Assembly: GCF_003815715.1 (NCBI RefSeq)
Contig: NZ_CP033922.1
Coordinates: forward strand, 2,572,001-2,636,000
Direction: 5' to 3'
DNA from: Chryseobacterium sp. G0162
GTDB lineage: Bacteria > Bacteroidota > Bacteroidia > Flavobacteriales > Weeksellaceae
Length of the DNA stretch: 64,000 nt
Shown in pieces: positions 1-64,000 of the stretch (position 1 is the first letter of the stretch; every line of letters starts with the position of its first letter). The notes under the pieces were generated by a model, which worked only from the letters and a program-made list of their open reading frames with translations, searched no databases and was not told the DNA's origin. A program made the position numbers and the translations under genes.

Positions 1-98
1 ATCAATCACTTAATACTGTCTGAAATATGATCGTATCTAAACTCTTTTTTAAAGTTTTTTGAATCAAAAAGACGAATAGACTTTAATATCCAAAAAAT

Positions 99-128
99 GA
101 AGCCCGAGACTCAACAGTCCCGGGCTTC
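99..128 (-). terminator. Rho-independent terminator downstream of the dcw cluster
   Basis: GAAGCCCG pairs with CGGGCTTC, and the stem extends inward by GACT/AGTC after one mismatch. Read on the minus strand the hairpin is followed by a run of T, so it would end transcription arriving from yqeY and ftsZ. The rest of 1-228 shows no gene that I can support. Confidence 0.75.
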
Positions 129-228
129 TTAATCAAATCGATATGCAAAGGTTGTATATCCTTAGTTATGGAATGAGATACGTGTTTGTGAGATTCGAAA
201 TCGCTCCGAACCCCAGAACTCGATCACA

Positions 229-675
229 TTATGAAAGGAGCTTTTTAACCATCTCGGAAATACTTTTTCCATCTGATTTTCCAGCTAATGCTTTGGAAGC
301 AGCTCCCATTACCTTCCCTAAATCTTTAATAGACTCAGCTCCGGTTTCTGAAATTATGTTTTTAATTTCTGTTTCTAATTCTTCTGCAGAAAGCTGTTTC
401 GGTAAAAACTTCTCAATGACTTTCATCTGAGCTTCTTCCACTTCAGCAAGGTCCTGTCTTCCCTGAGCAGAAAACTGCTCAAAAGAGTCTTTACGCTGCT
501 TAATCATTCTCTGAAGAATAGCAATTTCCTGTTCTGCGGAAACTTCAGCCCCTCTGGCTTCTGTTTGTAAAAGAAGAATTTGAGATTTTACAGCACGAAG
601 GGAATCCAGAGCAACTCTGTCTTTCTCTCTCATAGCTGTTTTTATTGCTTCGCTTATTGTATTTTCTAAACTCAT
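229..675 (-). CDS. GatB/YqeY domain-containing protein
   Basis: Small (148 aa) YqeY-type protein resembling the C-terminal tail domain of the GatB amidotransferase subunit. It is mostly helical, with the family pattern of an early TAMREKD segment, LPKQLSAEEL in the middle and a GKVMGAASKAL-GKSDGK stretch near the end. Family members are thought to interact with tRNA or aminoacyl-tRNA, but the cellular role is not settled. An upstream in-frame ATG at 750 would add 25 residues that do not look like the family, so I place the start at Met 675, which begins MSLENTISEAI. It lies about 120 bp downstream of ftsZ in the same direction and is followed by a strong terminator, so it is probably the last gene of the cluster. 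Confidence 0.9.
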   Translation of the reverse strand: MSLENTISEAIKTAMREKDRVALDSLRAVKSQILLLQTEARGAEVSAEQEIAILQRMIKQRKDSFEQFSAQGRQDLAEVEEAQMKVIEKFLPKQLSAEELETEIKNIISETGAESIKDLGKVMGAASKALAGKSDGKSISEMVKKLLS

Positions 676-794
676 AATTATAATTTGAAAATCTGAAAAT
701 GAAACAATTTGAAAATTATTATTTTGCTGCAATGGGGTTATCGTTCCCACAGAATAATTTTCAAATTCTCAAATTATATCATTTTCAAATTAAT

Positions 795-2696
795 TTAGTC
801 TACGTCTTTATTTAAAAACCTGTTTTCTCTGATCTGCATAGAACCATTGTTGTCAGACATATACGTGTTGATATTTTGGTCTGAAGCATTAGTTCCGTCA
901 ATAGAGATATTTTTTCTCTTGAAAGCAGGAATAGATTCGAATTCACTCGTGCTGTCAAAGCTTTGATAACGGGAATTGAATTCTTTTAATTTATTTCTTC
1001 TTTCAATTATCTTGTCCTGGTCGATCGTTTTGTTCACGAAAGTGAATTCTGATTCTTCTGTTTTCGGAGCTTCAACTTCTGTTTTGCTTTCAAAAGCAGG
1101 CTTTGTTTTAACTTTTGGTTCTTCTTTTTGATAGAAGGTTTCAATTTTCTGAGCAGGTTCTGCTACAGCACTTGCCGGAGCATTAAACTCTGCTTTAGGC
1201 TGTCCGTAATCTGTCTTAGGTTCATTCCTGATAGGCTCATTAACGAAGAAATTGAATTCAACCGGTTTCTCTTGTGAAGAATTGTTATTGAATACATTAC
1301 CAGACTGAGGGTCTTCTTTTTTATTATCAAAATCAAATGAGAAAGACTGAATTTCCAAATCGTTTGGATCTTCCTCTTCTTCAATAGAAAGTAGGCTATA
1401 TTCCTCCTGCTCATCTTCATTTCTCCATCCTTGTTCAGGAGTGTTAACTGTACTTTCTTCTTTATCAAAGAATTTTATTTCTGTTCTGATTTCCTCTTCC
1501 TCAATAATCATTTTTTTTTCGGTAGAAGTCACATTGAATGGAGTATCATGGTCCTCATCATCCAACCTGAAAAGGCTTTTTCCTCCGAAATCATGCGTTA
1601 TTTCAGGAGCAGACTCTCTTTCTTCTCTTGTTTTAAAAGGAGAAGATTTTGGGGACTCTAAATTATCGTTAAGACTGATTCTGATCTTTTCTGTAGGACC
1701 TGAAAATTTCTTATTATCATTAGAGAATCCTGTAGCGATAACAAGTACACTTACTGCATCTCCTAATTCTTCATCAGCACCCACCCCGAAAATAATATCT
1801 GCGGTATTTCCAGCTTCTTTCTGGATGTGGTCCATAATGATACCGATCTCGTCCATCGTAACTTCTTCAGCACCACTTCTGATCAACAATAGTACATTTT
1901 TAGCACCTGTAATCTTGTTATCATTCAATAACGGAGAATCCAATGCTTTTCTTACGGCTTCTTCAGCCTTATTTTCACCTGAAGCAGTACCTGTAGACAT
2001 TAGCGCTGTACCAGAGTTCTGAAGGACAGATTTAGCATCTCTAAAGTCAATGTTTACATCAAAGTACCCTGTAATAACTTCTGCCATTCCTTTAGCGGCA
2101 TTGGCTAACACTTCATCGGCCTTAGAGAATCCTTGTTTGAATCCAAGGTTTCCAAATTGCTGTCTCAGTTTATCGTTGTTGATGACAATTAATGAATCAA
2201 CATTATTTTTTAATTTATCAAGTCCGTTTTCAGCTTGTTCCAATCTTCTTTTTCCTTCGAAACTGAAAGGGACGGTAACAATACCTACGGTTAGGATTCC
2301 CATGTCTTTTGCTACTTTAGCAATGACAGGAGCTGCTCCGGTACCTGTACCACCACCCATTCCGGCAGTGATGAACACCATTTTCGTGTTCTGCCCCATA
2401 GCGGCTTTGATATCTTCAATACTTTCAATAGCAGATTTTTCTCCTACTTCAGGATCTGCACCAGCTCCAAGACCTTCCGTGATGGAAGTTCCCAATTGAA
2501 CTTTATTGGCAACAGGGTTATTATCCAGGGTTTGGGCATCTGTATTACAGATCACGAAATCAACCCCGTGGATCCCTTTTTCGTACATGTGTTTTAGTGC
2601 GTTGTTTCCTCCGCCTCCTACACCGATTACTTTTATGATGGATGAATTTCCCTTTGGTAGGTCAAATGAAAATCCTTGTGTACCTATATTTTCCAT
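795..2696 (-). CDS. ftsZ: cell division protein FtsZ
   Basis: Tubulin-like GTPase that polymerises into the cytokinetic ring at midcell. The nucleotide-binding GGGGNN is at residues 27-32 and the tubulin signature GGGTGTG at 114-120. The GTPase core runs to about residue 335. At 633 aa the protein is far longer than the usual 380-400. The extra length is a linker of roughly 270 residues, rich in Glu, Lys, Asn, Pro and Phe and predicted disordered, followed by a short basic and hydrophobic tail (ENRFLNKDVD at the end). Long linkers are known in Flavobacteriia; here it probably spaces the ring from membrane-bound FtsA. ftsA ends 91 bp upstream in the same direction. Confidence 0.98.
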   Translation of the reverse strand: MENIGTQGFSFDLPKGNSSIIKVIGVGGGGNNALKHMYEKGIHGVDFVICNTDAQTLDNNPVANKVQLGTSITEGLGAGADPEVGEKSAIESIEDIKAAMGQNTKMVFITAGMGGGTGTGAAPVIAKVAKDMGILTVGIVTVPFSFEGKRRLEQAENGLDKLKNNVDSLIVINNDKLRQQFGNLGFKQGFSKADEVLANAAKGMAEVITGYFDVNIDFRDAKSVLQNSGTALMSTGTASGENKAEEAVRKALDSPLLNDNKITGAKNVLLLIRSGAEEVTMDEIGIIMDHIQKEAGNTADIIFGVGADEELGDAVSVLVIATGFSNDNKKFSGPTEKIRISLNDNLESPKSSPFKTREERESAPEITHDFGGKSLFRLDDEDHDTPFNVTSTEKKMIIEEEEIRTEIKFFDKEESTVNTPEQGWRNEDEQEEYSLLSIEEEEDPNDLEIQSFSFDFDNKKEDPQSGNVFNNNSSQEKPVEFNFFVNEPIRNEPKTDYGQPKAEFNAPASAVAEPAQKIETFYQKEEPKVKTKPAFESKTEVEAPKTEESEFTFVNKTIDQDKIIERRNKLKEFNSRYQSFDSTSEFESIPAFKRKNISIDGTNASDQNINTYMSDNNGSMQIRENRFLNKDVD

Positions 2697-2787
2697 AACT
2701 ATACTTTTAATAATTATAATTGATAATTGACTGATGATAATTGATAAGGAAAAGATCGTTTATCGCTTATCATTCATCATTTATAAT

Positions 2788-4173
2788 TTACTCTACTTCT
2801 TCAAAGAATTTTTTTACTTTTTCCATAAGCGACTGCCCGAAGGTCAACTTCGCTTTTCTGTTTTCCTGCTTTTCATCGGCAACCAATTGTTCCTGAACTG
2901 GAGCTGCAGCCTGTTGAACGGGTTGAACAGTTTCTGTCTGTACAGGAGCTGCTTCAGGCTTAGTTTGCTCTTTTACAACCTCCTCTATATCGTCAATAGT
3001 CTGCTTTTTATCTCTGATCTTCAAACTTTCCATCAGCAACCCAATAGACGTAGCAAATTCAGGGCCTTTCAGATACTGATTTTTATCGTTGGCGATATAT
3101 TCATTCGCAAAACCGATTCTGCTGTCAAAACCTGTGGTATAGTTGGCCAGTTGTCTAAGGTGCTTAAGGTTTGATCCACCACCTGTCAGAACAATTCCGG
3201 CAATCAGCTTTTTCTTTTGTTCAAAGGCTCCGTAGGCTTTTAACTCGGTATTTACCATTTCCAAAACTTCTTCTACTCTTGCATTGATGATTTGAGCAAG
3301 GGTTTTTAAAGAGATTTCCTTATCTGGTCGCCCATGAAGTCCGGGAATTGTTACAAAAGTACTGTCTTTTTCTAATTCGGAAACAGCCGAACCGAATTTT
3401 ACTTTCAATTGTTCAGCATGTTTTTCAATAATGGAGCAACCTTCTTTGATATCTTCCGTAATAATTCCACCTCCGTAAGGGATTACGCAGGTATGGCGGA
3501 TGATATTGTCTTTGAAGATTGCAATATCTGTAGTTCCTCCTCCGATGTCTACAATAGCAACTCCGGCTTCTTTCTCTTCTTTGGTAAGAACAGCTTCAGA
3601 AGAGGCTAATGGTTCTAAAGTAAGGGCTTCCATTTCTAGTCCGGCTTCGCGAACGCATCTTGCAATATTTCTGATGCTTCCCATTTGCCCGACAACAACG
3701 TGGAAGTTAGCTTCTAAACGTTTTCCGTGCATTCCGACAGGTTCCTGAATTTCCCCTTCGGAATCCACTTTATATTCTTGTGGAAGGACATGGATAATTT
3801 CTTCTCCAGGAAGCATAACCAGTTTCTTGACCTGATCTTTTAATGCTTCAATATCATCATCTGTGATGAATTTATCCGGATGTTCACGCATAATATAATC
3901 GGAGTGCTGCAGAGAACGAATGTGTTTTCCTGCAATACCTACCGTAACTTTGCGGATAGGAACCCCGGCACTGGATTGTGCCTCGGATACTGCAGCCTTG
4001 ATTGAATTAATTGTCTGTGAAATATTATTCACAATACCTTTATGAACACCAAGACTTTTAGCTTTTCCTACACCGAGAACTTCTATTTTCCCGTGTGCAT
4101 TCCTTCTTCCGACAATCGCGACTATCTTTGTTGTCCCGATGTCCAGACCTACTGAATACTCTTGATTTTCCAT
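2788..4173 (-). CDS. ftsA: cell division protein FtsA
   Basis: Actin-fold ATPase that tethers FtsZ filaments to the inner membrane. The phosphate-1 loop reads GLDIGTTKIVAIVG close to the N-terminus, the phosphate-2 motif VDIGGGTTDIAIF lies in the middle, and the adenosine motif IVLTGGGSNL follows. The C-terminus is a Gln/Pro/Glu-rich spacer and then an amphipathic helix ending KKFFEEVE, which fits the membrane-targeting sequence. I start at Met 4173 because homologs begin just before DIGTTK; an in-frame ATG at 4209 would add 12 residues and abuts a repeat element. Same direction as ftsQ and ftsZ. Confidence 0.97.
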   Translation of the reverse strand: MENQEYSVGLDIGTTKIVAIVGRRNAHGKIEVLGVGKAKSLGVHKGIVNNISQTINSIKAAVSEAQSSAGVPIRKVTVGIAGKHIRSLQHSDYIMREHPDKFITDDDIEALKDQVKKLVMLPGEEIIHVLPQEYKVDSEGEIQEPVGMHGKRLEANFHVVVGQMGSIRNIARCVREAGLEMEALTLEPLASSEAVLTKEEKEAGVAIVDIGGGTTDIAIFKDNIIRHTCVIPYGGGIITEDIKEGCSIIEKHAEQLKVKFGSAVSELEKDSTFVTIPGLHGRPDKEISLKTLAQIINARVEEVLEMVNTELKAYGAFEQKKKLIAGIVLTGGGSNLKHLRQLANYTTGFDSRIGFANEYIANDKNQYLKGPEFATSIGLLMESLKIRDKKQTIDDIEEVVKEQTKPEAAPVQTETVQPVQQAAAPVQEQLVADEKQENRKAKLTFGQSLMEKVKKFFEEVE

Positions 4174-4210
4174 TTTTATATCGATTTGATTTTTTTCTAC
4201 TTTTTCCATG

Positions 4211-4258
4211 GCAGGATCAGGTCCTGCTTTGTGTTAATAGTCCTTTAGGACCTTTTTT
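4211..4258. repeat. two-hairpin intergenic element, copy C
   Basis: It fills the ftsQ-ftsA gap. A first hairpin (GCAGGA/TCCTGC) is followed by a spacer containing GTTAA, a second hairpin (GTCC/GGAC) and a T-run. The order and spacing match the copies at 7887-7939 and 13773-13825. Confidence 0.6.
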
Positions 4259-5225
4259 ATTCTATTTTCACCTTTGGTTTCGGCTTTGGCTTGGACTGTG
4301 CCGGGGCCGTTGTTTTTTTCTCTGTTTTCTTTGCCTGTATTTTAGGTTTTGTACTCTCTTTCGGTTTTGCCGGGGGTGAGCTTGTTTTTTTTACTTCTGC
4401 AATCTTTGGCTTTACCTCTGCTTTTTTAGCAGCGGCAGTGAGTGCAGGAGCTTTTGCCATTTCTAATCTACCCGCCTTCAGGATACTGTCGTTTTCCTTG
4501 AAGTGAGGATTGAGAGTGGTCACAATCTGGTTTTGATACTTTACAGAGACCATACTGTATTTTTGCGGATCCTGATAGACCAGGTATTTTTCCACAAAGG
4601 TTTTAAATCCTTTTACTTTAAAATCAATATTATCGAGATCTCCAATTTCCACTCTGTAGTTTCCTTCGCTGGTCAGGAGGTTATAGCTGTCCTTGCTTTT
4701 TGAAATTCCAATAAAATATTTCTTACTAAAATCATCGTTATCAATTTTTCCAACCAGTTCTGCCAGTTTTTCATATTCATCCGGCTGTACATTTCCTGTT
4801 ACAAGCATACAAGGATGGGAATAGGTTCTTGAAATAGGAAATTCAATTCCTTTTTCGTCTACATAAAAGTCTTTTCCATCTTTATTAAGCCTGAATACCG
4901 GAACCCTCTGTTTGATATCAAGGTTCAATTTTCCGTTTAGGTTTAGATAAACATTGGCACTATCCACTGCGGGAAGTGCATTGATCTTTTTTTCCAAAGC
5001 CGGAATATTCAGATCTCCTACTTTTCCTGATGGATTCTCTTTTTTTACAATTTCCCTGATATCTTTTTCATCAACAAAGTAAACAGGAGTTTTTTCATTC
5101 ATTTTTACAGAAATCTTATTATCCGTAATCTTTTGGCCACCGAATCTCTTCAACGAGAAACTCAGTAACAATCCAAGGATGATTACCGTGATAACAATTT
5201 TTAATATTCTGTACTTATTTTTCAT
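4257..5225 (-). CDS. ftsQ: cell division protein FtsQ/DivIB-like, with basic C-terminal tail
   Basis: Bitopic divisome protein. It has a short cytoplasmic N-terminus, one membrane segment at about residues 9-25 (ILKIVITVIILGLLLSF), and a periplasmic region with a POTRA-like part (about 40-110) and a beta domain. In the divisome FtsQ links the Z-ring proteins to FtsL and FtsI. The last 70 or so residues are an unusual low-complexity tail built of Lys, Pro, Ala and Thr, ending KPKPKPKVKIE. The tail would be periplasmic and might contact peptidoglycan; this is inference. The gene sits between murC and ftsA, its normal dcw position. Confidence 0.92.
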   Translation of the reverse strand: MKNKYRILKIVITVIILGLLLSFSLKRFGGQKITDNKISVKMNEKTPVYFVDEKDIREIVKKENPSGKVGDLNIPALEKKINALPAVDSANVYLNLNGKLNLDIKQRVPVFRLNKDGKDFYVDEKGIEFPISRTYSHPCMLVTGNVQPDEYEKLAELVGKIDNDDFSKKYFIGISKSKDSYNLLTSEGNYRVEIGDLDNIDFKVKGFKTFVEKYLVYQDPQKYSMVSVKYQNQIVTTLNPHFKENDSILKAGRLEMAKAPALTAAAKKAEVKPKIAEVKKTSSPPAKPKESTKPKIQAKKTEKKTTAPAQSKPKPKPKVKIE

Positions 5226-5240
5226 ACATTTTCTGTATTC

Positions 5241-5281
5241 ATGTATTTATGTAAAATGTATTCATGAATACGTAAATACAT
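5241..5281. repeat. nested palindromes in the murC-ftsQ gap
   Basis: Outer arms ATGTATTTA (5241-5249) and TAAATACAT (5273-5281) enclose a perfect 14-bp palindrome GTATTCATGAATAC (5258-5271). There is no T-run, so it does not look like a simple terminator. Confidence 0.6.
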
Positions 5282-5290
5282 TATTACTTT

Positions 5291-6649
5291 TTACAATTTA
5301 TTTATCCATTCACAGATTGGGTCGTACAGGGTATCTATATTCCCGGCTCCTACGGTGAGAAGGATGTCAAATTCTTTTTCTTTTATTTTTTCAAAAGCAT
5401 CAGATAAAGTTGATACTTCTTTTTTGTCTAATGTTACTTTGTCCAACAACCAGCTTGAAGTAATTCCTTCAAAATTCTCCTGAAGTTCTCTTGCCGGATA
5501 AATGTCCAATAAGATCAATTCGTCTGCCTTACTCAGACTTTCTGCAAATCCGTCTGCAAAATCTCTTGTTCTGCTAAACAGGTGCGGCTGGAAGGCTACC
5601 AATAATTTTTTATTGGGGTAAAATGTTTTAATAGAGCTCATTACCGCATTGATTTCTGTAGGGTGGTGAGCATAATCATCAATATAAATTTTACCGTTTT
5701 CGTAAAAATGCTTGGTATATCTTCTTTTAATTCCCTTAAAATTGGCAATTGCTTTTTTCAGCGTATCAAAATCTACGCCCAAATTATGCAAAATTGCCAA
5801 TGCTACTGTAGCATTTTCTACATTATGGATTCCCGGGATTTCCCAAACAAAATCTTTTATTGTTTCTGTTGGAGTATGGAAGTCAAAATAAATCTTATCA
5901 TGATCCATTCTCAGGTTATCCGAATAGTAATCAGCTTTTTCGTTTACAGCGTAAGTCTGATGGGCTCTTCCGATTTCAATTCCTTTTCTTACAAATAGTT
6001 GTTTATCTTCAGGAACTAGGGCTGCAAATTGTCTGAAGCCTTCTTCAATATGGCTTTTATCTCCATAAATATCCAGGTGGTCTGCATCAGTTGAAGTCAC
6101 TACTGCCCAATCCGGAGAGAGGTTCAGAAAGCTTCTGTCATATTCATCTGCCTCCACCACTGAATAGGTGGAACCGTTGTATAGAAAGTTTGACTTAAAG
6201 TTCTCAGAAATTCCTCCTAAAAAGCATGAGAACGGTAAGTTTGCTTCTTTGCATAGGTGAGAAACCAGGGTAGAGGTAGTGGTCTTCCCGTGGGTTCCAG
6301 CTACTGCGATGCAGTCTGTATTTTCCGTAATTAAGCCTAAAACTTTTGCACGTTTCAACACTTCAAACTGACTTTGATTGAAATGATCTAAGATTCCAAG
6401 CGTTTTAATGGCAGGAGTATAGATTACCAATGTATCTTCTTTATGAAGGGATGTAATTCTTTTGTCTATAAGATCTTCAAAAACAATATCAATCCCTTCT
6501 TTCATCAGATTTTGGGTAAGCTTGGTGTTGGTTTTATCGTAACCCAATACTTTTTTACCGGACGCATGGAAGTAACGTGCTAAAGCACTCATTCCGATAC
6601 CTCCGATTCCAACGAAGTAAAAGTTTTGATATGTTTCTAAGTTCTTCAT
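5291..6649 (-). CDS. murC: UDP-N-acetylmuramate--L-alanine ligase
   Basis: Cytoplasmic ATP-dependent ligase that adds L-alanine to UDP-MurNAc, the first step of stem-peptide assembly. It has the Rossmann-type UDP-binding motif VGIGGIGMSALARYF at residues 12-26, the Mur-family ATP loop AGTHGKTTTSTL near residue 118, EADEYDRSFL in the central domain and DDYAHHPTEI in the C-terminal part. The length of 452 aa is normal. The gap of 126 bp to murG contains a MITE-like repeat. Confidence 0.97.
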   Translation of the reverse strand: MKNLETYQNFYFVGIGGIGMSALARYFHASGKKVLGYDKTNTKLTQNLMKEGIDIVFEDLIDKRITSLHKEDTLVIYTPAIKTLGILDHFNQSQFEVLKRAKVLGLITENTDCIAVAGTHGKTTTSTLVSHLCKEANLPFSCFLGGISENFKSNFLYNGSTYSVVEADEYDRSFLNLSPDWAVVTSTDADHLDIYGDKSHIEEGFRQFAALVPEDKQLFVRKGIEIGRAHQTYAVNEKADYYSDNLRMDHDKIYFDFHTPTETIKDFVWEIPGIHNVENATVALAILHNLGVDFDTLKKAIANFKGIKRRYTKHFYENGKIYIDDYAHHPTEINAVMSSIKTFYPNKKLLVAFQPHLFSRTRDFADGFAESLSKADELILLDIYPARELQENFEGITSSWLLDKVTLDKKEVSTLSDAFEKIKEKEFDILLTVGAGNIDTLYDPICEWINKL

Positions 6650-6668
6650 TATTTATTAAAAATTTTCA

Positions 6669-6765
6669 TTTGTCATTGGCTGTGCCGAATCTGTGATTTC
6701 CGAGGACCAAGAAATCTCAATAATTGAGATTCTTCACTTCACTACGTTTCGTTCAGAATGACAAA
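6669..6765. mobile_element. 97-bp MITE-like palindromic element between murC and murG
   Basis: Terminal inverted repeats TTTGTCATT (6669-6677) and AATGACAAA (6757-6765) are perfect over 9 bp. Inside is a second perfect inverted repeat, AATCTCAAT and ATTGAGATT, with a 1-nt loop (6713-6731). No open reading frame and no clear target-site duplication is visible. The inner part resembles the dispersed 'GTCATTCTGAACG..GAAGAATCTC' type of bacterial repeat; that link is from memory. Confidence 0.6.
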
Positions 6766-6775
6766 CCCTACATAT

Positions 6776-7876
6776 TTATCTTATTATTTTAAATATCTCA
6801 TCTACAATCTCTTTCGTGGCATTTGGCTTAGCAAAATACTCAAGATTGTCGGACATTTCTTTTCTCACATTTTCGTTTTCGCAGATTTCTGATAATGTAT
6901 TCCAGAATTTCTCCTGCATTTCAGAGTCTTTTACCATTCTGGCAGCATTTTTTTCAACCAGGTTCATGGCATTTTTGGTTTGGTGGTCTTCTGCCGCAAA
7001 TGGGAATGGCACCAATAATACCGGCTTTTGTGCTACTGCCAACTCTGAAATGGCAATGGCTCCGGCTCTTGAAACGATGATGTCTGCTGCAGAATAGGCC
7101 AATTCCATGTCTTTGATAAATTCACGGATCTGAATATTCCTGGTATCAATATTTTTCGTTTCTTCAATAATATCTTTATAATCAAGCTTTCCGGTCTGCC
7201 AGATCAGCTGATAATCTTTGTCTACAATTTGTTTTAAATGAGATTTCCAGGCATTATTTAATGTTCTGGAGCCTAAAGATCCACCTACCGATAAAATGGT
7301 AAGTTTATCCTTATTTAATCCCATTTTTTCTTTTGCCTGAGCAGTATCCTGCATCCCAGAAATAATAACAGAACGGATCGGATTTCCAAGAAATTTTATC
7401 TTTTCTGCTGGGAAGCCTGCTACTTTAGGGTAAGCTGTAAATATCGCTTTAGCTGCTTTACTTAAAATTTTATTGGTTACACCAGCATGAGCGTTCTGTT
7501 CTTGAATAAAGACCGGAACTCCCAATTTGGTAGCTTCATATAAAGCAGGTCCGCTTGCAAATCCTCCTGTTCCTATCGCAACATCCGGTTTAAATTCTTT
7601 GATGATGGCTTTTGATCTGTTTAAACTTTTCAAAATCTTGAAAGGGAGTCCTAAGTTGGACAACAGGTTTCCTCTGTCGATTCCGGCGATATCAATTCCT
7701 TCAATTTTGTATCCGGCTTGTGGAACTTTTTCCATTTCCATTTTTCCGTTGGCTCCAATGAACAAAAATTCTGCATCAGGAAATCTGCTCTTGATCTCAT
7801 CAGCGATGGCGATGGCAGGGAAGATATGTCCTCCTGTTCCTCCGCCTGATAGTAATATTTTTAGTCTTTTGCTCAT
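6776..7876 (-). CDS. murG: UDP-N-acetylglucosamine--N-acetylmuramyl-(pentapeptide) pyrophosphoryl-undecaprenol N-acetylglucosamine transferase
   Basis: GT28 glycosyltransferase that converts lipid I to lipid II on the cytoplasmic face of the inner membrane. The N-terminal glycine loop GGGTGGHIFPAIAIADEI is at about residues 11-28. A second loop SVGGSLGSRTLN opens the C-terminal domain, and the UDP-GlcNAc pocket contains SRAGAIAISEL. The length of 366 aa is typical. It follows ftsW in the direction of transcription, across a gap that holds copy A of the two-hairpin element. Confidence 0.97.
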   Translation of the reverse strand: MSKRLKILLSGGGTGGHIFPAIAIADEIKSRFPDAEFLFIGANGKMEMEKVPQAGYKIEGIDIAGIDRGNLLSNLGLPFKILKSLNRSKAIIKEFKPDVAIGTGGFASGPALYEATKLGVPVFIQEQNAHAGVTNKILSKAAKAIFTAYPKVAGFPAEKIKFLGNPIRSVIISGMQDTAQAKEKMGLNKDKLTILSVGGSLGSRTLNNAWKSHLKQIVDKDYQLIWQTGKLDYKDIIEETKNIDTRNIQIREFIKDMELAYSAADIIVSRAGAIAISELAVAQKPVLLVPFPFAAEDHQTKNAMNLVEKNAARMVKDSEMQEKFWNTLSEICENENVRKEMSDNLEYFAKPNATKEIVDEIFKIIR

Positions 7877-7886
7877 TGTTTAATAT

Positions 7887-7939
7887 AATAGGACTGCGTC
7901 CGATTTTTTGTTAAATCGTCCCTTCGGGACTCTTTTAGG
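7887..7939. repeat. two-hairpin intergenic element, copy A
   Basis: It fills the ftsW-murG gap. AGGAC/GTCC form a first hairpin, then GTTAAATC, then GTCCC-TTC-GGGAC and CTTTT. It shares order, spacing and many bases with copy B (13773) and, more weakly, copy C (4211). Confidence 0.7.
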
Positions 7940-7940
7940 T

Positions 7941-9179
7941 TTATGCGATATCGTTTATTTCTGCTATGCTTTGTTTTTTGCCCATTCCTTCTTCATCGTA
8001 AATCTGAATTCTGGAGCTTATATTTAAGATAATTCCTAGCTGTAAATAGGTTACCAGCATCGAGGTTCCTCCATAACTGATCAGTGGTAATGGCTGTCCT
8101 GTTACCGGGATCAGATTCACAGCAACGGCAATATTGACCGATAACTGTATAAAAATCATTACCCCGAGACTGAGCACCAGCAACGATCCGAAGAAGGCTG
8201 GCATTTTACTCGCGATCATCACAATTCGTATCATCATAATCAGATAGAGACTGATCAAAAAGGCAGCTCCGATTACTCCGTATTCTTCTACGATAACCGC
8301 GAAGATAAAGTCGGAGGCGGATTGTGGAAGCATTTGCTTTAAGGCACTTTTTCCTGGTCCCATTCCTGTAATTCCACCGTGTACAATGGCGGCTTTGGCC
8401 TGCATTACCTGATAGTTCTTTGCTTTTACACTTTCATCATCTGTGTCTGCTGATTTTGCTTTGCTTGATGTAAATGTTTCAATACGGCTCATCCATGTGT
8501 GAACACGGTTTCCGCCAATCATATTGGTATTTAATGCAATCAACAGGAAGAATACAATGGCTACAAATGAGGCTGAAATAAAACCCGCAATGTATTTCCA
8601 GTGAAGCTGTCCGACAATCAAAACAATTACTGAAACCATCAGAATCATTAATGCGGTAGAACCGTTATCTTTTGCTACCAGTACAAAAACAAGAAGAATA
8701 GGTCCGAAAATATACATGATATTCTCTATTGGAAGCCTTTCTCTTGTGATCTTCTTGGTTAAGTATCTGCATAAATAGATAATCAACATCAGGAAGGCGA
8801 ATGATGATGGCTGAAAGGAAATGGGGGTACCCGGAATTTTCAACCATCTGGAAGCACTGGCTCCATCAATGGTTTGGCCGGTAAACATGGTAACAATCAA
8901 TAAAACGATCATCAGCCCCAGTAGAATACTGCTGAGCTTTCCGATGTATTCGTATTTTATAGTTCCTACAAGCCTCATAATGGCTAATCCAAGGAGTACA
9001 AAGAACATATGTTTGATAACGTGGCCTGTGGTGGTTCCGTTATTCACAATATATTCCAGGTTTGAACTTGCAGAGTAAACAGGGAAAATAGAGAAAATGG
9101 AGATCACAAGAATGACCATCCAAAGTACTTTATCGCCCTTTAGAAATTCAAATCTGGTTTCTGTATTCTGCTCGTCCAT
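7941..9179 (-). CDS. ftsW: SEDS glycosyltransferase FtsW
   Basis: Polytopic inner-membrane peptidoglycan polymerase of the SEDS family, partner of the transpeptidase FtsI at the septum. About ten hydrophobic segments are visible. The family signature near the C-terminus reads NLIPVTGQPLPLISYGGTS, and a large loop around residue 220-280 carries a charged stretch (SSKAKSADTDDESVKAKNY). I use Met 9179 (MDEQNTETRFEFL); an upstream ATG at 9212 would overlap the end of murD by 11 nt. Order murD-ftsW-murG is normal for dcw clusters. Confidence 0.95.
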   Translation of the reverse strand: MDEQNTETRFEFLKGDKVLWMVILVISIFSIFPVYSASSNLEYIVNNGTTTGHVIKHMFFVLLGLAIMRLVGTIKYEYIGKLSSILLGLMIVLLIVTMFTGQTIDGASASRWLKIPGTPISFQPSSFAFLMLIIYLCRYLTKKITRERLPIENIMYIFGPILLVFVLVAKDNGSTALMILMVSVIVLIVGQLHWKYIAGFISASFVAIVFFLLIALNTNMIGGNRVHTWMSRIETFTSSKAKSADTDDESVKAKNYQVMQAKAAIVHGGITGMGPGKSALKQMLPQSASDFIFAVIVEEYGVIGAAFLISLYLIMMIRIVMIASKMPAFFGSLLVLSLGVMIFIQLSVNIAVAVNLIPVTGQPLPLISYGGTSMLVTYLQLGIILNISSRIQIYDEEGMGKKQSIAEINDIA

Positions 9180-9201
9180 AATTAATGCTATTGGCTTCTG
9201 A

Positions 9202-10539
9202 CTAATGGCCATTGGCTTTTAATACCTGCTCTTTAAACTGACGTCCTCTGTCTTCATAGCTTTTGAATAAATCAAAGCTTGCGCAGCATGGAGAAAGCAG
9301 AACGGTGTCTCCTTTTTTAGCCAGTGATTTTGATATTTTCACCGCTTCTTCCATACTTGAAGTATCATAGATAAATTCCTTTTTATCCTTGAAAAAATCT
9401 ATAATTTTCTTATTATCAACACCAAGGCAAACAATTGCCTTTACTTTTCTTTTGACTAAATCTTCAATTTCAGTATAGTCATTCCCTTTATCTAATCCAC
9501 CCACGATCCATACGGTTGGGGTTTTCATACTTTCTAAAGCATAGTAAGTGGCATTCACATTGGTTGCCTTACTGTCATTGATGTATTTTACACCGTCTGT
9601 TTCCGTTACGAATTCCAATCTGTGTTCTACGGCCTGGAATGTCATTAATGAATGTCTTATGCTTTCATTGTTGATCTTCAGTATTTTACCTGCAATTGAT
9701 GCGGCTAAGCTATTGGCAACATTATGGTTTCCTAAAAGAGATAACTCTTCAACTTTCATTGAGAATTCATGTTTCATTTTTACCACAATCTGATCATCAT
9801 TTACAAAACCTCCTTCAGGAAGTTGTTCCTTTGTGGAGAAAGGAATCATCTTCGCTTTTATTTCTAGCTTTTCAAGCAGGTTTTTGCTCATTTCATCATC
9901 TTTATTGTAGATGAAGAAGTTGTCATTTTCCTGATTTTCAGTGATTCTGAATTTTGCCAATGCATATTCTTCATAATTGTAATTGTACTGATCCAGGTGA
10001 TCCTGAGATAAGTTCAACAATAAAGAGATGTAGGGTCTGAAGTTCTGAATGTCATCCAACTGGAAAGAGCTTACTTCCAGTACATAATATTCATGGTTTT
10101 CATCTGCAACCTGTTTTGCAAAGCTATAGCCTATGTTTCCTCCTAAACCTACGTTTAATCCGTCATTTTTCAGGATATAGTAGATCAGAGAAGTGGTGGT
10201 GGTTTTTCCGTTGCTTCCTGTGATAGCAATGATCTTAGCATCTGTAAATTCAGAAGCAAATTCAATTTCTGAAGAAAGTCTTATTCCTTTTTCATGAATT
10301 TTATGGATGATCTCTGCTTTTTTCGGAATTCCCGGGCTTTTTACGATCCAATCTGCATTTAGAATCCTTTCTTCGTTGTGGTCTCCTTCTTCAAATTCAA
10401 TTTCATTTTCGGTAAGAAACTGCTTATAGTTATCTTTAATGGCTCCTTTGTCTGAAAGAAATACTTCCAGACCTTTCTTTTTAGCCAAATAAGCAGCTCC
10501 ACATCCGCTTTCTCCTCCTCCTAAAACAACTATTTTCAT
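9202..10539 (-). CDS. murD: UDP-N-acetylmuramoyl-L-alanine--D-glutamate ligase
   Basis: Cytoplasmic Mur ligase adding D-glutamate to UDP-MurNAc-L-Ala. It has an N-terminal nucleotide-binding start KIVVLGGGESGCGAAYLAKK, the ATP loop ITGSNGKTTTTSLI near residue 107-120, a central LNLSQDHLDQY and C-terminal INDSKATNVNAT. The length of 445 aa matches the family. It lies 80 bp downstream of mraY; that gap carries a tandem duplication. Confidence 0.97.
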   Translation of the reverse strand: MKIVVLGGGESGCGAAYLAKKKGLEVFLSDKGAIKDNYKQFLTENEIEFEEGDHNEERILNADWIVKSPGIPKKAEIIHKIHEKGIRLSSEIEFASEFTDAKIIAITGSNGKTTTTSLIYYILKNDGLNVGLGGNIGYSFAKQVADENHEYYVLEVSSFQLDDIQNFRPYISLLLNLSQDHLDQYNYNYEEYALAKFRITENQENDNFFIYNKDDEMSKNLLEKLEIKAKMIPFSTKEQLPEGGFVNDDQIVVKMKHEFSMKVEELSLLGNHNVANSLAASIAGKILKINNESIRHSLMTFQAVEHRLEFVTETDGVKYINDSKATNVNATYYALESMKTPTVWIVGGLDKGNDYTEIEDLVKRKVKAIVCLGVDNKKIIDFFKDKKEFIYDTSSMEEAVKISKSLAKKGDTVLLSPCCASFDLFKSYEDRGRQFKEQVLKANGH

Positions 10540-10547
10540 ATTATTTT

Positions 10548-10579
10548 GATTTAATGATTAAAAGATTTAATGATTAAAA
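10548..10579. repeat. tandem 16-bp duplication in the mraY-murD gap
   Basis: GATTTAATGATTAAAA occurs twice head to tail with no mismatch (10548-10563 and 10564-10579). The rest of the gap is AT-rich and contains no gene. Confidence 0.8.
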
Positions 10580-10619
10580 AATTTTTCAATGTTTAAATCT
10601 TTCAATTTTTAAATTGATC

Positions 10620-11861
10620 TTATCTCATTTTTAAGGTGATCAGACAAACAATTGCCAATATTACTCCAATGATAATCATTCTGTTGACGATTTTACTCTC
10701 GTGAAATCCGTCTTTCTGATAGTGGTGGTGCAATGGTGACATTTTGAATAGTCTATTGTTTTGGGCATATTCCAACCCATATTTTTTCTTTCTGTATTTG
10801 AAAACGATTACCTGAAGCATCACAGACAGGTTTTCGATCAAAAATATTCCGCATAAAACGGGAATCAATAATTCTTTTCTTAAGATAATGGCTAAAACAG
10901 CAATCACACCTCCCAACATTAAACTTCCCGTATCTCCCATGAAAACCTGGGCAGGATAGGTGTTATACCAGAAAAAGCCAATTACGGCTCCTACCATTGC
11001 GACGGCGAAAATGGTGGTTTCTCCCATATTCGGAAGGAACATGATATTCAGATAGTCTGCAAAGATGATGTTCCCTGAAAGGTAGGCGAAGAGGGCAAGG
11101 GTAAGCAGTATAATAGCACTGGTCCCTGCGGCGAGGCCATCTATTCCGTCTGTGATATTAGCTCCATTGGAAACAGCTGTTACAATGAAGATAACAATAG
11201 GAATAAAGACAATCCATGCCCATTCGTGGGCATCTTTTTCATTCATCCAAAACAGGATTCCGCTATAATCAAACTCATTGTTCTTTGCAAAAGGTACTGT
11301 AGAAACTGTGATTTTCTCTGTAGGCATGAAATTTTGCTCTACGTTGTTTCGGTTCACCACTTTTGCATCCGCATATTTTCTTTTAACGGTGATGTCCGGG
11401 TGAAAATACATGGTAACTCCGACAATTAACCCTAGGCCAACCTGTCCGACAATTTTGAATTTACCACTAAGTCCGTCTTTATTTTTCTTTATTTTCTTTA
11501 GATAATCATCCAGGAATCCGATGGCTCCCATCCAAAACATTGAAACCAACAGCAAGACAATATATACGTTGGTAATTCTTGTAAACAATAATACGGGAAT
11601 AATGGTTGCCAAAATGATGATAAGTCCTCCCATGGTAGGAGTCCCTTCTTTTTGCTTTTGGCCATCCAATCCAAGATCACGGACTAATTCACCCATTTGT
11701 TTTGTTCTCAGGTAATTAATCACTCTTTTTCCGTAGACAAGGGCAATAATTAAAGAGAACAATACAGCCATTCCGGCACGGAAGGAGATGTATTTCAACA
11801 ATCCTAATCCCGGAACGTGAATTCCATGGTCTGTTAGATATTCGTATAGATAGTATAGCAT
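10620..11861 (-). CDS. mraY: phospho-N-acetylmuramoyl-pentapeptide-transferase
   Basis: Integral membrane enzyme that makes lipid I from UDP-MurNAc-pentapeptide and undecaprenyl phosphate. The signature residues are present: the aspartate pair in [24 protein letters not shown], the third aspartate in [12 protein letters not shown], and the histidine loop [18 protein letters not shown]. At 413 aa it is about 50 residues longer than the E. coli enzyme. The insertion of about 60 residues after the third membrane segment (around residues 150-215) carries charged, non-membrane sequence and is, as far as I know, usual in Bacteroidota. Confidence 0.97.
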
Positions 11862-11904
11862 GTTTCTGTTTTTTATTATTTAAAAATTTAATTTATTTAA
11901 AGAT

Positions 11905-12262
11905 TTAAAGATTGGGTTTCTCAATATTTTCACTTAAATACTTAATAAAGTTTGATATGTTTGAAGAAATCTCTCTCGAAAGGGTAATGATTTCTTCTGC
12001 TTTATTTTCGTTACCTAATTTTAATCTTTTACTTACAATCAGCATGCTTCTTACTTCAGCACAGCTGCCTTTTGCAATTTTTAAATATCTAATAAATTGT
12101 CTGTTATTGTTATATTCCGAGCCTTCTGCAATATTGTTGCTAATTGAAAAACTCGCTCTTTTTATCTGGTTATTAAATTCAAATTCTTTTTCAAAACTTT
12201 GACTTTGAAGAAATGAATAAACTTTTGATATATACTGGGAAATTTTCAAAATTCTTTGTCAT
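11905..12262 (-). pseudogene. four-helix-bundle (23S rRNA intervening-sequence type) protein, N-terminal frameshift suspected
   Basis: The bulk of the reading frame (11905-12249) has the family core QIKRASFSISNNIAEGSEY and the following FIRYLKIAKGSCAEVRSML. That frame has no ATG and would have to start at TTG 12249. An ATG at 12262 in another frame begins MTKNFENFPVYIKS, which is just the N-terminus this family normally shows, but that frame runs into a stop after 23 codons. Joining the two frames near PVYI/SKVYSF gives a nearly normal protein, so a small out-of-frame deletion is likely. Such genes occur inside rRNA intervening sequences or as stand-alone copies of unknown function. Its place between murE and mraY is foreign to dcw clusters. 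Confidence 0.6.
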
Positions 12263-12303
12263 TATCAAATTATTAAATCTTTCAATGAATTCAATCTTTC
12301 AAT

Positions 12304-13764
12304 TTACTTGGACATTAATTTCCAAAGTTCATTAATTACTTCTTTGTCATCAAAATGATGTTTCACACCATTTATCTCTTGATAATTTTCGTGACCTTTT
12401 CCGGCTACGAGAATGATATCTTTAGGTTCTGCAAACTTTATGGCCATTTTTATGGCTTCTTTTCTGTCTGGAATTGAAGTGTATTTGCTGAAGTTCTGAG
12501 GCTCAACACCTGCTTCAATTTCCTTGATAATTTGTCCCGGATCTTCTGTTCTAGGGTTATCTGAAGTGATGATTGCCAATGTTGATTTCTTAGTGGCAAT
12601 ATTTCCCATTTCAGGTCTTTTGGAGTGATCTCTGTCTCCTCCGCAACCGAAAACGGTGATTAATCTTTCATTTTTGGTTCTGATATCGTTGATACTGTCC
12701 AGAATGTTTTCTAAAGCATCCGGAGTGTGTGCATAGTCTACGATAAAGAAAATCCCACCATCTGATTTTAGGGTTTCAAATCTTCCGGAAACTCTTTTTA
12801 GCTTGCTGATAGCTTGTAGGATTTCGTCCTGTTCAAAACCAAGTTCTTCTGCAATTCCAAATACAAGCAATAGATTGTATACGTTGAATTTACCCGTCAG
12901 CGTTGTCCAGAATTCTTTTCCGTTGAAGTTTAGCAACATTCCGTTGAAATCCACTTCCAATAGTTTTCCGTGATAGTCTGCCATTGTTTTCAAAGCATAA
13001 GACTTCTTTTTAGCCTTTGTATTCTGAAGCATGACATTCCCATTTTTGTCATCTACATTGGTGATGGCAATGGCTGTATCTTCTAATTCATCAAAGAATC
13101 TTTTCTTTGTTTTTAAATATTCTTCAAATGTTTTGTGATAATCTAAATGATCATGGGTAATGTTTGTAAACCCGGCTATTTTAAAGTGTAGTCCCTCGAT
13201 TCTGTTTTGAGCAATTCCGTGAGAACTTACTTCCATGAAAGCAAATTCACATCCTTTCTCAACTGCTTCAGCTAAGATTTTGTTGATGGTAATAACATCC
13301 GGAGTGGTATGAGTCGCTGGAATAATTTCTTCCCCGATTCTGATTTCAACGGTTGATAATAAAGCAGAATCATATCCTAAATTTCTGAAAATATCAAAAA
13401 GCAGGGTAGAAACAGAGGTTTTCCCGTTTGTTCCTGTAACTCCTATCAGTTTCAGTTTTCTGGATGGATTTCCGTAGAAGTTCGAAGCAAGGTGACCTAA
13501 AGCTTTAGCAGAATCTTTAACCTTGATATAGGTTACGTTTTCTGCCAGTGTTTCAGGAAATTCTTCACAAACAATCGTTGTTGCTCCTTTCTCAATAGAA
13601 GATGCAATGAATGAATGTCCATCCACAACTGTTCCTCTCATAGCGATGTAAAGAGCGTTTTCTGTAACCTTTCTGCTGTCGAACACCAGTTCGGATACTT
13701 CACGGTTGTTATCACCGTGGATTTCTATTACTGGGATTCTGTTTACTAATTCTGTTATTATCAT
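12304..13764 (-). CDS. murE: UDP-N-acetylmuramoyl-L-alanyl-D-glutamate--2,6-diaminopimelate ligase
   Basis: Cytoplasmic Mur ligase adding the third stem-peptide residue. The ATP loop GVTGTNGKTSVSTLLF is near residue 108-123, with THDHLDYHKTFEEY in the central domain and DYAHTPDALEN in the C-terminal domain. The motif ITSDNPRTEDP contains DNPR, which in this family marks specificity for meso-diaminopimelate rather than lysine, so the wall is predicted to be of the meso-DAP type. The 486-aa length is normal. No murF follows it, unlike the E. coli cluster. Confidence 0.97.
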   Translation of the reverse strand: MIITELVNRIPVIEIHGDNNREVSELVFDSRKVTENALYIAMRGTVVDGHSFIASSIEKGATTIVCEEFPETLAENVTYIKVKDSAKALGHLASNFYGNPSRKLKLIGVTGTNGKTSVSTLLFDIFRNLGYDSALLSTVEIRIGEEIIPATHTTPDVITINKILAEAVEKGCEFAFMEVSSHGIAQNRIEGLHFKIAGFTNITHDHLDYHKTFEEYLKTKKRFFDELEDTAIAITNVDDKNGNVMLQNTKAKKKSYALKTMADYHGKLLEVDFNGMLLNFNGKEFWTTLTGKFNVYNLLLVFGIAEELGFEQDEILQAISKLKRVSGRFETLKSDGGIFFIVDYAHTPDALENILDSINDIRTKNERLITVFGCGGDRDHSKRPEMGNIATKKSTLAIITSDNPRTEDPGQIIKEIEAGVEPQNFSKYTSIPDRKEAIKMAIKFAEPKDIILVAGKGHENYQEINGVKHHFDDKEVINELWKLMSK

Positions 13765-13772
13765 TTTATATC

Positions 13773-13825
13773 AATAGGACTTTATCCTATTTGGGCTTAA
13801 GTCGTCCAGTTGGGACTCTGTTTTT
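13773..13825. repeat. two-hairpin intergenic element, copy B
   Basis: It fills the ftsI-murE gap. AATAGGAC-TTTATCCTATT forms hairpin 1, then CTTAAGTC, then GTCC-AGTT-GGGAC and CT-GTTTTTT. It shares the opening AATAGGACT and the closing GGGACTCT with copy A. Confidence 0.65.
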
Positions 13826-15816
13826 TAATTCTGTAGAGATAAATATATTCTCTGGTTCTTACTAATGGTTGTGCCTTCTAATGGGAATTGTTCTTTTATT
13901 CGTCCAACTCCTTTAAAATCGACACGGTATCCTAAATTTTCCAATTGTGGGATGACGTTTTTACCGATCAATCCTACTACATTAGGCATTTGCTTATCAT
14001 TGACTGCTACTTTTACATTAGGTTCCACCATTTTACTCAGGTTTACCTTTTTGTCCACGAGCATTTCTTTTTCAATGTTTTGTGGTGTTTTCAGGAAGGT
14101 TTTTCCTGCGATTTCTTTAAACACCGGTGCTGCTACTGGTCCTCCATAAAACCCAATTGATGTATTGGGTTCGCTTACCATCACATAACATGTATATTTT
14201 GGAGCATCAGCCGGATAGAATCCTGCAAATGATGCGCGATATTTCATTGGGCCAGGAAGCCAGTATTCAAATCTTGCGGTTCCTGTTTTTCCTGCCATTT
14301 TCAGGTTGGGAGTGAAGATGCTTCGTCCTGTTCCTTTTTCTACAGCCTTAGTTAATGCGCTGGTCATCATTTTGATGGCCTTTTCGGATGCCATTTTATT
14401 TACCATAACTTCAGGCTTTGCGCTGTACATTACCTTTCCGTCTTTCATGATCTTATCGATGAACAGTGGTTTAAGCATTTTACCTCCGTTGGCAACTCCA
14501 TTATAGAAGCTTGTCAGCTGTAACAGGTTGATGTTTGAAGAGTATCCGTAAGAGATAGAGGCTAGTGTTGCCGCATTCCATCTTTTATTTTCCGGGGTTA
14601 CGATCTTCGGTTTTGTGATTCCCGGAAGTTCGATGTCCATTTTGTCGAATAATTTCCAACGTTTCAGGTGATCAAGGAAAATTTGTGGTTTTTCAGCATA
14701 AAACTTTGTGATGAGTTTTGCTGTTCCTACGTTACTGGATTTTGCTAATACATCACTGATATCATAAGTTCCTCCGCCGTGACCATCAGAAATTCTTTGC
14801 TTGGCATACGTCCAAACTCCATTTCCTACATTTACCGTTGTGTTTTCATCGATGAATCCATCATCCATTGCTGCTAGCAGCGAAATGGTTTTGAAGGTGG
14901 ATCCTGGCTCGATATTATCTTTTAACGCATAGTTGTAAGAGTCTTCGTATTCTCCTGATTCTGTTCTTCTTAAGTTAACCAAAGCACGTACTTTTCCGGT
15001 TTCCACTTCCATTACAATTACGGTTCCGTGTTTGGCTTCATAATGGACCAGTTGTTTCTCTAATGCAGAGTGTGCAATGTCTTGAATTCTAAGGTCTAAG
15101 GTTGTATAAACATCTTCTCCGTCGATAGGTTCCTGAACTTTCCAGAAGTCAATAGGTTTCCACTGGGAAGAGTTTATTCTTTGTTCTAATCTTTTTCCGT
15201 CAGTTCCTGTTAAATGTTTTGAAAAAGCTCCTTCTAATCCGGACTTAAGTTCTCCGTTATCCATACCGATAGTTCCGGCTCCGATTTCAGAAGTGGCAAG
15301 CTCTCTTTTGTAGTTTCTGTCTACAATGAAACCACCTTTGTTTTTACCTCTTTTGAAGATCGGGAAGTTTCTGATTCTATCGTACTGATCAAAATCAAGC
15401 CCTTTGACCAGGGTATAATATTGATTTTTCTTTTTCTTCTGTTCGTCAAATTTTTGTCTGAACTCTCCTCTGGATTTTCCGAACATTTTGCTCAGAGAAT
15501 CCGTTAAAGCTCCGATGTTGTTGCTGTAAATCGTATCTTTCATCGTTTTGAAGTCAAGATAGATGTCATATCGCATTACGGTTGTGGCCAAAATAGAGCC
15601 ATCGGAAGCGAATAAATTACCGCGGGCAGCTTTTAAAGTAGCTTCGCGATAGTTTTTGTTAATGTAATCATCTTTAATTTCCTGGACATTGGTATTCTGA
15701 AGGATGACAATCCTTGCCAAGAACATTACAAACACGCACAAAGCTACCACTGCAAAGAGGTAGCCCCATCGTAACGTTTTTTTACGTTTGTTGTCGTATT
15801 CATTTTGCTTTTGCAT
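13825..15816 (-). CDS. ftsI: septal transpeptidase, penicillin-binding protein with PASTA domain (FtsI type)
   Basis: Class B penicillin-binding protein that cross-links septal peptidoglycan. A short cytoplasmic basic N-terminus leads to one membrane helix at about residues 17-38. A PBP dimerisation domain follows, then the transpeptidase domain with active-site S306-T-F-K309, S360-S-N362 and K510-T-G-T513. A single PASTA domain covers about the last 60 residues (MPNVVGLIGKNV onward). The length of 663 aa is usual for Bacteroidota FtsI. Its 5' end overlaps the end of the FtsL-like gene by 17 bp, suggesting translational coupling. Confidence 0.95.
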   Translation of the reverse strand: MQKQNEYDNKRKKTLRWGYLFAVVALCVFVMFLARIVILQNTNVQEIKDDYINKNYREATLKAARGNLFASDGSILATTVMRYDIYLDFKTMKDTIYSNNIGALTDSLSKMFGKSRGEFRQKFDEQKKKKNQYYTLVKGLDFDQYDRIRNFPIFKRGKNKGGFIVDRNYKRELATSEIGAGTIGMDNGELKSGLEGAFSKHLTGTDGKRLEQRINSSQWKPIDFWKVQEPIDGEDVYTTLDLRIQDIAHSALEKQLVHYEAKHGTVIVMEVETGKVRALVNLRRTESGEYEDSYNYALKDNIEPGSTFKTISLLAAMDDGFIDENTTVNVGNGVWTYAKQRISDGHGGGTYDISDVLAKSSNVGTAKLITKFYAEKPQIFLDHLKRWKLFDKMDIELPGITKPKIVTPENKRWNAATLASISYGYSSNINLLQLTSFYNGVANGGKMLKPLFIDKIMKDGKVMYSAKPEVMVNKMASEKAIKMMTSALTKAVEKGTGRSIFTPNLKMAGKTGTARFEYWLPGPMKYRASFAGFYPADAPKYTCYVMVSEPNTSIGFYGGPVAAPVFKEIAGKTFLKTPQNIEKEMLVDKKVNLSKMVEPNVKVAVNDKQMPNVVGLIGKNVIPQLENLGYRVDFKGVGRIKEQFPLEGTTISKNQRIYLSLQN

Positions 15817-16165
15817 CTGTACTGTCCAGTTTTATTAGCAATTTATGAGGATGGTTTTCTAAGGTCATTAATGAGTCTCGTGCAACCTCTTTCCCCAGCT
15901 CTGATTCCATTTTCACCTTGATTAGCTTACTCTGGGCGTAAGCGTTTCTCGATTTATATTCTTCTGTTTCTTCCTTTAAGGCGTTTACAATTTTAATTTT
16001 TTTATTGACGAGATGGTTACTGTAAATCATAGCCATCATCAGGATAAACAACAAGAGAAAATACCTGTAATGTATTTTGATCTCATCACGATTCAGAAAG
16101 TTTCCTTTTATAATGTCTATAAAAGTGAGTCTTTTCTGGGGGCGATTTGTTGTTCTTTTTGCCAC
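15800..16165 (-). CDS. ftsL: FtsL-like cell division protein
   Basis: Small (121 aa) bitopic protein with a basic cytoplasmic N-terminus, one membrane helix at about residues 34-53 (YFLLLFILMMAMIYSNHLV) and a periplasmic coiled-coil-like helix rich in Glu and Lys. FtsL proteins are poorly conserved, so the call rests mainly on size, topology and position: between rsmH and ftsI, overlapping ftsI by 17 bp. It probably pairs with FtsQ and a DivIC-type protein to activate FtsW-FtsI. Confidence 0.8.
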   Translation of the reverse strand: MAKRTTNRPQKRLTFIDIIKGNFLNRDEIKIHYRYFLLLFILMMAMIYSNHLVNKKIKIVNALKEETEEYKSRNAYAQSKLIKVKMESELGKEVARDSLMTLENHPHKLLIKLDSTDAKAK

Positions 16166-16261
16166 TTTAATTCAATCAATTTGCTTTCTGCGAACTTACC
16201 TTGTTATCAATTGTCAATCTTATTTTTAAAAATTCACTTTAGATAATCTACTGGTTCACTT

Positions 16262-17155
16262 TTACACTTTAATTCCTGTTCTCATTTTAGCACTTCTTGC
16301 TCTTGAGTTTTCTTCAATCTCCTTATTGTCAGGAATGATTGCTTTACTCTTCATCAATTCGAATGCCTTTTTATAATTTCCGTAGATATCTCTTTCCGGT
16401 TCTCCTTCGAACATTCCATTTTTCAGGAATCTTTTTACCAATCGGTCTTCTAAAGAATGGTAAGATATTACGACTAATCTTCCTTCTGGTTTTAAAACAT
16501 TGAAAGCCTGTACCAGCATTTCTTTCAATACTTCAAGTTCCTGATTTACCTCTATTCTTACTGCCTGAAATAGCTGAGCATAGAATTTATTTACCTTATG
16601 AGGGGGAATGTAGCTGAAAAGCTTTTTCAAATCCTCTGTGGTATTTATACTTTTTGTTTTTCTATGATGAACAATTTCCCTTGCCAGCTTTCTTGCTTCT
16701 CTTAATTCTCCATAGTAATAAAAAATATCTGCAAGTTCTTCCTCGCCGTATTCATTGATTACTCTTTTAGCGTCAAGACTCTGCATGACGTTCATTCGCA
16801 TGTCTAAAGGAGCATTGCTTCTTGTAGAAAATCCTCTGTCTGCTTCGTCAAACTGATGAGAAGAAACTCCCAAATCAGCCAAAACACCATCAACCTGAGG
16901 AATGCCATACATTAATAAAGAGTTTTCCAGAAATCTGAAATTCTGATTAACTAATGTAAATCTGGGATCATCAATTGTATTTTTAAGCGCATCCAGATCC
17001 TGATCGAAGCTGAACAGTTTTCCTTTGTCAGAAAGTCTGCTCAAAATCTCTCTTGAGTGGCCACCACCTCCAAAGGTGCAGTCCACATAGATTCCGTCAG
17101 GATTCGTCACCAAATCATCTACACTCTGCTTCAACAAAACGGGGTTATGATACAT
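16262..17155 (-). CDS. rsmH: 16S rRNA (cytosine(1402)-N(4))-methyltransferase
   Basis: S-adenosylmethionine-dependent methyltransferase acting on C1402 of 16S rRNA (MraW). The N-terminus MYHNPVLLKQSVDDL and the SAM loop VDCTFGGGGHSREIL (about residues 24-38) are family hallmarks. ADLGVSSHQFDEADRGFS and VISYHSLEDRLVKRF follow in the usual order, and the C-terminus NSRARSAKMR is typical. The length of 297 aa is normal. It starts 47 bp after mraZ in the same direction and is the second gene of the cluster. Confidence 0.98.
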   Translation of the reverse strand: MYHNPVLLKQSVDDLVTNPDGIYVDCTFGGGGHSREILSRLSDKGKLFSFDQDLDALKNTIDDPRFTLVNQNFRFLENSLLMYGIPQVDGVLADLGVSSHQFDEADRGFSTRSNAPLDMRMNVMQSLDAKRVINEYGEEELADIFYYYGELREARKLAREIVHHRKTKSINTTEDLKKLFSYIPPHKVNKFYAQLFQAVRIEVNQELEVLKEMLVQAFNVLKPEGRLVVISYHSLEDRLVKRFLKNGMFEGEPERDIYGNYKKAFELMKSKAIIPDNKEIEENSRARSAKMRTGIKV

Positions 17156-17202
17156 GCTTAATTGTGTTTTTTATTAAATAAAATCTTTAATAACTTCTAC
17201 AG

Positions 17203-17661
17203 TTATTCTTCGTCAAAAGAGCCCATTACATCTTCGGCAAGGCTGGCAAAATCAGTTTCATTGGTGGAGATTACCTGTTCGTAGGCTTCTTTATCCCAAA
17301 TTTCGAAAAGTTCTCCCGCGCTGGTGATTACTACTTCCTTCTGAAGATTTGAAAAAGTCATCAGGTCTTTGGAAATCTGTAATCTTCCGGCATTATCCAA
17401 TTCTACTGTTTTTACTCCTGCCGTAAACATTCGTATGAAATCAGCATTCTTTTTTATGAATCTGTTCAGTTTATTAATTTTGCCCATCAGTTTATCCCAC
17501 GCATTCATTGGATAGACTTCCAGACAAGGTTGGAACACAGATCTTTTGACTACAAATGCCTTGTCTTCGAAGTTTTCCATCTGTTTGATTAAAGATGAAG
17601 GAACTTTTAAGCGGCCTTTGTCGTCAATTTTACACTCATATGTCCCAATGAAATTTTTCAT
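17203..17661 (-). CDS. mraZ: transcriptional regulator MraZ
   Basis: DNA-binding protein of the AbrB/MraZ fold with two SpoVT-AbrB half-repeats. It controls the dcw operon from the first gene. It begins MKNFIGTYECKIDDKGRLKVPSSL, and the second half-repeat reads VELDNAGRLQISKDL. I choose Met 17661 (152 aa); an in-frame ATG at 17700 lies inside the operator repeats and adds non-family sequence. Three 10-bp-phased boxes upstream point to autoregulation. It is slightly longer than the E. coli protein because of an acidic C-terminal tail. Confidence 0.96.
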   Translation of the reverse strand: MKNFIGTYECKIDDKGRLKVPSSLIKQMENFEDKAFVVKRSVFQPCLEVYPMNAWDKLMGKINKLNRFIKKNADFIRMFTAGVKTVELDNAGRLQISKDLMTFSNLQKEVVITSAGELFEIWDKEAYEQVISTNETDFASLAEDVMGSFDEE

Positions 17662-17667
17662 TTGGGA

Positions 17668-17675
17668 CAAATTTA
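17668..17675 (-). promoter_or_regulatory. -7 box of the mraZ promoter
   Basis: Reading on the minus strand, TAAATTTG matches the Bacteroidota -7 consensus TAnnTTTG and ends 6 nt before the mraZ ATG. The mRNA would therefore be nearly leaderless. No clear -33 TTTG is present at the usual distance. Confidence 0.5.
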
Positions 17676-17684
17676 TATAATAAT

Positions 17685-17709
17685 TTCCAAAATTTCCCAC
17701 TTTTTCCCA
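17685..17709 (-). promoter_or_regulatory. MraZ operator: three 10-bp-phased TGGGA boxes
   Basis: On the minus strand TGGGA (17709-17705), TGGGA (17699-17695) and TGGAA (17689-17685) are spaced exactly 10 bp apart. This is the arrangement known for MraZ-binding repeats in E. coli (TGGGN boxes with 5-nt spacers). They lie just upstream of the -7 box, so bound MraZ could block the promoter. Confidence 0.8.
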
Positions 17710-17903
17710 CTTTTTGACTCAATGTTAATAAGTTTTATTAAAGATTGAGCTCTAAGAATGTAATTGGTTGATATGTAGAAGGTTGTTAAAACTGTTATTC
17801 AAGCCATAATAAAGCGGTTTTGAAAAAAAAAGTTAAAAAGGGGAATATTGTATTATTTTTATCTTAAATTAGGATAATCAAAATATTTTTGAGGTTTAAT
17901 TTG

Positions 17904-17911
17904 TATTTTTG
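17904..17911 (+). promoter_or_regulatory. -7 box of the hydrolase promoter
   Basis: TATTTTTG matches TAnnTTTG. It would put the transcript start near 17916, downstream of the first in-frame ATG (17889) and upstream of Met 17934, which supports the later start for the hydrolase. Confidence 0.45.
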
Positions 17912-17933
17912 CAAGGCTTTATTAAGGCATTAT

Positions 17934-18695
17934 ATGATATTTAGTACAAAAAAAGAAAAGAAATATTCCTATGTAGAGGCTGGGGAAGGACATCCATTAG
18001 TGCTGCTGCACGGGTTAATGGGTGGTTTGAGTAATTTCGATAAAATGGTAGATTTTTTTTCGGACAGAGGATTCAAGGTATATGTTCCTCAGTTGCCCAT
18101 CTATGATTTGCCAGTACTCAATACGAATCTTACCACTATCGCGAAATATATCATCAAGTTTATAGAAAGTCATATTTCAGGACCTGTTACCATTGTTGGA
18201 AACTCAATGGGAGGACATGTTGGGCTTATTTTGACTTTGGCAAGACCTGATCTGGTAAAAAATTTAGTTCTTACCGGGAGCTCAGGATTGTATGAAAGAA
18301 CTTTTGGTGACAGTTTTCCAAGAAAGAATGACAGATCTTATATCAGAAAGAAAACAGAAGAGGTTTTTTATGACCCGAAAGTTGCTACTGAAGATCTTGT
18401 AGATGAAGTTTTTGCAGTGGTGAATGACAGAATGAAGGGAATAAAAACAGTAATGTTGGCCAGAAGTGCCATCAAACACAATATGCTGAATGACCTTCCT
18501 AAGATTACAACACCTACGTGTCTGATCTGGGGGAGACAGGACAATGTAACTCCTCCGGAAGTGGCTGAGGATATGCATAAGTTTATTCCTAATTCGGACC
18601 TGTTTTGGATAGATCATTGCGGTCATGCTGCCATGATGGAAAAGCCAGAAGAGTTCAATGAAATCCTATACAACTGGGTAAAAGATAAAGTTTAA
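17934..18695 (+). CDS. alpha/beta-hydrolase
   Basis: Alpha/beta-hydrolase-fold enzyme (253 aa) of unassigned substrate, without signal peptide. It has the oxyanion loop LLHGLMGG, the nucleophile elbow GNSMGGHVG with Ser in the middle, an acid in WGRQDNVTPPEVAE and the catalytic His in WIDHCGHAAMMEKPEEF. I start at Met 17934 (MIFSTKKEKKYSYVE). It is divergent from mraZ, shares a 270-bp intergenic region with it, and is followed by a hairpin terminator. The conserved position beside engB is familiar in Flavobacteriia, but the function is not known to me. Confidence 0.9.
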   Translation: MIFSTKKEKKYSYVEAGEGHPLVLLHGLMGGLSNFDKMVDFFSDRGFKVYVPQLPIYDLPVLNTNLTTIAKYIIKFIESHISGPVTIVGNSMGGHVGLILTLARPDLVKNLVLTGSSGLYERTFGDSFPRKNDRSYIRKKTEEVFYDPKVATEDLVDEVFAVVNDRMKGIKTVMLARSAIKHNMLNDLPKITTPTCLIWGRQDNVTPPEVAEDMHKFIPNSDLFWIDHCGHAAMMEKPEEFNEILYNWVKDKV

Positions 18696-18709
18696 AAACA
18701 TAATAAATG

Positions 18710-18734
18710 ACCATTAAGAGCTTTTCTTAATGGT
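18710..18734 (+). terminator. terminator after the hydrolase gene
   Basis: ACCATTAAGA and TCTTAATGGT form a perfect 10-bp stem with a GCTTT loop, followed by TTATTTTTC. The ACCATTAAG arm is also found in the 18-bp inverted repeat at 47298-47388. Confidence 0.75.
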
Positions 18735-18759
18735 TTATTTTTCTAAAATATATTTCAAA

Positions 18760-19386
18760 ATGGTTATTAAGACAGCAACATTTGTAAAAAGTAGTGGAAA
18801 ATGGCAGGATTGTCCTGAACCAAATCTTCCTGAATATGCTTTTATTGGAAGGTCCAATGTAGGAAAGTCTTCATTGATCAACGCTATGATGAATCATAAA
18901 GATTTAGCTAAAACATCACAGACTCCAGGAAAAACCCAGCTGATTAATCATTTTCTAGTTAATGAAAACTGGTATCTTACAGATTTACCGGGATATGGAT
19001 ATGCAAAGGTTTCAAAGGCTCTTCGAAAGGATTTTGAGAAGCTGATTACCAATTATATTCTGAACAGAAGAAATCTTGTAAACCTTTTTGTATTGGTAGA
19101 TTCAAGACACGCTCCTCAGAAGATTGACCTGGAATTTATCCAATGGTGTGGAGAAAGTGGGGTGCCATTTTCAATCGTTTTTACCAAGTCGGATAAGTTA
19201 AAACCAAGCGAGGTTATTAAAAACTTTGAAAATTATAAATCGGAATTGCATAAAACATGGGAGGATCTTCCTGAATTATATATTACTTCAGCTGAAAAGA
19301 AAACAGGTGGTGATGAGATTCTGAAGTTCATAGACACCACGAATGACTTTTTAACTCAAAATAGTGTAAGCTTCGATGAGCAATAA
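18760..19386 (+). CDS. engB: ribosome biogenesis GTP-binding protein EngB/YsxC
   Basis: Small TRAFAC-class GTPase (208 aa) needed for assembly of the large ribosomal subunit. All five G motifs are readable: GRSNVGKSSL (G1), the TPGKTQ switch (G2), DLPGYGYAK (G3), TKSDK (G4) and TSAEKK (G5). The reading frame extends back to an ATG at 18730, but that lies inside the preceding terminator hairpin, so Met 18760 (MVIKTATFVKSSGKW) is the start. Its end overlaps the next gene by 11 bp. Confidence 0.97.
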   Translation: MVIKTATFVKSSGKWQDCPEPNLPEYAFIGRSNVGKSSLINAMMNHKDLAKTSQTPGKTQLINHFLVNENWYLTDLPGYGYAKVSKALRKDFEKLITNYILNRRNLVNLFVLVDSRHAPQKIDLEFIQWCGESGVPFSIVFTKSDKLKPSEVIKNFENYKSELHKTWEDLPELYITSAEKKTGGDEILKFIDTTNDFLTQNSVSFDEQ

Positions 19387-19828
19387 TACTCTCTGGAAAA
19401 TAAAAACCTTTGATGAGTTTACAGTTCCTGAATTGTATGCCATATTGAAAGCTCGTATAGACGTTTTTGTTATTGAGCAAAACTGTCCTTATCCTGATTT
19501 GGACAATTATGATCAGAAAGCGGTTCATATCTGGGCGGAGGAAAACGGGGATGTATTGGCGTACTGCCGTATTTTCGATAAAGGAATAAAATATGATGAA
19601 ACTTCTATTGGAAGGGTTCTTACAACGGAGAAAGGCAGAGGAAAAAGTTTAGGAAAGCTATTGATTAAATATGCTGTTGATACGATAGAAAACCGTTTTC
19701 ATACTTCTGAAATCAGAATTTCAGCGCAGGATTATCTGTTGAGATTTTATGGTGATTTCGGATTTGAGGATACTGGAAAGAAGTATCTGGAGGATGATAT
19801 TCCGCATACGGAAATGATTAGAAAATAA
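19376..19828 (+). CDS. GNAT family N-acetyltransferase, ElaA-like
   Basis: 150-aa acetyltransferase of the ElaA type. It opens with the ElaA pattern TFDEFTVPELYAILKARIDVF and continues EQNCPYPDLDNYD. The acetyl-CoA loop is VLTTEKGRGKSLGKLL (Q/RxxGxG/A form), and FYGDFGFEDTGKKYLEDDIPHTEM closes the domain. The substrate of this family is not established. It overlaps engB by 11 bp and is probably co-transcribed with it. Confidence 0.9.
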   Translation: MSNNTLWKIKTFDEFTVPELYAILKARIDVFVIEQNCPYPDLDNYDQKAVHIWAEENGDVLAYCRIFDKGIKYDETSIGRVLTTEKGRGKSLGKLLIKYAVDTIENRFHTSEIRISAQDYLLRFYGDFGFEDTGKKYLEDDIPHTEMIRK

Positions 19829-19835
19829 AATAAAG

Positions 19836-19862
19836 AAAGGTATCTCAGATGAGATACCTTTT
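19836..19862. terminator. bidirectional terminator
   Basis: AAAGGTATCTC and GAGATACCTTT form a perfect 11-bp stem with an AGAT loop. There is a T-run on the plus side and A/T-rich flanks on the other. It separates the convergent ElaA-like gene and the small-protein operon. Confidence 0.8.
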
Positions 19863-19921
19863 TCAATGGTTATATGTTGAGTGTTTTTTTATTTAAAATT
19901 CATGGTTATTAGCTTCGTATT

Positions 19922-20266
19922 TTAATTGCATCCGGAACAATAAGATCTATCTACATATTGCTTACTGTTTCCTGAATAATAGTAGCAGCCTCCTCTTGAG
20001 CCAACGTACAATTGATTACCATTGTATGTGCATCCCCGGCTTCTGGAACTTGAAGAATAAGATCTTGGAGAAGAGTAGCTTGAATAGGAACTTGAAGGAG
20101 TATAGCGTGATCTAGACGATTTACTCTTTCTGCTGGTTTTAGTTTTTCCTTTTCCTGGCTTTTTGAAAAATTCTTTAGTTGAAGTTGTACTAACTGTAGA
20201 TGCTGAAATATTGGCAGGGAATAATAATCCAAGTCCTAGAAGTCCTGTAAAAAGTAGTTTTTTCAT
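19922..20266 (-). CDS. small secreted Ser/Arg-rich protein with Cys-rich end
   Basis: 114 aa. It has a clear signal peptide (MKKLLFTGLLGLGLLFPANISA), then a basic stretch, then a Ser/Tyr/Arg-rich low-complexity middle. A compact C-terminal motif follows: GCTYNGNQLYVG, RGGCYYYSGN, YVDRSYCSGC. The GxRGGCYYY..YVDRSYC pattern reminds me of a short basic adaptor-like domain seen in other Bacteroidota secreted proteins, but I cannot name it with confidence. It is the third gene of an operon driven from the promoter at 20933-20976, 28 bp after the DUF6232 gene. Confidence 0.75.
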   Translation of the reverse strand: MKKLLFTGLLGLGLLFPANISASTVSTTSTKEFFKKPGKGKTKTSRKSKSSRSRYTPSSSYSSYSSPRSYSSSSRSRGCTYNGNQLYVGSRGGCYYYSGNSKQYVDRSYCSGCN

Positions 20267-20294
20267 AGTATTTGTTTTTTTTTAAATTAGTTTA

Positions 20295-20675
20295 TTATCC
20301 TCGATGAATGATAGCTTCATTTAAAGCATTTACAATTTTTTGAATATAATTTCTGTCTTTTGAAACGATGCTATTGGCTTCTCCTGCATTTGTGCTTATT
20401 CGAACAGCGTATTCATTTTTAATAGAGAAAATTAACCAAACCCCTAAACCTAAAAGTATTACTCCTACCCAAAAAATATTTTTAGACAAAAGAAATGCTA
20501 GTCCTACAAATAGCATTAGAATCGCTTTTGTCTTACTTTTAATAATTTCAAAAATATGAACAGAAGAAATATTTCGCATTGCATATGTTTTTGATTGGGT
20601 TACAAATCTTGATTGTGTAACAATTACAGAACTATCTTTGTAAAATGTTGTTTCGGTTGGGTTTGAGGTTTCCAT
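20295..20675 (-). CDS. DUF6232-like membrane protein
   Basis: 126-aa protein with the pattern FYKDSSVIVTQSRFVTQSKTYAMRN, then two close hydrophobic segments (about residues 50-63 and 67-84), then a hydrophilic end that reads VRISTNAGEANSIVSKD and ends in an amphipathic helix (IVNALNEAI). It resembles the family called DUF6232; function unknown. It is the second gene of the operon, 21 bp after the Cys/His-rich gene and 28 bp before the secreted Ser/Arg-rich gene. Confidence 0.75.
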   Translation of the reverse strand: METSNPTETTFYKDSSVIVTQSRFVTQSKTYAMRNISSVHIFEIIKSKTKAILMLFVGLAFLLSKNIFWVGVILLGLGVWLIFSIKNEYAVRISTNAGEANSIVSKDRNYIQKIVNALNEAIIHRG

Positions 20676-20696
20676 GGGGGTAATTTTTTTTTGGTG

Positions 20697-20903
20697 TTAT
20701 TTGGTATGACAGACCTGAGAGCAATAATAACAACCATTTGATTGAGGATAGTCTTTTTTTGCTTCTTTTACAGCTTCTTTGCATGAAGAAAATGTACCTA
20801 GGTATTTTCTATTATCAAGGGTTGGTAGTCTATAACAGTTTTCATCATGAACTTCATGATCACCGTTGCTTTGTGCATTCTTGTTTACATAATACTTTTT
20901 CAT
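20697..20903 (-). CDS. small Cys/His-rich protein of unknown function
   Basis: 68 aa from Met 20903 (MKKYYVNKNAQSNGDHEVH). There are five cysteines and several histidines, including HDENCYRLP and a final CYYCSQVCH, which suggests a structural metal site; this is inference. Similar small proteins are common in Bacteroidota without known function. An earlier in-frame ATG (20930) falls at the predicted transcription start, so Met 20903 is preferred. It is the first gene of a three-gene operon whose promoter carries the TACGG-N4-CCGTA operator. Confidence 0.8.
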   Translation of the reverse strand: MKKYYVNKNAQSNGDHEVHDENCYRLPTLDNRKYLGTFSSCKEAVKEAKKDYPQSNGCYYCSQVCHTK

Positions 20904-20932
20904 GTATTTTATTTTTAGTTGGTTTAACATTC

Positions 20933-20976
20933 CAAAAATATAACCCTTTAAAATCCCATCCTTACGGGAATCCGTA
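20933..20976 (-). promoter_or_regulatory. regulated promoter of the small-protein operon: palindrome plus -7 box
   Basis: On the minus strand TACGG-ATTC-CCGTA (20976-20963) is followed after exactly 22 nt by TATTTTTG (20940-20933), a TAnnTTTG -7 box. The palindrome centre would lie near -41.5, a classical activator position. No -33 element is evident. The first gene starts 30 nt downstream of the box. Confidence 0.75.
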
Positions 20977-20983
20977 AAAACAA

Positions 20984-21009
20984 AAATCTTCCGGTTTATC
21001 GGAAGGTTT
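20984..21009 (-). terminator. terminator after the response regulator gene
   Basis: CTTCCG and CGGAAG with flanking AA/TT and a T-G pair make the stem, with a GTTTAT loop. On the minus strand it is followed by TTTTTGTTTTT. Confidence 0.75.
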
Positions 21010-21019
21010 ACTTATTTAT

Positions 21020-21043
21020 ACTAATACTAATACTAATACTAAT
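21020..21043. repeat. ACTAAT x 4 tandem repeat
   Basis: Four perfect head-to-tail copies of ACTAAT between the response regulator stop codon and its terminator. It is probably a slippage-prone microsatellite with no coding consequence. Confidence 0.85.
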
Positions 21044-21049
21044 ACGAGG

Positions 21050-21715
21050 TTATATAATTCCCCAATCTTTACAATGAGCAATCAATTGCTCATTATTAGA
21101 TACATCTAGTGATTCTTTAAGATTGTTGAGAGATTTTTCAACACTGCTAAGACTGGATGGTTTGATATTATTTTCTTTCAAATAATCAGGGATATTTTTT
21201 TGAATCATACCTTTGGAAAGCAATGTGACTAGAATTTTATCAAACTTTGTGAAATCATAAGAATTTTTATTTTTTATTGATTCCTTAAGTTTTGCAGAAG
21301 TATATTTTTCATTATTATAGACTGCTTTTATTGCTTTTTTAAGCTCTTTAATATCATTTCTGCCTTTAGATACAAAACCATCTATTTTTTGTTCCTTAAA
21401 AAGAACATCTACAATTTCAGGTCTATTTTCTATTGAAAAGACAATTGTTTTAATTGTAGGCTGTTCAGACTTAACAGCAGCAATTAGCTCTCTTCCCGTA
21501 GTTAAATGCTGTTCTCTATAATCAGAATCAAATGATAAATCTGTAATAAGTAGATCATATGGGTTTTGATCTCTAAGCCCTTTTTTTATTTTCAACCAAG
21601 CATCATCACAGTAGTGGGCAGTTTCCATTGTAAGGATTTTTAACTCTTCAAGTATTTTTTGAACGGAAATATTGAAACTCTCAAAGTCTTCGGCTATTAG
21701 TACTTTTTTAAACAT
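21050..21715 (-). CDS. response regulator with LuxR/NarL-like output domain
   Basis: 221 aa. The receiver domain has acidic pocket E9-D10, phospho-acceptor D59 (LLITDLSF), S94 and K117. A linker leads to a C-terminal helix-turn-helix with the NarL/LuxR shape: LLSKGMIQKNIPDYLKEN, then SSVEKSLNNLKESLDVSNNEQLIAHCKDWGII. The DNA-contacting helix is divergent from the standard TVK pattern. It starts 4 nt after the kinase gene. An internal promoter in the kinase gene carries the same palindrome as two nearby promoters, so this protein is the best candidate to bind TACGG-N4-CCGTA and to activate its own synthesis; that part is inference. Confidence 0.9.
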   Translation of the reverse strand: MFKKVLIAEDFESFNISVQKILEELKILTMETAHYCDDAWLKIKKGLRDQNPYDLLITDLSFDSDYREQHLTTGRELIAAVKSEQPTIKTIVFSIENRPEIVDVLFKEQKIDGFVSKGRNDIKELKKAIKAVYNNEKYTSAKLKESIKNKNSYDFTKFDKILVTLLSKGMIQKNIPDYLKENNIKPSSLSSVEKSLNNLKESLDVSNNEQLIAHCKDWGII

Positions 21716-21719
21716 ATTT

Positions 21720-23372
21720 TTATTTTTTGGCTGGAAATGAAAGATTTATCTTTAATCCCTTTTCTGTTTTTGTTTCAAAATTAATTGTTCCGTGTATAGA
21801 ATTTATACGGGATTCCGTATTTTTCAAACCATTTTTAGGAGAATGTTCCTGAATTCCTACTCCGTTATCTGTATATGAAATATTGATAAGGTTATTTTCT
21901 CTTTCAAAATCAATAATAACACGATCGGCTTTACTGTGTTTTTTCATATTGGTCATTAATTCCTGAAGAATATAGAAAATCTCAATTTTGGTATTCCCTG
22001 ATACTCCATTCCAGAATCCTTCTTCATTTCCAATGATAGGAACTTTAATAGTGTCAGAGGAATAAGACTTGAGCATTTGAGAGAGCTGTTTTGAAAAATC
22101 CTTTTCCAAAATAATATCCTGGTCTTCATAAGAAATGTCCCGGGAGATATGGTAAATGTTTTCTAATTTGTCAAGTAGCTCGTTTTTGTCAATATTTACA
22201 GTGTTTTCAACTTCTGACATGACATGATACACCTTATTGGCAACTTTATCATGGACCTTTTTTGAGTATTTAATTTCTGTATTTTTTACTTCGATCTCTT
22301 TTTCTTGCTGAAGCTTTTTTTGTCTTTTCTTATATAAAACTATACTAATAATTAATAGTGCAATAAGTAATGCTGAAAGTAGATACTGCCATAATATTTG
22401 AATTTCTTTTTCTGCTTTCTGTAATTTTAACGATTGATTTTCTAAATTCTTTTTTTCGACATCATACCTTATGGTTGCAAATTGATTTTTTGCTTTGTTT
22501 CGTGAAATTTGGACACTGTCATTTAGTTTCTGAAAATCATCAAAATAGGCTAAATTATTGTTGGGTGTAAGACTGATTATTTTTTGTAATGCCTGAAGCT
22601 GATCTTCAATACTGTTATTTTTCTTTGCAGTATTGAGCATTTGTTCAGCAAAATAAAGAGCTTTCTTTTTATCTGAATGAAGATAAAAGATGGATAAAGT
22701 AGCATAACTGGAATTTTCTCCGATACTGTTGTTTGCTCTTTTTCTAATTTCAAGAGCTTTATAAAATTCTGAGAGAGGATTATAATTTTTATTATCGAAA
22801 TTCTTTGCTCTTGCTAAATTATTAATGACCATAGCATACTTCAAACTGTCTGTTGTGGGCAATGCAAGCTGTATGTTTTTGATGGCTGCTTTATAATCTT
22901 TTAAGGTTATTTGGGCTGTCCCAAGGTTATTTAAAATCATATACCTGTATTCCTTAGCAGATGTATATTGAAGAGCTTTTTGATAATATCTGATGCAATC
23001 CTCAAATTCATAAAGATAGGAAGAACAGATGGCCATGCTGTTATAATTTGAAGCAAACGTTTGACGGCTTATACTATCTTCTTTTTTTCCCAGATATCGA
23101 TCTGCTTCAAGTGAGGTTTCAATGCTTCCATAGTAATCTCCTTTACTTTCCTGAAGGATTGCCATGTTTACGAGTGCTTTGGCCGCCCCCACAGAGTCTT
23201 TTGTGGCCAGATAAGCATTCTTTGCCAAGTTGAAATAATAGAATGAAGAGCCCGTAGTGTCGGTTTTAGCTTTTTCATAATACGTCTTGGCTATTCCATT
23301 TTCTGTATCGGCCTGTTTGTCGCTACATGAGAATAGTAGAATAGCAAGAGATATGATAAAGAGTTTTTTCAT
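21720..23372 (-). CDS. TPR-containing sensor histidine kinase, lipoprotein-type signal
   Basis: 550 aa. The N-terminus MKKLFIISLAILLFSC has a lipobox-like end at C16. Residues 30-290 are TPR-like helical repeats, expected outside the inner membrane; 290-325 is a coiled coil; a membrane helix spans about 328-346. The DHp-like helix has the likely phospho-acceptor H374 (KKVHDKVANKVYHVM). The ATPase domain has N475 (ELMTNMKKH), D502-N-G-V-G and a final GLKINLSFP. This kinase type, common in Bacteroidota, pairs with LuxR-like regulators, and the regulator gene follows after 4 nt. The signal sensed is unknown. Codons 518-522 (NTESR) encode the operator palindrome on the same strand. Confidence 0.92.
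   Translation of the reverse strand: MKKLFIISLAILLFSCSDKQADTENGIAKTYYEKAKTDTTGSSFYYFNLAKNAYLATKDSVGAAKALVNMAILQESKGDYYGSIETSLEADRYLGKKEDSISRQTFASNYNSMAICSSYLYEFEDCIRYYQKALQYTSAKEYRYMILNNLGTAQITLKDYKAAIKNIQLALPTTDSLKYAMVINNLARAKNFDNKNYNPLSEFYKALEIRKRANNSIGENSSYATLSIFYLHSDKKKALYFAEQMLNTAKKNNSIEDQLQALQKIISLTPNNNLAYFDDFQKLNDSVQISRNKAKNQFATIRYDVEKKNLENQSLKLQKAEKEIQILWQYLLSALLIALLIISIVLYKKRQKKLQQEKEIEVKNTEIKYSKKVHDKVANKVYHVMSEVENTVNIDKNELLDKLENIYHISRDISYEDQDIILEKDFSKQLSQMLKSYSSDTIKVPIIGNEEGFWNGVSGNTKIEIFYILQELMTNMKKHSKADRVIIDFERENNLINISYTDNGVGIQEHSPKNGLKNTESRINSIHGTINFETKTEKGLKINLSFPAKK
21776..21819 (-). promoter_or_regulatory. internal promoter in the kinase gene, in front of the response regulator
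   Basis: On the minus strand TACGG-AATC-CCGTA (21819-21806) is followed after exactly 22 nt by TAATTTTG (21783-21776), a perfect TAnnTTTG -7 box. It lies inside the last 35 codons of the kinase gene, about 60 nt before the regulator start codon. The geometry is the same as at 20933-20976 and 23953-23996. Confidence 0.75.
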
Positions 23373-23402
23373 GGATTACTTTGTGGTATCCAAAATAAAA
23401 AA

Positions 23403-23430
23403 AAAGAACAGATTATACAATCTGTTCTTT
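23403..23430 (-). terminator. terminator between the small peptide gene and the kinase gene
   Basis: AAAGAACAGATT and AATCTGTTCTTT form a perfect 12-bp stem with an ATAC loop. On the minus strand a run of more than ten T follows, so the peptide gene at 23445 is at least partly separate from the kinase transcript. Confidence 0.85.
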
Positions 23431-23444
23431 CGTATTTATTAAGC

Positions 23445-23639
23445 CTACATGCCTGGAGGAGGAAGTTGGCCTGTATTGCCTCCTGTATTACCTCCGTTTC
23501 CGTGTCCATCACCCGTTTCAGTTTCAGGGTCTTCTTTGGCGCTTAGAGTTGTGATATTTGACTTTTGATTGTCATTATAGTGTGTTGTATTGACATTATT
23601 GGTAAATGCTAAAAGTAGCATCATAAAAAACTGGATCAT
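23445..23639 (-). CDS. small peptide with hydrophobic N-terminus and Gly/Pro-rich end (paralog 1)
   Basis: 64 aa. It opens MIQFFMMLLLAFTNN, a signal-like hydrophobic segment, then NTTH, a polar acidic middle, and a Gly-rich end reading GGNTGQLPPPGM. The gene at 24818-24988 has the same start (MIQF..ML), the same TTH and the same end (GGETGQTPPP), so the two are paralogs. The gene lies directly upstream of the sensor kinase, with its own terminator, and behind a 185-nt region rich in inverted repeats. The function is unknown. A secreted or membrane-attached peptide sensed by the TPR kinase is one possibility; no sequence evidence proves it. Confidence 0.65.
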   Translation of the reverse strand: MIQFFMMLLLAFTNNVNTTHYNDNQKSNITTLSAKEDPETETGDGHGNGGNTGGNTGQLPPPGM

Positions 23640-23678
23640 TCCTTAAAAATTTTTTCGTTTGAAATTGTTTTTCTTCCT

Positions 23679-23806
23679 CCCGAGACATTTTGTCTCAGGC
23701 AGTACACAGTTAAAATTTCGAAGCGCTTCTAAATTTTTTGGGAAGTGAACCTTCAAAAACGGAGGAGAAACATCTGCTTCCCAACCCGGAGTTTTCCCTC
23801 CGTTTT
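23679..23806 (-). other. structured leader-like region with interleaved inverted repeats
   Basis: This is the only gap longer than 300 bp (23640-24008). It contains a hairpin CCCGAGACA/TGTCTCAGG (23679-23699), whose one imperfect pair becomes a G-U wobble only on the minus strand. It also has palindrome GAAGCGCTTC (23720-23729) and two interleaved repeats: TTGGGAAG (23738-23745) with CTTCCCAA (23777-23784), and AAAACGGAGG (23756-23765) with CCTCCGTTTT (23797-23806). The A-B-A'-B' order allows a pseudoknot or two alternative hairpins. It would be the 5' leader of the peptide gene at 23445-23639. Confidence 0.5.
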
Positions 23807-23952
23807 ATCTGGTGATTTTTGAAATCAGTTTTGTAAATTTGTTTTTGTAATGTTTTGTTTTTCACTGATCTCTGATGCAAAGATGCTACGGAAAAGGGGG
23901 CAAGGGTTAGAAAGATTCTGGAAAATTTTTGGAAATTTTTTTTGGAGAGATG

Positions 23953-23996
23953 TACGGAAAACCGTAATGTTTTTGAAGTAGGACTTCATAATTTTC
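23953..23996 (+). promoter_or_regulatory. regulated promoter of the gene at 24009: palindrome plus -7 box
   Basis: TACGG-AAAA-CCGTA (23953-23966) is followed after exactly 22 nt by TAATTTTC (23989-23996), one mismatch from TAnnTTTG. A further half-site TACGG lies at 23887-23891. Transcription would start near 24001. Confidence 0.7.
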
Positions 23997-24008
23997 AACA
24001 CAATAACC

Positions 24009-24770
24009 ATGAGTATGTCAAAATTTTTATCCGAAAAGAAAAAGTTATTAGAAGATGTTTATAAAAAAGCTTCAAATGAGGCCACAGAGACATCATTTAA
24101 TGGAATTATTCAATATCTTGATCGAACTTTGAAAGACGAATTTGAACCGCTTAGTTATAAATCTTTTGAAAATTATTATAAAGCTATAGTAGAAAATGAT
24201 GAAGATTATAATATAAAAACATCGACTTTGGATAATTTAAGTAGGTATTTAGGATATGAAACGTTTAAAGATTATCGATCTGAATGGAGAACAATGGAAT
24301 ACACTATTCAGCAGGCTATATCTAAAATTGTAATAACAATCATTAATAAACCTATTCTTGCGATGCCAGAGGTTTTAAAGCAAAATGGATTAGGTATAGC
24401 TGGAGCTTTTCTTGTTATAAGTGTTTTAATTGGAAATCATTATCCATTTGGAAGAGAAAAAGGTCGCCCTCAAGGTATTCTTGATGATAAAAAGTGTATG
24501 TTTTGGGATGATAGTGAATATAAGCTGGGGGATTGTGAAGATAAAAACCCTCAACGAAGTCTTATTCCTAAAGATACCGTTCAGCTAAAGTATTTTAAAC
24601 GGATTACAAGAAAAGATACGCTTACTGTGGATAATGCCTTAGGTAGTACTTGGTACTCAAAGTTTAATGGGAATGTTGAGTTTTTTACTATGGATGGAGT
24701 AGATCCGGATACTGGACGTGAGCTGAGAGCTTCTACAGCATATATTATTGGGAAATATGCAGGGTATTAA
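24009..24770 (+). CDS. single-span membrane protein of unknown function with HTH-like N-terminal part
   Basis: 253 aa; the start could also be Met 24015. Residues 1-100 are helical and carry SYKSFENYYKAIVE and NIKTSTLDNLSRYLGYETFKDY, which looks like a small helix-turn-helix or adaptor region recurring in Bacteroidota proteins. A membrane segment follows at about 128-143 (LGIAGAFLVISVLIG), then a C-terminal domain of about 100 residues with several charged stretches and a WYSKFNGNVEFFTMDG segment. I do not recognise a defined family. The promoter carries the TACGG-N4-CCGTA operator, so it is a likely target of the adjacent response regulator. It ends at a bidirectional terminator facing the small peptide gene. 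Confidence 0.75.
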   Translation: MSMSKFLSEKKKLLEDVYKKASNEATETSFNGIIQYLDRTLKDEFEPLSYKSFENYYKAIVENDEDYNIKTSTLDNLSRYLGYETFKDYRSEWRTMEYTIQQAISKIVITIINKPILAMPEVLKQNGLGIAGAFLVISVLIGNHYPFGREKGRPQGILDDKKCMFWDDSEYKLGDCEDKNPQRSLIPKDTVQLKYFKRITRKDTLTVDNALGSTWYSKFNGNVEFFTMDGVDPDTGRELRASTAYIIGKYAGY

Positions 24771-24776
24771 ACAATA

Positions 24777-24807
24777 AAAAAGCGGAATAGAGAATATTCC
24801 GCTTTTA
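24777..24807. terminator. bidirectional terminator
   Basis: AAAAGCGGAATA and TATTCCGCTTTT pair over 12 bp with a GAGAA loop and are flanked by A-rich and T-rich sequence. It separates the convergent genes at 24009 and 24818. Confidence 0.8.
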
Positions 24808-24817
24808 TGTATAGTCT

Positions 24818-24988
24818 TTATTTTTTTGGAGGAGGTGGAGTTTGTCCAGTTTCTCCTCCGGTATCTTCTATTGATCCGCTTGATTCGGATGCTGAAGATT
24901 GTATTATTAATGAATTACTTGGTACTACTACATGGGTTGTGCTATTAGGAAATGCAAAGCCAAATAGCATTAAAATAAATTGAATCAT
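24818..24988 (-). CDS. small peptide with hydrophobic N-terminus and Pro-rich end (paralog 2)
   Basis: 56 aa, short enough to escape ordinary gene calling. It begins MIQFILMLFGFAFPN, then STTH, a Ser/Val-rich middle with acidic residues, and ends TGGETGQTPPPPKK. The start, the TTH and the GGxTGQxPPP end are shared with the peptide at 23445-23639; the middles differ in sequence and length. It lies 28 bp downstream of msrA on the same strand and ends beside a hairpin terminator. Its function is unknown. The conserved ends suggest processing or binding signals, with a variable centre. Confidence 0.6.
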   Translation of the reverse strand: MIQFILMLFGFAFPNSTTHVVVPSNSLIIQSSASESSGSIEDTGGETGQTPPPPKK

Positions 24989-25016
24989 GTTTTATGGTTA
25001 TAGTTGTTTTTAATTT

Positions 25017-25571
25017 CTATTCTGCATTCAGCATCCCCAACTCTCCAAAATATTTTTTAAACTTCTGGATTTTAGGTCCAACCACTGCACTACAATATGG
25101 TTGTGTAGGGTTTTCATTATAATACCCTTGATGGTATTGTTCTGCAGGCCAGAATTTTTCAAATGGAGCCAGCTCAGTTACGTAAGTTCCTGTCCATCTT
25201 CCTGATTCCTGAGATGCTTTGATGGCTTGTTCTGCTTTTTGTTTTTCAGTCTCATCTTTATAATAAATAACTGAACGGTATTGTGTTCCAATGTCATTTC
25301 CCTGTCTGTTAAGCTGAGTAGGATCGTGTAGGAAGAAGAAAACATCCATAAGTTGTTCATAAGAAATTATGGATGGATTATAAGTGATTTGTACTACCTC
25401 TGCATGACCTGTTTCTCCGGTACACACTTCCTGGTAGGTTGGGTTTTCTTTATGACCACCGGAATACCCTGATATAGCAGCTTCAACACCTTTTAATAAG
25501 TTGAAGCAACTTTCTACACACCAGAAGCATCCACCACCGAAAACGATGGTTTCTAAATTATTGTTATCCAT
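25017..25571 (-). CDS. msrA: peptide-methionine (S)-S-oxide reductase
   Basis: Reduces the S-epimer of methionine sulfoxide in proteins and free methionine. The catalytic motif GGGCFWCVE has the nucleophilic Cys at residue 15 counted from Met 25571. GYSGG, NPTYQEVCTGETGHAEVVQ and FWPAEQYHQGYY follow in the usual order. It has the MsrA domain only, with no MsrB fusion. Longer starts at 25601 and 25622 are possible, since a TACTTTTG -7 box lies at 25636-25643; I prefer the start next to the conserved domain. The small peptide gene follows after 28 bp. Confidence 0.95.
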   Translation of the reverse strand: MDNNNLETIVFGGGCFWCVESCFNLLKGVEAAISGYSGGHKENPTYQEVCTGETGHAEVVQITYNPSIISYEQLMDVFFFLHDPTQLNRQGNDIGTQYRSVIYYKDETEKQKAEQAIKASQESGRWTGTYVTELAPFEKFWPAEQYHQGYYNENPTQPYCSAVVGPKIQKFKKYFGELGMLNAE

Positions 25572-25741
25572 TTTTTGGTAATTATTATTGTTTAATGGCA
25601 TTTTTTTAATCTTAAAGACCACGGAAAATGCTAATCAAAAGTAAGAAAAACTTCATGGATTTTGATACGAATCTCATGAATTGTTTTCATAGATAATGCT
25701 AATGATAAAGAGAATGGCTGGGCTGTATAGAATATTTATTT

Positions 25742-25789
25742 TTTTGCAACGAATGCATTAATAAACTTATTCGTGAATTCGTTGTAAAA
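25742..25789. repeat. imperfect inverted repeat in the glk-msrA gap
   Basis: Arms TTTTGCAACGAAT (25742-25754) and ATTCGTTGTAAAA (25777-25789) pair with a single G-T wobble around a 22-nt centre. It adjoins the terminator at 25794 and may be a dispersed palindromic repeat. Confidence 0.55.
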
Positions 25790-25793
25790 TAAA

Positions 25794-25820
25794 AAAGCGA
25801 TCTCACATTGAGATCGCTTT
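25794..25820 (-). terminator. terminator after the ROK kinase gene
   Basis: AAAGCGATCTC and GAGATCGCTTT pair over 11 bp with an ACATT loop; an A-run on the plus strand gives a T-tail on the minus strand. Confidence 0.8.
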
Positions 25821-25840
25821 AAATATTATAAGTGTATTAG

Positions 25841-26809
25841 TTATTTTTCCCAAACCAAAGCACTTGCTCCCAAAATAGCAGCATCGGCTTCATCCAGTTC
25901 ACTGAATACTAATTTTACTTTATTTCTGAAGATCGGAAGAAGGTTCCTTTCCATATGAAGTTTAGCAGGCTTTAAGATAAAATCTCCGGCTTTGATCACT
26001 CCACCGAATAGCAAAATAGCTTGAGGTGAAGAGAACATCACAAAATTGGCTAACGCTTCCCCCAACTTTTGCCCAGTATATCTGAAAACTTCAATAGCAA
26101 TCGGGTCTTCTTTCATCGCACATTCATATACGGTTTTAGAATTGATCTCGTCTTCAGGATATTGGTTCAGCATAGATTCCGGGAATTCGGCTCTCATTTT
26201 CTTAGCCGTGATGGTAATTCCTGTTGCTGAAGCATAAGCTTCCAGGCTTCCTTCAGATCCTGTACTCCAATGCTTTCTTCCGCCTGGTTTTACAATAGTG
26301 TGTCCCAATTCTCCAGCAAAACCGTCATGGCCATAGATTAGATTTCCGTTGGCGATAATTCCGCTTCCTACTCCTGTTCCCAGGGTAATCATGATAAAAT
26401 CCTTCATGCCGCGTGCTGCCCCGAAAAGCATTTCCCCCAAAGCTGCTGCATTGGCATCATTGGTTACTGTACATGGCAAATTGAATTTTGCGGTCATCAG
26501 TTCAGCAAAAGGAATTACTCCTTTCCATGGCAGATTGGGTGCTAATTCTATTGTTCCTTTATAATAGTTGGCGTTGGGAGCCCCTACACCAATTCCGTCG
26601 AAGTGCTTTTCAGCACCATGTTTTTCCATTAAAGGGCGTACATGTTCATATAAAGCATCGATAAAATCTTCTACTTTATCATAGGCATCGGTTTTAAGGT
26701 TTCCTTTATCCAGAACTTCTCCACGGTGGTTTACAATTCCGAATTTGGTATTGGTTCCGCCGATGTCAACTCCAAGGGCAACCTGTTTTGATAAATCTAT
26801 TAATGACAT
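25841..26809 (-). CDS. ROK family protein, probable glucokinase, without the zinc-site cysteines
   Basis: 322 aa. The phosphate loop GVDIGGTNTKFGIV is at about residues 13-26, the sugar-binding aspartate is in VTNDANAAALGE, and ITLGTGVGSGI forms the second phosphate loop. GFAGELGHTIV places the conserved His that normally binds zinc. The expected CxCGxxGCLE motif is replaced: the sequence there reads RKHWSTGSEGSLEAY, so all three cysteines are missing while LEAY is kept. Members of this family phosphorylate glucose or related sugars; the exact substrate cannot be read from sequence. It stands alone between terminator-like elements. Confidence 0.85.
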   Translation of the reverse strand: MSLIDLSKQVALGVDIGGTNTKFGIVNHRGEVLDKGNLKTDAYDKVEDFIDALYEHVRPLMEKHGAEKHFDGIGVGAPNANYYKGTIELAPNLPWKGVIPFAELMTAKFNLPCTVTNDANAAALGEMLFGAARGMKDFIMITLGTGVGSGIIANGNLIYGHDGFAGELGHTIVKPGGRKHWSTGSEGSLEAYASATGITITAKKMRAEFPESMLNQYPEDEINSKTVYECAMKEDPIAIEVFRYTGQKLGEALANFVMFSSPQAILLFGGVIKAGDFILKPAKLHMERNLLPIFRNKVKLVFSELDEADAAILGASALVWEK

Positions 26810-26888
26810 TTCTATTATTAAATTCTAAGGGCTAAAATTATAAAAAAGATTGTATTAATAGCTTATTAACCTTGTATTATTTAAAAGA

Positions 26889-28103
26889 TTAAGCTTTTTT
26901 TACCGGTTTTTTCTTTCTTCGACCCCACCAGATCATAAAACCTGTTACAGGAAGAGAAGCGCAGATAAGACTTACAATAAAAGCAATAATCTTTGTAGGA
27001 AGCCCTAAAATAGCCCCTACGTGGATATCGTAATTGGCGCCTACTACCTTTTCTCCAAAGTTTTTATCTTTTGGATCATGAGTATGCAGCAATTCTCCTG
27101 AGTTTTCGTCAAAAATAAGACTGCTGCTTTTGTGATATGAATAGGTAAGGTGTTTTACATAGACCTCAAAATTAGGGTGCTCATGATCATCCATATGCTC
27201 ATGTCCAAGATCGATAGCAAAACCATAAGATTCAGGGTATTTTTCTTTAACTGTATTGATAATTTTATCCAGAGTATTTTCAGTTCTTAGTTCAATTGGA
27301 GCTTTTGTTTTGATATGCGAGAAATCAGGATATTGGGTTTCCCCTCCGGAAAATATCACATAAATCATCGCCTGAACTACAAAGAATGCGTAAAACAACC
27401 CGGTAATCGAAAAGATAAGGGCAAAGATTGAAGCATAAAAGCCCAATACGTTATGAAGATCGTAGTTCTTTCTTTTCCAGCTTTTAATATTCTTCCATTT
27501 AAAAGAAAAACGTTGTTTTCTTGCTGCTTTATTTTTAGGCCACCATAAAACGATTCCTGTAATGAGCATAATGATAAAGATAATCACAGGTATTCCCACT
27601 ACATAAGTTCCCCAATCCTGTTTCAGAAGGTAGCTCCAGTGGATCATTTTGACAATATTGAAGAATCCGTTCTTTTCATCATATACTCTCAGTACTTTTC
27701 CCGTGTATGGGTTTACATAGGCCTGCTTATAGATCGGAAATTCATCAAAATAATTCCAGGCATCCGTATTATGCTCATACCAGAAGAACATATAGGACAT
27801 TTTCTTATCCATAGGAATATTGACCCAATGGATTGGGTATTTTTCTTTTACCTGCTCGGCAACAGCCTTTTCCATAACACGGATGGGAAGAATCTGTTTT
27901 TGATCAATATTCTGTTCATTGTGGTAGATCACATCCTTTCGGGTGTAGTTTTCCACCTCATCCTTAAACACATATAATGCTCCGGTAATAGAGATAATAA
28001 AGATTAAAAATCCAATGACGAGCCCAAACCATAAATGGAGCTTAGCAGACCATTTCTTAAAAAATCCAGGTTGTTTCTTCTTATGGTGATGATTTTTCTT
28101 CAT
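26889..28103 (-). CDS. PepSY-associated membrane protein (iron-siderophore reductase type), copy 1
   Basis: 404 aa from Met 28103 (MKKNHHHKKKQPG). It has four membrane segments in the usual PepSY_TM arrangement: one near the N-terminus (LHLWFGLVIGFLIFIISITG), one after a periplasmic PepSY region, a YDLHNVLGFYASIFALIFSITG segment, and a final helix ending PVTGFMIWWGRRKKK. Relatives (FhuF-like or FpvG-type) reduce or release iron from siderophores at the inner membrane. A TATCTTTG box at 28122-28129 (minus strand) lies upstream of this start, so the gene may have its own promoter. The N-terminal His/Lys-rich segment is shared with the copy at 30268. Confidence 0.88.
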   Translation of the reverse strand: MKKNHHHKKKQPGFFKKWSAKLHLWFGLVIGFLIFIISITGALYVFKDEVENYTRKDVIYHNEQNIDQKQILPIRVMEKAVAEQVKEKYPIHWVNIPMDKKMSYMFFWYEHNTDAWNYFDEFPIYKQAYVNPYTGKVLRVYDEKNGFFNIVKMIHWSYLLKQDWGTYVVGIPVIIFIIMLITGIVLWWPKNKAARKQRFSFKWKNIKSWKRKNYDLHNVLGFYASIFALIFSITGLFYAFFVVQAMIYVIFSGGETQYPDFSHIKTKAPIELRTENTLDKIINTVKEKYPESYGFAIDLGHEHMDDHEHPNFEVYVKHLTYSYHKSSSLIFDENSGELLHTHDPKDKNFGEKVVGANYDIHVGAILGLPTKIIAFIVSLICASLPVTGFMIWWGRRKKKPVKKA

Positions 28104-28153
28104 ATAATCGTTAAAGTTCTGCAAAGATAAACTTTACTTTTTATTTAGATTAA

Positions 28154-30268
28154 TTAAAATTTATATTCAATAATGAAAGTTCCTCTCATCCCCAGCGCAT
28201 TAACGAATTCACTGTCTCTTGCTGTCCACCACGCGATAGCAGGTTGGTATTTTTTATTGAATATGTTCTCGATACCTAAAGATAGCTTCCAGTTGCGGTT
28301 GACTTCATAGCTTGACTTGAAATTGAAAACCGTATATTCCGGGACATACCCTTCTCCATAAGAATATAATCCGGTTTTGATATTTGGAGTAAATCTGTTT
28401 TGAGTAAATGAATGAAGCATATCCAACCCTACAGATAATGCAGGAACAGGTTTTGCCTGAATGTAGGCAAGCACCTTAGGTGCTGAGATTCTACTGTTGT
28501 TGATCTTGGTGGAATAATCTCCGTCATCTTTTACAGAGGTAATTCCTTCCATCCAGCTGTAGCTTCCACCAAACTGGATCCATTTTGTTGGGGTAAAGTG
28601 TAAAAATCCTTCCACTCCATATACTATTTCCGGTGACCTCTGGATCATCAGAGCTCTGTCAGGACTCTGTACGAATGAGGCTCCCAGTTTTGAAGTACTT
28701 ACATAAGAAGTCAACTCATAATTAAGCCAGCTGGAAAGCTGTCCTGTGGCTCCCAGTTCGTAATTGTTGACAATAATGGGTTTTGTTTCAAGACTTTTAA
28801 TGGTTTCTGACGTTGAGGTTCTTAAGATTCTTCCCAATTCATTGATAGAGTAGGCCTGTGAAAAACTTGCAAAAAGATTGATATAAGGTTCAATATTGTA
28901 ACGGATTCCAATATTTCCTACTAAAGCATTATAGTTAAGTTTTCCTCCTTCCACAGGAATACTCTTGGTAAATGTTCCGTCACTTTTAATTACAGAAAGG
29001 GTATTAAAGTCATCTACATTCACTTTGATGTTTTCATAACGAAGTCCCGCCTTGATGGTCAATTTTTTTAACAGGTCAACTTTTGCCAATAAGAAAGGCG
29101 CGATATTGGTCATGCTCATATTGGGAGTCCAGAATCTGCCATCTTCCAGTTTTTGTACGGTTTGATCGTTCAGAATATCCACTCCATAGATGATTTCTCC
29201 CTGAGAATTCGCAGAATTCCAAAGCTGGGTATCAAAATTGAATCGGGCACCTGCTTTTTTAGAAAGAACGTTAGACTGACCACCATTGAAAAAGGTATCA
29301 CTGTATCCGTAAACTGTTTTAAAATCCTGATAATAAAGATTTACGTTTAATGCAGTTCCTGCAAACAGGTTCTTATTATCATAACTTACCCTGATATTAT
29401 GGTTTTTTGGTGTTCCCTGAGGAGTTGTTTCCAATCCTTTTCCCAATCCTTCACCAATCGTAGGCTTCGTACCATACTTTCCTGTACTTAGACCCAGATT
29501 AAGATCTGATCTTGAGGAATAGCCAATATAAGATGCTTCAATTCTTTGATTATCATTAATGTTATAGCCCAGTTTCAACAAACCATTGTAATTGTCCATT
29601 TTCGCAGTACTGTAAGTAGGGCTTAGGAAAACGCCGTCAGCGTCTTTCATATAGCCTGTTCTTTCATATGCTAATGAAAGGGTGTAATCAAATCTGTTCA
29701 TCTTACCGGATAAAAGCTGGCTGGCTCTTACTCCTAATGTTCCTCCGTAAGGTTGTCCGGTAAAACCAATCTGTGATATTCCGGAAATCTTTTGATCTGT
29801 TTTATTTCTTTTTGTGATATAATTGATAATCCCTCCGTCAGCACCATTTCCGTAGATTGATGATGCTCCTTTAATAACCTCCACTCTTTCAATGGCTGAA
29901 GGATCTATGGATCTCAGATCTCTTGCACCGTTTCGTAATGGAGTAGACTGTGGAATTCCGTCAATCAATACTAATACCTGACGGCCTCTTAAGGTCTGTC
30001 CGGTGTTTGAAGTCTGCCCGGAATTGGTTCCTAAACTGGGAACGGTGTATTGCAGGATGCTTGTAATATCAGAATTAACCGTCAATTGAGACTGAATCTG
30101 CTTTTCTCCCACTACTGTGATTGAACTGGGAACCTCTTTAATGTTCTCCTTTTTTCTGGAAGCCGTCATCACAACCTCATCCACATTTTGGGTTTGTAAA
30201 GTATCTTTTACCTGGCCAAAAACCATTATAGTTCCCAGACTGGCAGCTGATAAAATTGCTTTTTTCAT
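28154..30268 (-). CDS. TonB-dependent siderophore receptor, copy 1
   Basis: Outer-membrane receptor of 704 aa from Met 30268. It has a signal peptide ending in VFGQ, a TonB-box-like VDEVVMTASRK, a plug domain (PSSITVVGEKQIQ to about residue 165, with RGRQVLVLIDGIPQSTP) and a 22-strand-type barrel ending in Phe (TFIIEYKF). No N-terminal signalling or carboxypeptidase-like domain is present. Its ATG shares one base with the stop codon of the upstream PepSY gene (TAATG), which points to coupled translation. The ferric-siderophore specificity cannot be read. Confidence 0.92.
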   Translation of the reverse strand: MKKAILSAASLGTIMVFGQVKDTLQTQNVDEVVMTASRKKENIKEVPSSITVVGEKQIQSQLTVNSDITSILQYTVPSLGTNSGQTSNTGQTLRGRQVLVLIDGIPQSTPLRNGARDLRSIDPSAIERVEVIKGASSIYGNGADGGIINYITKRNKTDQKISGISQIGFTGQPYGGTLGVRASQLLSGKMNRFDYTLSLAYERTGYMKDADGVFLSPTYSTAKMDNYNGLLKLGYNINDNQRIEASYIGYSSRSDLNLGLSTGKYGTKPTIGEGLGKGLETTPQGTPKNHNIRVSYDNKNLFAGTALNVNLYYQDFKTVYGYSDTFFNGGQSNVLSKKAGARFNFDTQLWNSANSQGEIIYGVDILNDQTVQKLEDGRFWTPNMSMTNIAPFLLAKVDLLKKLTIKAGLRYENIKVNVDDFNTLSVIKSDGTFTKSIPVEGGKLNYNALVGNIGIRYNIEPYINLFASFSQAYSINELGRILRTSTSETIKSLETKPIIVNNYELGATGQLSSWLNYELTSYVSTSKLGASFVQSPDRALMIQRSPEIVYGVEGFLHFTPTKWIQFGGSYSWMEGITSVKDDGDYSTKINNSRISAPKVLAYIQAKPVPALSVGLDMLHSFTQNRFTPNIKTGLYSYGEGYVPEYTVFNFKSSYEVNRNWKLSLGIENIFNKKYQPAIAWWTARDSEFVNALGMRGTFIIEYKF

Positions 30269-31470
30269 TATATTTTCTTTCCTTGTTTCTTTCTTTTTCC
30301 CCACCAGACCAAAAATCCGGTAACAGGGAGTGAGGTGCAGATAAGTCCTGCGATAAACCAGATGATTTTTCCAAACAATCCGAAATAAGATCCGGTGTGG
30401 ACATCATAATTGGCATTCGCATATTTTTCTGCGGCTTTGAGTTTGTGATGAGGTTTATTGGCTAGTAGTTTTCCTGAATATTTATCGAAAGTAAGCAGGT
30501 TTCTTTCACTGAATCTTCCATCCTGGCCGTATACTGTGACCGGAAGGTTTTTGAGCTCCTTTCCTTTTTTATTTTTTCCATTTAAAGTAATTCTGAAACT
30601 GGATGATCCTGCGTATAGTTTTTCTGTCTGGAATGCTGCGATATCAAAAACTGCATCTCTCTTTACCATCAGAGAATCCGGGGATTTGACTTCCTTTTCT
30701 TTTGGAGGTTCCCAATAACCGGATAAGGTAAGATTAAAAGTGTTTTTTACATAAGGATAGGCAAAGTAAATCCCTGTTACACTCATTATTAAGGCAATAA
30801 ATGAGGCATAGAACCCTAATACATTATGAAGATCATAATTTTTGCGTTTCCAGTTTTTTACATTTTCCCAGTTGAACCAGAACCTTCCTTTTCTTGCATT
30901 TTTATTTTTCGGCCACCATAGAATAATTCCGGTGATCAGCATAATAATAAATAATACCGTTGGAATTCCCGTTACATAAGGTCCCCATTCTGAATTCAGT
31001 AAAAGTCCCCAATGGATATACTTCAGAATATTAAATACATCATACTTTTCATTGTAAACAGCAAGAATTTCTCCGGTATACTGGTTGACATACACCTGTT
31101 TATTGATGAGAACCTGTTGAAAATAGTTCCATCCTTTCTTACTCTTATCATAGTATAAAAAACGATAGGATTTACTTTTGTCCAAAGGGATTTCAACTGA
31201 GCTCACAGGATATTTCTCGTTAAGCTCCAGACTTACTTTTTCACGAAGAATTTCGATGGATAAGGGTTTTTTATTGATTTCATTCTGTTTTACATAGATG
31301 GCTTCTTTACGAAGGCTATCTTGTACTTCATCTTTAAAAACGTACAAAGTCCCTGTAAGAGAGACTATGAACACAATGATACCAACTGACAAACCAAACC
31401 ACAAATGCAGTTTGGCAGACCATTTCTTCTTTGGAGAAATTTTCTTTTTATGGTGTTGCTTTTTTCTCAT
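30268..31470 (-). CDS. PepSY-associated membrane protein, copy 2
   Basis: 400 aa, clearly paralogous to the copy at 26889. It shares the His/Lys-rich start, KKWSAKLHLWFGL, WPKNKNARKGRFWFNWENVKNWKRKNYDLHN-type loop (same order, about residues 190-230) and the end LPVTGFLVWWGKRKK. Four membrane segments flank two PepSY-type periplasmic regions. It lies between two TonB-dependent receptor genes on the same strand and overlaps the next start codon by one base, so it probably works with that receptor in iron-siderophore handling at the inner membrane. Confidence 0.88.
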   Translation of the reverse strand: MRKKQHHKKKISPKKKWSAKLHLWFGLSVGIIVFIVSLTGTLYVFKDEVQDSLRKEAIYVKQNEINKKPLSIEILREKVSLELNEKYPVSSVEIPLDKSKSYRFLYYDKSKKGWNYFQQVLINKQVYVNQYTGEILAVYNEKYDVFNILKYIHWGLLLNSEWGPYVTGIPTVLFIIMLITGIILWWPKNKNARKGRFWFNWENVKNWKRKNYDLHNVLGFYASFIALIMSVTGIYFAYPYVKNTFNLTLSGYWEPPKEKEVKSPDSLMVKRDAVFDIAAFQTEKLYAGSSSFRITLNGKNKKGKELKNLPVTVYGQDGRFSERNLLTFDKYSGKLLANKPHHKLKAAEKYANANYDVHTGSYFGLFGKIIWFIAGLICTSLPVTGFLVWWGKRKKQGKKI

Positions 31471-31509
31471 AGCGAAAAGTTAGCCCCCAAGAGGGCTAAC
31501 TTTTATTTT

Positions 31510-33690
31510 TTAGAATTTATATCCGATTGATAATCTCCAGTTACGTGGCGCATTGTAGATCCACGCATATTCACCAAGATCTCCTCTGTATCCACTGTAA
31601 AGTGCTCTGTTAAGAACATTGTTCAGCATTAAATTAACATCGAATTTTTTGGCAACATAAGAAATTCCGAAGTTGGTGTCAAAATAATCCGGAAGACTTT
31701 GGTCTTTTTTAGCATTTACTCCATACCAAGACTGTCTTCCACCCTGATATTGATATCCTGCTGAGATTCCGAAACCTTTCATCATACCATTTTCAAATCT
31801 GTAATTGATCCATGTATTTTGAACATTTTTGGCATTTCCCGGAGACTGAATTCCAATGTTGGCAGGTTCACTATCTTTAATTGTTTTAGCATCAGTATAA
31901 GCATAATTGATGATAATGTTCAACCCTTTGATAATTTCTCCTTTGATATCAGATTCAAAACCTCTTGCTCTTTGCTCCCCGGTAGCAACCTGAAATGGAT
32001 TTCCACCATTTTCTGCTATAGGTCCGGACACAAGTATGTTTTTCCTTCTGATTTCATATACGGAGAAAGTAGAGTTCCATTTTCCGCCAAACCAGTCTTT
32101 TTTTAAACCAAATTCAATATTTTGACCTTTGAAAGGATCTGTAATCTTTGTATTATTAATCCCTGTTGCGGATTGTGGCACAAAGGTTTTATCATAAATT
32201 CCGTAAGCAGAGAAGTTTTCATTAATAGAATAGCTCATTCCAACTCTTGGTGTAAACTCACCAGCTGTATCGGGTACGATAGGAGTGCCTGGGCTTAGGT
32301 TAGGATAAGCAGAATAAGTTTTTCCACTTGTATATCTTCCTGCTAAGGTTAATCTTAACTTATTATCAAACATTTCAATCTGATCCTGAGCATAATAAGA
32401 TGTATATTTTACTCCCTGATCATTATAAAAAGGAGCAGAGGTGTTTAACGTATAAAAGTCAGAAGAAGGTAGCCTGGTAGGATCTACTCCATAATTCACA
32501 TTATAAATATCAATAGGAAATTGTAAGGTTTCTTTACCATCTACAATTTTTGAATAGGAAGAAAAGTCTGCTTCGTATCTTCTATCTCCATAATCGAATC
32601 CAGCAATAATTTTATGAACAATGTTTCCAGTATTAAGCGTTCCTCTTACATAGGTCTGGAAAATGTGGTTTTTTCCTTTTGCCTGCCAGTTGCTTAATGT
32701 TCTATTTAAAATATTTTTATTAGCTGGGTCAAAAGTTCCCCACCATGAGCCTCCGTCATAGTTCAAGTCCATATAAGCATATTGTGTGCTCCAAACCCAA
32801 TCTTTGAAAAGTTTCTGGTCTAAGCTCAAGAATAAACTTTGATCTTTAACTTCAGTTTGCTTGAAATTGGGATCATTAAAGTTGGTATGTACATTCAGTG
32901 AAGCATATCCGTCATTAGACATCAGATAAGCTCCGGGCTGATTGAATTTTAAATACTGATAATTGTATTGTGCTGTAAATGTAGTTGTCTTTGTAGGTCT
33001 GAAAGTAATAGATGGAGCAACAATGATTTTGCTTGTTTTATCGTTTTCGACCCATGATTTGTTGGAACTTCCCATTAAGTTAATTCGGTAGTCTAAAACT
33101 CCGTCTTTCACAAGAACTCCATCCAGATCTGCTTCACCTCTGAAAAGATTATAGCTTCCCGTAGTGAAACGTACACTGTTTGCAAATTTTCCTGTTGGCT
33201 TTTTAGTTACTACATTATAGAACCCTGCAGGATCTCCCATAGAACCCATAAATCCGGCAGGACCTTTTACAAACTCTATTCTATCAATAATGGATGCATC
33301 AGGATTGATAGGACCCCATGTAGAAGAAACATTCATTCCATTCATGAACGTGGCAATACTGGCTCCTCTCATATAAACATTGGAATACACGTTATCCCAG
33401 TGTTCTACTTTTCTTGCTCCACTTACATTACGGACAATTCCTTCAGACATATTCAATGTGATCTGATCAGAAAGAACTTGTGAACTTACTGATTGTACGT
33501 TTTGAGGAAGTTCAAGAATTGGTGTCTGAATTCTTAATGAACCTGAAACTTCGTTTAGTTTGTACTTTTGGTAATACCTTCCATTAACAATTACTTCTTC
33601 AATATCGTTGGATTTGATGGTGTCTTTTTTTTCCTGTGCAAAACTTAACATTGATGTTAATAATGCAGCTCCTATTGTTATTCTTTTCAT
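31510..33690 (-). CDS. TonB-dependent siderophore receptor, copy 2
   Basis: 726 aa. It has a signal peptide MKRITIGAALLTSMLSFAQ, a TonB-box-like IEEVIVNGRYYQ, and a plug with VQSVSSQVLSDQ and DRIEFVKGPAGFMGSMGDPAGFYN. This plug reading is typical of ferric-hydroxamate or catecholate siderophore receptors. The barrel ends in Phe (NWRLSIGYKF). It is separated from the neighbouring receptor by 30 bp and from the PepSY gene by 39 bp, all on the same strand, which implies one operon. It shares the overall plan of the 735-aa receptor at 33721. Confidence 0.92.
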   Translation of the reverse strand: MKRITIGAALLTSMLSFAQEKKDTIKSNDIEEVIVNGRYYQKYKLNEVSGSLRIQTPILELPQNVQSVSSQVLSDQITLNMSEGIVRNVSGARKVEHWDNVYSNVYMRGASIATFMNGMNVSSTWGPINPDASIIDRIEFVKGPAGFMGSMGDPAGFYNVVTKKPTGKFANSVRFTTGSYNLFRGEADLDGVLVKDGVLDYRINLMGSSNKSWVENDKTSKIIVAPSITFRPTKTTTFTAQYNYQYLKFNQPGAYLMSNDGYASLNVHTNFNDPNFKQTEVKDQSLFLSLDQKLFKDWVWSTQYAYMDLNYDGGSWWGTFDPANKNILNRTLSNWQAKGKNHIFQTYVRGTLNTGNIVHKIIAGFDYGDRRYEADFSSYSKIVDGKETLQFPIDIYNVNYGVDPTRLPSSDFYTLNTSAPFYNDQGVKYTSYYAQDQIEMFDNKLRLTLAGRYTSGKTYSAYPNLSPGTPIVPDTAGEFTPRVGMSYSINENFSAYGIYDKTFVPQSATGINNTKITDPFKGQNIEFGLKKDWFGGKWNSTFSVYEIRRKNILVSGPIAENGGNPFQVATGEQRARGFESDIKGEIIKGLNIIINYAYTDAKTIKDSEPANIGIQSPGNAKNVQNTWINYRFENGMMKGFGISAGYQYQGGRQSWYGVNAKKDQSLPDYFDTNFGISYVAKKFDVNLMLNNVLNRALYSGYRGDLGEYAWIYNAPRNWRLSIGYKF

Positions 33691-33720
33691 TGTTTTTAAG
33701 GGAATAATTATTCTAAAAGT

Positions 33721-35928
33721 TTAAAATTTATAAGTGAAGCTTCCCAATACGTTGGCAAGGGCCTGAGCATTGGCTGTTGTATATCCGCTCCAATAATGTT
33801 CGTTCGTAAAGTTGTCTACTTTTACCCCGATTCTGAATTTTTTAGTATCGTAAAATGCATTGGCATTCAGTACCAGATATTTTGGAAGGATGAACGTACC
33901 CATGGTTGTAGAGTTCACAATCTTGTTGTCACTGGCATAGTTTCCTCCAACTCCGAAACCAAGTCCTTTTAATTTTCCGTCAAGGAATTGGTAGCTTGCA
34001 TTGAAATTAACCAACCATGGAGATGAAGCAGTAGCTGGTCTTCTTCCGATTACTGTGTTATCAGCTTCTGTGTACTTCATATCATTATAGCTTACTCCGG
34101 CAATCACGGAGAATCCTTTGATCAGATAAGCGTTTGCTTCCAATTCTACTCCCTGGCTTCTTAATAAACCAGCTTGGTTTTGTACAGCCTGTCCTGTTCC
34201 TGTCATTTCACCCGTATTAAGAAGGGTATTTTTCACCTGAATATTATAGTAGCTCAAGGTTGTTGTAATTCTTCCTTTGATAAGATTTGTTTTGATACCA
34301 CCTTCAAACTGATTGGCTCTTTCAGGAGTTGAAAGTGTTACATTTCCAGCCTTGTCTGAAGTATAATATCCATTTACAGTAAAGCTGTTTTGATAATTTC
34401 CAAATACGGATAATTTTTCTGGAAGAATTTGGTAAACAACTCCAAATTTTGGAGACCATGCTCCCTGCTTATATTCGGCTGTTTTATTTTGCCCTACCTG
34501 GCCTCCTCTGTAGTTATTTGTTTCATATCGTACTGAAGTAAGAATGTTAAGACCGGCTACTGGTGTAATAACGTTAGAAATATAGCCACTATAGGTATCT
34601 TTTTTACCAGAGCTTATATAGGTGTTATTTTTTTCAAAATCAGGCTGATTTCTCAGATTATCATACATTGCTCCTAATGTCTGCCCGTTCATATTAGTAT
34701 AGTCTGTACCTGTGAACGGAACCCAGTCAAAGTTGGTAAACATAAAGTATTGATTGTCATTTAATCTCATATAGTCAAAACCAGCTACAGTTCTATTTCT
34801 GACACTTCCTATATTAAAATCAAAATTGAAATTCTGCTGAATCTGGAAATAAGTTCTTTTGCTGTCTTTGGTTGACTGATCAGCTCTTACAACTCCTAAT
34901 TCTGTATCACTTGCATTTCCTGTAACCATTCCTTTCGGAGCAAAATAGAAATAAGGGTTAAATCCATCAGAATAAGAATAAGCCGTACTTACATTCGTAG
35001 AGGATTTAATATGCTCATTAATTTTATAGTTAACCTGTCCAAAGAAATTTCTGGCCTTACCTATAGTTTTAAGACCTTCTCCTGTGTAAGATTGTTTATA
35101 ATTATAACCTAGCTTTTCCAGTTTGTCCATGCTATCTGCACCAAGCTGTGCACTTGGCACATAAAAGAAGAAAGCTGTCTCAGGATACGAGTTGGTTTCA
35201 AACATTTCCAATTCAGCATTGATCTCTAAGTTATCCGTAGGACGATAAGTAATGGATGGAGTAAATGCATAGAAAGAATTCTTCGCATTGGTTCTCTGGA
35301 AAGTTCCCTGGTTAGTATAAGCTGTATTTAATCTGAATAATAATTTTTTATCTTGTGTAAGAGGAGTGTTTACGTCTGCCTGTACTCTATAAAAATTATA
35401 ACTTCCTCCTGCTAGAGAAACAGCACCAGCAAAAGTTTCAAAAGGTTTTTTGGTAACTCTGTTTACAACTCCCCCATAAGAAGTTACATTACTTCCGAAT
35501 AATGTAGCAGAAGGACCTTTCAATACTTCAATTCTTTCCACATTAATGGCATCCATAGACGTTGTAATAGGAGCAACCATTCCGTTTCTTATAGAATTTC
35601 CTGCTACGAAACCTCTTAGATTTAGATAGACTCCTCCGTCTCCCGCTCTGTTTGTTGCGCTCCACATCTTTTGTGCACCGGCAACATTCCTGAATGCATC
35701 ATCTACTGTAAATAACAATTGATTTTCCAGTACTCCTTTGTCTATTGAAGAATATACTTGCGGATCTTCTATCGCTTTTAAAGGCATTTTGTTGGAATAT
35801 TCACTGTCTTTTTTCACATAAGTGCTGATGATTACTTCATCAATGCTTTTAGTTTTTAGAGTGTCTTTCTGTTGCGCAAGAACTACTACACTTGAAAGTA
35901 TGGATGCACTCAGTATTATCTTTTTCAT
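33721..35928 (-). CDS. TonB-dependent siderophore receptor, copy 3
   Basis: 735 aa. Signal peptide MKKIILSASILSSVVVLAQ, TonB-box-like IDEVIISTYVK, and a plug with ENQLLFTVDDAFRNVAGAQ and ERIEVLKGPSATLFGSNVTSYGGVVN. The barrel ends FTYKF. The plug motifs place it in the siderophore-receptor class. It follows the 54-aa membrane protein gene by 10 bp and precedes the next receptor by 30 bp. Three receptors in a row suggest use of several ferric siderophores, including ones made by other organisms. Confidence 0.92.
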   Translation of the reverse strand: MKKIILSASILSSVVVLAQQKDTLKTKSIDEVIISTYVKKDSEYSNKMPLKAIEDPQVYSSIDKGVLENQLLFTVDDAFRNVAGAQKMWSATNRAGDGGVYLNLRGFVAGNSIRNGMVAPITTSMDAINVERIEVLKGPSATLFGSNVTSYGGVVNRVTKKPFETFAGAVSLAGGSYNFYRVQADVNTPLTQDKKLLFRLNTAYTNQGTFQRTNAKNSFYAFTPSITYRPTDNLEINAELEMFETNSYPETAFFFYVPSAQLGADSMDKLEKLGYNYKQSYTGEGLKTIGKARNFFGQVNYKINEHIKSSTNVSTAYSYSDGFNPYFYFAPKGMVTGNASDTELGVVRADQSTKDSKRTYFQIQQNFNFDFNIGSVRNRTVAGFDYMRLNDNQYFMFTNFDWVPFTGTDYTNMNGQTLGAMYDNLRNQPDFEKNNTYISSGKKDTYSGYISNVITPVAGLNILTSVRYETNNYRGGQVGQNKTAEYKQGAWSPKFGVVYQILPEKLSVFGNYQNSFTVNGYYTSDKAGNVTLSTPERANQFEGGIKTNLIKGRITTTLSYYNIQVKNTLLNTGEMTGTGQAVQNQAGLLRSQGVELEANAYLIKGFSVIAGVSYNDMKYTEADNTVIGRRPATASSPWLVNFNASYQFLDGKLKGLGFGVGGNYASDNKIVNSTTMGTFILPKYLVLNANAFYDTKKFRIGVKVDNFTNEHYWSGYTTANAQALANVLGSFTYKF

Positions 35929-35938
35929 TGGAATAGGA

Positions 35939-36103
35939 TTATTTATAATAGTGTTTTATAATCAAAAATAAAGGGATAGAAAGTGTCAGCCACCCTAGTA
36001 CATCCCATAAACCATCACCCAGTAATGCTGCGATTAATCCGAATAGGGATATGAAAGCAAGTAGGATAGGCATTCCCCAAAGTTTTAGAAAGTTATTTTT
36101 CAT
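35939..36103 (-). CDS. 54-aa membrane protein in the iron operon
   Basis: Too short for most gene callers. The peptide begins MKNNFLKLWGMPILLAF and ends LFLIIKHYYK, with two hydrophobic segments (about residues 11-28 and 34-48) separated by GDGLWDVLG. Its ATG overlaps the TGA of the upstream PepSY gene in an ATGA arrangement, and the next receptor gene follows 10 bp later. This firm operon position, and the typical short two-helix form seen beside siderophore genes in Bacteroidota, argue that it is real. It is probably a small partner of the PepSY protein; this is inference. Confidence 0.75.
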   Translation of the reverse strand: MKNNFLKLWGMPILLAFISLFGLIAALLGDGLWDVLGWLTLSIPLFLIIKHYYK

Positions 36104-37233
36104 CTTCCTGTATTTTTGGGCGTCATTAATTTCATTTGTTGTTTTTCAGACTTTCTTCTGGCAATCCATAAATAAAGACCCGTGATGAGGACAAGAATTG
36201 TAAAAACATCAAAAACGGTCCATACAATCTTTAGTATCATGCCTCCATAATTTCCAAAATGTAGAGGCTCAGAAATAAAAAGTGCATTAACATACCATGG
36301 CATATCCCTGGAATCTGTTACAGTTCCGGTTTTGGCATCTATTAGCACAGGTTTTAAAAGTTTTGAAGTAAGTTCAGTATTTCCACGCATAAAAACTGCG
36401 TAATGGTGTTTACTTGTGAAATCAGTGCCTGGGTAAGCAATTATAGATACTTTCATATCTTTAATCGTATTTTCTGCTGCTTTCTTAGCATCTTCCAATG
36501 AACTGAAATGTCCGGTCAATGGCTTCTGATTCTTATAAGGAGCGGTCATTTCTGCTAGCTGGCCTTGCTGCCATAGACCAACAATTACATCAGAAAGAGT
36601 ATTGATTACCCCTGTAAATCCTACGACAACCATCCACGCAGTAATGGCAATTCCCAATAAGTTATGAGTATCCAGCCATTTAAGTCTCTTGGATTTATTT
36701 TTACGGACCATTCCAAAGTCGTACTTTTTCATAATAGGCCCATAAAGAACGATTCCTGAAACAATGGATATCATGAAAAGTATTCCCATTAATCCTAAAA
36801 AAAGTTTCCCCGGTATACCGAGAAACATATCTGTATGGAGTTTTAAAATGATATTCATTAAACCGTCTGTTCTGGGAGCTCCTAAAACTTCGCCGGTATA
36901 TTCATTCAAAACTAAATATTTACTTTTTTCATATGGAGCGTTAGGTTGATCAACAATATCAAAAAGGACTTTGTTTTTTTCATTTTCATCCCAGAAAACA
37001 AATCTTGCCTTCTCTCCCGGATATCTGGACTCAGCAATTTTTACAAGTTTATCTAAGCTCAGTTTTTCATGATTTTGAGCTAAGGCTTCTTTGTTGTCTT
37101 CCAAAAGATGTTCAATTTCTTCGTGAAAGATCAACGGTAAACCTGTTACACAGAGATACAGTAGAAAAACGGTACAGATAAGGCTTGTCCATTTATGCCA
37201 ATTAAACCAGCGTTTAGCAGTTTTTAGCTTCAT
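36100..37233 (-). CDS. PepSY-associated membrane protein, copy 3
   Basis: 377 aa from Met 37233 (MKLKTAKRWFNWHKWTS). The frame reaches back to 37311, but a TATATTTG -7 box at 37254-37261 (minus strand) lies between, so the short form is right. It has a first membrane helix (LICTVFLLYLCVTGLPLIF), a periplasmic PepSY domain, DMFLGIPGKLFLGLMGILFMISIVSG-type second segment, WLDTHNLLGIAITAW and a last helix near residue 345-365. It belongs to another branch than the other two copies, without the His/Lys-rich start. It is the first gene of the iron-uptake run. Confidence 0.88.
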   Translation of the reverse strand: MKLKTAKRWFNWHKWTSLICTVFLLYLCVTGLPLIFHEEIEHLLEDNKEALAQNHEKLSLDKLVKIAESRYPGEKARFVFWDENEKNKVLFDIVDQPNAPYEKSKYLVLNEYTGEVLGAPRTDGLMNIILKLHTDMFLGIPGKLFLGLMGILFMISIVSGIVLYGPIMKKYDFGMVRKNKSKRLKWLDTHNLLGIAITAWMVVVGFTGVINTLSDVIVGLWQQGQLAEMTAPYKNQKPLTGHFSSLEDAKKAAENTIKDMKVSIIAYPGTDFTSKHHYAVFMRGNTELTSKLLKPVLIDAKTGTVTDSRDMPWYVNALFISEPLHFGNYGGMILKIVWTVFDVFTILVLITGLYLWIARRKSEKQQMKLMTPKNTGR

Positions 37234-37253
37234 GAAGCAGTCAATATTTTTTG

Positions 37254-37261
37254 CAAATATA
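37254..37261 (-). promoter_or_regulatory. -7 box upstream of the iron-uptake operon
   Basis: TATATTTG on the minus strand matches TAnnTTTG and lies about 20 nt before the first gene. A small palindrome TGATA-TT-TATCA sits further upstream at 37295-37306 and could be an operator. Confidence 0.45.
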
Positions 37262-37330
37262 TTGTTTTTAACTATTCTAAATAAATAATAAGATTGATAT
37301 TTATCATACAATTATTATACAATCAATAAC

Positions 37331-37366
37331 AAAAAACCGCTCTAGCCAATGCCAGAGCGGTTTTTT
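37331..37366 (-). terminator. terminator after secA
   Basis: AAAAAACCGCTCT and AGAGCGGTTTTTT form a perfect 13-bp stem with a 10-nt loop. The sequence is symmetrical, so it can work in both directions. Confidence 0.85.
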
Positions 37367-37387
37367 AATAATATTGTTAATTATTTC

Positions 37388-40300
37388 TTATGCAGGAATT
37401 TCTCCTTTGTATAAGAAAGAAATAATCTCTTTGTTTAATTTTTCCATCATTTCACTGAATAGGTGGAAAGATTCTTGTTTGTAAATTACAAGTGGATCTT
37501 TCTGTTCATACACAGCTCCCTGAGAAGATCTTCTTAAGTCATCCATTTCACGAAGGTGAAGCTTCCAGTTTTCATCAATAATAGATAAAGTAATGTTCTT
37601 TTCAAAATCATTGATTAAGCTTTCACACTGAGTATCATAAGCTTCCTTAAGATCTGCCACGATAGTCATCGTTTTGTGTCCGTCTGTGAAAGGAACCTGA
37701 ATCATCTTAAACATTGAACCTTGGTTTTGGTATACATTCTCAATGATAGGGAATGATTTTTCCTTCAATAGGTTCAGCTTCATTTGATAATCTTCCTGAG
37801 CAGCTTTGAATAGGATGTTCGTTAGATCCTGAATGGTTTTATTATTAAAATCATTTTGAGAAACCGGAGATTCCATTGTAAATGTTTTAATGATTTCGTA
37901 TTCAAAATCTTTATAATTTCCTGTAGCTTTTCCTTTCGCAACGATAGAGTTGGCTACATCGAAAATCATGTTCGTGATATCATATTTCAAGTGATCTCCG
38001 AATAGAGCGTTCTTTCTTCTCTTGTAGATAACGTCACGTTGTTTGTTCATTACGTCATCATACTCAAGAAGTCTCTTTCTTGTTCCGAAGTTGTTCTCTT
38101 CTACTTTTTTCTGAGCTCTTTCAATAGACTTGCTGATCATAGAATGCTGAATCACTTCACCTTCTTTATGACCCATTCTGTCCATCATTTTAGCGATTCT
38201 TTCAGAACCGAATAGACGCATTAAGTTGTCTTCAAGAGATACATAGAACTGGGAACTTCCCGGATCTCCCTGACGACCAGCTCTACCTCTTAACTGTCTG
38301 TCAACACGTCTTGAATCGTGTCTTTCAGTACCAATAATAGCCAGACCTCCTGCATCTTTTACTTCTTTAGATAATTTAATATCCGTACCACGTCCTGCCA
38401 TGTTCGTTGCAATGGTTACAACTCCCGGCTGTCCAGCTCCTGCAACAATCTCTGCTTCTTTTTTGTGAAGCTTAGCGTTCAATACCTGGTGTGGAATTTT
38501 TCTTAACTGAAGTGCTTTTGAAAGCAACTGAGAAATTTCAACAGAAGTTGTACCTACCAGTACAGGTCTTTTATGTGCCGTTAATTTTTCAATTTCTTCA
38601 ATTACAGCGTTATATTTTTCTCTGTTAGTTTTGAAAACTAAATCTTGTCTGTCATGTCTTAATATAGGACGGTTGGTTGGAATAACCACAACATCTAATT
38701 TGTAGATCTCCCAAAGCTCACCAGCCTCTGTTTCAGCAGTACCTGTCATCCCCGCAAGTTTGTTGTACATACGGAAATAGTTCTGAAGCGTAATGGTTGC
38801 AAAAGTTTGAGTAGCTGCCTCAATTTTCACATTTTCTTTCGCTTCAATTGCCTGGTGAAGACCATCAGAATAACGTCTTCCTTCCATGATACGGCCTGTC
38901 TGCTCGTCAACGATTTTTACTTCACCATCAATGACTACATATTCATCATCTTTTTCAAATAATGTATACGCCTTCAATAGCTGGCTCATCGTGTGAACTC
39001 TTTCAGATTTTTCAGCAAAATCACCGAAAAGTTTTTCTTTAGCTTCGAATTCCTCTTCTTTAGATAAGTTTTTAGCCTCTACTTCAGCAATTTCAGTTCC
39101 GATATCCGGAAGTACGAAGAAGTTTGGATCAGAGTTCCCTTGAGACATGTATTCAACACCTTTGTCTGTAAGGTCTACCTGATTGTTCTTTTCCTCGATA
39201 ACGAAATAAAGATCTTTATCTACGATCGGCATGTCACGGTTATTGTCCTGCATGTATTGTGCCTCAACTTTCTGAAGCAATGCTCTGTTTCCGCTTTCCG
39301 ATAAGAATTTGATTAATTGTCTGTTTTTAGGAAGACCTCTGTATGCCTGAAGCAATTTGAATCCTCCTTCTTTTGTGTTTCCTGCCGCAATTAATTTTTT
39401 CGCTTCATTGAAGATGGCAGAAACTGTTTTTTTCTGAACTTCAACGATTCTGTCGATAGAAGGCTTAAGAACATCAAATTCCTGTCTGTCTCCCTGAGGA
39501 ACCGGACCTGAAATAATCAACGGTGTTCTTGCGTCATCTACCAATACGGAATCCACCTCATCCACAATGGCAAAGTTTAATTCTCTTTGTACCAGTTCTG
39601 AAGGTGAAGTTACCATGTTATCTCTCAGGTAATCGAAACCAAATTCGTTATTTGTTCCGTAAGTAATATCTGAGTTGTATGCTTTTCTTCTTCCGTCCGA
39701 GTTCGGCTGGTGGTTATCGATACAATCGATAGACATTCCATGGAACTGATAAAGAGGTCCCATCCAAGCGGAGTCTCTTTTGGCAAGGTAGTCATTCACA
39801 GTCACTACGTGAACCCCTCTTTCCGGAAGAGAATTTAAGTAAATAGGTAATGTTCCTACCAAAGTTTTACCTTCACCGGTTGCCATTTCGGCAATTTTAC
39901 CACTGTGAAGAATAATACCCCCGATAAACTGAACATCATAGTGGACCATATCCCAAACTACTGGAGTTCCGGCAGCGTCCCATGAGTTTTTCCAAACAGC
40001 TTGGTCTCCCTGAATGCTAACGAAATCTTTCCCTGCAGCAGCCAGTTCTCTATCCCAGTCACTTGCTGTTACACGAATTTCTCCATTCTGAGCCCATCTT
40101 CTTGCCGTTTCTTTGATCAATGCAAAAGCTTCCGGAAGAACCTGAACTAGAACTTTTTCTTCAATTTCGTATGATTCTTTCTTTAGAGACTCAATCTTTG
40201 AGAAAAGAGCTTCTTTCTCGTCAACGTTTGTTGAATTTTTAATCTGCTCTTTAATCTGTTCTATTTGAGCTGTGATATTGCTGGTTGCAGATTTAATACT

Positions 40301-40462
40301 TGCTTTAAACTCAGCAGTTTTTTGTCTCAGTCCATCATCCGACAATTGTTGGATGTTAGGCTCTACAGCCTTGATTTTTGTTACAACTTTTTTTACTTCT
40401 TTTAGGTCCTGCGCTTTTTTGTCTCCCAAAAACCCTTTAAGAACTTTGTTTAAAAAACTCAT
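37388..40462 (-). CDS. secA: preprotein translocase subunit SecA
   Basis: Motor ATPase that drives proteins through SecYEG. Walker [14 protein letters not shown] (GEGKT at residues 196-200), Walker [20 protein letters not shown], the second nucleotide domain with [12 protein letters not shown], and the [23 protein letters not shown] region are all present. At 1024 aa it is longer than the E. coli protein (901) because of the usual Bacteroidota insertions near residues 50-110 and 330-420. The C-terminus ends [10 protein letters not shown] and lacks the Cys-rich zinc tail that binds SecB in proteobacteria. It follows the DUF2795 gene across a 123-bp gap of AT-rich, partly palindromic sequence. 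Confidence 0.97.
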
Positions 40463-40585
40463 AAATTTTTTGCTTTATGCTTAATGCAAGATGCTTTAAG
40501 CGTTTTAATGACACGCTTATCGTGTAGTTAATATATAAAAAGGGCAAAAAAGCTCTAAGCAAGCAGCCTAAAGCTTATCGCTTTA

Positions 40586-40807
40586 TTAATATTCGTCCTC
40601 GTTCCAAAGGAAGTCCTCGTCTGTTGGATAATCGCTCCAAACTTCCTCGATAGATTCATAAATTTCTCCTTCGTCCTCAATGGCCTGAAGGTTTTCCACT
40701 ACTTCCATAGGTGCACCAGTTCTGATTGCGTAGTCAATAAGCTCTGCTTTTGTCATTGGCCAAGGTGCGTCACTTAGATAGGAAGCTAATTCTAATGTCC
40801 AGTACAT
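40586..40807 (-). CDS. DUF2795 domain-containing protein
   Basis: 73-aa acidic protein. It reads MYWTLELASYLSDAPWPMTKAELIDYAIRTG (quoted in part) with VVENLQAIEDEGEIYESIEEVW and a very acidic end. DUF2795 members are small helical proteins of unknown function. In Flavobacteriia this short version often sits next to secA. A TACTTTTG -7 box at 40825-40832 (minus strand) lies about 18 bp upstream of the start. Confidence 0.88.
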   Translation of the reverse strand: MYWTLELASYLSDAPWPMTKAELIDYAIRTGAPMEVVENLQAIEDEGEIYESIEEVWSDYPTDEDFLWNEDEY

Positions 40808-40942
40808 AATTTTCTAATTTTTTGCAAAAGTATAAAAATAGGTTGTATAATAAACTTTTTTATACTTGATTTTCAATTCTTTTTATAATATTTTCTTGCA
40901 AACGACTGTCACCAACTGCATGGCAGTCATGTCAGAAATTTA

Positions 40943-41974
40943 CTATTGTCGTTTTCTCAAAAACCATTCCACAAATTTTTTTATGCCATTTTGGAAGTCT
41001 GTGTCAGGTTTATATCCTATTAAAGTCCTTGCTTTGGTAATATCAGCATTGGTTTTTGTGACATCTCCAGGTTGCATTGGCAGAATTTTTCTGTGGGCTG
41101 TCATATTCAGGGCATCTTCTATAGTGGCTACCATATCCGTTAAAGTGACAACCTGATTTTCTCCTAAATTAAGAACTTCATAAACATGGGAATTGTTTTC
41201 CAGATATAACACAGATTTGGTTATTCCATCAATAATGTCATCAATATAGGTATAATCTCTGGCGGTGGTTCCATCACCATAAAAAGGAATTTCTAAGCCT
41301 TCTGAAATGAGCTTTGTGAATTTATGTATAGCAAGGTCTGGGCGCTGTCTTGGACCATAAACGGTAAAGAACCTTAGCTGGATCATATCAATATGATAAA
41401 GATGATGATACACATGGCCAAGGATTTCCCCACATTTTTTAGTGGCAGCATAAGGAGAGATAGGATAGTCTACATTATCTGTTTCTGAAAACGGAACTTT
41501 TTCATTATTCCCATAAACGCTTGATGAAGATGCACAAATGAATTTTTTGATATTGAAATCTTTACACAATTCCCAAAGATTCATTGTCCCGCGAACATTC
41601 ACTTCTTCGTAATCCAAAGGTCTTTCAATGGAGGGGCGAACTCCAGCCAATGCCGCCAGATGGATCACCATATCAATGGGGTGATTTCTGAAAATACTTT
41701 CAAGCCCTTTTTTGTCTCTGATATCCTGATAATAAAGGGAATATTGATCAGACTGGGAGAGGGAAACCAGACGTTGAATATCAGCCTCTTTATCAGAGAA
41801 TTCAAAATCCGAAATTATATCAATAGACTCTAAAGTATTTTTAATTTTGATCTGATAGCTATAGAAATCATCAAAATTGTCAATGTTTATGACAGAATGT
41901 CCATTTCTTAATAATTGTTCAACTAAATGGGAACCGATGAACCCACTACCGCCTGTTACAAGATAAATCATCAA
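40943..41974 (-). CDS. NAD-dependent nucleotide-sugar epimerase (UDP-glucuronate 4-epimerase type)
   Basis: Extended short-chain dehydrogenase of 343 aa. The NAD-binding motif TGGSGFIGSHLVEQL is at the N-terminus, the LAALAGVRPSIERP segment follows, and the catalytic YxxxK is in SPYAATKKCGE with the Ser in CASSSSVYG. LRFFTVYGPRQRPDLAIHKF is typical of UDP-glucuronate 4-epimerases. It would supply a sugar nucleotide for polysaccharide or capsule synthesis, but no such genes are nearby. The start may be Met 41974 or 41971. A TATTTTTG -7 box lies at 41991-41998 on the minus strand. Confidence 0.88.
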   Translation of the reverse strand: MMIYLVTGGSGFIGSHLVEQLLRNGHSVINIDNFDDFYSYQIKIKNTLESIDIISDFEFSDKEADIQRLVSLSQSDQYSLYYQDIRDKKGLESIFRNHPIDMVIHLAALAGVRPSIERPLDYEEVNVRGTMNLWELCKDFNIKKFICASSSSVYGNNEKVPFSETDNVDYPISPYAATKKCGEILGHVYHHLYHIDMIQLRFFTVYGPRQRPDLAIHKFTKLISEGLEIPFYGDGTTARDYTYIDDIIDGITKSVLYLENNSHVYEVLNLGENQVVTLTDMVATIEDALNMTAHRKILPMQPGDVTKTNADITKARTLIGYKPDTDFQNGIKKFVEWFLRKRQ

Positions 41975-42061
41975 TGGTTTTTTATGAATACAAAAATATA
42001 AATTTTACTTTTTGAAAAATATAATCATTAAATTTACGTAAAAAAGTAATATAAATATAAT

Positions 42062-42859
42062 ATGCAGTTTCAAGGGCAAATTTTAAAAATGATAAGCTAC
42101 GATGCTAAACCCATCCAATATTATTTGAATCTTTCAGGAGATCTGATTCATATTAATGAGTTATTGGGGAAAGAATTAAGCATTAAGCATGTAGGGTTTC
42201 AATGTGTAAACTGTGGTGAAAATAAACCTATTTATAGAATGGGTTTTTGTAAAAGCTGTTTTTTTGAAAGTCCTTACGCCAGTGATACCATCATTCGCCC
42301 GGAGCTTTCTACAGCTCATTTAGGAGTGGCGGAACGTGATCTTGAAGTAGAAAAAGAAATTCAGTTACAGCCTCATACGGTGTATCTGGCCTATACCGGA
42401 GATGTAAAAGTAGGGGTGACGAGAAATACTCAGATTCCTACAAGATGGATTGATCAGGGTGCCACTTTTGCTTTGCCTATTGCAAGAACTGAAAACCGTT
42501 ATGAAGCGGGGATGATAGAGGTTGCATTAAAAGAACATTTAGCAGATAAAACAAACTGGAGAAAGATGCTTCAGGATGACTTTGAAGGAGAAATAGATCT
42601 TGCAGATTTCAGACAAAAGATCAAGGAATATTTCCCTGAGGATTTCCAGAAGTTCTACAGTGAAGGAGAAGAACTTTGGGCATTTGATTACCCATTTGAA
42701 AAACCGGAGAAAGTAACTTCATTTACTTTAGATAAGAAACCGGAATTTACCGGAAGGCTTACAGGAATAAAAGGACAGTATCTTGGATTTGAAGGTGGAA
42801 ACTTTATTAATGTAAGAGGGCATGAAGGATATGTGATAGAACTGAATGTGAAAAATTAA
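42062..42859 (+). CDS. DUF2797 domain-containing protein
   Basis: 265 aa. The N-terminal part has a probable zinc site, CVNCGENKPIYRMGFCKSCF (about residues 49-68). The central region VYLAYTGDVKVGVTRNTQIPTRWIDQGA looks like a GIY-YIG-like element, which is typical of DUF2797. No function is established. It is divergent from the epimerase and followed at 3 bp by the WG-repeat lipoprotein gene. Confidence 0.88.
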   Translation: MQFQGQILKMISYDAKPIQYYLNLSGDLIHINELLGKELSIKHVGFQCVNCGENKPIYRMGFCKSCFFESPYASDTIIRPELSTAHLGVAERDLEVEKEIQLQPHTVYLAYTGDVKVGVTRNTQIPTRWIDQGATFALPIARTENRYEAGMIEVALKEHLADKTNWRKMLQDDFEGEIDLADFRQKIKEYFPEDFQKFYSEGEELWAFDYPFEKPEKVTSFTLDKKPEFTGRLTGIKGQYLGFEGGNFINVRGHEGYVIELNVKN

Positions 42860-42862
42860 TAG

Positions 42863-44638
42863 ATGCGTAGATATTTACCCCTGATATTTCTTTTGTCATG
42901 CACTCCCGATCATCCCAAAATTACAAGACAGGATATTGATTATTTTGAAAAAGATAAAAATACAGATCTGTTCAGAGTACATCATAAAAATGGGAAGTGG
43001 GGATTTGTAGATAAAGACACCATCACAATCATTCCTTTTAAATATGATTTTATAAATCCTTTTGATGAAAATGGATTAGCTTATACAAAAGACGGAAGTA
43101 AAGAATTTTATATCAACAAACAGGGCAAAGTTGCTATTTCTTCTGATTATGATGAAATGGGTTTGTTTTCAGAAGGGTTGCTCAGTGTCAAACGAAAAGG
43201 GAAGTATGGTTTTCTGGATACAGAGGGGAATGTAGCCATTCCGATGGAGTATGATGAAGTTGGTTTTTTTAGCCAGGGCTTATGCGGGGTTTCAAAGAAT
43301 AAAAAACACGGATTTATTGATCCAAAAGGAAGGGTTGTTATTCCTATTATTTATGATGCAGTTGATAATTCTGATCTTGATTCTATTGTGATTGCTTCTA
43401 AAAACGGAAAGTGGGCCTTTTTTGATTCTAAAGGAAAACAATTGTCAGACTTTATGTACGATAAGGTTTTTAAGGGTTATAATGTAAATATACCACCTCC
43501 TCCAGATATAAGTGAAGCCACTACTTATTTTCAAAATGGAGCTGTTTTGGTATTAAAGAATAAGAAGTATGAGTTTCTTAATGAAGAGATAAAATCTGCA
43601 TTTCAGGACAATATATTCGATTTAGCATCAGTATTTGATACCTATAAAAATGCCATTGTTAAAAGAAATAATAAATACGGGATTATAAAGCCTGATGGAA
43701 TAGCAAAAGTTCCTATAGAATATGACTGGATAGGTTACTTTGGTACAAATCAAAACTCTTCAGAATATTATAATGCAAAAAAGGGTAACATATTCCATAT
43801 CTATAACAGGAACCTGAAGAAAATAGGAGAATCGTATGAAAAGGTTTCCAGTAATTTTTCAGTTTCTGCGCTGAATCTTATATTTAAAAATTTGAAAGGA
43901 CAATATGGAATGGTAAATTCGAATGGCAGTATTGTAATTCCTTTTGAATATAGCGAGCTTGAAAAACTGAATCAAGATCTCTTTCTTGGAAAAAAGAACG
44001 GAAAGGTTGGAATTCTTGATAAAAGCGGAAGACTAAGAATCCCTTTTGAATATAAAAGTCTAGATAGGTTGGATGATAATGGCCAGTTATTTATTGCAGA
44101 TGATAAAATTATAAACTTAGATAATAAACCAATACTATCTGGATATGATCGTATTACACCAATTTATTATAATAACCAGAGGTTTATTGTATCTAAAAAT
44201 AAGAAGTACGGAATTGTTGATATTAAAAATAAAATATTACTACCTTTAGAATATGATGAAATATCAAATTGGGTAGAATATGGACCGGAAAAAAGACATT
44301 TTATTGTTAAAAAGGGTAAGCATGGATTAATAGAATATGAAACATTCAGGATTATAATTCCACCAGTTTATGATGAGTTTATTCAAAGAATGGGTGTGAT
44401 TTTTGCTCACAAAAATGGAAAATCAGGTATCTTAGATATTAATAATAAAGAAATTTGCCCTTTTATTTTTGATGAGATTAAACCTGGGTACTTTTTTGGG
44501 ATTGGATATCGTAAAGATGAGAACAGGATTTACTCTAAAAAAGATAATAAGTTTTACGAAATAACCTTAACAGGGAAAATTATAAAAGAAATTTCTCAGA
44601 AAGAATATAAAAAGAATACTGAACACCAAAATATGTAA
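42863..44638 (+). CDS. WG-repeat lipoprotein
   Basis: 591 aa. The short signal MRRYLPLIFLLSC ends in a lipobox-like Cys at residue 13. The rest is built of about a dozen WG/KWG repeats of about 45 residues with the pattern NGKWGFxDKxGxxxIPFxYDxI, for example KYGFLDTEGNVAIPMEYDEV and KVGILDKSGRLRIPFEYKSL. Such repeats form beta-rich, probably binding, surfaces. Repeat quality drops around residues 195-290. It lies between the DUF2797 and AsmA-like genes with gaps of 2-3 bp, so the three are one operon. Confidence 0.9.
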   Translation: MRRYLPLIFLLSCTPDHPKITRQDIDYFEKDKNTDLFRVHHKNGKWGFVDKDTITIIPFKYDFINPFDENGLAYTKDGSKEFYINKQGKVAISSDYDEMGLFSEGLLSVKRKGKYGFLDTEGNVAIPMEYDEVGFFSQGLCGVSKNKKHGFIDPKGRVVIPIIYDAVDNSDLDSIVIASKNGKWAFFDSKGKQLSDFMYDKVFKGYNVNIPPPPDISEATTYFQNGAVLVLKNKKYEFLNEEIKSAFQDNIFDLASVFDTYKNAIVKRNNKYGIIKPDGIAKVPIEYDWIGYFGTNQNSSEYYNAKKGNIFHIYNRNLKKIGESYEKVSSNFSVSALNLIFKNLKGQYGMVNSNGSIVIPFEYSELEKLNQDLFLGKKNGKVGILDKSGRLRIPFEYKSLDRLDDNGQLFIADDKIINLDNKPILSGYDRITPIYYNNQRFIVSKNKKYGIVDIKNKILLPLEYDEISNWVEYGPEKRHFIVKKGKHGLIEYETFRIIIPPVYDEFIQRMGVIFAHKNGKSGILDINNKEICPFIFDEIKPGYFFGIGYRKDENRIYSKKDNKFYEITLTGKIIKEISQKEYKKNTEHQNM

Positions 44639-44640
44639 AT

Positions 44641-47298
44641 ATGAATAAATGGGTTAAAAGACTATTAATCAGTTTCGGAATCCTTGCAGGACTTCTTCTT
44701 GTAGCTAATTTCGGACTGAATTTTTGGCTTAAAACCCAGCTCCCCGAATACATTAAAAAAAATACAGACTACAAGGTTTCGTATAAAAATCTGGATGTGG
44801 ATCTTAGTACAGGAAATATTCTTGCAACGGGAATTTCTGTTAACTCCAAGAACCCACAAAATACGAATGTCATTGGGCTTCAGGGAACGATTGACACATT
44901 AAAAGTCAACCGTTTCGGAATTTATGATGCTATTTTCAATAAAACAATAAGTTCTTCAGATCTGTTGTTGGCAAAACCCAATCTGAATGTCATTTTAGCC
45001 AAACCTGTTGACCAAAAAAAAGGAAAAAAACGAAATCCTTTCTTATTTGAAAATATCAGGATCAATGATGGGAAAATTGCCATTTTCAAACATACCAAGC
45101 AAAAGTTTTTGTCTGTAGAACAACTTGATCTTATGGTTGAAAATCTGCAGATGACGGAAGAGTCAGTTGAAGATAAGCTACCTATTGTTTTTGATCGATA
45201 CAGTATTAAGGGACAAAATTTCTTTTTCAGACCCGATAATATATATGCCATTACTATTCATACCATCAATACTACTGATGGACAGATGGCTGTTGAAAGC
45301 TTTAAGCTGATTCCGTTACTTTCTTTTACTCAGTTTAAAAAGTTTTATCCTCAAAAAACTCAACTGTTTGAAGTTACTATTCCAACAATGGAGTTTAAAG
45401 ATGTGGTTTTACAGAAAAATAAAGTTTCTCTTGCTGATGCGTACTTTCAGAGCCCAATTTTCACAGTGTATAATACTGGTGTAAAAAAGATTAAGAAAGA
45501 AAAGAGGAACTCTGACTTTGAAGTTAATCTTGAGAATATAAAGCTTAAAAATGCTGTGGCTCAAATTAACAAGCCGGATGGAAACAAACTTCTGTCTGCT
45601 GGAAATCTGAATCTGAATATCAGTCAACTTGTGTTCAATAAAGAAACTTCTGAGCAGGTGATTCCGGTGGCATATAAGGATTTTACATTCTCTGGGAAAG
45701 ATATTGTATATGCTGATCATCAGAATATTGCAATTGGAAGCATTGCTTTGAAACCTACTAACGGAGAAATCAGAGATCTTTCATTGACCCCCGGTTCTCA
45801 GCCCAACGGAAAAATGACAATGGATTTAAAATCCAACCATATTGCTTTTAATATCAATAAACTTGAATTTATTTATAAAAAACTGAATCTAGATGTTAAA
45901 GACGTTCTGGTTGAAAATGCAAACGGAACGATAAAGGCTGGGGAGATTAAACCAAAGAAAAATACCAATTCCGGGATCATACAGTCTGTCATGGTAAGAA
46001 AAGTATCTTTGAAGAACTCAAACCTTACTTATGATAAAGGAAAAGAACCACTGGCTTTTCATGATCTGAATGCTACTGTAAACGGTATTGAGATAAGCCC
46101 GAAAGCAAATAATGAAGGACTTTCTTTTACAGTCAAAGATTATTTCCTAACGACCCGTAATTTGGCTTATAAAACCCAATTCTACAATATCAGCCTTGGA
46201 CTTTTGAAGCTGAATAAGAATAAAATACAGATCAATAACTTTGCAATGAAGCCTCTTGTTTCGAGAAACCAGTTTATCAAAATGATACCTGTGGAGAGGG
46301 ATCTATATGATCTAAAGGCTGGGCAGGTGACTGCTGAGGGAGATTGGGAGCTGTTTTCACAACATAAGTACATTAATGCTTCCCATGTGGAGATCCAGTC
46401 CGCAGATGCTAATATTTTCAGGAGTAAAATACCGAAAGATGATCCGAAAATTAAAGCACTGTATTCTAAAATGCTTCGTTCCATTAAAATTCCTATGAAT
46501 GTCAATACGCTGGATCTGAAGAATTCAGTTTTGGTATACGAAGAAGATACTCCTGAAAGTATGGGACCGGGAAAACTTACATTCAGTAATTTTAATATGA
46601 ATGTCAAAAACCTAAACTCTGCCAAGGCAAAGGGAAGACCTACCAAAGTTGATATTAAGATCAATTGTTCCTTCATGAACCTTTCACCTCTGGCAGTGAA
46701 CTGGGGCTTTGATGTTGCGGATCAGTATGATAATTTTACAATTTCAGGAAAGACCTCTAATCTTCCGGCAAATGGTATCAATCCGTTTATCAGGCCTTAT
46801 CTGCATGTAACAGCCACTGCAGGAACGATTCAGGAAATGCTGTTTAATTTTAAAGGAAATCCAGCCGGATTGCACGGAACATTTAATTTAAAACATAAAG
46901 ACCTGAAGATTGCTGTTCTGAACAAAAATAATCATGAGAAGAAAGGCTTTTTAACAGCTGTTGCGAATGTTTTCTTAAAATCGAACTCTGGAAATTATCC
47001 AGAATCAGTAACAGTGGAAAATGTGGAACGCGATCCTACAAAGTCATTCTTTAATCTTTTCTGGAAAGGGATTGAACAGGGATTGAAGAAGACACTCATT
47101 GGAAAGAATGTTGAAAAAACAGAAAAAACAGTAAAAAGTGCAGTTTCTTCAGTGAAGGACATGAAAGAATCGGTAAAGGATATTAAAGAAGAAATCAAAC
47201 ACAAAAAAAATACTTCTCAGCCTCAGGAAGAGAAAAAGGAGAAGAAAGGTTTTTTAAATGGCATTTTTAAAAAGAAAGATAACTCCGGAGAGAAGTAA
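44641..47298 (+). CDS. AsmA-like large protein with N-terminal membrane anchor
   Basis: 885 aa. One membrane helix at about residues 8-28 (LLISFGILAGLLLVANFGLNFW) is followed by the AsmA-type opening LPEYIKKNTDYKVSYKNLDVDLSTGNILATGISV. The body is a long beta-rich region of the kind seen in AsmA/DUF748 proteins, which bridge the periplasm and affect lipid traffic. The last 100 residues are Lys/Glu-rich and helical and end with a very basic tail. The role here is unknown. It is the last gene of the operon with the DUF2797 and WG-repeat genes, and an 18-bp inverted repeat follows the stop codon. Confidence 0.75.
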   Translation: MNKWVKRLLISFGILAGLLLVANFGLNFWLKTQLPEYIKKNTDYKVSYKNLDVDLSTGNILATGISVNSKNPQNTNVIGLQGTIDTLKVNRFGIYDAIFNKTISSSDLLLAKPNLNVILAKPVDQKKGKKRNPFLFENIRINDGKIAIFKHTKQKFLSVEQLDLMVENLQMTEESVEDKLPIVFDRYSIKGQNFFFRPDNIYAITIHTINTTDGQMAVESFKLIPLLSFTQFKKFYPQKTQLFEVTIPTMEFKDVVLQKNKVSLADAYFQSPIFTVYNTGVKKIKKEKRNSDFEVNLENIKLKNAVAQINKPDGNKLLSAGNLNLNISQLVFNKETSEQVIPVAYKDFTFSGKDIVYADHQNIAIGSIALKPTNGEIRDLSLTPGSQPNGKMTMDLKSNHIAFNINKLEFIYKKLNLDVKDVLVENANGTIKAGEIKPKKNTNSGIIQSVMVRKVSLKNSNLTYDKGKEPLAFHDLNATVNGIEISPKANNEGLSFTVKDYFLTTRNLAYKTQFYNISLGLLKLNKNKIQINNFAMKPLVSRNQFIKMIPVERDLYDLKAGQVTAEGDWELFSQHKYINASHVEIQSADANIFRSKIPKDDPKIKALYSKMLRSIKIPMNVNTLDLKNSVLVYEEDTPESMGPGKLTFSNFNMNVKNLNSAKAKGRPTKVDIKINCSFMNLSPLAVNWGFDVADQYDNFTISGKTSNLPANGINPFIRPYLHVTATAGTIQEMLFNFKGNPAGLHGTFNLKHKDLKIAVLNKNNHEKKGFLTAVANVFLKSNSGNYPESVTVENVERDPTKSFFNLFWKGIEQGLKKTLIGKNVEKTEKTVKSAVSSVKDMKESVKDIKEEIKHKKNTSQPQEEKKEKKGFLNGIFKKKDNSGEK

Positions 47299-47388
47299 TT
47301 TTTTAAACCATTAAGTGTAATACTAAGTTGATTTTGCAATTGGCGGAAAATCATTTTTAATGTAAAAATCCTTAATGGTTTAAAAAAT
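47298..47388. repeat. 91-bp element with perfect 18-bp terminal inverted repeats
   Basis: Arms 47298-47315 and 47371-47388 (AAACCATTAAG at the core) pair without mismatch around a 55-nt loop that contains a further GATTTT/AAAATC pair. It separates convergent genes and may act as a bidirectional terminator or be a dispersed palindromic repeat. Confidence 0.7.
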
Positions 47389-47407
47389 AAATATTGAGGT
47401 TCAATAC

Positions 47408-47758
47408 TTAAAAATTGAATTCATCACTTTCTAGGATTGGTATCTCTCTCAGAAATTCATCAAATTCCGCACCAGGATAATTACTGTCTGCGCCATAAGA
47501 ATCGATAATCATCCCACGGTTTCCAGCATCATCCTTCACGACATATAATACGGCATTGTCGTCAGGATTACTATCACCTTCAAAACGATAGGTCTTTAAA
47601 ATAGTCAGTTCAGAAGGAGTATAGATTTTTTCAGAATTTTCGAATTTCATCTCGCAGTTTTCATTCATTCTAAACTCTCTGTGTATCCCTCTTTCAGAAA
47701 GCGTTTTCATGACTTGGCTTAAGGTGGTCATTCTGTCGATGTTTTCTGGATTTTCCAT
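47408..47758 (-). CDS. conserved small protein, of the family sometimes mislabelled phosphoribosylpyrophosphate synthetase
   Basis: 116 aa, acidic, no signal or membrane segment. The order LSQVMKTLSERGIHREF, IYTPSELTILKTYRFEGDSNPDDNAVLYVV and GNRGMIIDSYGA is typical of a small Bacteroidota family. Entries often carry the name phosphoribosylpyrophosphate synthetase, but the protein is far too short and has no PRPP-binding loop, so the name should not be used. Real function unknown. It stands alone, convergent with the AsmA-like gene. Confidence 0.75.
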   Translation of the reverse strand: MENPENIDRMTTLSQVMKTLSERGIHREFRMNENCEMKFENSEKIYTPSELTILKTYRFEGDSNPDDNAVLYVVKDDAGNRGMIIDSYGADSNYPGAEFDEFLREIPILESDEFNF

Positions 47759-47932
47759 AATAATATTTTTGTTGATAAGTACAATAATTAAACCATTGCT
47801 TTTCTAAAGATAAGAAAAATAACTGATTATAATTTTCTTAAAAATATAGCTTAATGTTAACAAAATTTATAATTCAGAAGAATAAAATAGGTACACTTTT
47901 TGCAATATCAAAAACAATAAATCAAAGAAAAT

Positions 47933-48127
47933 ATGAAAAAAGAAGTTGGAGTTTTACTGGCAGGGGGAGTTGGTCTTTTGGCAGTATTAAGTTTAATAAG
48001 CATCAAAAAAATATTGACAAAAAAAGATAAAAAATATAGTGATAGTTATTCAGATTATCACAGACACTTTGATGAAAAGAACCACGAAGACGAAACACAC
48101 GGAGTGGAATTTTACGCGCTGAAGTAG
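47933..48127 (+). CDS. small single-span membrane protein of unknown function
   Basis: 64 aa. One hydrophobic helix (VGVLLAGGVGLLAVLSLISI, about residues 5-24), then a basic junction KKILTKKDKK, then a polar His/Asp/Glu-rich end with HRHFDEKNHEDETHG. Start and frame are clear, and a good terminator follows at 48153, so it is likely a real monocistronic gene. I do not recognise a family. Confidence 0.6.
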   Translation: MKKEVGVLLAGGVGLLAVLSLISIKKILTKKDKKYSDSYSDYHRHFDEKNHEDETHGVEFYALK

Positions 48128-48152
48128 TAAAAAAATATATTAAATTATGTTT

Positions 48153-48186
48153 AAATCCAACGCTTTTGAAAGTGTTGGATTTTTTT
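48153..48186 (+). terminator. terminator after the small membrane protein gene
   Basis: AAATCCAACGCTTT and AAAGTGTTGGATTT pair, with one G-T wobble, followed by TTTTTTT. The stem is long with a 2-nt loop. Confidence 0.8.
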
Positions 48187-48249
48187 GTGGAAAACTTAAA
48201 TGTTAAAGTTCATTATTTTATAAAAAATCCATTCTAATTTTACATCAGA

Positions 48250-49296
48250 ATGTCAAACGAAAATTTCATAAAAGGTCAGGGAGCTCAGCGAAACGTTATC
48301 AATCGTTTCGACAGGTATACCTATGAGCCTGAAGATGAAGATTTCGAAACCGTAAAGACTTCTTTTACCGAAGTGTTTCCCAAAACCATTGTGAATCAGG
48401 TGAAAAGTGAGGATCTTCCGATGGAATATTCTATGAATCCTTACCAAGGCTGTGAGCATGGTTGCTCCTACTGTTTTGCAAGGTCTACGCATGAATATTG
48501 GGGATACAGTGCCGGAATTGATTTTGAAAGAAAGATCATGGTGAAGAAAAATGCTCCTGAACTGTTGGAGAAGTTTTTTCAGAAAAGAGGATATAAAGCT
48601 GCTCCTATTTTGCTCTCTGGAAATACCGATTGCTATCAGCCTGCCGAAAGACAATTTGAAATTACCAGAAAATTATTGCAGGTTTGTCTCGATTACAGAC
48701 ATCCTGTCAATATTCTGACAAAAAATGCCTTAGTACTGAGGGATTTGGATATCTTAAAACCGATGGCGGAACAAAACCTGGTTTCTGTTTCCTTAAGTAT
48801 TCCTACCATCAATGAAGAACTGAGAAGAAAAATGGAGCCAAGGACAAGTTCTGCTCCCAATAAACTAAAAGCTATTGAAATCCTTTCCGAAAATAAAATT
48901 CCTGTACACGTAATGGTAGCGCCAATTATTCCAGGGCTGAATAGTGATGAGCCTTTGAATATTTTAAAATCAATTTCTGATGCCGGAGCATTGGGATTTG
49001 GATATACATTAGTTAGATTGAATGATACCGTAGAACCTGTTTTTGTCAATTGGATTGAATCTCATTTCCCAGACAGAGCACAGAAAGTATTGAATCTGAT
49101 CCGCTCTATGCGTGGCGGAAAGCTGGGGGATAAAAGATATTTTGAAAGGCAGAGAGGAGAGGGGAATATCGCTGAAATGATTCACACTACCTTTAAAATA
49201 GGACGGAAAAAGTTTTTTGAAGGGAAAGAATTTCCTAAACTGTCAACAGCTAACTTTACAGGAACTAAAGATCAGCAGCTAAGATTGTTTGATTAA
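48250..49296 (+). CDS. PA0069/SPL-type radical SAM protein
   Basis: 348 aa. The 4Fe-4S cluster motif C68-x3-C72-x2-C75 is in NPYQGCEHGCSYCFARS, with the ELxxSGNTDCYQPAE-like continuation and SLSIPTINEELRRKMEPRTSSAPNKL, the reading shared with the spore-photoproduct-lyase-like PA0069 family. Members lack an assigned reaction in non-sporulating bacteria. The final TKDQQLRLFD is typical. The gene is monocistronic with a hairpin on each side. Confidence 0.9.
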   Translation: MSNENFIKGQGAQRNVINRFDRYTYEPEDEDFETVKTSFTEVFPKTIVNQVKSEDLPMEYSMNPYQGCEHGCSYCFARSTHEYWGYSAGIDFERKIMVKKNAPELLEKFFQKRGYKAAPILLSGNTDCYQPAERQFEITRKLLQVCLDYRHPVNILTKNALVLRDLDILKPMAEQNLVSVSLSIPTINEELRRKMEPRTSSAPNKLKAIEILSENKIPVHVMVAPIIPGLNSDEPLNILKSISDAGALGFGYTLVRLNDTVEPVFVNWIESHFPDRAQKVLNLIRSMRGGKLGDKRYFERQRGEGNIAEMIHTTFKIGRKKFFEGKEFPKLSTANFTGTKDQQLRLFD

Positions 49297-49304
49297 GTTA
49301 TATT

Positions 49305-49332
49305 AAAAAACGCTCCGAAGAAGCGTTTTTTT
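49305..49332. terminator. terminator between the radical SAM gene and the first leader peptide gene
   Basis: AAAAAACGCT and AGCGTTTTTT pair with a 7-nt loop (CCGAAGA), with T-runs on both strands, so it can serve the convergent genes on each side. Confidence 0.8.
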
Positions 49333-49336
49333 GGTT

Positions 49337-49507
49337 TTAATAAATAATAGGCTGCTCACCGTCAGGGCAAAAGAATTCTACTCTGCATAATTCTCTATAC
49401 TGTTTACCGTCACTACACCCATAAAAACATTCTCCGGGATAAGGGAAACTTATTCCTCCGGAAATTGTCTTCAATTTGTTTTTACTTAATTTCTTTAAAT
49501 GTTTCAT
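49337..49507 (-). CDS. bacteriocin-like leader peptide, Cys-rich (peptide 1)
   Basis: 56 aa, too short for standard calling. The leader MKHLKKLSKNKLKTISGG ends in a double glycine, as in peptides processed and exported by C39-peptidase ABC transporters. The mature part would be 38 residues with four Cys (EC, GC, LC, FC) and an FFCPDGEQ end. It aligns with peptide 2 at PxPxxxCxYxC and at FxCP. The family is known in Chryseobacterium as bacteriocin-like protein; antibacterial activity is unproven. No transporter or modification gene is in the window. Confidence 0.7.
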   Translation of the reverse strand: MKHLKKLSKNKLKTISGGISFPYPGECFYGCSDGKQYRELCRVEFFCPDGEQPIIY

Positions 49508-49601
49508 ATTGCATGATTTTGGTTTAAATAAAGATATGAAAATATTGATAAGTATTTGTATACTAGTATTTTATTTTTATTGTAGCTGAATATGAGACAA
49601 T

Positions 49602-49629
49602 AAAAAACCGCTTTAACAAAGCGGCTTTT
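49602..49629 (-). terminator. terminator after peptide 2
   Basis: CCGCTTT and AAAGCGG pair with an AAC loop, flanked by AAAAAA on the plus strand, which gives a T-run on the minus strand. Confidence 0.8.
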
Positions 49630-49648
49630 TACATCTTGCTGAAGTTCC

Positions 49649-49813
49649 TTACATTGTTTCTCCACCTGTAACAGGGCATTTAAAATCATCACTGCAATCT
49701 GCACAAATCACAGTTCCGTTGCAATAGTACATACAGAATTCTGGTACAGGCAATTGAGCTCCTCCGGAAATGCCTTTCAATTGGTCTTTTCTTAGTTTTT
49801 TTAGATTTTTCAT
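49649..49813 (-). CDS. bacteriocin-like leader peptide, Cys-rich (peptide 2)
   Basis: 54 aa. The leader MKNLKKLRKDQLKGISGG ends in a double glycine. The mature 36 residues begin AQLPVPEFCMYYC and hold five cysteines (positions 27, 31, 37, 40, 46), ending CPVTGGETM. It aligns with peptide 1 in the leader and around the first two cysteines. It has its own terminator and is separated from peptide 1 by 141 bp, so each looks like an independent transcription unit. Confidence 0.7.
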   Translation of the reverse strand: MKNLKKLRKDQLKGISGGAQLPVPEFCMYYCNGTVICADCSDDFKCPVTGGETM

Positions 49814-50029
49814 ATAGATTTAATTAAAAATTTGATAGTATAGTAAAATTAAATAAAATATTTTCAATTAAATGAATTATCATGTGAGAAAAATTAAAAA
49901 TTATTAAAAAAAATATTTATCATGTGGTTTTTGTATGCAAATGTTTGATTATTAGAGAAATAAAAATTAATTTTAGAAGAGCGATATCCGAAAAGCTTAT
50001 AGAGTAGGAAAAACTAAATACCAAAAACT

Positions 50030-50302
50030 ATGAAAAATTTCAAAAAAATTTCAAGAGAAGAACAAAAGAAAATGATTGCGGGAGACATGGGTCCTGCTTA
50101 TTGTTTTGATGGTGAATTGCCTGGTACAGGTGGTTGTGCACCTGGATATATCTGTTCAGGCGGTAACTGTGTGCCCTATGTTGGAAATCCTGGCGGAGGT
50201 GGTAACCCCGGTGGAGGTGGCAGTAGTTATACTTGTATTTGTCCTTGGGGTACTTTCACGCAGCCTACTCCTTGTCCAGAGTTTTATTGTATAACAGGAT
50301 AA
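50030..50302 (+). CDS. bacteriocin-like leader peptide with Gly-rich centre (peptide 3)
   Basis: 90 aa. The leader MKNFKKISREEQKKMIAGD fits the Chryseobacterium bacteriocin-like pattern KKxSREEQKxI, with A-G instead of G-G at the likely cleavage site. The mature part has CFDGELPGTGGCAPGYICSGGNC, quoted here only in part, then a Gly/Asn/Pro spacer and a second Cys group (CICPWG, CPEFYC). The eight cysteines suggest disulfide-bonded knots. It is divergent from peptides 1 and 2 and has a strong terminator after it. Upstream 49814-50029 is AT-rich and holds no other gene. Confidence 0.7.
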   Translation: MKNFKKISREEQKKMIAGDMGPAYCFDGELPGTGGCAPGYICSGGNCVPYVGNPGGGGNPGGGGSSYTCICPWGTFTQPTPCPEFYCITG

Positions 50303-50305
50303 AAA

Positions 50306-50334
50306 AATAGTCAGTAATTTAATTACTGACTATT
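50306..50334. terminator. bidirectional terminator
   Basis: AATAGTCAGTAATT and AATTACTGACTATT form a perfect 14-bp stem with a single-base loop. It separates the convergent peptide 3 and oxygenase genes. Confidence 0.85.
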
Positions 50335-50345
50335 ATTCATTATGA

Positions 50346-51296
50346 TTATTTTTTTATCAATCCTAATTCGATTAATCTCTCGTGCAAGAATTCTCCTGCA
50401 GTAGTGTCTTCGTATAATTTTGGATTGTTTTCGTCTACACAATTATCAAGAGCATTTAATGACATGGCACTGATAGGGTGCATAAAGAAAGGAATTGAAA
50501 ATCTTGAAGTGCTCCACAATTCTCTTGGCGGGTTTACCACTCTGTGAATCGTAGATTTTAATTTGTTGTTAGTATGTCTTGAAAGCATGTCTCCAACATT
50601 AATCATCAATTCATCCGGTTCTGCGATCGCATCGATCCATTCTCCGTTATGGTTCTGAACCTGAAGACCTTTTCCTTGTGCACCCATTAAAAGAGTGATC
50701 AGGTTAATGTCTCCGTGAGCTGCAGCTCTTACGGCATCATCCGGTTCTTCAGTGATTGGTGGATAGTGAATAGGTCTTAAGATTGAGTTTCCTTCAGCTA
50801 TTTTATCGTCAAAATAGAACTCATCTAAGCCAAGGTGCAGTGCTAATGCTCTTAGAACATACTGTCCTGTCTTTTCAAGCATTTGGAATGCCTCTTTACC
50901 TACTTCGTTGAATTTCGGAAGTTCATCAACGATTACATTGTCAGGATACTCCTTTTTGTATTTTGAATCCTCAGACAGATACTGTCCAAAGTGCCAAAAC
51001 TCTTTTAAGTCTCCTTTTTTGAAACCTTTTGCAGTTTCTTTACCGAATCCTACATACCCTCTCTGGCCACCAATTCCTGGAATCTCATACTTTTGTTTCG
51101 TTTCCACTGGTTGGTCAAAAAAGTTTTTTACCTCTCCATATAAATCTTCTACAAGGTTGTCATCAAGAAAGTGGCCTTTTAAGGCTACAAAACCAATTTC
51201 TTCATAAGCTTTTCCGATTTCATTTACAAATTTCTGTTTGCGTTCCGGGTTACCCGAAAGGAAATCACGCAGGTCTACACTAGGTATTTTGTCCAT
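50346..51296 (-). CDS. isopenicillin N synthase-like 2OG-Fe(II) oxygenase
   Basis: 316 aa, cytosolic. The N-terminal DIOX_N part reads VDLRDFLSG and KAYEEIGFVALKGH. The 2OG-Fe(II) domain has the iron-binding HGD in AAAHGDINLITLLMG, the second His in KLKSTIHRVVNP and the 2-oxoglutarate-binding RFSIPFFMHP (RxS). Substrate unknown; related enzymes act on amino acids and small molecules. It is divergent from menD, and its TAATTTTG -7 box lies at 51317-51324 on the minus strand. Confidence 0.9.
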   Translation of the reverse strand: MDKIPSVDLRDFLSGNPERKQKFVNEIGKAYEEIGFVALKGHFLDDNLVEDLYGEVKNFFDQPVETKQKYEIPGIGGQRGYVGFGKETAKGFKKGDLKEFWHFGQYLSEDSKYKKEYPDNVIVDELPKFNEVGKEAFQMLEKTGQYVLRALALHLGLDEFYFDDKIAEGNSILRPIHYPPITEEPDDAVRAAAHGDINLITLLMGAQGKGLQVQNHNGEWIDAIAEPDELMINVGDMLSRHTNNKLKSTIHRVVNPPRELWSTSRFSIPFFMHPISAMSLNALDNCVDENNPKLYEDTTAGEFLHERLIELGLIKK

Positions 51297-51340
51297 TTTT
51301 AGAAATTTACGAATAGCAAAATTACATTTTTTTTAATTTA

Positions 51341-51358
51341 AATGATTTTAAAATCATT
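51341..51358. promoter_or_regulatory. perfect 18-bp palindrome between the oxygenase and menD promoters
   Basis: AATGATTTTAAAATCATT is its own reverse complement. It lies upstream of both -7 boxes (51317-51324 minus, 51369-51376 plus), in the usual operator space. Confidence 0.5.
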
Positions 51359-51368
51359 ATTTATAAGT

Positions 51369-51376
51369 TAAATTTG
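51369..51376 (+). promoter_or_regulatory. -7 box of menD
   Basis: TAAATTTG matches TAnnTTTG and ends only 4 nt before the menD ATG, so the transcript is predicted to be leaderless. This resembles the mraZ promoter. Confidence 0.45.
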
Positions 51377-51380
51377 CTGT

Positions 51381-53057
51381 ATGAAAAAATATTCTTCTAA
51401 GAGAAGTATCCAAATACTTGCACATCTTCTTCAGCAGTACGGAATTGCAGACATTGTAATTTCACCGGGATCAAGGAATGCTCCTTTGGCGATTCATTTT
51501 TCAGAAATAGACAGCTTTAATTGTTACAGTATTGTAGACGAAAGAAGTGCTGCTTTCGTAGCAATGGGGATGGCTAAAAGTGAGAAAAAACCAGTAGCAA
51601 TTACCTGTACCAGTGGATCTGCAGTAGTCAATTATTATCCGGCGGTTACGGAAGCTTTTTACCAGAACATTCCCCTTTTGGTACTGACAGCAGACCGGCC
51701 AACAGATTTTATTGATATTTTTGATGGGCAGACGATCAGGCAGAAGGATGTTTTTCATCAGCATTCTTACGGAGATTTTCAGTTACTGGAAGACAGTAAG
51801 GAGAATGCAGAAGATATTAATTTTGATACAATTAAAAAGGCTATCGAGCTTTGCTTTGAAAAGCAAGGACCGGTACATATCAATATTCCTTTGGAAGAGC
51901 CATTATATGAACTGGTATCAGAGCTTCCAACTTTTCCAACGGTTGAAAAAACAATCAAGCATAAAGAGTATGAGATCCCATCCAACCTGATTGCGGATTG
52001 GCATACGTCTCAGAGGATTATGTTGTTAGTGGGAACAAGAGATTACAGCCCAGAATTGGAAAATCAGTTGACACAACTGGTTAAAAACCATTCTGTAGTT
52101 GTACTCAGCGAAGCAAATTCCAATTTGTATCATGAGAAGTTTTTCAGACATATAGACCGCTATATCTTCAATTTTACAGAAGAAGATTATAAAACCTATG
52201 CTCCGGACCTGTTAATTACGATAGGACAGAATGTGGTTTCCAAAAAAGTAAAACAGTTTCTGAGAAGTGCAAGGCCAAAGCAACACTGGCATCTGGATGA
52301 AGTTTGGCAGCCGGATACGTATTTCTCATTGACAGAGAAAATAGAGGTAAAACCTGAGATATTCTTTTCCAAATTATTAAAGTTCATTAACCTGGAGCCA
52401 AGACCTTATTTTAATTTGTGGGATGTTTTGAGAGATAAAAAAGATGCCAAGCACCAGCAATTTTTAAATACGGTAGAATTTTCAGATTTTTATTTCTTTA
52501 ATAAAGCGGCACAAACTGTTCCTGAAAACTATAATATTCATTTCAGCAATTCGTCCGGGATCAGATATGCACAGTTGTTCGATTTTGGCAAAAGAAAAAT
52601 GTACTGCAACAGAGGAACCAGCGGAATTGATGGTTCAACATCCACTGCAATGGGATTTGCTATTAAAAATGCCAATCCAACTTTGTTGATTACCGGTGAT
52701 TTAAGCTTCTTTTATGATATCAATGGTCTTTGGAACCAGTATATTCCTCCTTTTGTAAGAATTATGATCTTCAACAACGGAGAAGGGAATATTTTCAAGA
52801 TTATTCCGGGACCTGGAAATGCCAACCCGAATACGTTAGACGAATTTATTGCCACCAAACACCGTAAAAATGCTGAGCATTTAGCCAAGCATTTCGGCTT
52901 CTCTTACATTAAGGTGGAAGATGAACTCACGTTGGACAGAGTGTTGGAGAACTTCTTCAAACCTGATGCACAACCAAAAATCCTGGAAGTAAATACTTAT
53001 GGGAAAAACAGTGCTGACATTCAGAAAGCTTACTTTAATTTCATGAAAGAAAACTAA
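51381..53057 (+). CDS. menD: 2-succinyl-5-enolpyruvyl-6-hydroxy-3-cyclohexene-1-carboxylate synthase
   Basis: Thiamine-diphosphate enzyme of menaquinone synthesis; it joins isochorismate and 2-oxoglutarate. The start VISPGSRNAPLAIHF and DERSAAFVAMGMAK are the MenD substrate-site readings. NIPLLVLTADRP and HINIPLEEPLY follow. RGTSGIDGSTSTAMGFA and GDLSFFYDINGLWNQ (about residues 411-460) form the ThDP-magnesium site. The 558-aa length is normal. No other men genes are in the window. The 3' end overlaps the convergent PabC-like gene by 4 bp. Confidence 0.96.
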   Translation: MKKYSSKRSIQILAHLLQQYGIADIVISPGSRNAPLAIHFSEIDSFNCYSIVDERSAAFVAMGMAKSEKKPVAITCTSGSAVVNYYPAVTEAFYQNIPLLVLTADRPTDFIDIFDGQTIRQKDVFHQHSYGDFQLLEDSKENAEDINFDTIKKAIELCFEKQGPVHINIPLEEPLYELVSELPTFPTVEKTIKHKEYEIPSNLIADWHTSQRIMLLVGTRDYSPELENQLTQLVKNHSVVVLSEANSNLYHEKFFRHIDRYIFNFTEEDYKTYAPDLLITIGQNVVSKKVKQFLRSARPKQHWHLDEVWQPDTYFSLTEKIEVKPEIFFSKLLKFINLEPRPYFNLWDVLRDKKDAKHQQFLNTVEFSDFYFFNKAAQTVPENYNIHFSNSSGIRYAQLFDFGKRKMYCNRGTSGIDGSTSTAMGFAIKNANPTLLITGDLSFFYDINGLWNQYIPPFVRIMIFNNGEGNIFKIIPGPGNANPNTLDEFIATKHRKNAEHLAKHFGFSYIKVEDELTLDRVLENFFKPDAQPKILEVNTYGKNSADIQKAYFNFMKEN

Positions 53058-53680
53058 AGATCAAGATATTCTTCATTTCCTGGCAGATTCATAATTCTGT
53101 CAATAGGATAGATAAACATATCATCAAAGTCGTTTAAAGCATTGATGAGTTGAAAGTGGCTGAACTGCTTTATATTTTGTAGAGTAATTTCAGCCTCTTT
53201 TATTTTCTTATTTTTCAAAAGATGTTGTCTTTGTACTCCATTCAAAAGATAAGAGTTTGGAGTAAACCAGTCTTTACCCTTTAAAAATAAAAGGTTGGAA
53301 AAAGAAGTATCGGTGATATGGTTATTTTTCACAATGATGATTTCCTCCGCTTTGGATTTCATCTTCATTTTATCTAATTCTTTGCGGTCTTCAAATTTGA
53401 ATGAGTAATCGAAACTATTGTTTTCTACCAGTTGGAAATCCTGAATTTCAGGGATCGCGTAAGGAATCATCTGAGTGCGAATTCTTTTGTCAAGATCATA
53501 GGAAATTCTTAGCTTGAAAAGCCCGTCTTCATCATGCTCCAGATTTTTGTAGATTTTGGCCAGATCAATAGAACTCTCTTTTCCAAAATGAGAGAATGTT
53601 TGATTAACACGTTTTTGATGGAGTTCTAATAGAAAAATCTCCTGATCTTCTACCTTAATGCTTTCAATGAATTGGGACAT
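53054..53680 (-). CDS. aminotransferase class IV, 4-amino-4-deoxychorismate lyase-like
   Basis: 208-aa PLP-dependent fold-type IV protein. It opens ELHQKRVNQTFSHFGK and ends with NLLFLKGDKWFTPNSYLLNGVQRQHLL (the TPxxxLLxGxxR region of this family, shown in part). It overlaps the pabB-like gene by 17 bp, so it is most likely the lyase that converts aminodeoxychorismate to p-aminobenzoate and pyruvate for folate. It is shorter than classical PabC. The gene shares 4 bp with the end of menD. Confidence 0.8.
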   Translation of the reverse strand: MSQFIESIKVEDQEIFLLELHQKRVNQTFSHFGKESSIDLAKIYKNLEHDEDGLFKLRISYDLDKRIRTQMIPYAIPEIQDFQLVENNSFDYSFKFEDRKELDKMKMKSKAEEIIIVKNNHITDTSFSNLLFLKGKDWFTPNSYLLNGVQRQHLLKNKKIKEAEITLQNIKQFSHFQLINALNDFDDMFIYPIDRIMNLPGNEEYLDL

Positions 53681-54641
53681 AGATTTTATTTTTCATTTCC
53701 TGATATTCGTCTTCTAATTTACTCATGTGCGTTATACCGCCTCCGCTTTTGAAATAGAGCTTATTGTCCTCTTTTTCAATAAAACGTATCATTACACAGC
53801 TGTCGACATTTTCACCGTCGAACCAGCCACAAACTCCCGTGTAATATCCTCGGTCATAGCCTTCTGCCTCCAGGATTATTTCCAGCGTTTTAGGTTTTGG
53901 GGCACCTAAAATAGATCCTGCAGGAAGCAATTTTTGCATAATACTTCCTAATTTTCCGTCAAATTCAGGTTTTAATATTCCTGAAATTTCCGAACTCATG
54001 GCATATAAATCTTTCTGCCGTGTTTTGAGGAAGTCAATATGCTGAAACTGATCTACACGTACATTATCTGCTACCATGCTTAGATCATTACGGAGCAAAT
54101 CTACCACTGTATAATGCTCAGCTTTTTCCTTCGGGTCATTCTTTAAGATTTCTGCCGCATTTTCTATGGAGGCATCAATAGTGCCTTTCATAGGATAAGT
54201 CAAAATTTTTCCGTCAATAATCTTTACGAAAGTTTCAGGAGAAAAAAATACAAAAAAATCTTTATAAAAAACCTTGTACTTTGCCTCGGAGTGATAAAAA
54301 ATTTCTTTAAGGCTTAAATTGGTCTCAATTTCAGTTTTTCGGGTATAATTTACCAGATAGGAATTCCCAAGACGAATATTTTTCTGAACTTTATCAAATC
54401 CTGTTTTAAAGCTTTCCAGGGTCTCCGGAAAGAATTTCCATTCTACTTTTTTATCAAGCGCTTGTTTCTGTTTTGTGGTTGAAAACATTTGAAAATCAAT
54501 TAATAACCCTGATTTTTCGATCTCATTTTCTTTATAGATTTCCACCTTCTCTGAAAGGAAATCGATCACAAAGAAATAGGGAACCTTCTGAAGGGAAAGC
54601 TCGTCCATTTCCATAAATTTTTGATGATTCACTGAAAACAT
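53664..54641 (-). CDS. pabB: aminodeoxychorismate synthase component I (PabB-like)
   Basis: Chorismate-binding enzyme of 325 aa, short because the N-terminal part before the catalytic domain is reduced. The domain shows NSYLVNYTRKTEI, PETFVKIIDGKILTYPMKGTID, ERLRND-like VVDLLRNDLSMVADNVRV, LPAGSILGAPKPKTLEII and the last block YFKSGGGITHMSKLEDEYQEMKNK, partly quoted. It makes aminodeoxychorismate for folate together with a glutamine amidotransferase not seen here. It is translationally coupled to the PabC-like gene (17-bp overlap). Confidence 0.88.
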   Translation of the reverse strand: MFSVNHQKFMEMDELSLQKVPYFFVIDFLSEKVEIYKENEIEKSGLLIDFQMFSTTKQKQALDKKVEWKFFPETLESFKTGFDKVQKNIRLGNSYLVNYTRKTEIETNLSLKEIFYHSEAKYKVFYKDFFVFFSPETFVKIIDGKILTYPMKGTIDASIENAAEILKNDPKEKAEHYTVVDLLRNDLSMVADNVRVDQFQHIDFLKTRQKDLYAMSSEISGILKPEFDGKLGSIMQKLLPAGSILGAPKPKTLEIILEAEGYDRGYYTGVCGWFDGENVDSCVMIRFIEKEDNKLYFKSGGGITHMSKLEDEYQEMKNKIYVPIH

Positions 54642-54685
54642 TCGGCAAAAATACTTATTGATGTTTACTTTTGCATAAAATTTTT

Positions 54686-55411
54686 ATGATGCAGAGTAAA
54701 TATCCTCAGAAACCGGGAATTGATTTTATATTGAAGCAGGCTTTTTTCTATTGGAATAAAACACTGGTTTTTCAGTTGATGTTTTCAATGATATTTTTTG
54801 GAATCTTTCTTACCTCTCTTTTCTTCTTCGGAGACAGGTATGGAATATGGGAGCAGAATCAGGTGCTTACGGAAGCTTTGAAAGAAGGAACAAAGGCCTA
54901 TATGGAAAAGATAGGACAATTAAGTGCTACTGAAAACTATCAGATGTTTACTCTTGCCATCTGGGCAACTACAGCATTTCTATATCCTCTGAATCTGGGA
55001 ATGTTCCAGATCTTCAGAAAACTGGATCTTAACGAAAAAATTGAACTGGGAGATTTGTTTGTAGGGTATAACGGAATTAACTTTTTTAAATATCTGGGAT
55101 ATTATCTTTTCTGGTTTATGATTTATAGGTTTACAGTTCCTACGATTCTTTTGGCCATTATTTGGGTAGCAGTGACGGTATTTGTAGCTCCATTGATGTT
55201 TTTTACCAATAAAAGGATATTCGAAGCCATTTCTTTAAATTTTAAAGCTCTTAAAATGTATTTTGTAGAAATCATGGTGTGTGTCTTCGTTGCTGTTCTG
55301 TTTAAATACCTGGGGTTCAGTTTGTTTTTAATTGGAGGACTTTTCACGTTTCCTTTCTGGAATGCTATGATTTATTCTTTATATAAAACAATATTTTCGG
55401 AGAAAAGCTAA
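54686..55411 (+). CDS. multi-spanning membrane protein of unknown function
   Basis: 241 aa from Met 54686 (MMQSKYPQKPGIDF); an in-frame ATG at 54671 is less likely. About five hydrophobic segments are visible, including LVFQLMFSMIFFGIFLTSLFF, a middle YLGYYLFWFMIYRFTVPTIL and a C-terminal FKYLGFSLFLIGGLFTFPFW. The next gene encodes a protein of similar plan (FxWxxY repeats, SDLFIGY/GDLFVGYNG motif before a membrane helix), so the two are probably paralogs of one integral membrane family. Possibly linked in function with the AI-2E transporter downstream. Confidence 0.7.
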   Translation: MMQSKYPQKPGIDFILKQAFFYWNKTLVFQLMFSMIFFGIFLTSLFFFGDRYGIWEQNQVLTEALKEGTKAYMEKIGQLSATENYQMFTLAIWATTAFLYPLNLGMFQIFRKLDLNEKIELGDLFVGYNGINFFKYLGYYLFWFMIYRFTVPTILLAIIWVAVTVFVAPLMFFTNKRIFEAISLNFKALKMYFVEIMVCVFVAVLFKYLGFSLFLIGGLFTFPFWNAMIYSLYKTIFSEKS

Positions 55412-55484
55412 AATTCAGTTAGGTTTAATGTGTTTTTTTATCAAAAAAAGTTAAATTTGATAAAATCATTAAAATATTTAAACT

Positions 55485-56222
55485 ATGTCTGAATTTAACG
55501 AATTTGATCAGCAAGGTTCTGTTCCCAGTAGGGAAACGGGATCAATCATTTCACATGCCTTTGAAATGTATAAAGGTGTTTTTGGGTACGCTATTGTTGC
55601 CATGATAATTTATATCGTTGGAGGGATTGTTATCCAAAGTCTTACCGGTTTCAATTCTGCAGCCATCATGGAAGAAATGAAAACTTCGGGTGATTATGGG
55701 AATTTCAGATATTGGGAAACTCCTGGGTTCTCAATGTATATGACGTTTTCCAGTCTTTTTTTACTGTTATTGACTCCGCTGTATGTAGGTTTGATCTATA
55801 TGGTGAATAAATTTAATACCAAAAATCCGATTGAATTCTCTGACCTTTTCATTGGATACCGCCAGAATTTTGTAAATATATTGATCTATAGCTTCCTTTC
55901 AGGGATTATTTCTTCTGTTGCATTGACGCTTTGCTTTCTTCCGTTTATTTTTATTTACCCATTTCTGTTATTAGGATATCCTATCTTATTATTTGAAAAC
56001 TCTTCAGCTATTGATGCTTTAAGTAAGTCATTCAATATTGCAAAAGAGAATTACGGAACACTATTAGGAGTAAGTTTCCTTGGGCTTTTAATCTCACTGG
56101 CAGGTATTATTTTATGTGGAATCGGGTTTATTTTAACGGCGCCATTCATTATGGTCGTAATGTACTCTGCTTATTGTGCTTTTGTTGGAAAGCCGAGACA
56201 AATCATGTATACAAAACAATAA
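55485..56222 (+). CDS. multi-spanning membrane protein, paralog of the upstream gene
   Basis: 245 aa. The N-terminus is cytosolic (MSEFNEFDQQGSVPSRET), then about five or six hydrophobic segments follow. The conserved stretch KNPIEFSDLFIGYRQNFVNIL corresponds to IELGDLFVGYNGINFFKYL in the preceding protein. The C-terminal half has LCFLPFIFIYPFLLLGYPILLFE and a closing AGIILCGIGFILTAPFIMVVMYS. No known family assigned. It lies 73 bp after its paralog and 17 bp before the transporter gene. Confidence 0.75.
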   Translation: MSEFNEFDQQGSVPSRETGSIISHAFEMYKGVFGYAIVAMIIYIVGGIVIQSLTGFNSAAIMEEMKTSGDYGNFRYWETPGFSMYMTFSSLFLLLLTPLYVGLIYMVNKFNTKNPIEFSDLFIGYRQNFVNILIYSFLSGIISSVALTLCFLPFIFIYPFLLLGYPILLFENSSAIDALSKSFNIAKENYGTLLGVSFLGLLISLAGIILCGIGFILTAPFIMVVMYSAYCAFVGKPRQIMYTKQ

Positions 56223-56239
56223 AAATAAAATAAAAATTG

Positions 56240-57307
56240 ATGAATAAAGACAATCAAATAAGCAGTGTTGCCATAAAGCAGATGTCTTTGCTCGCCATTA
56301 TTTTGGTGTTGGCAGGTTTAGTCTGCTTTAATCTTGCCTTGTTTATTCCATCAGTTTTAGGGGCTATTACCATTTATGTGGTTTGCAGAAAGTATAATTT
56401 CTATCTTCAGGAAGAAAAAAAGTGGAAACCTTCTCTTGCAGCTTTTGCATTAATGTTTGCAAGCCTTATCGTGCTGATCCTGCCTATTTATTTCATTGCA
56501 GATCTCATTATTGATAAATTAGGAAATGCACAGGCTTATATGGACAAATTCAATGTATTTTTGGATAAAATACATTCTTATATCCAAACCAAAACAGGTT
56601 TTGATATTTTGAGTCAGGAAAATATGGATAAGCTGAAAAGCTTTGTAGGGAAATTTTCTACCTCAGCATTGAGTGGGACATTCAATACCCTGACAGTAAT
56701 AATGTCCATGTACTTTATCCTGTATTTTATGTTGGAAAAGCCGAGATTGTTTGAGAGAATTCTAACGAATTCGGCGCCTTTAAAACGATCAAACGTTTCA
56801 TTGCTGGGCGAGAAACTAAGGAAACTCATCATGGCCAATGCAATTGGTATTCCTGTAGTTGCTATTGGGCAGGGAATCGTATCACTTATCGGATATCTGA
56901 TTTTTGGAGCTCCGGGAGCTGTGTTATTATTTGCTCTGACTGCAGCTTCTTCTGTTATTCCGGTTGTAGGAACGGCTATTGTGTATGTCCCGGTCTGTAT
57001 ATTTATGATTGCAGAAGGCGACACCGCACAAGGGCTTGGTCTTGCAATTTATTGTGTAGTGGTAGTAGGGCTTACAGATAATCTGCTTCGTTTTACACTT
57101 TTAAAGAAACTTGAAAATATCCATCCTCTGAATACGGTATTTGGAATTATCATGGGAATGAACCTGTTTGGCTTTATGGGACTTATTTTTGGCCCTATTC
57201 TGATCTCATTTACCCTTCTTTTGATACAGGTATACAGAAATGAATTTGCTGATGAGAATGCGCCTCCTGATCTGGAGTTACCCAATCAGAATGAAGTAAT
57301 AAATTGA
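56240..57307 (+). CDS. AI-2E family transporter
   Basis: 355 aa, start ATG 56240 (a TTG three bases earlier is less likely). About eight membrane helices in the AI-2E/UPF0118 plan. The central soluble region reads DILSQENMDKLKSFVGKF, GIPVVAIGQGIVSLIGYLIFGAPGAVLLF-type helices follow, and the signature is PLNTVFGIIMGMNLFGFMGLIFGPILISF. Family members were proposed to move autoinducer-2 or ions; function here not determined. Same direction as the two preceding membrane genes. Confidence 0.9.
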   Translation: MNKDNQISSVAIKQMSLLAIILVLAGLVCFNLALFIPSVLGAITIYVVCRKYNFYLQEEKKWKPSLAAFALMFASLIVLILPIYFIADLIIDKLGNAQAYMDKFNVFLDKIHSYIQTKTGFDILSQENMDKLKSFVGKFSTSALSGTFNTLTVIMSMYFILYFMLEKPRLFERILTNSAPLKRSNVSLLGEKLRKLIMANAIGIPVVAIGQGIVSLIGYLIFGAPGAVLLFALTAASSVIPVVGTAIVYVPVCIFMIAEGDTAQGLGLAIYCVVVVGLTDNLLRFTLLKKLENIHPLNTVFGIIMGMNLFGFMGLIFGPILISFTLLLIQVYRNEFADENAPPDLELPNQNEVIN

Positions 57308-57323
57308 TTTAATTATATAAAAA

Positions 57324-57560
57324 GTGGAGGGAATAAATCCGGAAATATTAAAAGAAATCTGTGTTTTTAAAATGCCATTTGGCAAATATGAAGGAACAGT
57401 CTTGATTGATCTTCCGATAAGTTATCTGGAATGGTTCAATAAAAATGGAATGCCTAAAGGTAAATTGGGCATGCAGTTGTCAACTGTTTATGAAATTAAA
57501 TTAAATGGTTTGATGGATCTGTTAGCTCCGATCAGAGCTTCCGTAAGAAACGGATTATAA
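57324..57560 (+). CDS. DUF3820 family protein
   Basis: 78 aa with GTG start. The pattern is CVFKMPFGKYEGTVLIDLPISYLEWF and KGKLGMQLSTVYEIKLNGL, matching DUF3820, which in some proteins is attached to exonucleases. Function unknown. It is 16 bp behind the transporter gene and ends before a strong bidirectional hairpin. Confidence 0.85.
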   Translation: MEGINPEILKEICVFKMPFGKYEGTVLIDLPISYLEWFNKNGMPKGKLGMQLSTVYEIKLNGLMDLLAPIRASVRNGL

Positions 57561-57583
57561 AGAAAGTTCTGTTTTATGATATA

Positions 57584-57614
57584 AAATCGGCGGCTTCGAA
57601 GAAGCCGCCGATTT
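57584..57614. terminator. bidirectional terminator
   Basis: AAATCGGCGGCTTC and GAAGCCGCCGATTT pair perfectly over 14 bp with a GAA loop, followed by a T-run. It lies between the convergent DUF3820 and uvrB genes. Confidence 0.9.
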
Positions 57615-57629
57615 TTTTTATGAATTATT

Positions 57630-59621
57630 CTAAGCCTTTAAAGCTGCAATTTCATCTCTCAGCTTAGCCGCTTTAATAAAATCGAGATTTTTAGCTGCCG
57701 CTTCCATTTCTTTTTGCTTCTGTTCAATAATCTTTTCAACTTCATCACTGGCATAAGTAGCTTTAACTTCAGCAACCTTTTGAAGGATTTCTTTTTGGGT
57801 ATATTTTTCATCTGGAAAATCTTTGCTTCTACCCACAAGATTCTCAGATATTTTTTTATTCAGTGCTTTGGGTACCATGCCGTTATCTTCATTGTACTTC
57901 ATCTGTTTTGCACGGCGGTATTCGGTTTCATCCAATGTTGCCTGCATAGATTTGGTGATCTTATCAGCATACATAATGGCTTTTCCGTTGATATTTCTCG
58001 CAGCACGTCCCACGGTCTGAATCATGGATCTTCTGCTTCTCAGCATTCCTTCCTTATCAGCATCTAAAATAGCAACTAATGAAACTTCCGGTAAATCCAA
58101 ACCTTCTCTTAATAAGTTGACCCCAATCAAAACATCAAAAAGCCCTAACCGTAAGTCCTGCATAATCTGGATACGTTCCAGCGTTTCAACATCGGAATGA
58201 ATATATCTTGTCCTGATCCCGAATTTGGTGAAGTATTTGGTGAGCTCTTCCGCCATTTTTTTGGTTAAAGTGGTCACCAGAACTCTTTCATCAGCATCAG
58301 CTCTTTTCTGTATTTCTTCCATTAAATCATCAATCTGATTCAAGCTTGGTCTTACTTCAATAATAGGATCAAGAAGTCCGGTAGGGCGGATAATCTGTTC
58401 AATATAAGCCCCTCCTGTTTTTTCCAGTTCATAATCCGCTGGAGTTGCAGAAACATAGACTACCTGATTCTGAATGGCTTCAAATTCTTCAAACTTTAAA
58501 GGCCTGTTATCCATCGCTGCAGGAAGCCTGAATCCATATTCTACTAATGCTTCTTTTCTGCTTCGGTCACCACCATACATTGCATGAACCTGTGGAACTG
58601 TTACATGGCTTTCATCAATAACCATTAAGAAATCCTTAGGGAAATAATCAATCAGGCAGAAAGGTCTTGTTCCCGGAAGTCTGCCGTCAAGATATCGGGA
58701 ATAGTTTTCTATCCCTGAACAATATCCAAGCTCCTTGATCATTTCCAGATCCAGTTCTGTTCTTTCCTGAAGTCTTTTGGCTTCTAATGGTTTTCCTATA
58801 GAGCTGAAGAAATCTACCTGTTTTACCATGTCATCCTGAATATCTTTGATCGCTCCATTTAGTGTTTCTTTTGATGTAACAAAAAGGTTCGCCGGATAGA
58901 TCTGAATTTGGTCAAAATTATCCTCTACATTTCCGCTAACAGGATCAAAGCTTTGAATTTTTTCAATTTCATCCCCAAAAAACTGGATTCTGATCGCATT
59001 ATCTGTATAAGCAGGGAAAACATCTATGACATCTCCTTTTACACGAAACGTTCCTCTTTGAAATTCATTTAATGTTCTGGCATATAATGCATTCACTAAA
59101 GAATGCAGGAGTGCTGTTCTCGTAACTTTTTCACCAATAGCAATGGAAATTAAAGATTTATGAAATTCCGTTGGGTTCCCAATACCGTAAATGCATGAAA
59201 CGGAAGCTACGATAAGAACATCTCTTCTCCCCGAAAGAAGGCTTGCTGTAGCAGAAAGACGTAATTTTTCAACTTCTTCATTGATACTCAGGTCTTTTTC
59301 AATATAAGTTCCGGTTGTGGCAATATAAGCTTCCGGCTGATAGTAGTCATAGTAACTGACAAAGTACTCCACTGCATTTTCAGGAAAGAATTCTTTAAAC
59401 TCCATGAAAAGCTGTGCTGCCAGGGTTTTATTATGAGCAAGAACGAGGGTGGGACGTTGAACATTTTGAACAAGATTAGCAACCGTAAAGGTTTTCCCGG
59501 ATCCTGTTACCCCAAGAAGAGTCTGGTACTTTTCACCAATCTCTATTCCTGCAGTTAATTTATCAATGGCTTGGGGCTGATCCCCGGTGGGTTTGTATTC
59601 TGATTGAAGCTTGAAATCCAT
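57630..59621 (-). CDS. uvrB: excinuclease ABC subunit UvrB
   Basis: Damage-recognition helicase-like subunit of nucleotide excision repair, 663 aa. Walker A GVTGSGKT at residues 37-44, the beta-hairpin YYDYYQPEAYI, DESH in MVIDESHVTVPQVHAMYGG, GVNLLREGLDLPEV, and a C-terminal UVR motif (EMEAAAKNLDFIKAAKLRDEIAAL). The reading frame begins upstream at 59699, but a TATTTTTG -7 box at 59640-59647 lies between that and Met 59621 (MDFKLQSEYKPTGDQPQAI), so the shorter form is right. Confidence 0.97.
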   Translation of the reverse strand: MDFKLQSEYKPTGDQPQAIDKLTAGIEIGEKYQTLLGVTGSGKTFTVANLVQNVQRPTLVLAHNKTLAAQLFMEFKEFFPENAVEYFVSYYDYYQPEAYIATTGTYIEKDLSINEEVEKLRLSATASLLSGRRDVLIVASVSCIYGIGNPTEFHKSLISIAIGEKVTRTALLHSLVNALYARTLNEFQRGTFRVKGDVIDVFPAYTDNAIRIQFFGDEIEKIQSFDPVSGNVEDNFDQIQIYPANLFVTSKETLNGAIKDIQDDMVKQVDFFSSIGKPLEAKRLQERTELDLEMIKELGYCSGIENYSRYLDGRLPGTRPFCLIDYFPKDFLMVIDESHVTVPQVHAMYGGDRSRKEALVEYGFRLPAAMDNRPLKFEEFEAIQNQVVYVSATPADYELEKTGGAYIEQIIRPTGLLDPIIEVRPSLNQIDDLMEEIQKRADADERVLVTTLTKKMAEELTKYFTKFGIRTRYIHSDVETLERIQIMQDLRLGLFDVLIGVNLLREGLDLPEVSLVAILDADKEGMLRSRRSMIQTVGRAARNINGKAIMYADKITKSMQATLDETEYRRAKQMKYNEDNGMVPKALNKKISENLVGRSKDFPDEKYTQKEILQKVAEVKATYASDEVEKIIEQKQKEMEAAAKNLDFIKAAKLRDEIAALKA

Positions 59622-59807
59622 AAGAAAGAATGTATAGAACAAAAATACGAAAGAAATTATTAGGCGTGATAAAGTTTTGATGATGAATATTTTCCACATT
59701 AGTTCTTTTTATTCACACTATGTATTATAGTTGTTGTCTTAAAGTTTGAATAAGCTATTTTATGGCATTATTTTTCCATTCATTTTCGAACACCTAATCA
59801 TAATAGT

Positions 59808-61025
59808 ATGAAAATCAATCAATTTTATATTCCAATGCTTAGTCTTTTTCTGACTTTATCTTCGTGTAAAAAGAATAATGCACATGCCCAACAAACCGGA
59901 AATGAAGGGAGCGTAGAGACAGAAAAACCCAATTCTGAATATCAGCCTGCATTTAAAGGACAAACACGGATAAAGGCCGTAAAAACAAATACCGCTTACA
60001 ATGTGGAGATATTGAATAAAGACCTTGGGAAGCCATGGGGAATTATTAATTTACCGGATGGAAGGTTCCTCATCACAGATAAACGAGGATCTATGAATGT
60101 TGTATCAAAAGATGGAAAACAGGTCTCCAAGATAGAAGGCTTTCCAAAGGTAGACTCTAAAGGACAAGGGGGAATGCTTGATGTAGCATTGGATCCTGAT
60201 TTTAAAGCCAATTCTACTATTTATTTTAGTTTTTCAGAGCCATTTGGAAAAGGAAACCTTACCTCTGTAGCGAAAGGAAAATTATCAGAGGATTTTAAAT
60301 CAATTTCAGATGTAAAAGTGATTTTCCGCGCAGAACCTTCTTATGATGGAGATAAACACTATGGAAGCAGGCTTGTTTTTGATAAAGATGGAAATTTATT
60401 TGTTAGTACAGGAGAAAGATCTGATAAAGAAACAAGAGTCTATGCTCAGAAAACAGATAATTATTTAGGAAAGATCATTAAGATCACCAAAGACGGATTG
60501 CCAGCTCCAGGAAATCCATTTATAGGAAAACAAGGATATAAACCTGAAATTTATGCTTATGGAGTCCGTAATCCTCAAGGTTTAGCTATTGACCCAAACG
60601 GAAACCTTTGGGATGTGGAAATGGGACCAAGAGGAGGTGATGAAATTAATCTTATTCAGCCAGGAAAAAATTATGGATGGGGAGATGTAACCTATGGGAT
60701 TGAATATTCCGGGGCTAAAGTAGGAAAGGGTATTACCCAGAAAGAAGGTACTGAACAACCTGTTTATTATTGGGATCCGGTAATTTCTCCAAGCGGAGTT
60801 ACTTTCTATACCGGAAATATAGAAGAATGGAAAGGAAACCTTTTCATTGGATGCCTGAGTGGTGAGCATATTAACAGGATTGTGATGAAAGATAATAAAG
60901 TGGTAGGAGAGGAACGCCTTCTTGCAGACCAAAGTGAACGATTCAGAGATGTACTGGACGGAATGGATGGAAACCTCTACGCCGTCACAGATAGTGGAAA
61001 GCTTTATAGAATTTCAAAGAAATAA
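59808..61025 (+). CDS. PQQ-dependent sugar dehydrogenase lipoprotein (Asd/Glc dehydrogenase family)
   Basis: 405 aa. The N-terminus has a lipobox-like LTLSSC (Cys 20), so it is likely a lipoprotein or exported. The GSDH-type beta-propeller contains LGKPWGIINLPDGRFLITDKRG, GQGGMLDVALDPDF, HYGSRLVFDKDGNLFVSTGER, GVRNPQGLAIDPNGNLWDVEMGPRGGDEINLI and YYWDPVISPSGVTFYTG in the family order. Relatives oxidise sugars using PQQ; no PQQ synthesis genes are here. It is monocistronic with a strong terminator. Confidence 0.9.
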   Translation: MKINQFYIPMLSLFLTLSSCKKNNAHAQQTGNEGSVETEKPNSEYQPAFKGQTRIKAVKTNTAYNVEILNKDLGKPWGIINLPDGRFLITDKRGSMNVVSKDGKQVSKIEGFPKVDSKGQGGMLDVALDPDFKANSTIYFSFSEPFGKGNLTSVAKGKLSEDFKSISDVKVIFRAEPSYDGDKHYGSRLVFDKDGNLFVSTGERSDKETRVYAQKTDNYLGKIIKITKDGLPAPGNPFIGKQGYKPEIYAYGVRNPQGLAIDPNGNLWDVEMGPRGGDEINLIQPGKNYGWGDVTYGIEYSGAKVGKGITQKEGTEQPVYYWDPVISPSGVTFYTGNIEEWKGNLFIGCLSGEHINRIVMKDNKVVGEERLLADQSERFRDVLDGMDGNLYAVTDSGKLYRISKK

Positions 61026-61027
61026 GA

Positions 61028-61065
61028 AAAAGCCGGGTTGAAGATGTGCAACCCGGCTCTTTTTT
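61028..61065 (+). terminator. terminator after the sugar dehydrogenase gene
   Basis: AGCCGGGTTG and CAACCCGGCT pair over 10 bp with an 8-nt loop, followed by CTTTTTTT. The flanking AAAAA also gives a T-run on the other strand. Confidence 0.85.
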
Positions 61066-61135
61066 TGTTAAATAATTATCTGTCAATAATTGTCAAATAG
61101 GAACTTTCTGCTCCCTTTTCCAATTCCAGCCTTTA

Positions 61136-63580
61136 TTAAAATTTAAAATTAAGTCGGGCAAAAACCTGCCTTCCGGCGAATCCCATCTGTACCGGATCAA
61201 AAATTCCACCGGCTTCTGTATTCCCATCACTAACGTGTGCACTTTGCAAAGTTGGGTACCTGTTGAATATGTTTTTGCTTCCCAGAGTAAGATTGAGATT
61301 ATTTGAAAATTCATACCCAAAAGAGATATCAGTGGTTACTTTGGGATTGTATACCTGTTCTGAATCATCATATCCGATTAGTGTTACTTTATCAAATCTT
61401 ACCATTTGAAGATTTACATTGAATTTACTGATCTTATAGTTGAGGTTTAAATTAACTTTTGTTTTTGGAGCAGAAGCAAGAATAAAAGCTCTTTCTCTTG
61501 GGCTTAGGTAAGTATCTTCTTTCCCTTTCAGCTGTTCAGAAGTATTTACTCTGGTGATTTCCATATCATTATAATTTCCTGCTAAAGTAGCCGTTAATTT
61601 TCCTGATCCCAGATTTTCGCTATAGCTTAATATGACATCGATACCTTTAGTTTTGGTATCTATGGCATTGGAAAAAAATTGAACTTGATCTATAAAAGGA
61701 TAGAGTTGTTGAAGTTCTGTAGGAAGCTCTTCTCTTGGAAAATAGCCTGTCAAAACGATTCTGTTTTTTACACTGATATAGTATCCATCAACTGTTGCTG
61801 TGAATTTTCCGGTATTGAATGTAAATCCTGCACTTCCATTTACTGAAGTTTCTTGCTTGAGTTGCTCTATTCCAAGTTTATTAGCAAGATCACTGTCATT
61901 TGAAGCCAATTGAATTGTCACTAACTCACCCCCTTGGAAGTTGGTAAATTGCTGACTGTAATATTTCTGAGCTAAAGAAGGAGCTCTGAAACCAGTGGAA
62001 ACAGATCCTCGAAAAGCAAACTGCGGGGTAATGGCATAGCGGGTGGCAAATTTACCATTTAATGTACTTCCAAAGTCATTGTAATTCTCAAATCTTCCTG
62101 CCACACTGATCATCCATTTATCTGTTATGTCAAGTTCCGTATCAAGATAGGCAGCAAAATTATTTCTGCTTTTACCTAAATCAATTGAGTAACCGGGAAA
62201 TCCTTGTGAACCTCCTGGGCGATAGCGCACAGGATCAGAACCCGGCACTTCTACCCATAAATTCTTCGACGTGTCAGCGGTTACAACATTTCCATTAATA
62301 TCATACATCGCATATGAAGTTTCTTCTCCTTTTATAATATTAAATTTTTCATATCTAAATTCAGATCCAAACGCAATATTCAGACCTTTCAAAACTTTAA
62401 ATTGCCTAACGGCGTTAAAGCCTGTTGTGTTTTGTAAAAGCGAATGCCCTCCTGCATTAAAGCTGGTGGGGGATTTGGCCCCCAGACTTGCATTGAGGGT
62501 TTGGTCGATTTGATAAGTAAATCTGTTATTTCCAAACGCATTATAAAAGTCAACATCCCAATTGGCAACTTTGAATTTTAACCCATTATCAAAGGTAAAA
62601 TCTGTAATACTTGTATTTTCAATAGGATTGAATCCATTTGGATATATCGAAGGGATATTTTTATCATCATCCGCTGTTCTTGTCCATGCATAAGCTTTGG
62701 TATTCCTGTGTGAAAAGCCCTGGCGGGAATAGAACTTTAGCCCATCAGTTAAAGGAAGCTCAATATTTCCAAAGAAATATACATTTTGAGCTTTTGCATC
62801 TCCGAAGCGTTGTCTTGGAGCTGGAGGATCATTGTAGATTTCAGGATTAGCATTTCTGATTGCGTAGTCTTTGTTGATAAATTCAGCAGTGAAGTTACCA
62901 AAACCTCCCTTGTTGCCTATTTTCGTTCCCAGGTTTCCGCTGAAATCAAACGTAATTCCATCAACTTTATGATCGGAAACGACATCATTATTTCCCGGAC
63001 TTTTAAAAAGGTTCATTCCATAAAAAGCATTTCCTTCAAAACCTTTATCCCGATCATTAAGGATAACATTAATGACTCCGGCGATCGCATCCGAACCATA
63101 TTGAGCTGAAGCCCCGTCACGCAGCACTTCAACCCGTTTAATTGCTCCGATAGGAATGGTATTCATATCGTATCCCGTATTTCCTCTTCCTTTGGTTCCA
63201 AAAAGATTAATCAGGGAAGATTGATGGTATCTTTTTCCATTAAGGAGTAAAAGAGTCTGATCCGGGCCGAGCCCTCTTAATGTAGCCGGATCTACTGCGT
63301 CGGCACCATCCGATCCGGATTGTTTGTTAGAATTAAAGGAAGGGGCAGAGAACTGTAAAAGTTGGTTTACTTCTACCTGGCCTGTCGCCTGGCTTACCTG
63401 TTTGATATCGATAACATCAATAGGAACAGGAGTATTAATGACCGTTCTTTTTTTGTTTCGGCTTCCGGTAATAGCTACTTCATCAATTTTAGATTCTTTT
63501 GTCAGGGTATCTTTTACCAGCTGAGCATAAGATAGTGAAGATGCCGTAAGAAAAATGACGCTAATGTATTTTATCTTCAT
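61136..63580 (-). CDS. TonB-dependent receptor
   Basis: 814 aa. Signal peptide MKIKYISVIFLTASSLSYAQ, a TonB-box-like DEVAITGSRNKKR, and a plug domain containing VEVNQLLQFSAPSFNSN, LRGLGPDQTLLLLNGKRYHQS, PIGAIKRVEVLRDGASAQYGSDAIAGVINVIL. The barrel ends in Phe (VFARLNFKF). The plug reading LLLLNGKRYH is that of receptors for large or complex ligands rather than of the siderophore class. Its start codon overlaps a perfect 18-bp hairpin. No neighbouring SusD or transporter gene is present, so the ligand is unknown. Confidence 0.93.
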   Translation of the reverse strand: MKIKYISVIFLTASSLSYAQLVKDTLTKESKIDEVAITGSRNKKRTVINTPVPIDVIDIKQVSQATGQVEVNQLLQFSAPSFNSNKQSGSDGADAVDPATLRGLGPDQTLLLLNGKRYHQSSLINLFGTKGRGNTGYDMNTIPIGAIKRVEVLRDGASAQYGSDAIAGVINVILNDRDKGFEGNAFYGMNLFKSPGNNDVVSDHKVDGITFDFSGNLGTKIGNKGGFGNFTAEFINKDYAIRNANPEIYNDPPAPRQRFGDAKAQNVYFFGNIELPLTDGLKFYSRQGFSHRNTKAYAWTRTADDDKNIPSIYPNGFNPIENTSITDFTFDNGLKFKVANWDVDFYNAFGNNRFTYQIDQTLNASLGAKSPTSFNAGGHSLLQNTTGFNAVRQFKVLKGLNIAFGSEFRYEKFNIIKGEETSYAMYDINGNVVTADTSKNLWVEVPGSDPVRYRPGGSQGFPGYSIDLGKSRNNFAAYLDTELDITDKWMISVAGRFENYNDFGSTLNGKFATRYAITPQFAFRGSVSTGFRAPSLAQKYYSQQFTNFQGGELVTIQLASNDSDLANKLGIEQLKQETSVNGSAGFTFNTGKFTATVDGYYISVKNRIVLTGYFPREELPTELQQLYPFIDQVQFFSNAIDTKTKGIDVILSYSENLGSGKLTATLAGNYNDMEITRVNTSEQLKGKEDTYLSPRERAFILASAPKTKVNLNLNYKISKFNVNLQMVRFDKVTLIGYDDSEQVYNPKVTTDISFGYEFSNNLNLTLGSKNIFNRYPTLQSAHVSDGNTEAGGIFDPVQMGFAGRQVFARLNFKF

Positions 63581-63622
63581 ATTGATAATTTTGAGTGGTG
63601 GTTAACTCAAAATTATCAATAT
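63579..63622 (-). promoter_or_regulatory. 18-bp inverted repeat covering the start codon of the TonB-dependent receptor
   Basis: Arms 63579-63596 and 63605-63622 pair without mismatch around an 8-nt loop. The 3' arm on the minus strand ends in AT of the ATG, so the region just before the start, including any ribosome-binding site, would be base-paired in the mRNA. Confidence 0.75.
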
Positions 63623-63742
63623 TTATTTGTAAATCAATACTTAAATTAAATATTTGTTATGAATGTCTTAATTTAATCTTGTTTATGTTAAATGAAAGTA
63701 AAATAATAATTAAAATATTTGATTTAATTAAAATTTTCAACA

Positions 63743-64000
63743 TTAAAAGCTGGTAATGATTCTGTTAATACCTTCTTCCAGAATTTCTTTGGAAGTAGAA
63801 AAGCATATTCTGATGTGCCCTTCAGCTCCTTTTCCAAACCATCTTTCCGAACCGGGAACAATGGCTACTTTTCCATGTTGTAAAACATGTTGTGCAAACT
63901 GATCGCTGGACATTCCATTTTCAATCTTCGGAAATAATACAAAAGTAGCTTCGGGAAGATTAGGGGTTACAAGTCCTGATCCATTCAGAAGCTGGAAAGC
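63743..64000 (-). CDS. PLP-dependent aminotransferase class I/II, C-terminal part (cut by window edge)
   Basis: Partial gene; the 85 codons seen correspond to the C-terminal end of a fold-type I aminotransferase. It contains LPEATFVLFPKIENGMSS and, near the end, KVAIVPGSERWFGKGAEGHIRICFSTS, which holds the conserved Arg that binds the substrate carboxylate (IRICFS). The start is beyond position 64000. The upstream gap 63623-63742 is AT-rich with nothing supportable in it. Confidence 0.85.
   Translation of the reverse strand, partial: AFQLLNGSGLVTPNLPEATFVLFPKIENGMSSDQFAQHVLQHGKVAIVPGSERWFGKGAEGHIRICFSTSKEILEEGINRIITSF

Follow-up and report, generated by a model that had tools for sequence, protein, structure and literature searches.

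In RRNPP-type quorum sensing of Gram-positive bacteria, the receptors are cytoplasmic TPR regulators whose genes adjoin the peptide gene. To our knowledge, how bacteria time the expression of the defence systems that they have acquired is poorly known. The Rcs pathway is described as an envelope-stress phosphorelay and, in Serratia, three CRISPR-Cas systems are reported to be controlled by Rcs, quorum sensing and Rsm, the last acting post-transcriptionally (PMC8450108). Elsewhere, two-component-like elements, Response_reg_2 and HEF_HK, are reported to adjoin restriction-modification systems (PMC8011034). The locus analyzed here lies in a window of 64,000 nt from Chryseobacterium sp. G0162 (NZ_CP033922.1), and all coordinates are counted from its first letter.

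The response regulator, which we propose as the regulator of the sites described below, is encoded at 21050..21715 (minus strand). It consists of a receiver domain (PF00072, 4.6e-7), with a phospho-acceptor D59 that was invariant in alignments of 12 and 15 sequences, followed by a divergent NarL/LuxR-type helix-turn-helix. In the structure, the C-terminal domain comprised four helices (residues 157-167, 172-181, 189-202, and 208-217); full-length Foldseek matches were to RcsB, and relatives included RcsB, DesR, and VraR. The Pfam GerE model did not match the window protein and matched 1 of 15 homologues, weakly; the helix-turn-helix of the window protein is too divergent for this model. Based on the receiver and the four-helix domain, we assigned the protein to the NarL/LuxR-type regulators, with a predicted phosphorylation-dependent DNA binding.

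The sensor kinase (21720..23372, minus) carries a HATPase domain and a TPR region (TPR_12 slightly under the cut-off), as well as an export signal, a lipobox and one membrane helix, as judged by eye. Its C-terminus was similar to UhpB, NarX, and LiaS, all far below curated cut-offs. Just upstream of the kinase, in a conserved position, is the gene of a 64-aa proline-tailed peptide (23445..23639, minus), which appeared by eye to be exported and belonged to no Pfam family; a terminator-like hairpin (23402..23431, minus; consensus match only) lies between the two genes. A paralogue of 56 aa is encoded at 24818..24988 (minus). The divergent neighbour of the kinase at most loci, here at 24009..24770 (plus), encodes a protein of 253 aa with one hydrophobic helix by eye and no Pfam family. 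The small-protein operon comprises three genes on the minus strand: the first at 20697..20903, for which the second ATG was taken, the listed ORF start at 20930 preceding the expected transcription start; the second at 20295..20675, a DUF6232 protein; and the third at 19922..20266, with an export signal and a Ser-rich part by eye and the C-terminal motif CxYNGxxLxVGxxGGCYY.

Three perfect TACGG-N4-CCGTA palindromes were found in the window, each followed by a TAnnTTT[G/C] box exactly 22 nt to its 3' side. Operator A (TACGGATTCCCGTA, 20963..20976, minus) precedes the small-protein operon and is followed by the box TATTTTTG (20933..20940, minus); a second terminator-like hairpin (20988..21005, minus), likewise a consensus match only, separates it from the response regulator gene. 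Operator B (TACGGAATCCCGTA, 21806..21819, minus), with the box TAATTTTG (21776..21783, minus), lies within the kinase gene, on the codons N-T-E-S-R-I, and precedes the response regulator gene. Operator C (TACGGAAAACCGTA, 23953..23966, plus), with the box TAATTTTC (23989..23996, plus), precedes the gene at 24009. These positions, boxes and distances reproduce those of an earlier sequence-only reading, which had also noticed no further copy in the window; indeed, no fourth copy was found there when up to one mismatch was allowed (3 found, against 0.20 expected from shuffles). Duplication as the origin of the three copies was set aside, as spacers and centres differ between them.

The 5.28-Mb genome contains 10 palindromes, 3 in the window and 7 outside. 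Among the latter, four had TAnnTTTG at exactly 22 nt, one had a box at 23 nt, and two had none. Since TAnnTTT[GC] occurs in the window at a frequency of only 0.0013 per position, a box at exactly 22 nt from 7 out of the 10 palindromes is far above chance (binomial p ~1e-16). A search loosened to 3 mismatches barely exceeded its control (forward/reverse counts of 31/37 versus 24/32), so the 2- and 3-mismatch sites of this genome are only suggestive. Sites of this kind were observed before MkoC, a RelA/SpoT-like gene, a GajA-like gene, and a restriction-like gene.

The spacing was then considered across 142 palindromes from 14 genomes, over distances of 0 to 45 nt. A strict box was present at 22 nt for 62 palindromes and at 21 or 23 nt for 10; no distance other than 22 nt had more than 6, and none outside 21-23 nt more than 3. 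Counting against our main reading, 46 out of the 142 palindromes had no usable box at 21-23 nt. In the region expected for the -33 element, TTG was found at 7 of the 62 sites, with no enrichment, in agreement with the earlier remark that no such element is visible. In a related flavobacterium, the box is described as spanning -12 to -5 (PMC9723704); with this numbering, the operator, at a fixed distance from the TAnnTTTG box, extends from -48 to -35 and is centred at -41.5, the centre that had been proposed from the 22-nt spacing. The sites fit well with sigma-A promoters of Bacteroidota of the class II kind, whose transcription would depend on an activator. That the response regulator binds but represses is quite improbable: with the palindrome placed between -48 and -35, at a single fixed distance and with no TTG enrichment at -33, the arrangement fits a class II activator, whereas repression would presumably allow the distance to vary.

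The response regulator was found in 165 out of the 173 genomes of the genus. The arrangement of palindrome and box, whose conservation in relatives the earlier reading had left to be checked, was present at all 30 fetched response regulator loci and doubled at 24 of them. On average, 34 genomes of the genus with the response regulator contained 9.8 palindromes, against 0.59 for the reversed-pattern control; an explanation of the palindrome as a word common in these genomes was set aside on this control, at about 0.6 per genome. Five genomes lacking the response regulator (at least 90% complete) averaged 1.6 (p = 3e-4 versus 9.8). There were exceptions: one genome has the response regulator, yet only 1 palindrome (G010), and two without it have 4 (G123) and, in a fragmented assembly, 11 (G166). 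The four palindromes of G123, together with the scatter of sites over the genome, would suit another transcription factor of which the response regulator is merely one target. This is nevertheless improbable, as two sites surround the response regulator at 24 of the 30 loci, the number of sites tracks its presence, its DNA-binding fold is RcsB-like, and a family outside the genus (f3) has both regulator and sites. The proposal that the adjacent LuxR/NarL-type regulator would act as an activator at -41.5 is well supported by sites that follow its gene between genomes, by the scarcity of sites in genomes that lack it, by its fold, by the box position in the related flavobacterium, and by the lack of TTG enrichment at -33.

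Operator B overlaps codons of N-T-x-x-R-I ... G-x-I-x-F, a motif conserved among the kinases. Protein homology therefore sets its spacing as well, and the identical distance, which had been taken as independent evidence for all three copies, does not count as such for this one. It was therefore tested separately, on the codons of 36 distinct sequences. Threonine was encoded by ACG in 29/31 (usage 14.6%) and arginine by CGT in 32/36 (usage 13.4%); moreover, the first base of codon 3 was G in 35/36, although the residue varies. From these sequences, operator B is under selection at the nucleotide level. It is highly improbable that it is a by-product of coding the motif: homology does fix its spacing, and comparable codons occur without a palindrome in Muricauda, Zobellia, and Leeuwenhoekiella, but the codon choice is extreme and nucleotides are kept while residues vary. 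Pure coding constraint was set aside on this evidence. An operator in kinase codons would illustrate cleanly how regulatory DNA can constrain a protein-coding sequence.

The genes behind the operators include envelope proteins, a CBASS cyclase, GajA, SngA, a type III methylase, and DUF4297. The regulon first proposed, namely the response regulator, the operon of three small proteins and the membrane protein, is too narrow, as sites occur genome-wide and before anti-phage defence genes. PADLOC matches of 1e-20 or better were obtained for 7 out of 28 first-gene representatives and for no more than 4 of the 119 background genes (p = 9e-4). At 1e-10, the difference was not significant (8/28 versus a hard upper bound of 18/119; p = 0.08), smaller p-values at this threshold having come from assumed backgrounds of 5/80 and 12/119, and we rejected the plain count at 1e-10 as proof of enrichment. 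In the reverse direction, an operator was found within 600 nt upstream of GajA at 12 of 30 fetched loci and was absent at 18, including that of the window genome itself (L311). The 16.4 kb upstream of the 30 GajA genes held 12 sites, and the rest of the same loci (277 kb), used as control, held 2 (p = 8e-14). A 400-kb background contained no exact palindrome; its stretches were placed with the palindrome positions of two genomes (G003 and G031) known, so it is not an independent control. The operator preceded 4 out of 7 CBASS cyclases (absent at 3), 2 out of 13 ThsA genes (absent at 11), and none of 30 integrases. The integrases, one of similar length per genome, look like core genes.

The operator might favour accessory genes in general, of which defence genes are just a part; we consider this rather unlikely. 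It would accord with a background of mostly non-accessory genes, with integrases that look core, and with the lack of significant PADLOC enrichment at 1e-10, but the reverse test began from the GajA and cyclase families, and an operator at 22 nt is present in 5 out of 14 GajA lineages. The operator appears to stand before defence genes more often than before the background genes, the integrases and the other stretches of the GajA loci. This suggests that, in Chryseobacterium-type genomes, phage defences form a common pool that is switched on by one core regulator.

Documented at the sequence level by its spacing, conservation, correlation with the response regulator, nucleotide-level selection and placement before defence genes, TACGG-N4-CCGTA is probably the operator used by the adjacent two-component system, acting by class II activation on a regulon that includes defence genes. 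Binding and phosphorylation are inferred, as are the direction of control and the signal. The kinase would phosphorylate the RcsB-like response regulator, a dimer of which would bind the palindrome centred at -41.5 and recruit sigma-A RNA polymerase to the TAnnTTTG box without a -33 element. The response regulator would switch on its own gene from the operator embedded in the kinase codons; further targets would be the divergent membrane protein and a downstream operon of varying content, as well as small envelope proteins and a changing accessory set rich in anti-phage defence systems.

A predicted exported proline-tailed peptide gene was found before the kinase at 20 out of 25 distinct response regulator loci and in 3 out of 400 background windows, with a search expression composed after the peptides had been seen and export judged by eye. 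Tentatively, and with some doubt, the system might be a core peptide-sensing one, in which the exported peptide is read by the TPR sensor of the kinase and the response regulator activates a shared, horizontally changing phage-defence arsenal, each member having acquired the same class II operator. Innate immunity in Bacteroidota would then be under density- or envelope-dependent control. If the main reading holds, a response regulator present in nearly the whole genus would be a common switch for newly arrived defence genes, inducible immunity would be predictable from a 44-nt sequence, and the operator would be a means of finding unknown defence genes.

Among the matches listed from the open-licence PMC literature, we found no description of this response regulator, operator or link with defence. 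It resembles RcsB and other NarL/LuxR (FixJ-type) regulators in its receiver, its four-helix C-terminal domain and its full-length fold, but has ~20% identity and a divergent helix-turn-helix, and its operator is linked to a -7 promoter of the Bacteroidota kind in which the -33 element is missing. As in RRNPP quorum sensing, there is a TPR sensor with a peptide gene beside the receptor gene; however, the TPR region here is part of a kinase with an export signal, and peptide binding is putative. The two-component-like Response_reg_2 and HEF_HK genes share the link with restriction-modification, but their domains differ and the link described is one of neighbourhood rather than of a genome-wide operator (PMC8011034). 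Finally, as in the Serratia account, a single host pathway would coordinate several immune systems, whereas here a common operator stands before unrelated defence genes, genus-wide (PMC8450108).

Three TACGG-N4-CCGTA palindromes, at 20963-20976 (minus strand; operator A), 21806-21819 (minus strand, inside the sensor kinase gene; operator B) and 23953-23966 (plus strand; operator C), were confirmed, each with a TAnnTTT[G/C] box, the Bacteroidota -7 box, exactly 22 nt after it. The sequence-only reading had noticed no further copy in the window, and a search allowing up to one mismatch likewise gave none. The arrangement it described was borne out and proved more extensive: in a genome-wide search of the kind it had proposed (5,276,141 bp, single contig), 10 palindromes were found, versus 2 for the pattern read backwards, of which 7 had the box at exactly 22 nt, one at 23 nt, and two had no box. 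Outside the window, the 22-nt copies were located at genome positions 137138, 1328474, 5264548 and 5274015. A perfect operator-promoter (genome 137108-137151; L041:6109-6152 in the fetched stretch) preceded a small gene in a region that, by eye, resembled a Mu-type prophage.

Spacing was determined for 142 distinct palindromes in stretches fetched from 14 genomes (the window genome, eight relatives and five more), with all listed sites included, apart from genomes G002 (6 of 12 sites) and G016 (3 of 5). The strict box, TANNTTT[GC], was present at 22 nt in 62 cases, at 23 nt in 6 and at 21 nt in 4, with no more than 3 palindromes at any other distance from 0 to 45 nt; with a looser box, 96 palindromes had a box at 21-23 nt and 46 did not. 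According to a study on Flavobacterium psychrophilum, the TAnnTTTG box occupies -12 to -5 (PMC9723704), which would place the palindrome at -48 to -35, centred on -41.5. Judged from the sequence, this geometry is that of a class II activator. A TTG was found in 7 of the 62 strict sites within what we take to be the -33 region.

The equal spacing had been presented as evidence in itself, an argument that fails in that form at operator B, which sits over codons of the conserved kinase motif N-T-x-x-R-I, with its box over G-x-I-x-F, so that the fixed distance there could stem from the protein. The nucleotides were nonetheless held. Among 36 distinct sequences, with codon usage taken from reading frames of at least 150 codons, the Thr codon was ACG in 29/31 (usage 14.6%), the Asn codon AAT in 35/35 (67.5%) and the Arg codon CGT in 32/36 (13.4%); binomial p-values overstate the significance of these counts, as the sequences are related. 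Codon 3 began with G in 35/36 (encoding E, V, G, D or A) and codon 4 ended with C in 33/36 (encoding S, T, I or N). At operator B, the DNA is conserved while the protein varies. In four sequences the palindrome had decayed, with CGC in place of CGT, and three distant genera (Muricauda, Zobellia and Leeuwenhoekiella) had K codons at codon 4 of the motif.

The adjacent response regulator (21050-21715, minus strand), already proposed as the user of the palindrome, very probably does act there, as genome comparisons suggest. Within the genus, 165 of 173 genomes carried its gene (E-value of 1e-25 or better), and Chryseobacterium accounted for 9 of 17 named loci encoding a relative. The suggested comparison with related genomes showed the arrangement to be kept: at least one TAYGG-N4-CCRTA palindrome with a box at exactly 22 nt was found in all 30 fetched regulator loci (the best 30 matches, including the window's own), and 24 of them had two, one before the regulator gene or a tandem regulator gene and the other behind. 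In 34 regulator-positive genomes of the genus, the mean was 9.8 palindromes (range 1-17), compared with 0.59 for the reversed pattern; genome G010 was regulator-positive, yet contained a single palindrome. Regulator-less genomes at least 90% complete (n = 5) contained 0, 2, 1, 4 and 1, and less complete ones (n = 3) 2, 3 and 11; in the last, a 410-contig assembly, the regulator gene may have been lost in assembly. Outside the genus, the two genomes with strong regulator matches, G037 and G052, contained 3 and 7 palindromes, and the other 21 genomes a mean of 0.5. The arrangement was retained in Flavobacterium salmonis and two Sphingobacterium loci; Muricauda, Zobellia and Leeuwenhoekiella kept the regulator, with no palindrome within the 12.6 kb fetched.

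Across 26 regulator loci (the window left out; L175 and L221 from one genome), a homologue of the 253-aa protein gene at 24009-24770 (plus strand) was divergent from the kinase gene (21720-23372, minus strand) in 19. It was preceded by a palindrome in 11 of the 19 by script, or 13 with two Sphingobacterium loci read directly, the box being imperfect in several. A gene with a type I restriction HSDR_N domain (2e-15) lay behind the regulator in 13/26 loci (e.g., L153:5444-6511); it was also seen there in Muricauda and Leeuwenhoekiella loci lacking the palindrome. Upstream of the kinase, 20 of 25 distinct regulator loci, window included, carried a gene for a small peptide, hydrophobic at its start and rich in proline at its end, compared with 3/400 background windows, using a search expression composed after the peptides had been seen; direct reading added one locus missed by the script. 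The window contains two such genes (23445-23639 and 24818-24988). Among 108 homologues of one peptide, all those named were hypothetical Chryseobacterium proteins, without a Pfam domain. By eye, a lipoprotein-type signal was observed in the peptides of F. salmonis, Muricauda and Leeuwenhoekiella. We hypothesize that the peptide is the ligand of the kinase. A terminator-like hairpin at 23402-23431, between the peptide and kinase genes, suggests that the kinase may be only partly co-read with the peptide gene; another, between the regulator gene and operator A, suggests that the regulator gene and the small-protein operon form separate units. Behind the regulator in loci L184-L186, hairpins around TTACAGATATCTGTAA (slightly altered in Muricauda and Zobellia) and followed by T runs were seen by eye.

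The regulon proposed earlier (the regulator itself, an operon of three small proteins and a membrane protein) was too small. Behind the 62 strict sites, 55 first genes were called, which fell into 38 clusters; ten clusters (the regulator, heads of the operon downstream of it, and very small peptides) were excluded, and representatives of the remaining 28, plus two additional genes, were scanned with PADLOC. Eight of the 28 matched at 1e-10 or better: a CBASS cyclase (4e-110), GajA (1e-57), a type III methylase (6e-194), SngA (4e-30), DUF4297 (2e-42), Ppl (1e-23), PDC-S15 (2e-24) and, partially, an RT-protease (1e-14). Of the additional genes, one, in second place in another operon, matched SngA; the other matched ThsA (3e-187) and lay behind an operator with the relaxed box TATTTTTA. 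We take GajA, SngA, ThsA and MkoC to denote Gabija, Shango, Thoeris and Mokosh, respectively. One target was TerD by Pfam, without a PADLOC match. Other recurrent targets were a lipoprotein found at 3 sites (by eye SH3-like, without a Pfam match), CxYNG...GGCYY proteins and, at 2 sites each, a DUF4236 protein and a zinc-ribbon protein. The small-protein family CxYNGxxLxxGxxGGCYY, with YVDxSxC, had several separately placed members behind the operator (window 19922-20266; L046:14286-14465; L048:1644-1916; L139, L146 and L251). Very small basic proteins (KPGPK...PD....RR) repeatedly lay directly behind it (L134:2090, site; L147:3912-4058; L251:4360-4500). A near-identical operator-promoter in two genomes (L046:5019-5062 and L131:2091) preceded different genes (PIN domain and trypsin-like); the former lay directly behind a reading frame that appeared, by eye, serine-recombinase-like.

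As background, 120 genes were drawn from the 386 called in two genomes (20 stretches, each of 20 kb), and 119 were used after one giant gene had been removed. At 1e-20, 7/28 targets matched versus at most 4/119 background genes (p = 9e-4); at 1e-10, the difference was not significant (8/28 versus at most 18/119, an upper bound with no gene matching two families; p = 0.08). The operator might instead favour accessory genes generally, defence genes being merely part of them; we consider this unlikely, while giving it more weight because the looser comparison was not significant.

The association with defence genes was also approached from the defence families, in 173 genomes, with TAYGG-N4-CCRTA and a box of TANNTTT[GCA] or TANNTT[AT]G at 21-23 nt. 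For the cyclase PDLC00808, the operator was found at 4 of 7 loci; three of these four were identical, and the other shared 89% identity over 1.1 kb. From about 100 listed matches to GajA (PDLC00065), 30 loci were fetched, the best one per genome; in 12, an operator in sense orientation lay no more than 600 nt upstream, with the box at 22 nt in 8 of these (the 22-nt distance being present in 5 of 14 lineages at 70% identity), and three further loci had a palindrome without an accepted box. Upstream regions of these 30 loci (16.4 kb) contained 12 sites, versus 2 in the remaining 277 kb on both strands (p = 8e-14). ThsA had the operator in 2/13 loci, and the window genome's own GajA lacked it. 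Among 30 loci of best-scoring integrases, none had the operator, and three had the relaxed palindrome without a box. Defence loci are thus mixed, many with the operator and many without.

These results suggest that a single core two-component system is connected, through one operator, with phage-defence genes unrelated to each other, a link for which no prior description was found in the literature searched. In the kinase, HATPase and TPR regions were detected, as well as, by eye, an export signal with a lipobox and a membrane helix; its C-terminus showed a weak likeness to UhpB, NarX and LiaS. Pfam detected a receiver domain alone in the regulator, and a profile search against solved structures gave 13 matches, including RcsB, DesR and VraR. 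Its predicted model (mean pLDDT 91) comprised a receiver and four C-terminal helices, the closest folds being full-length RcsB structures.
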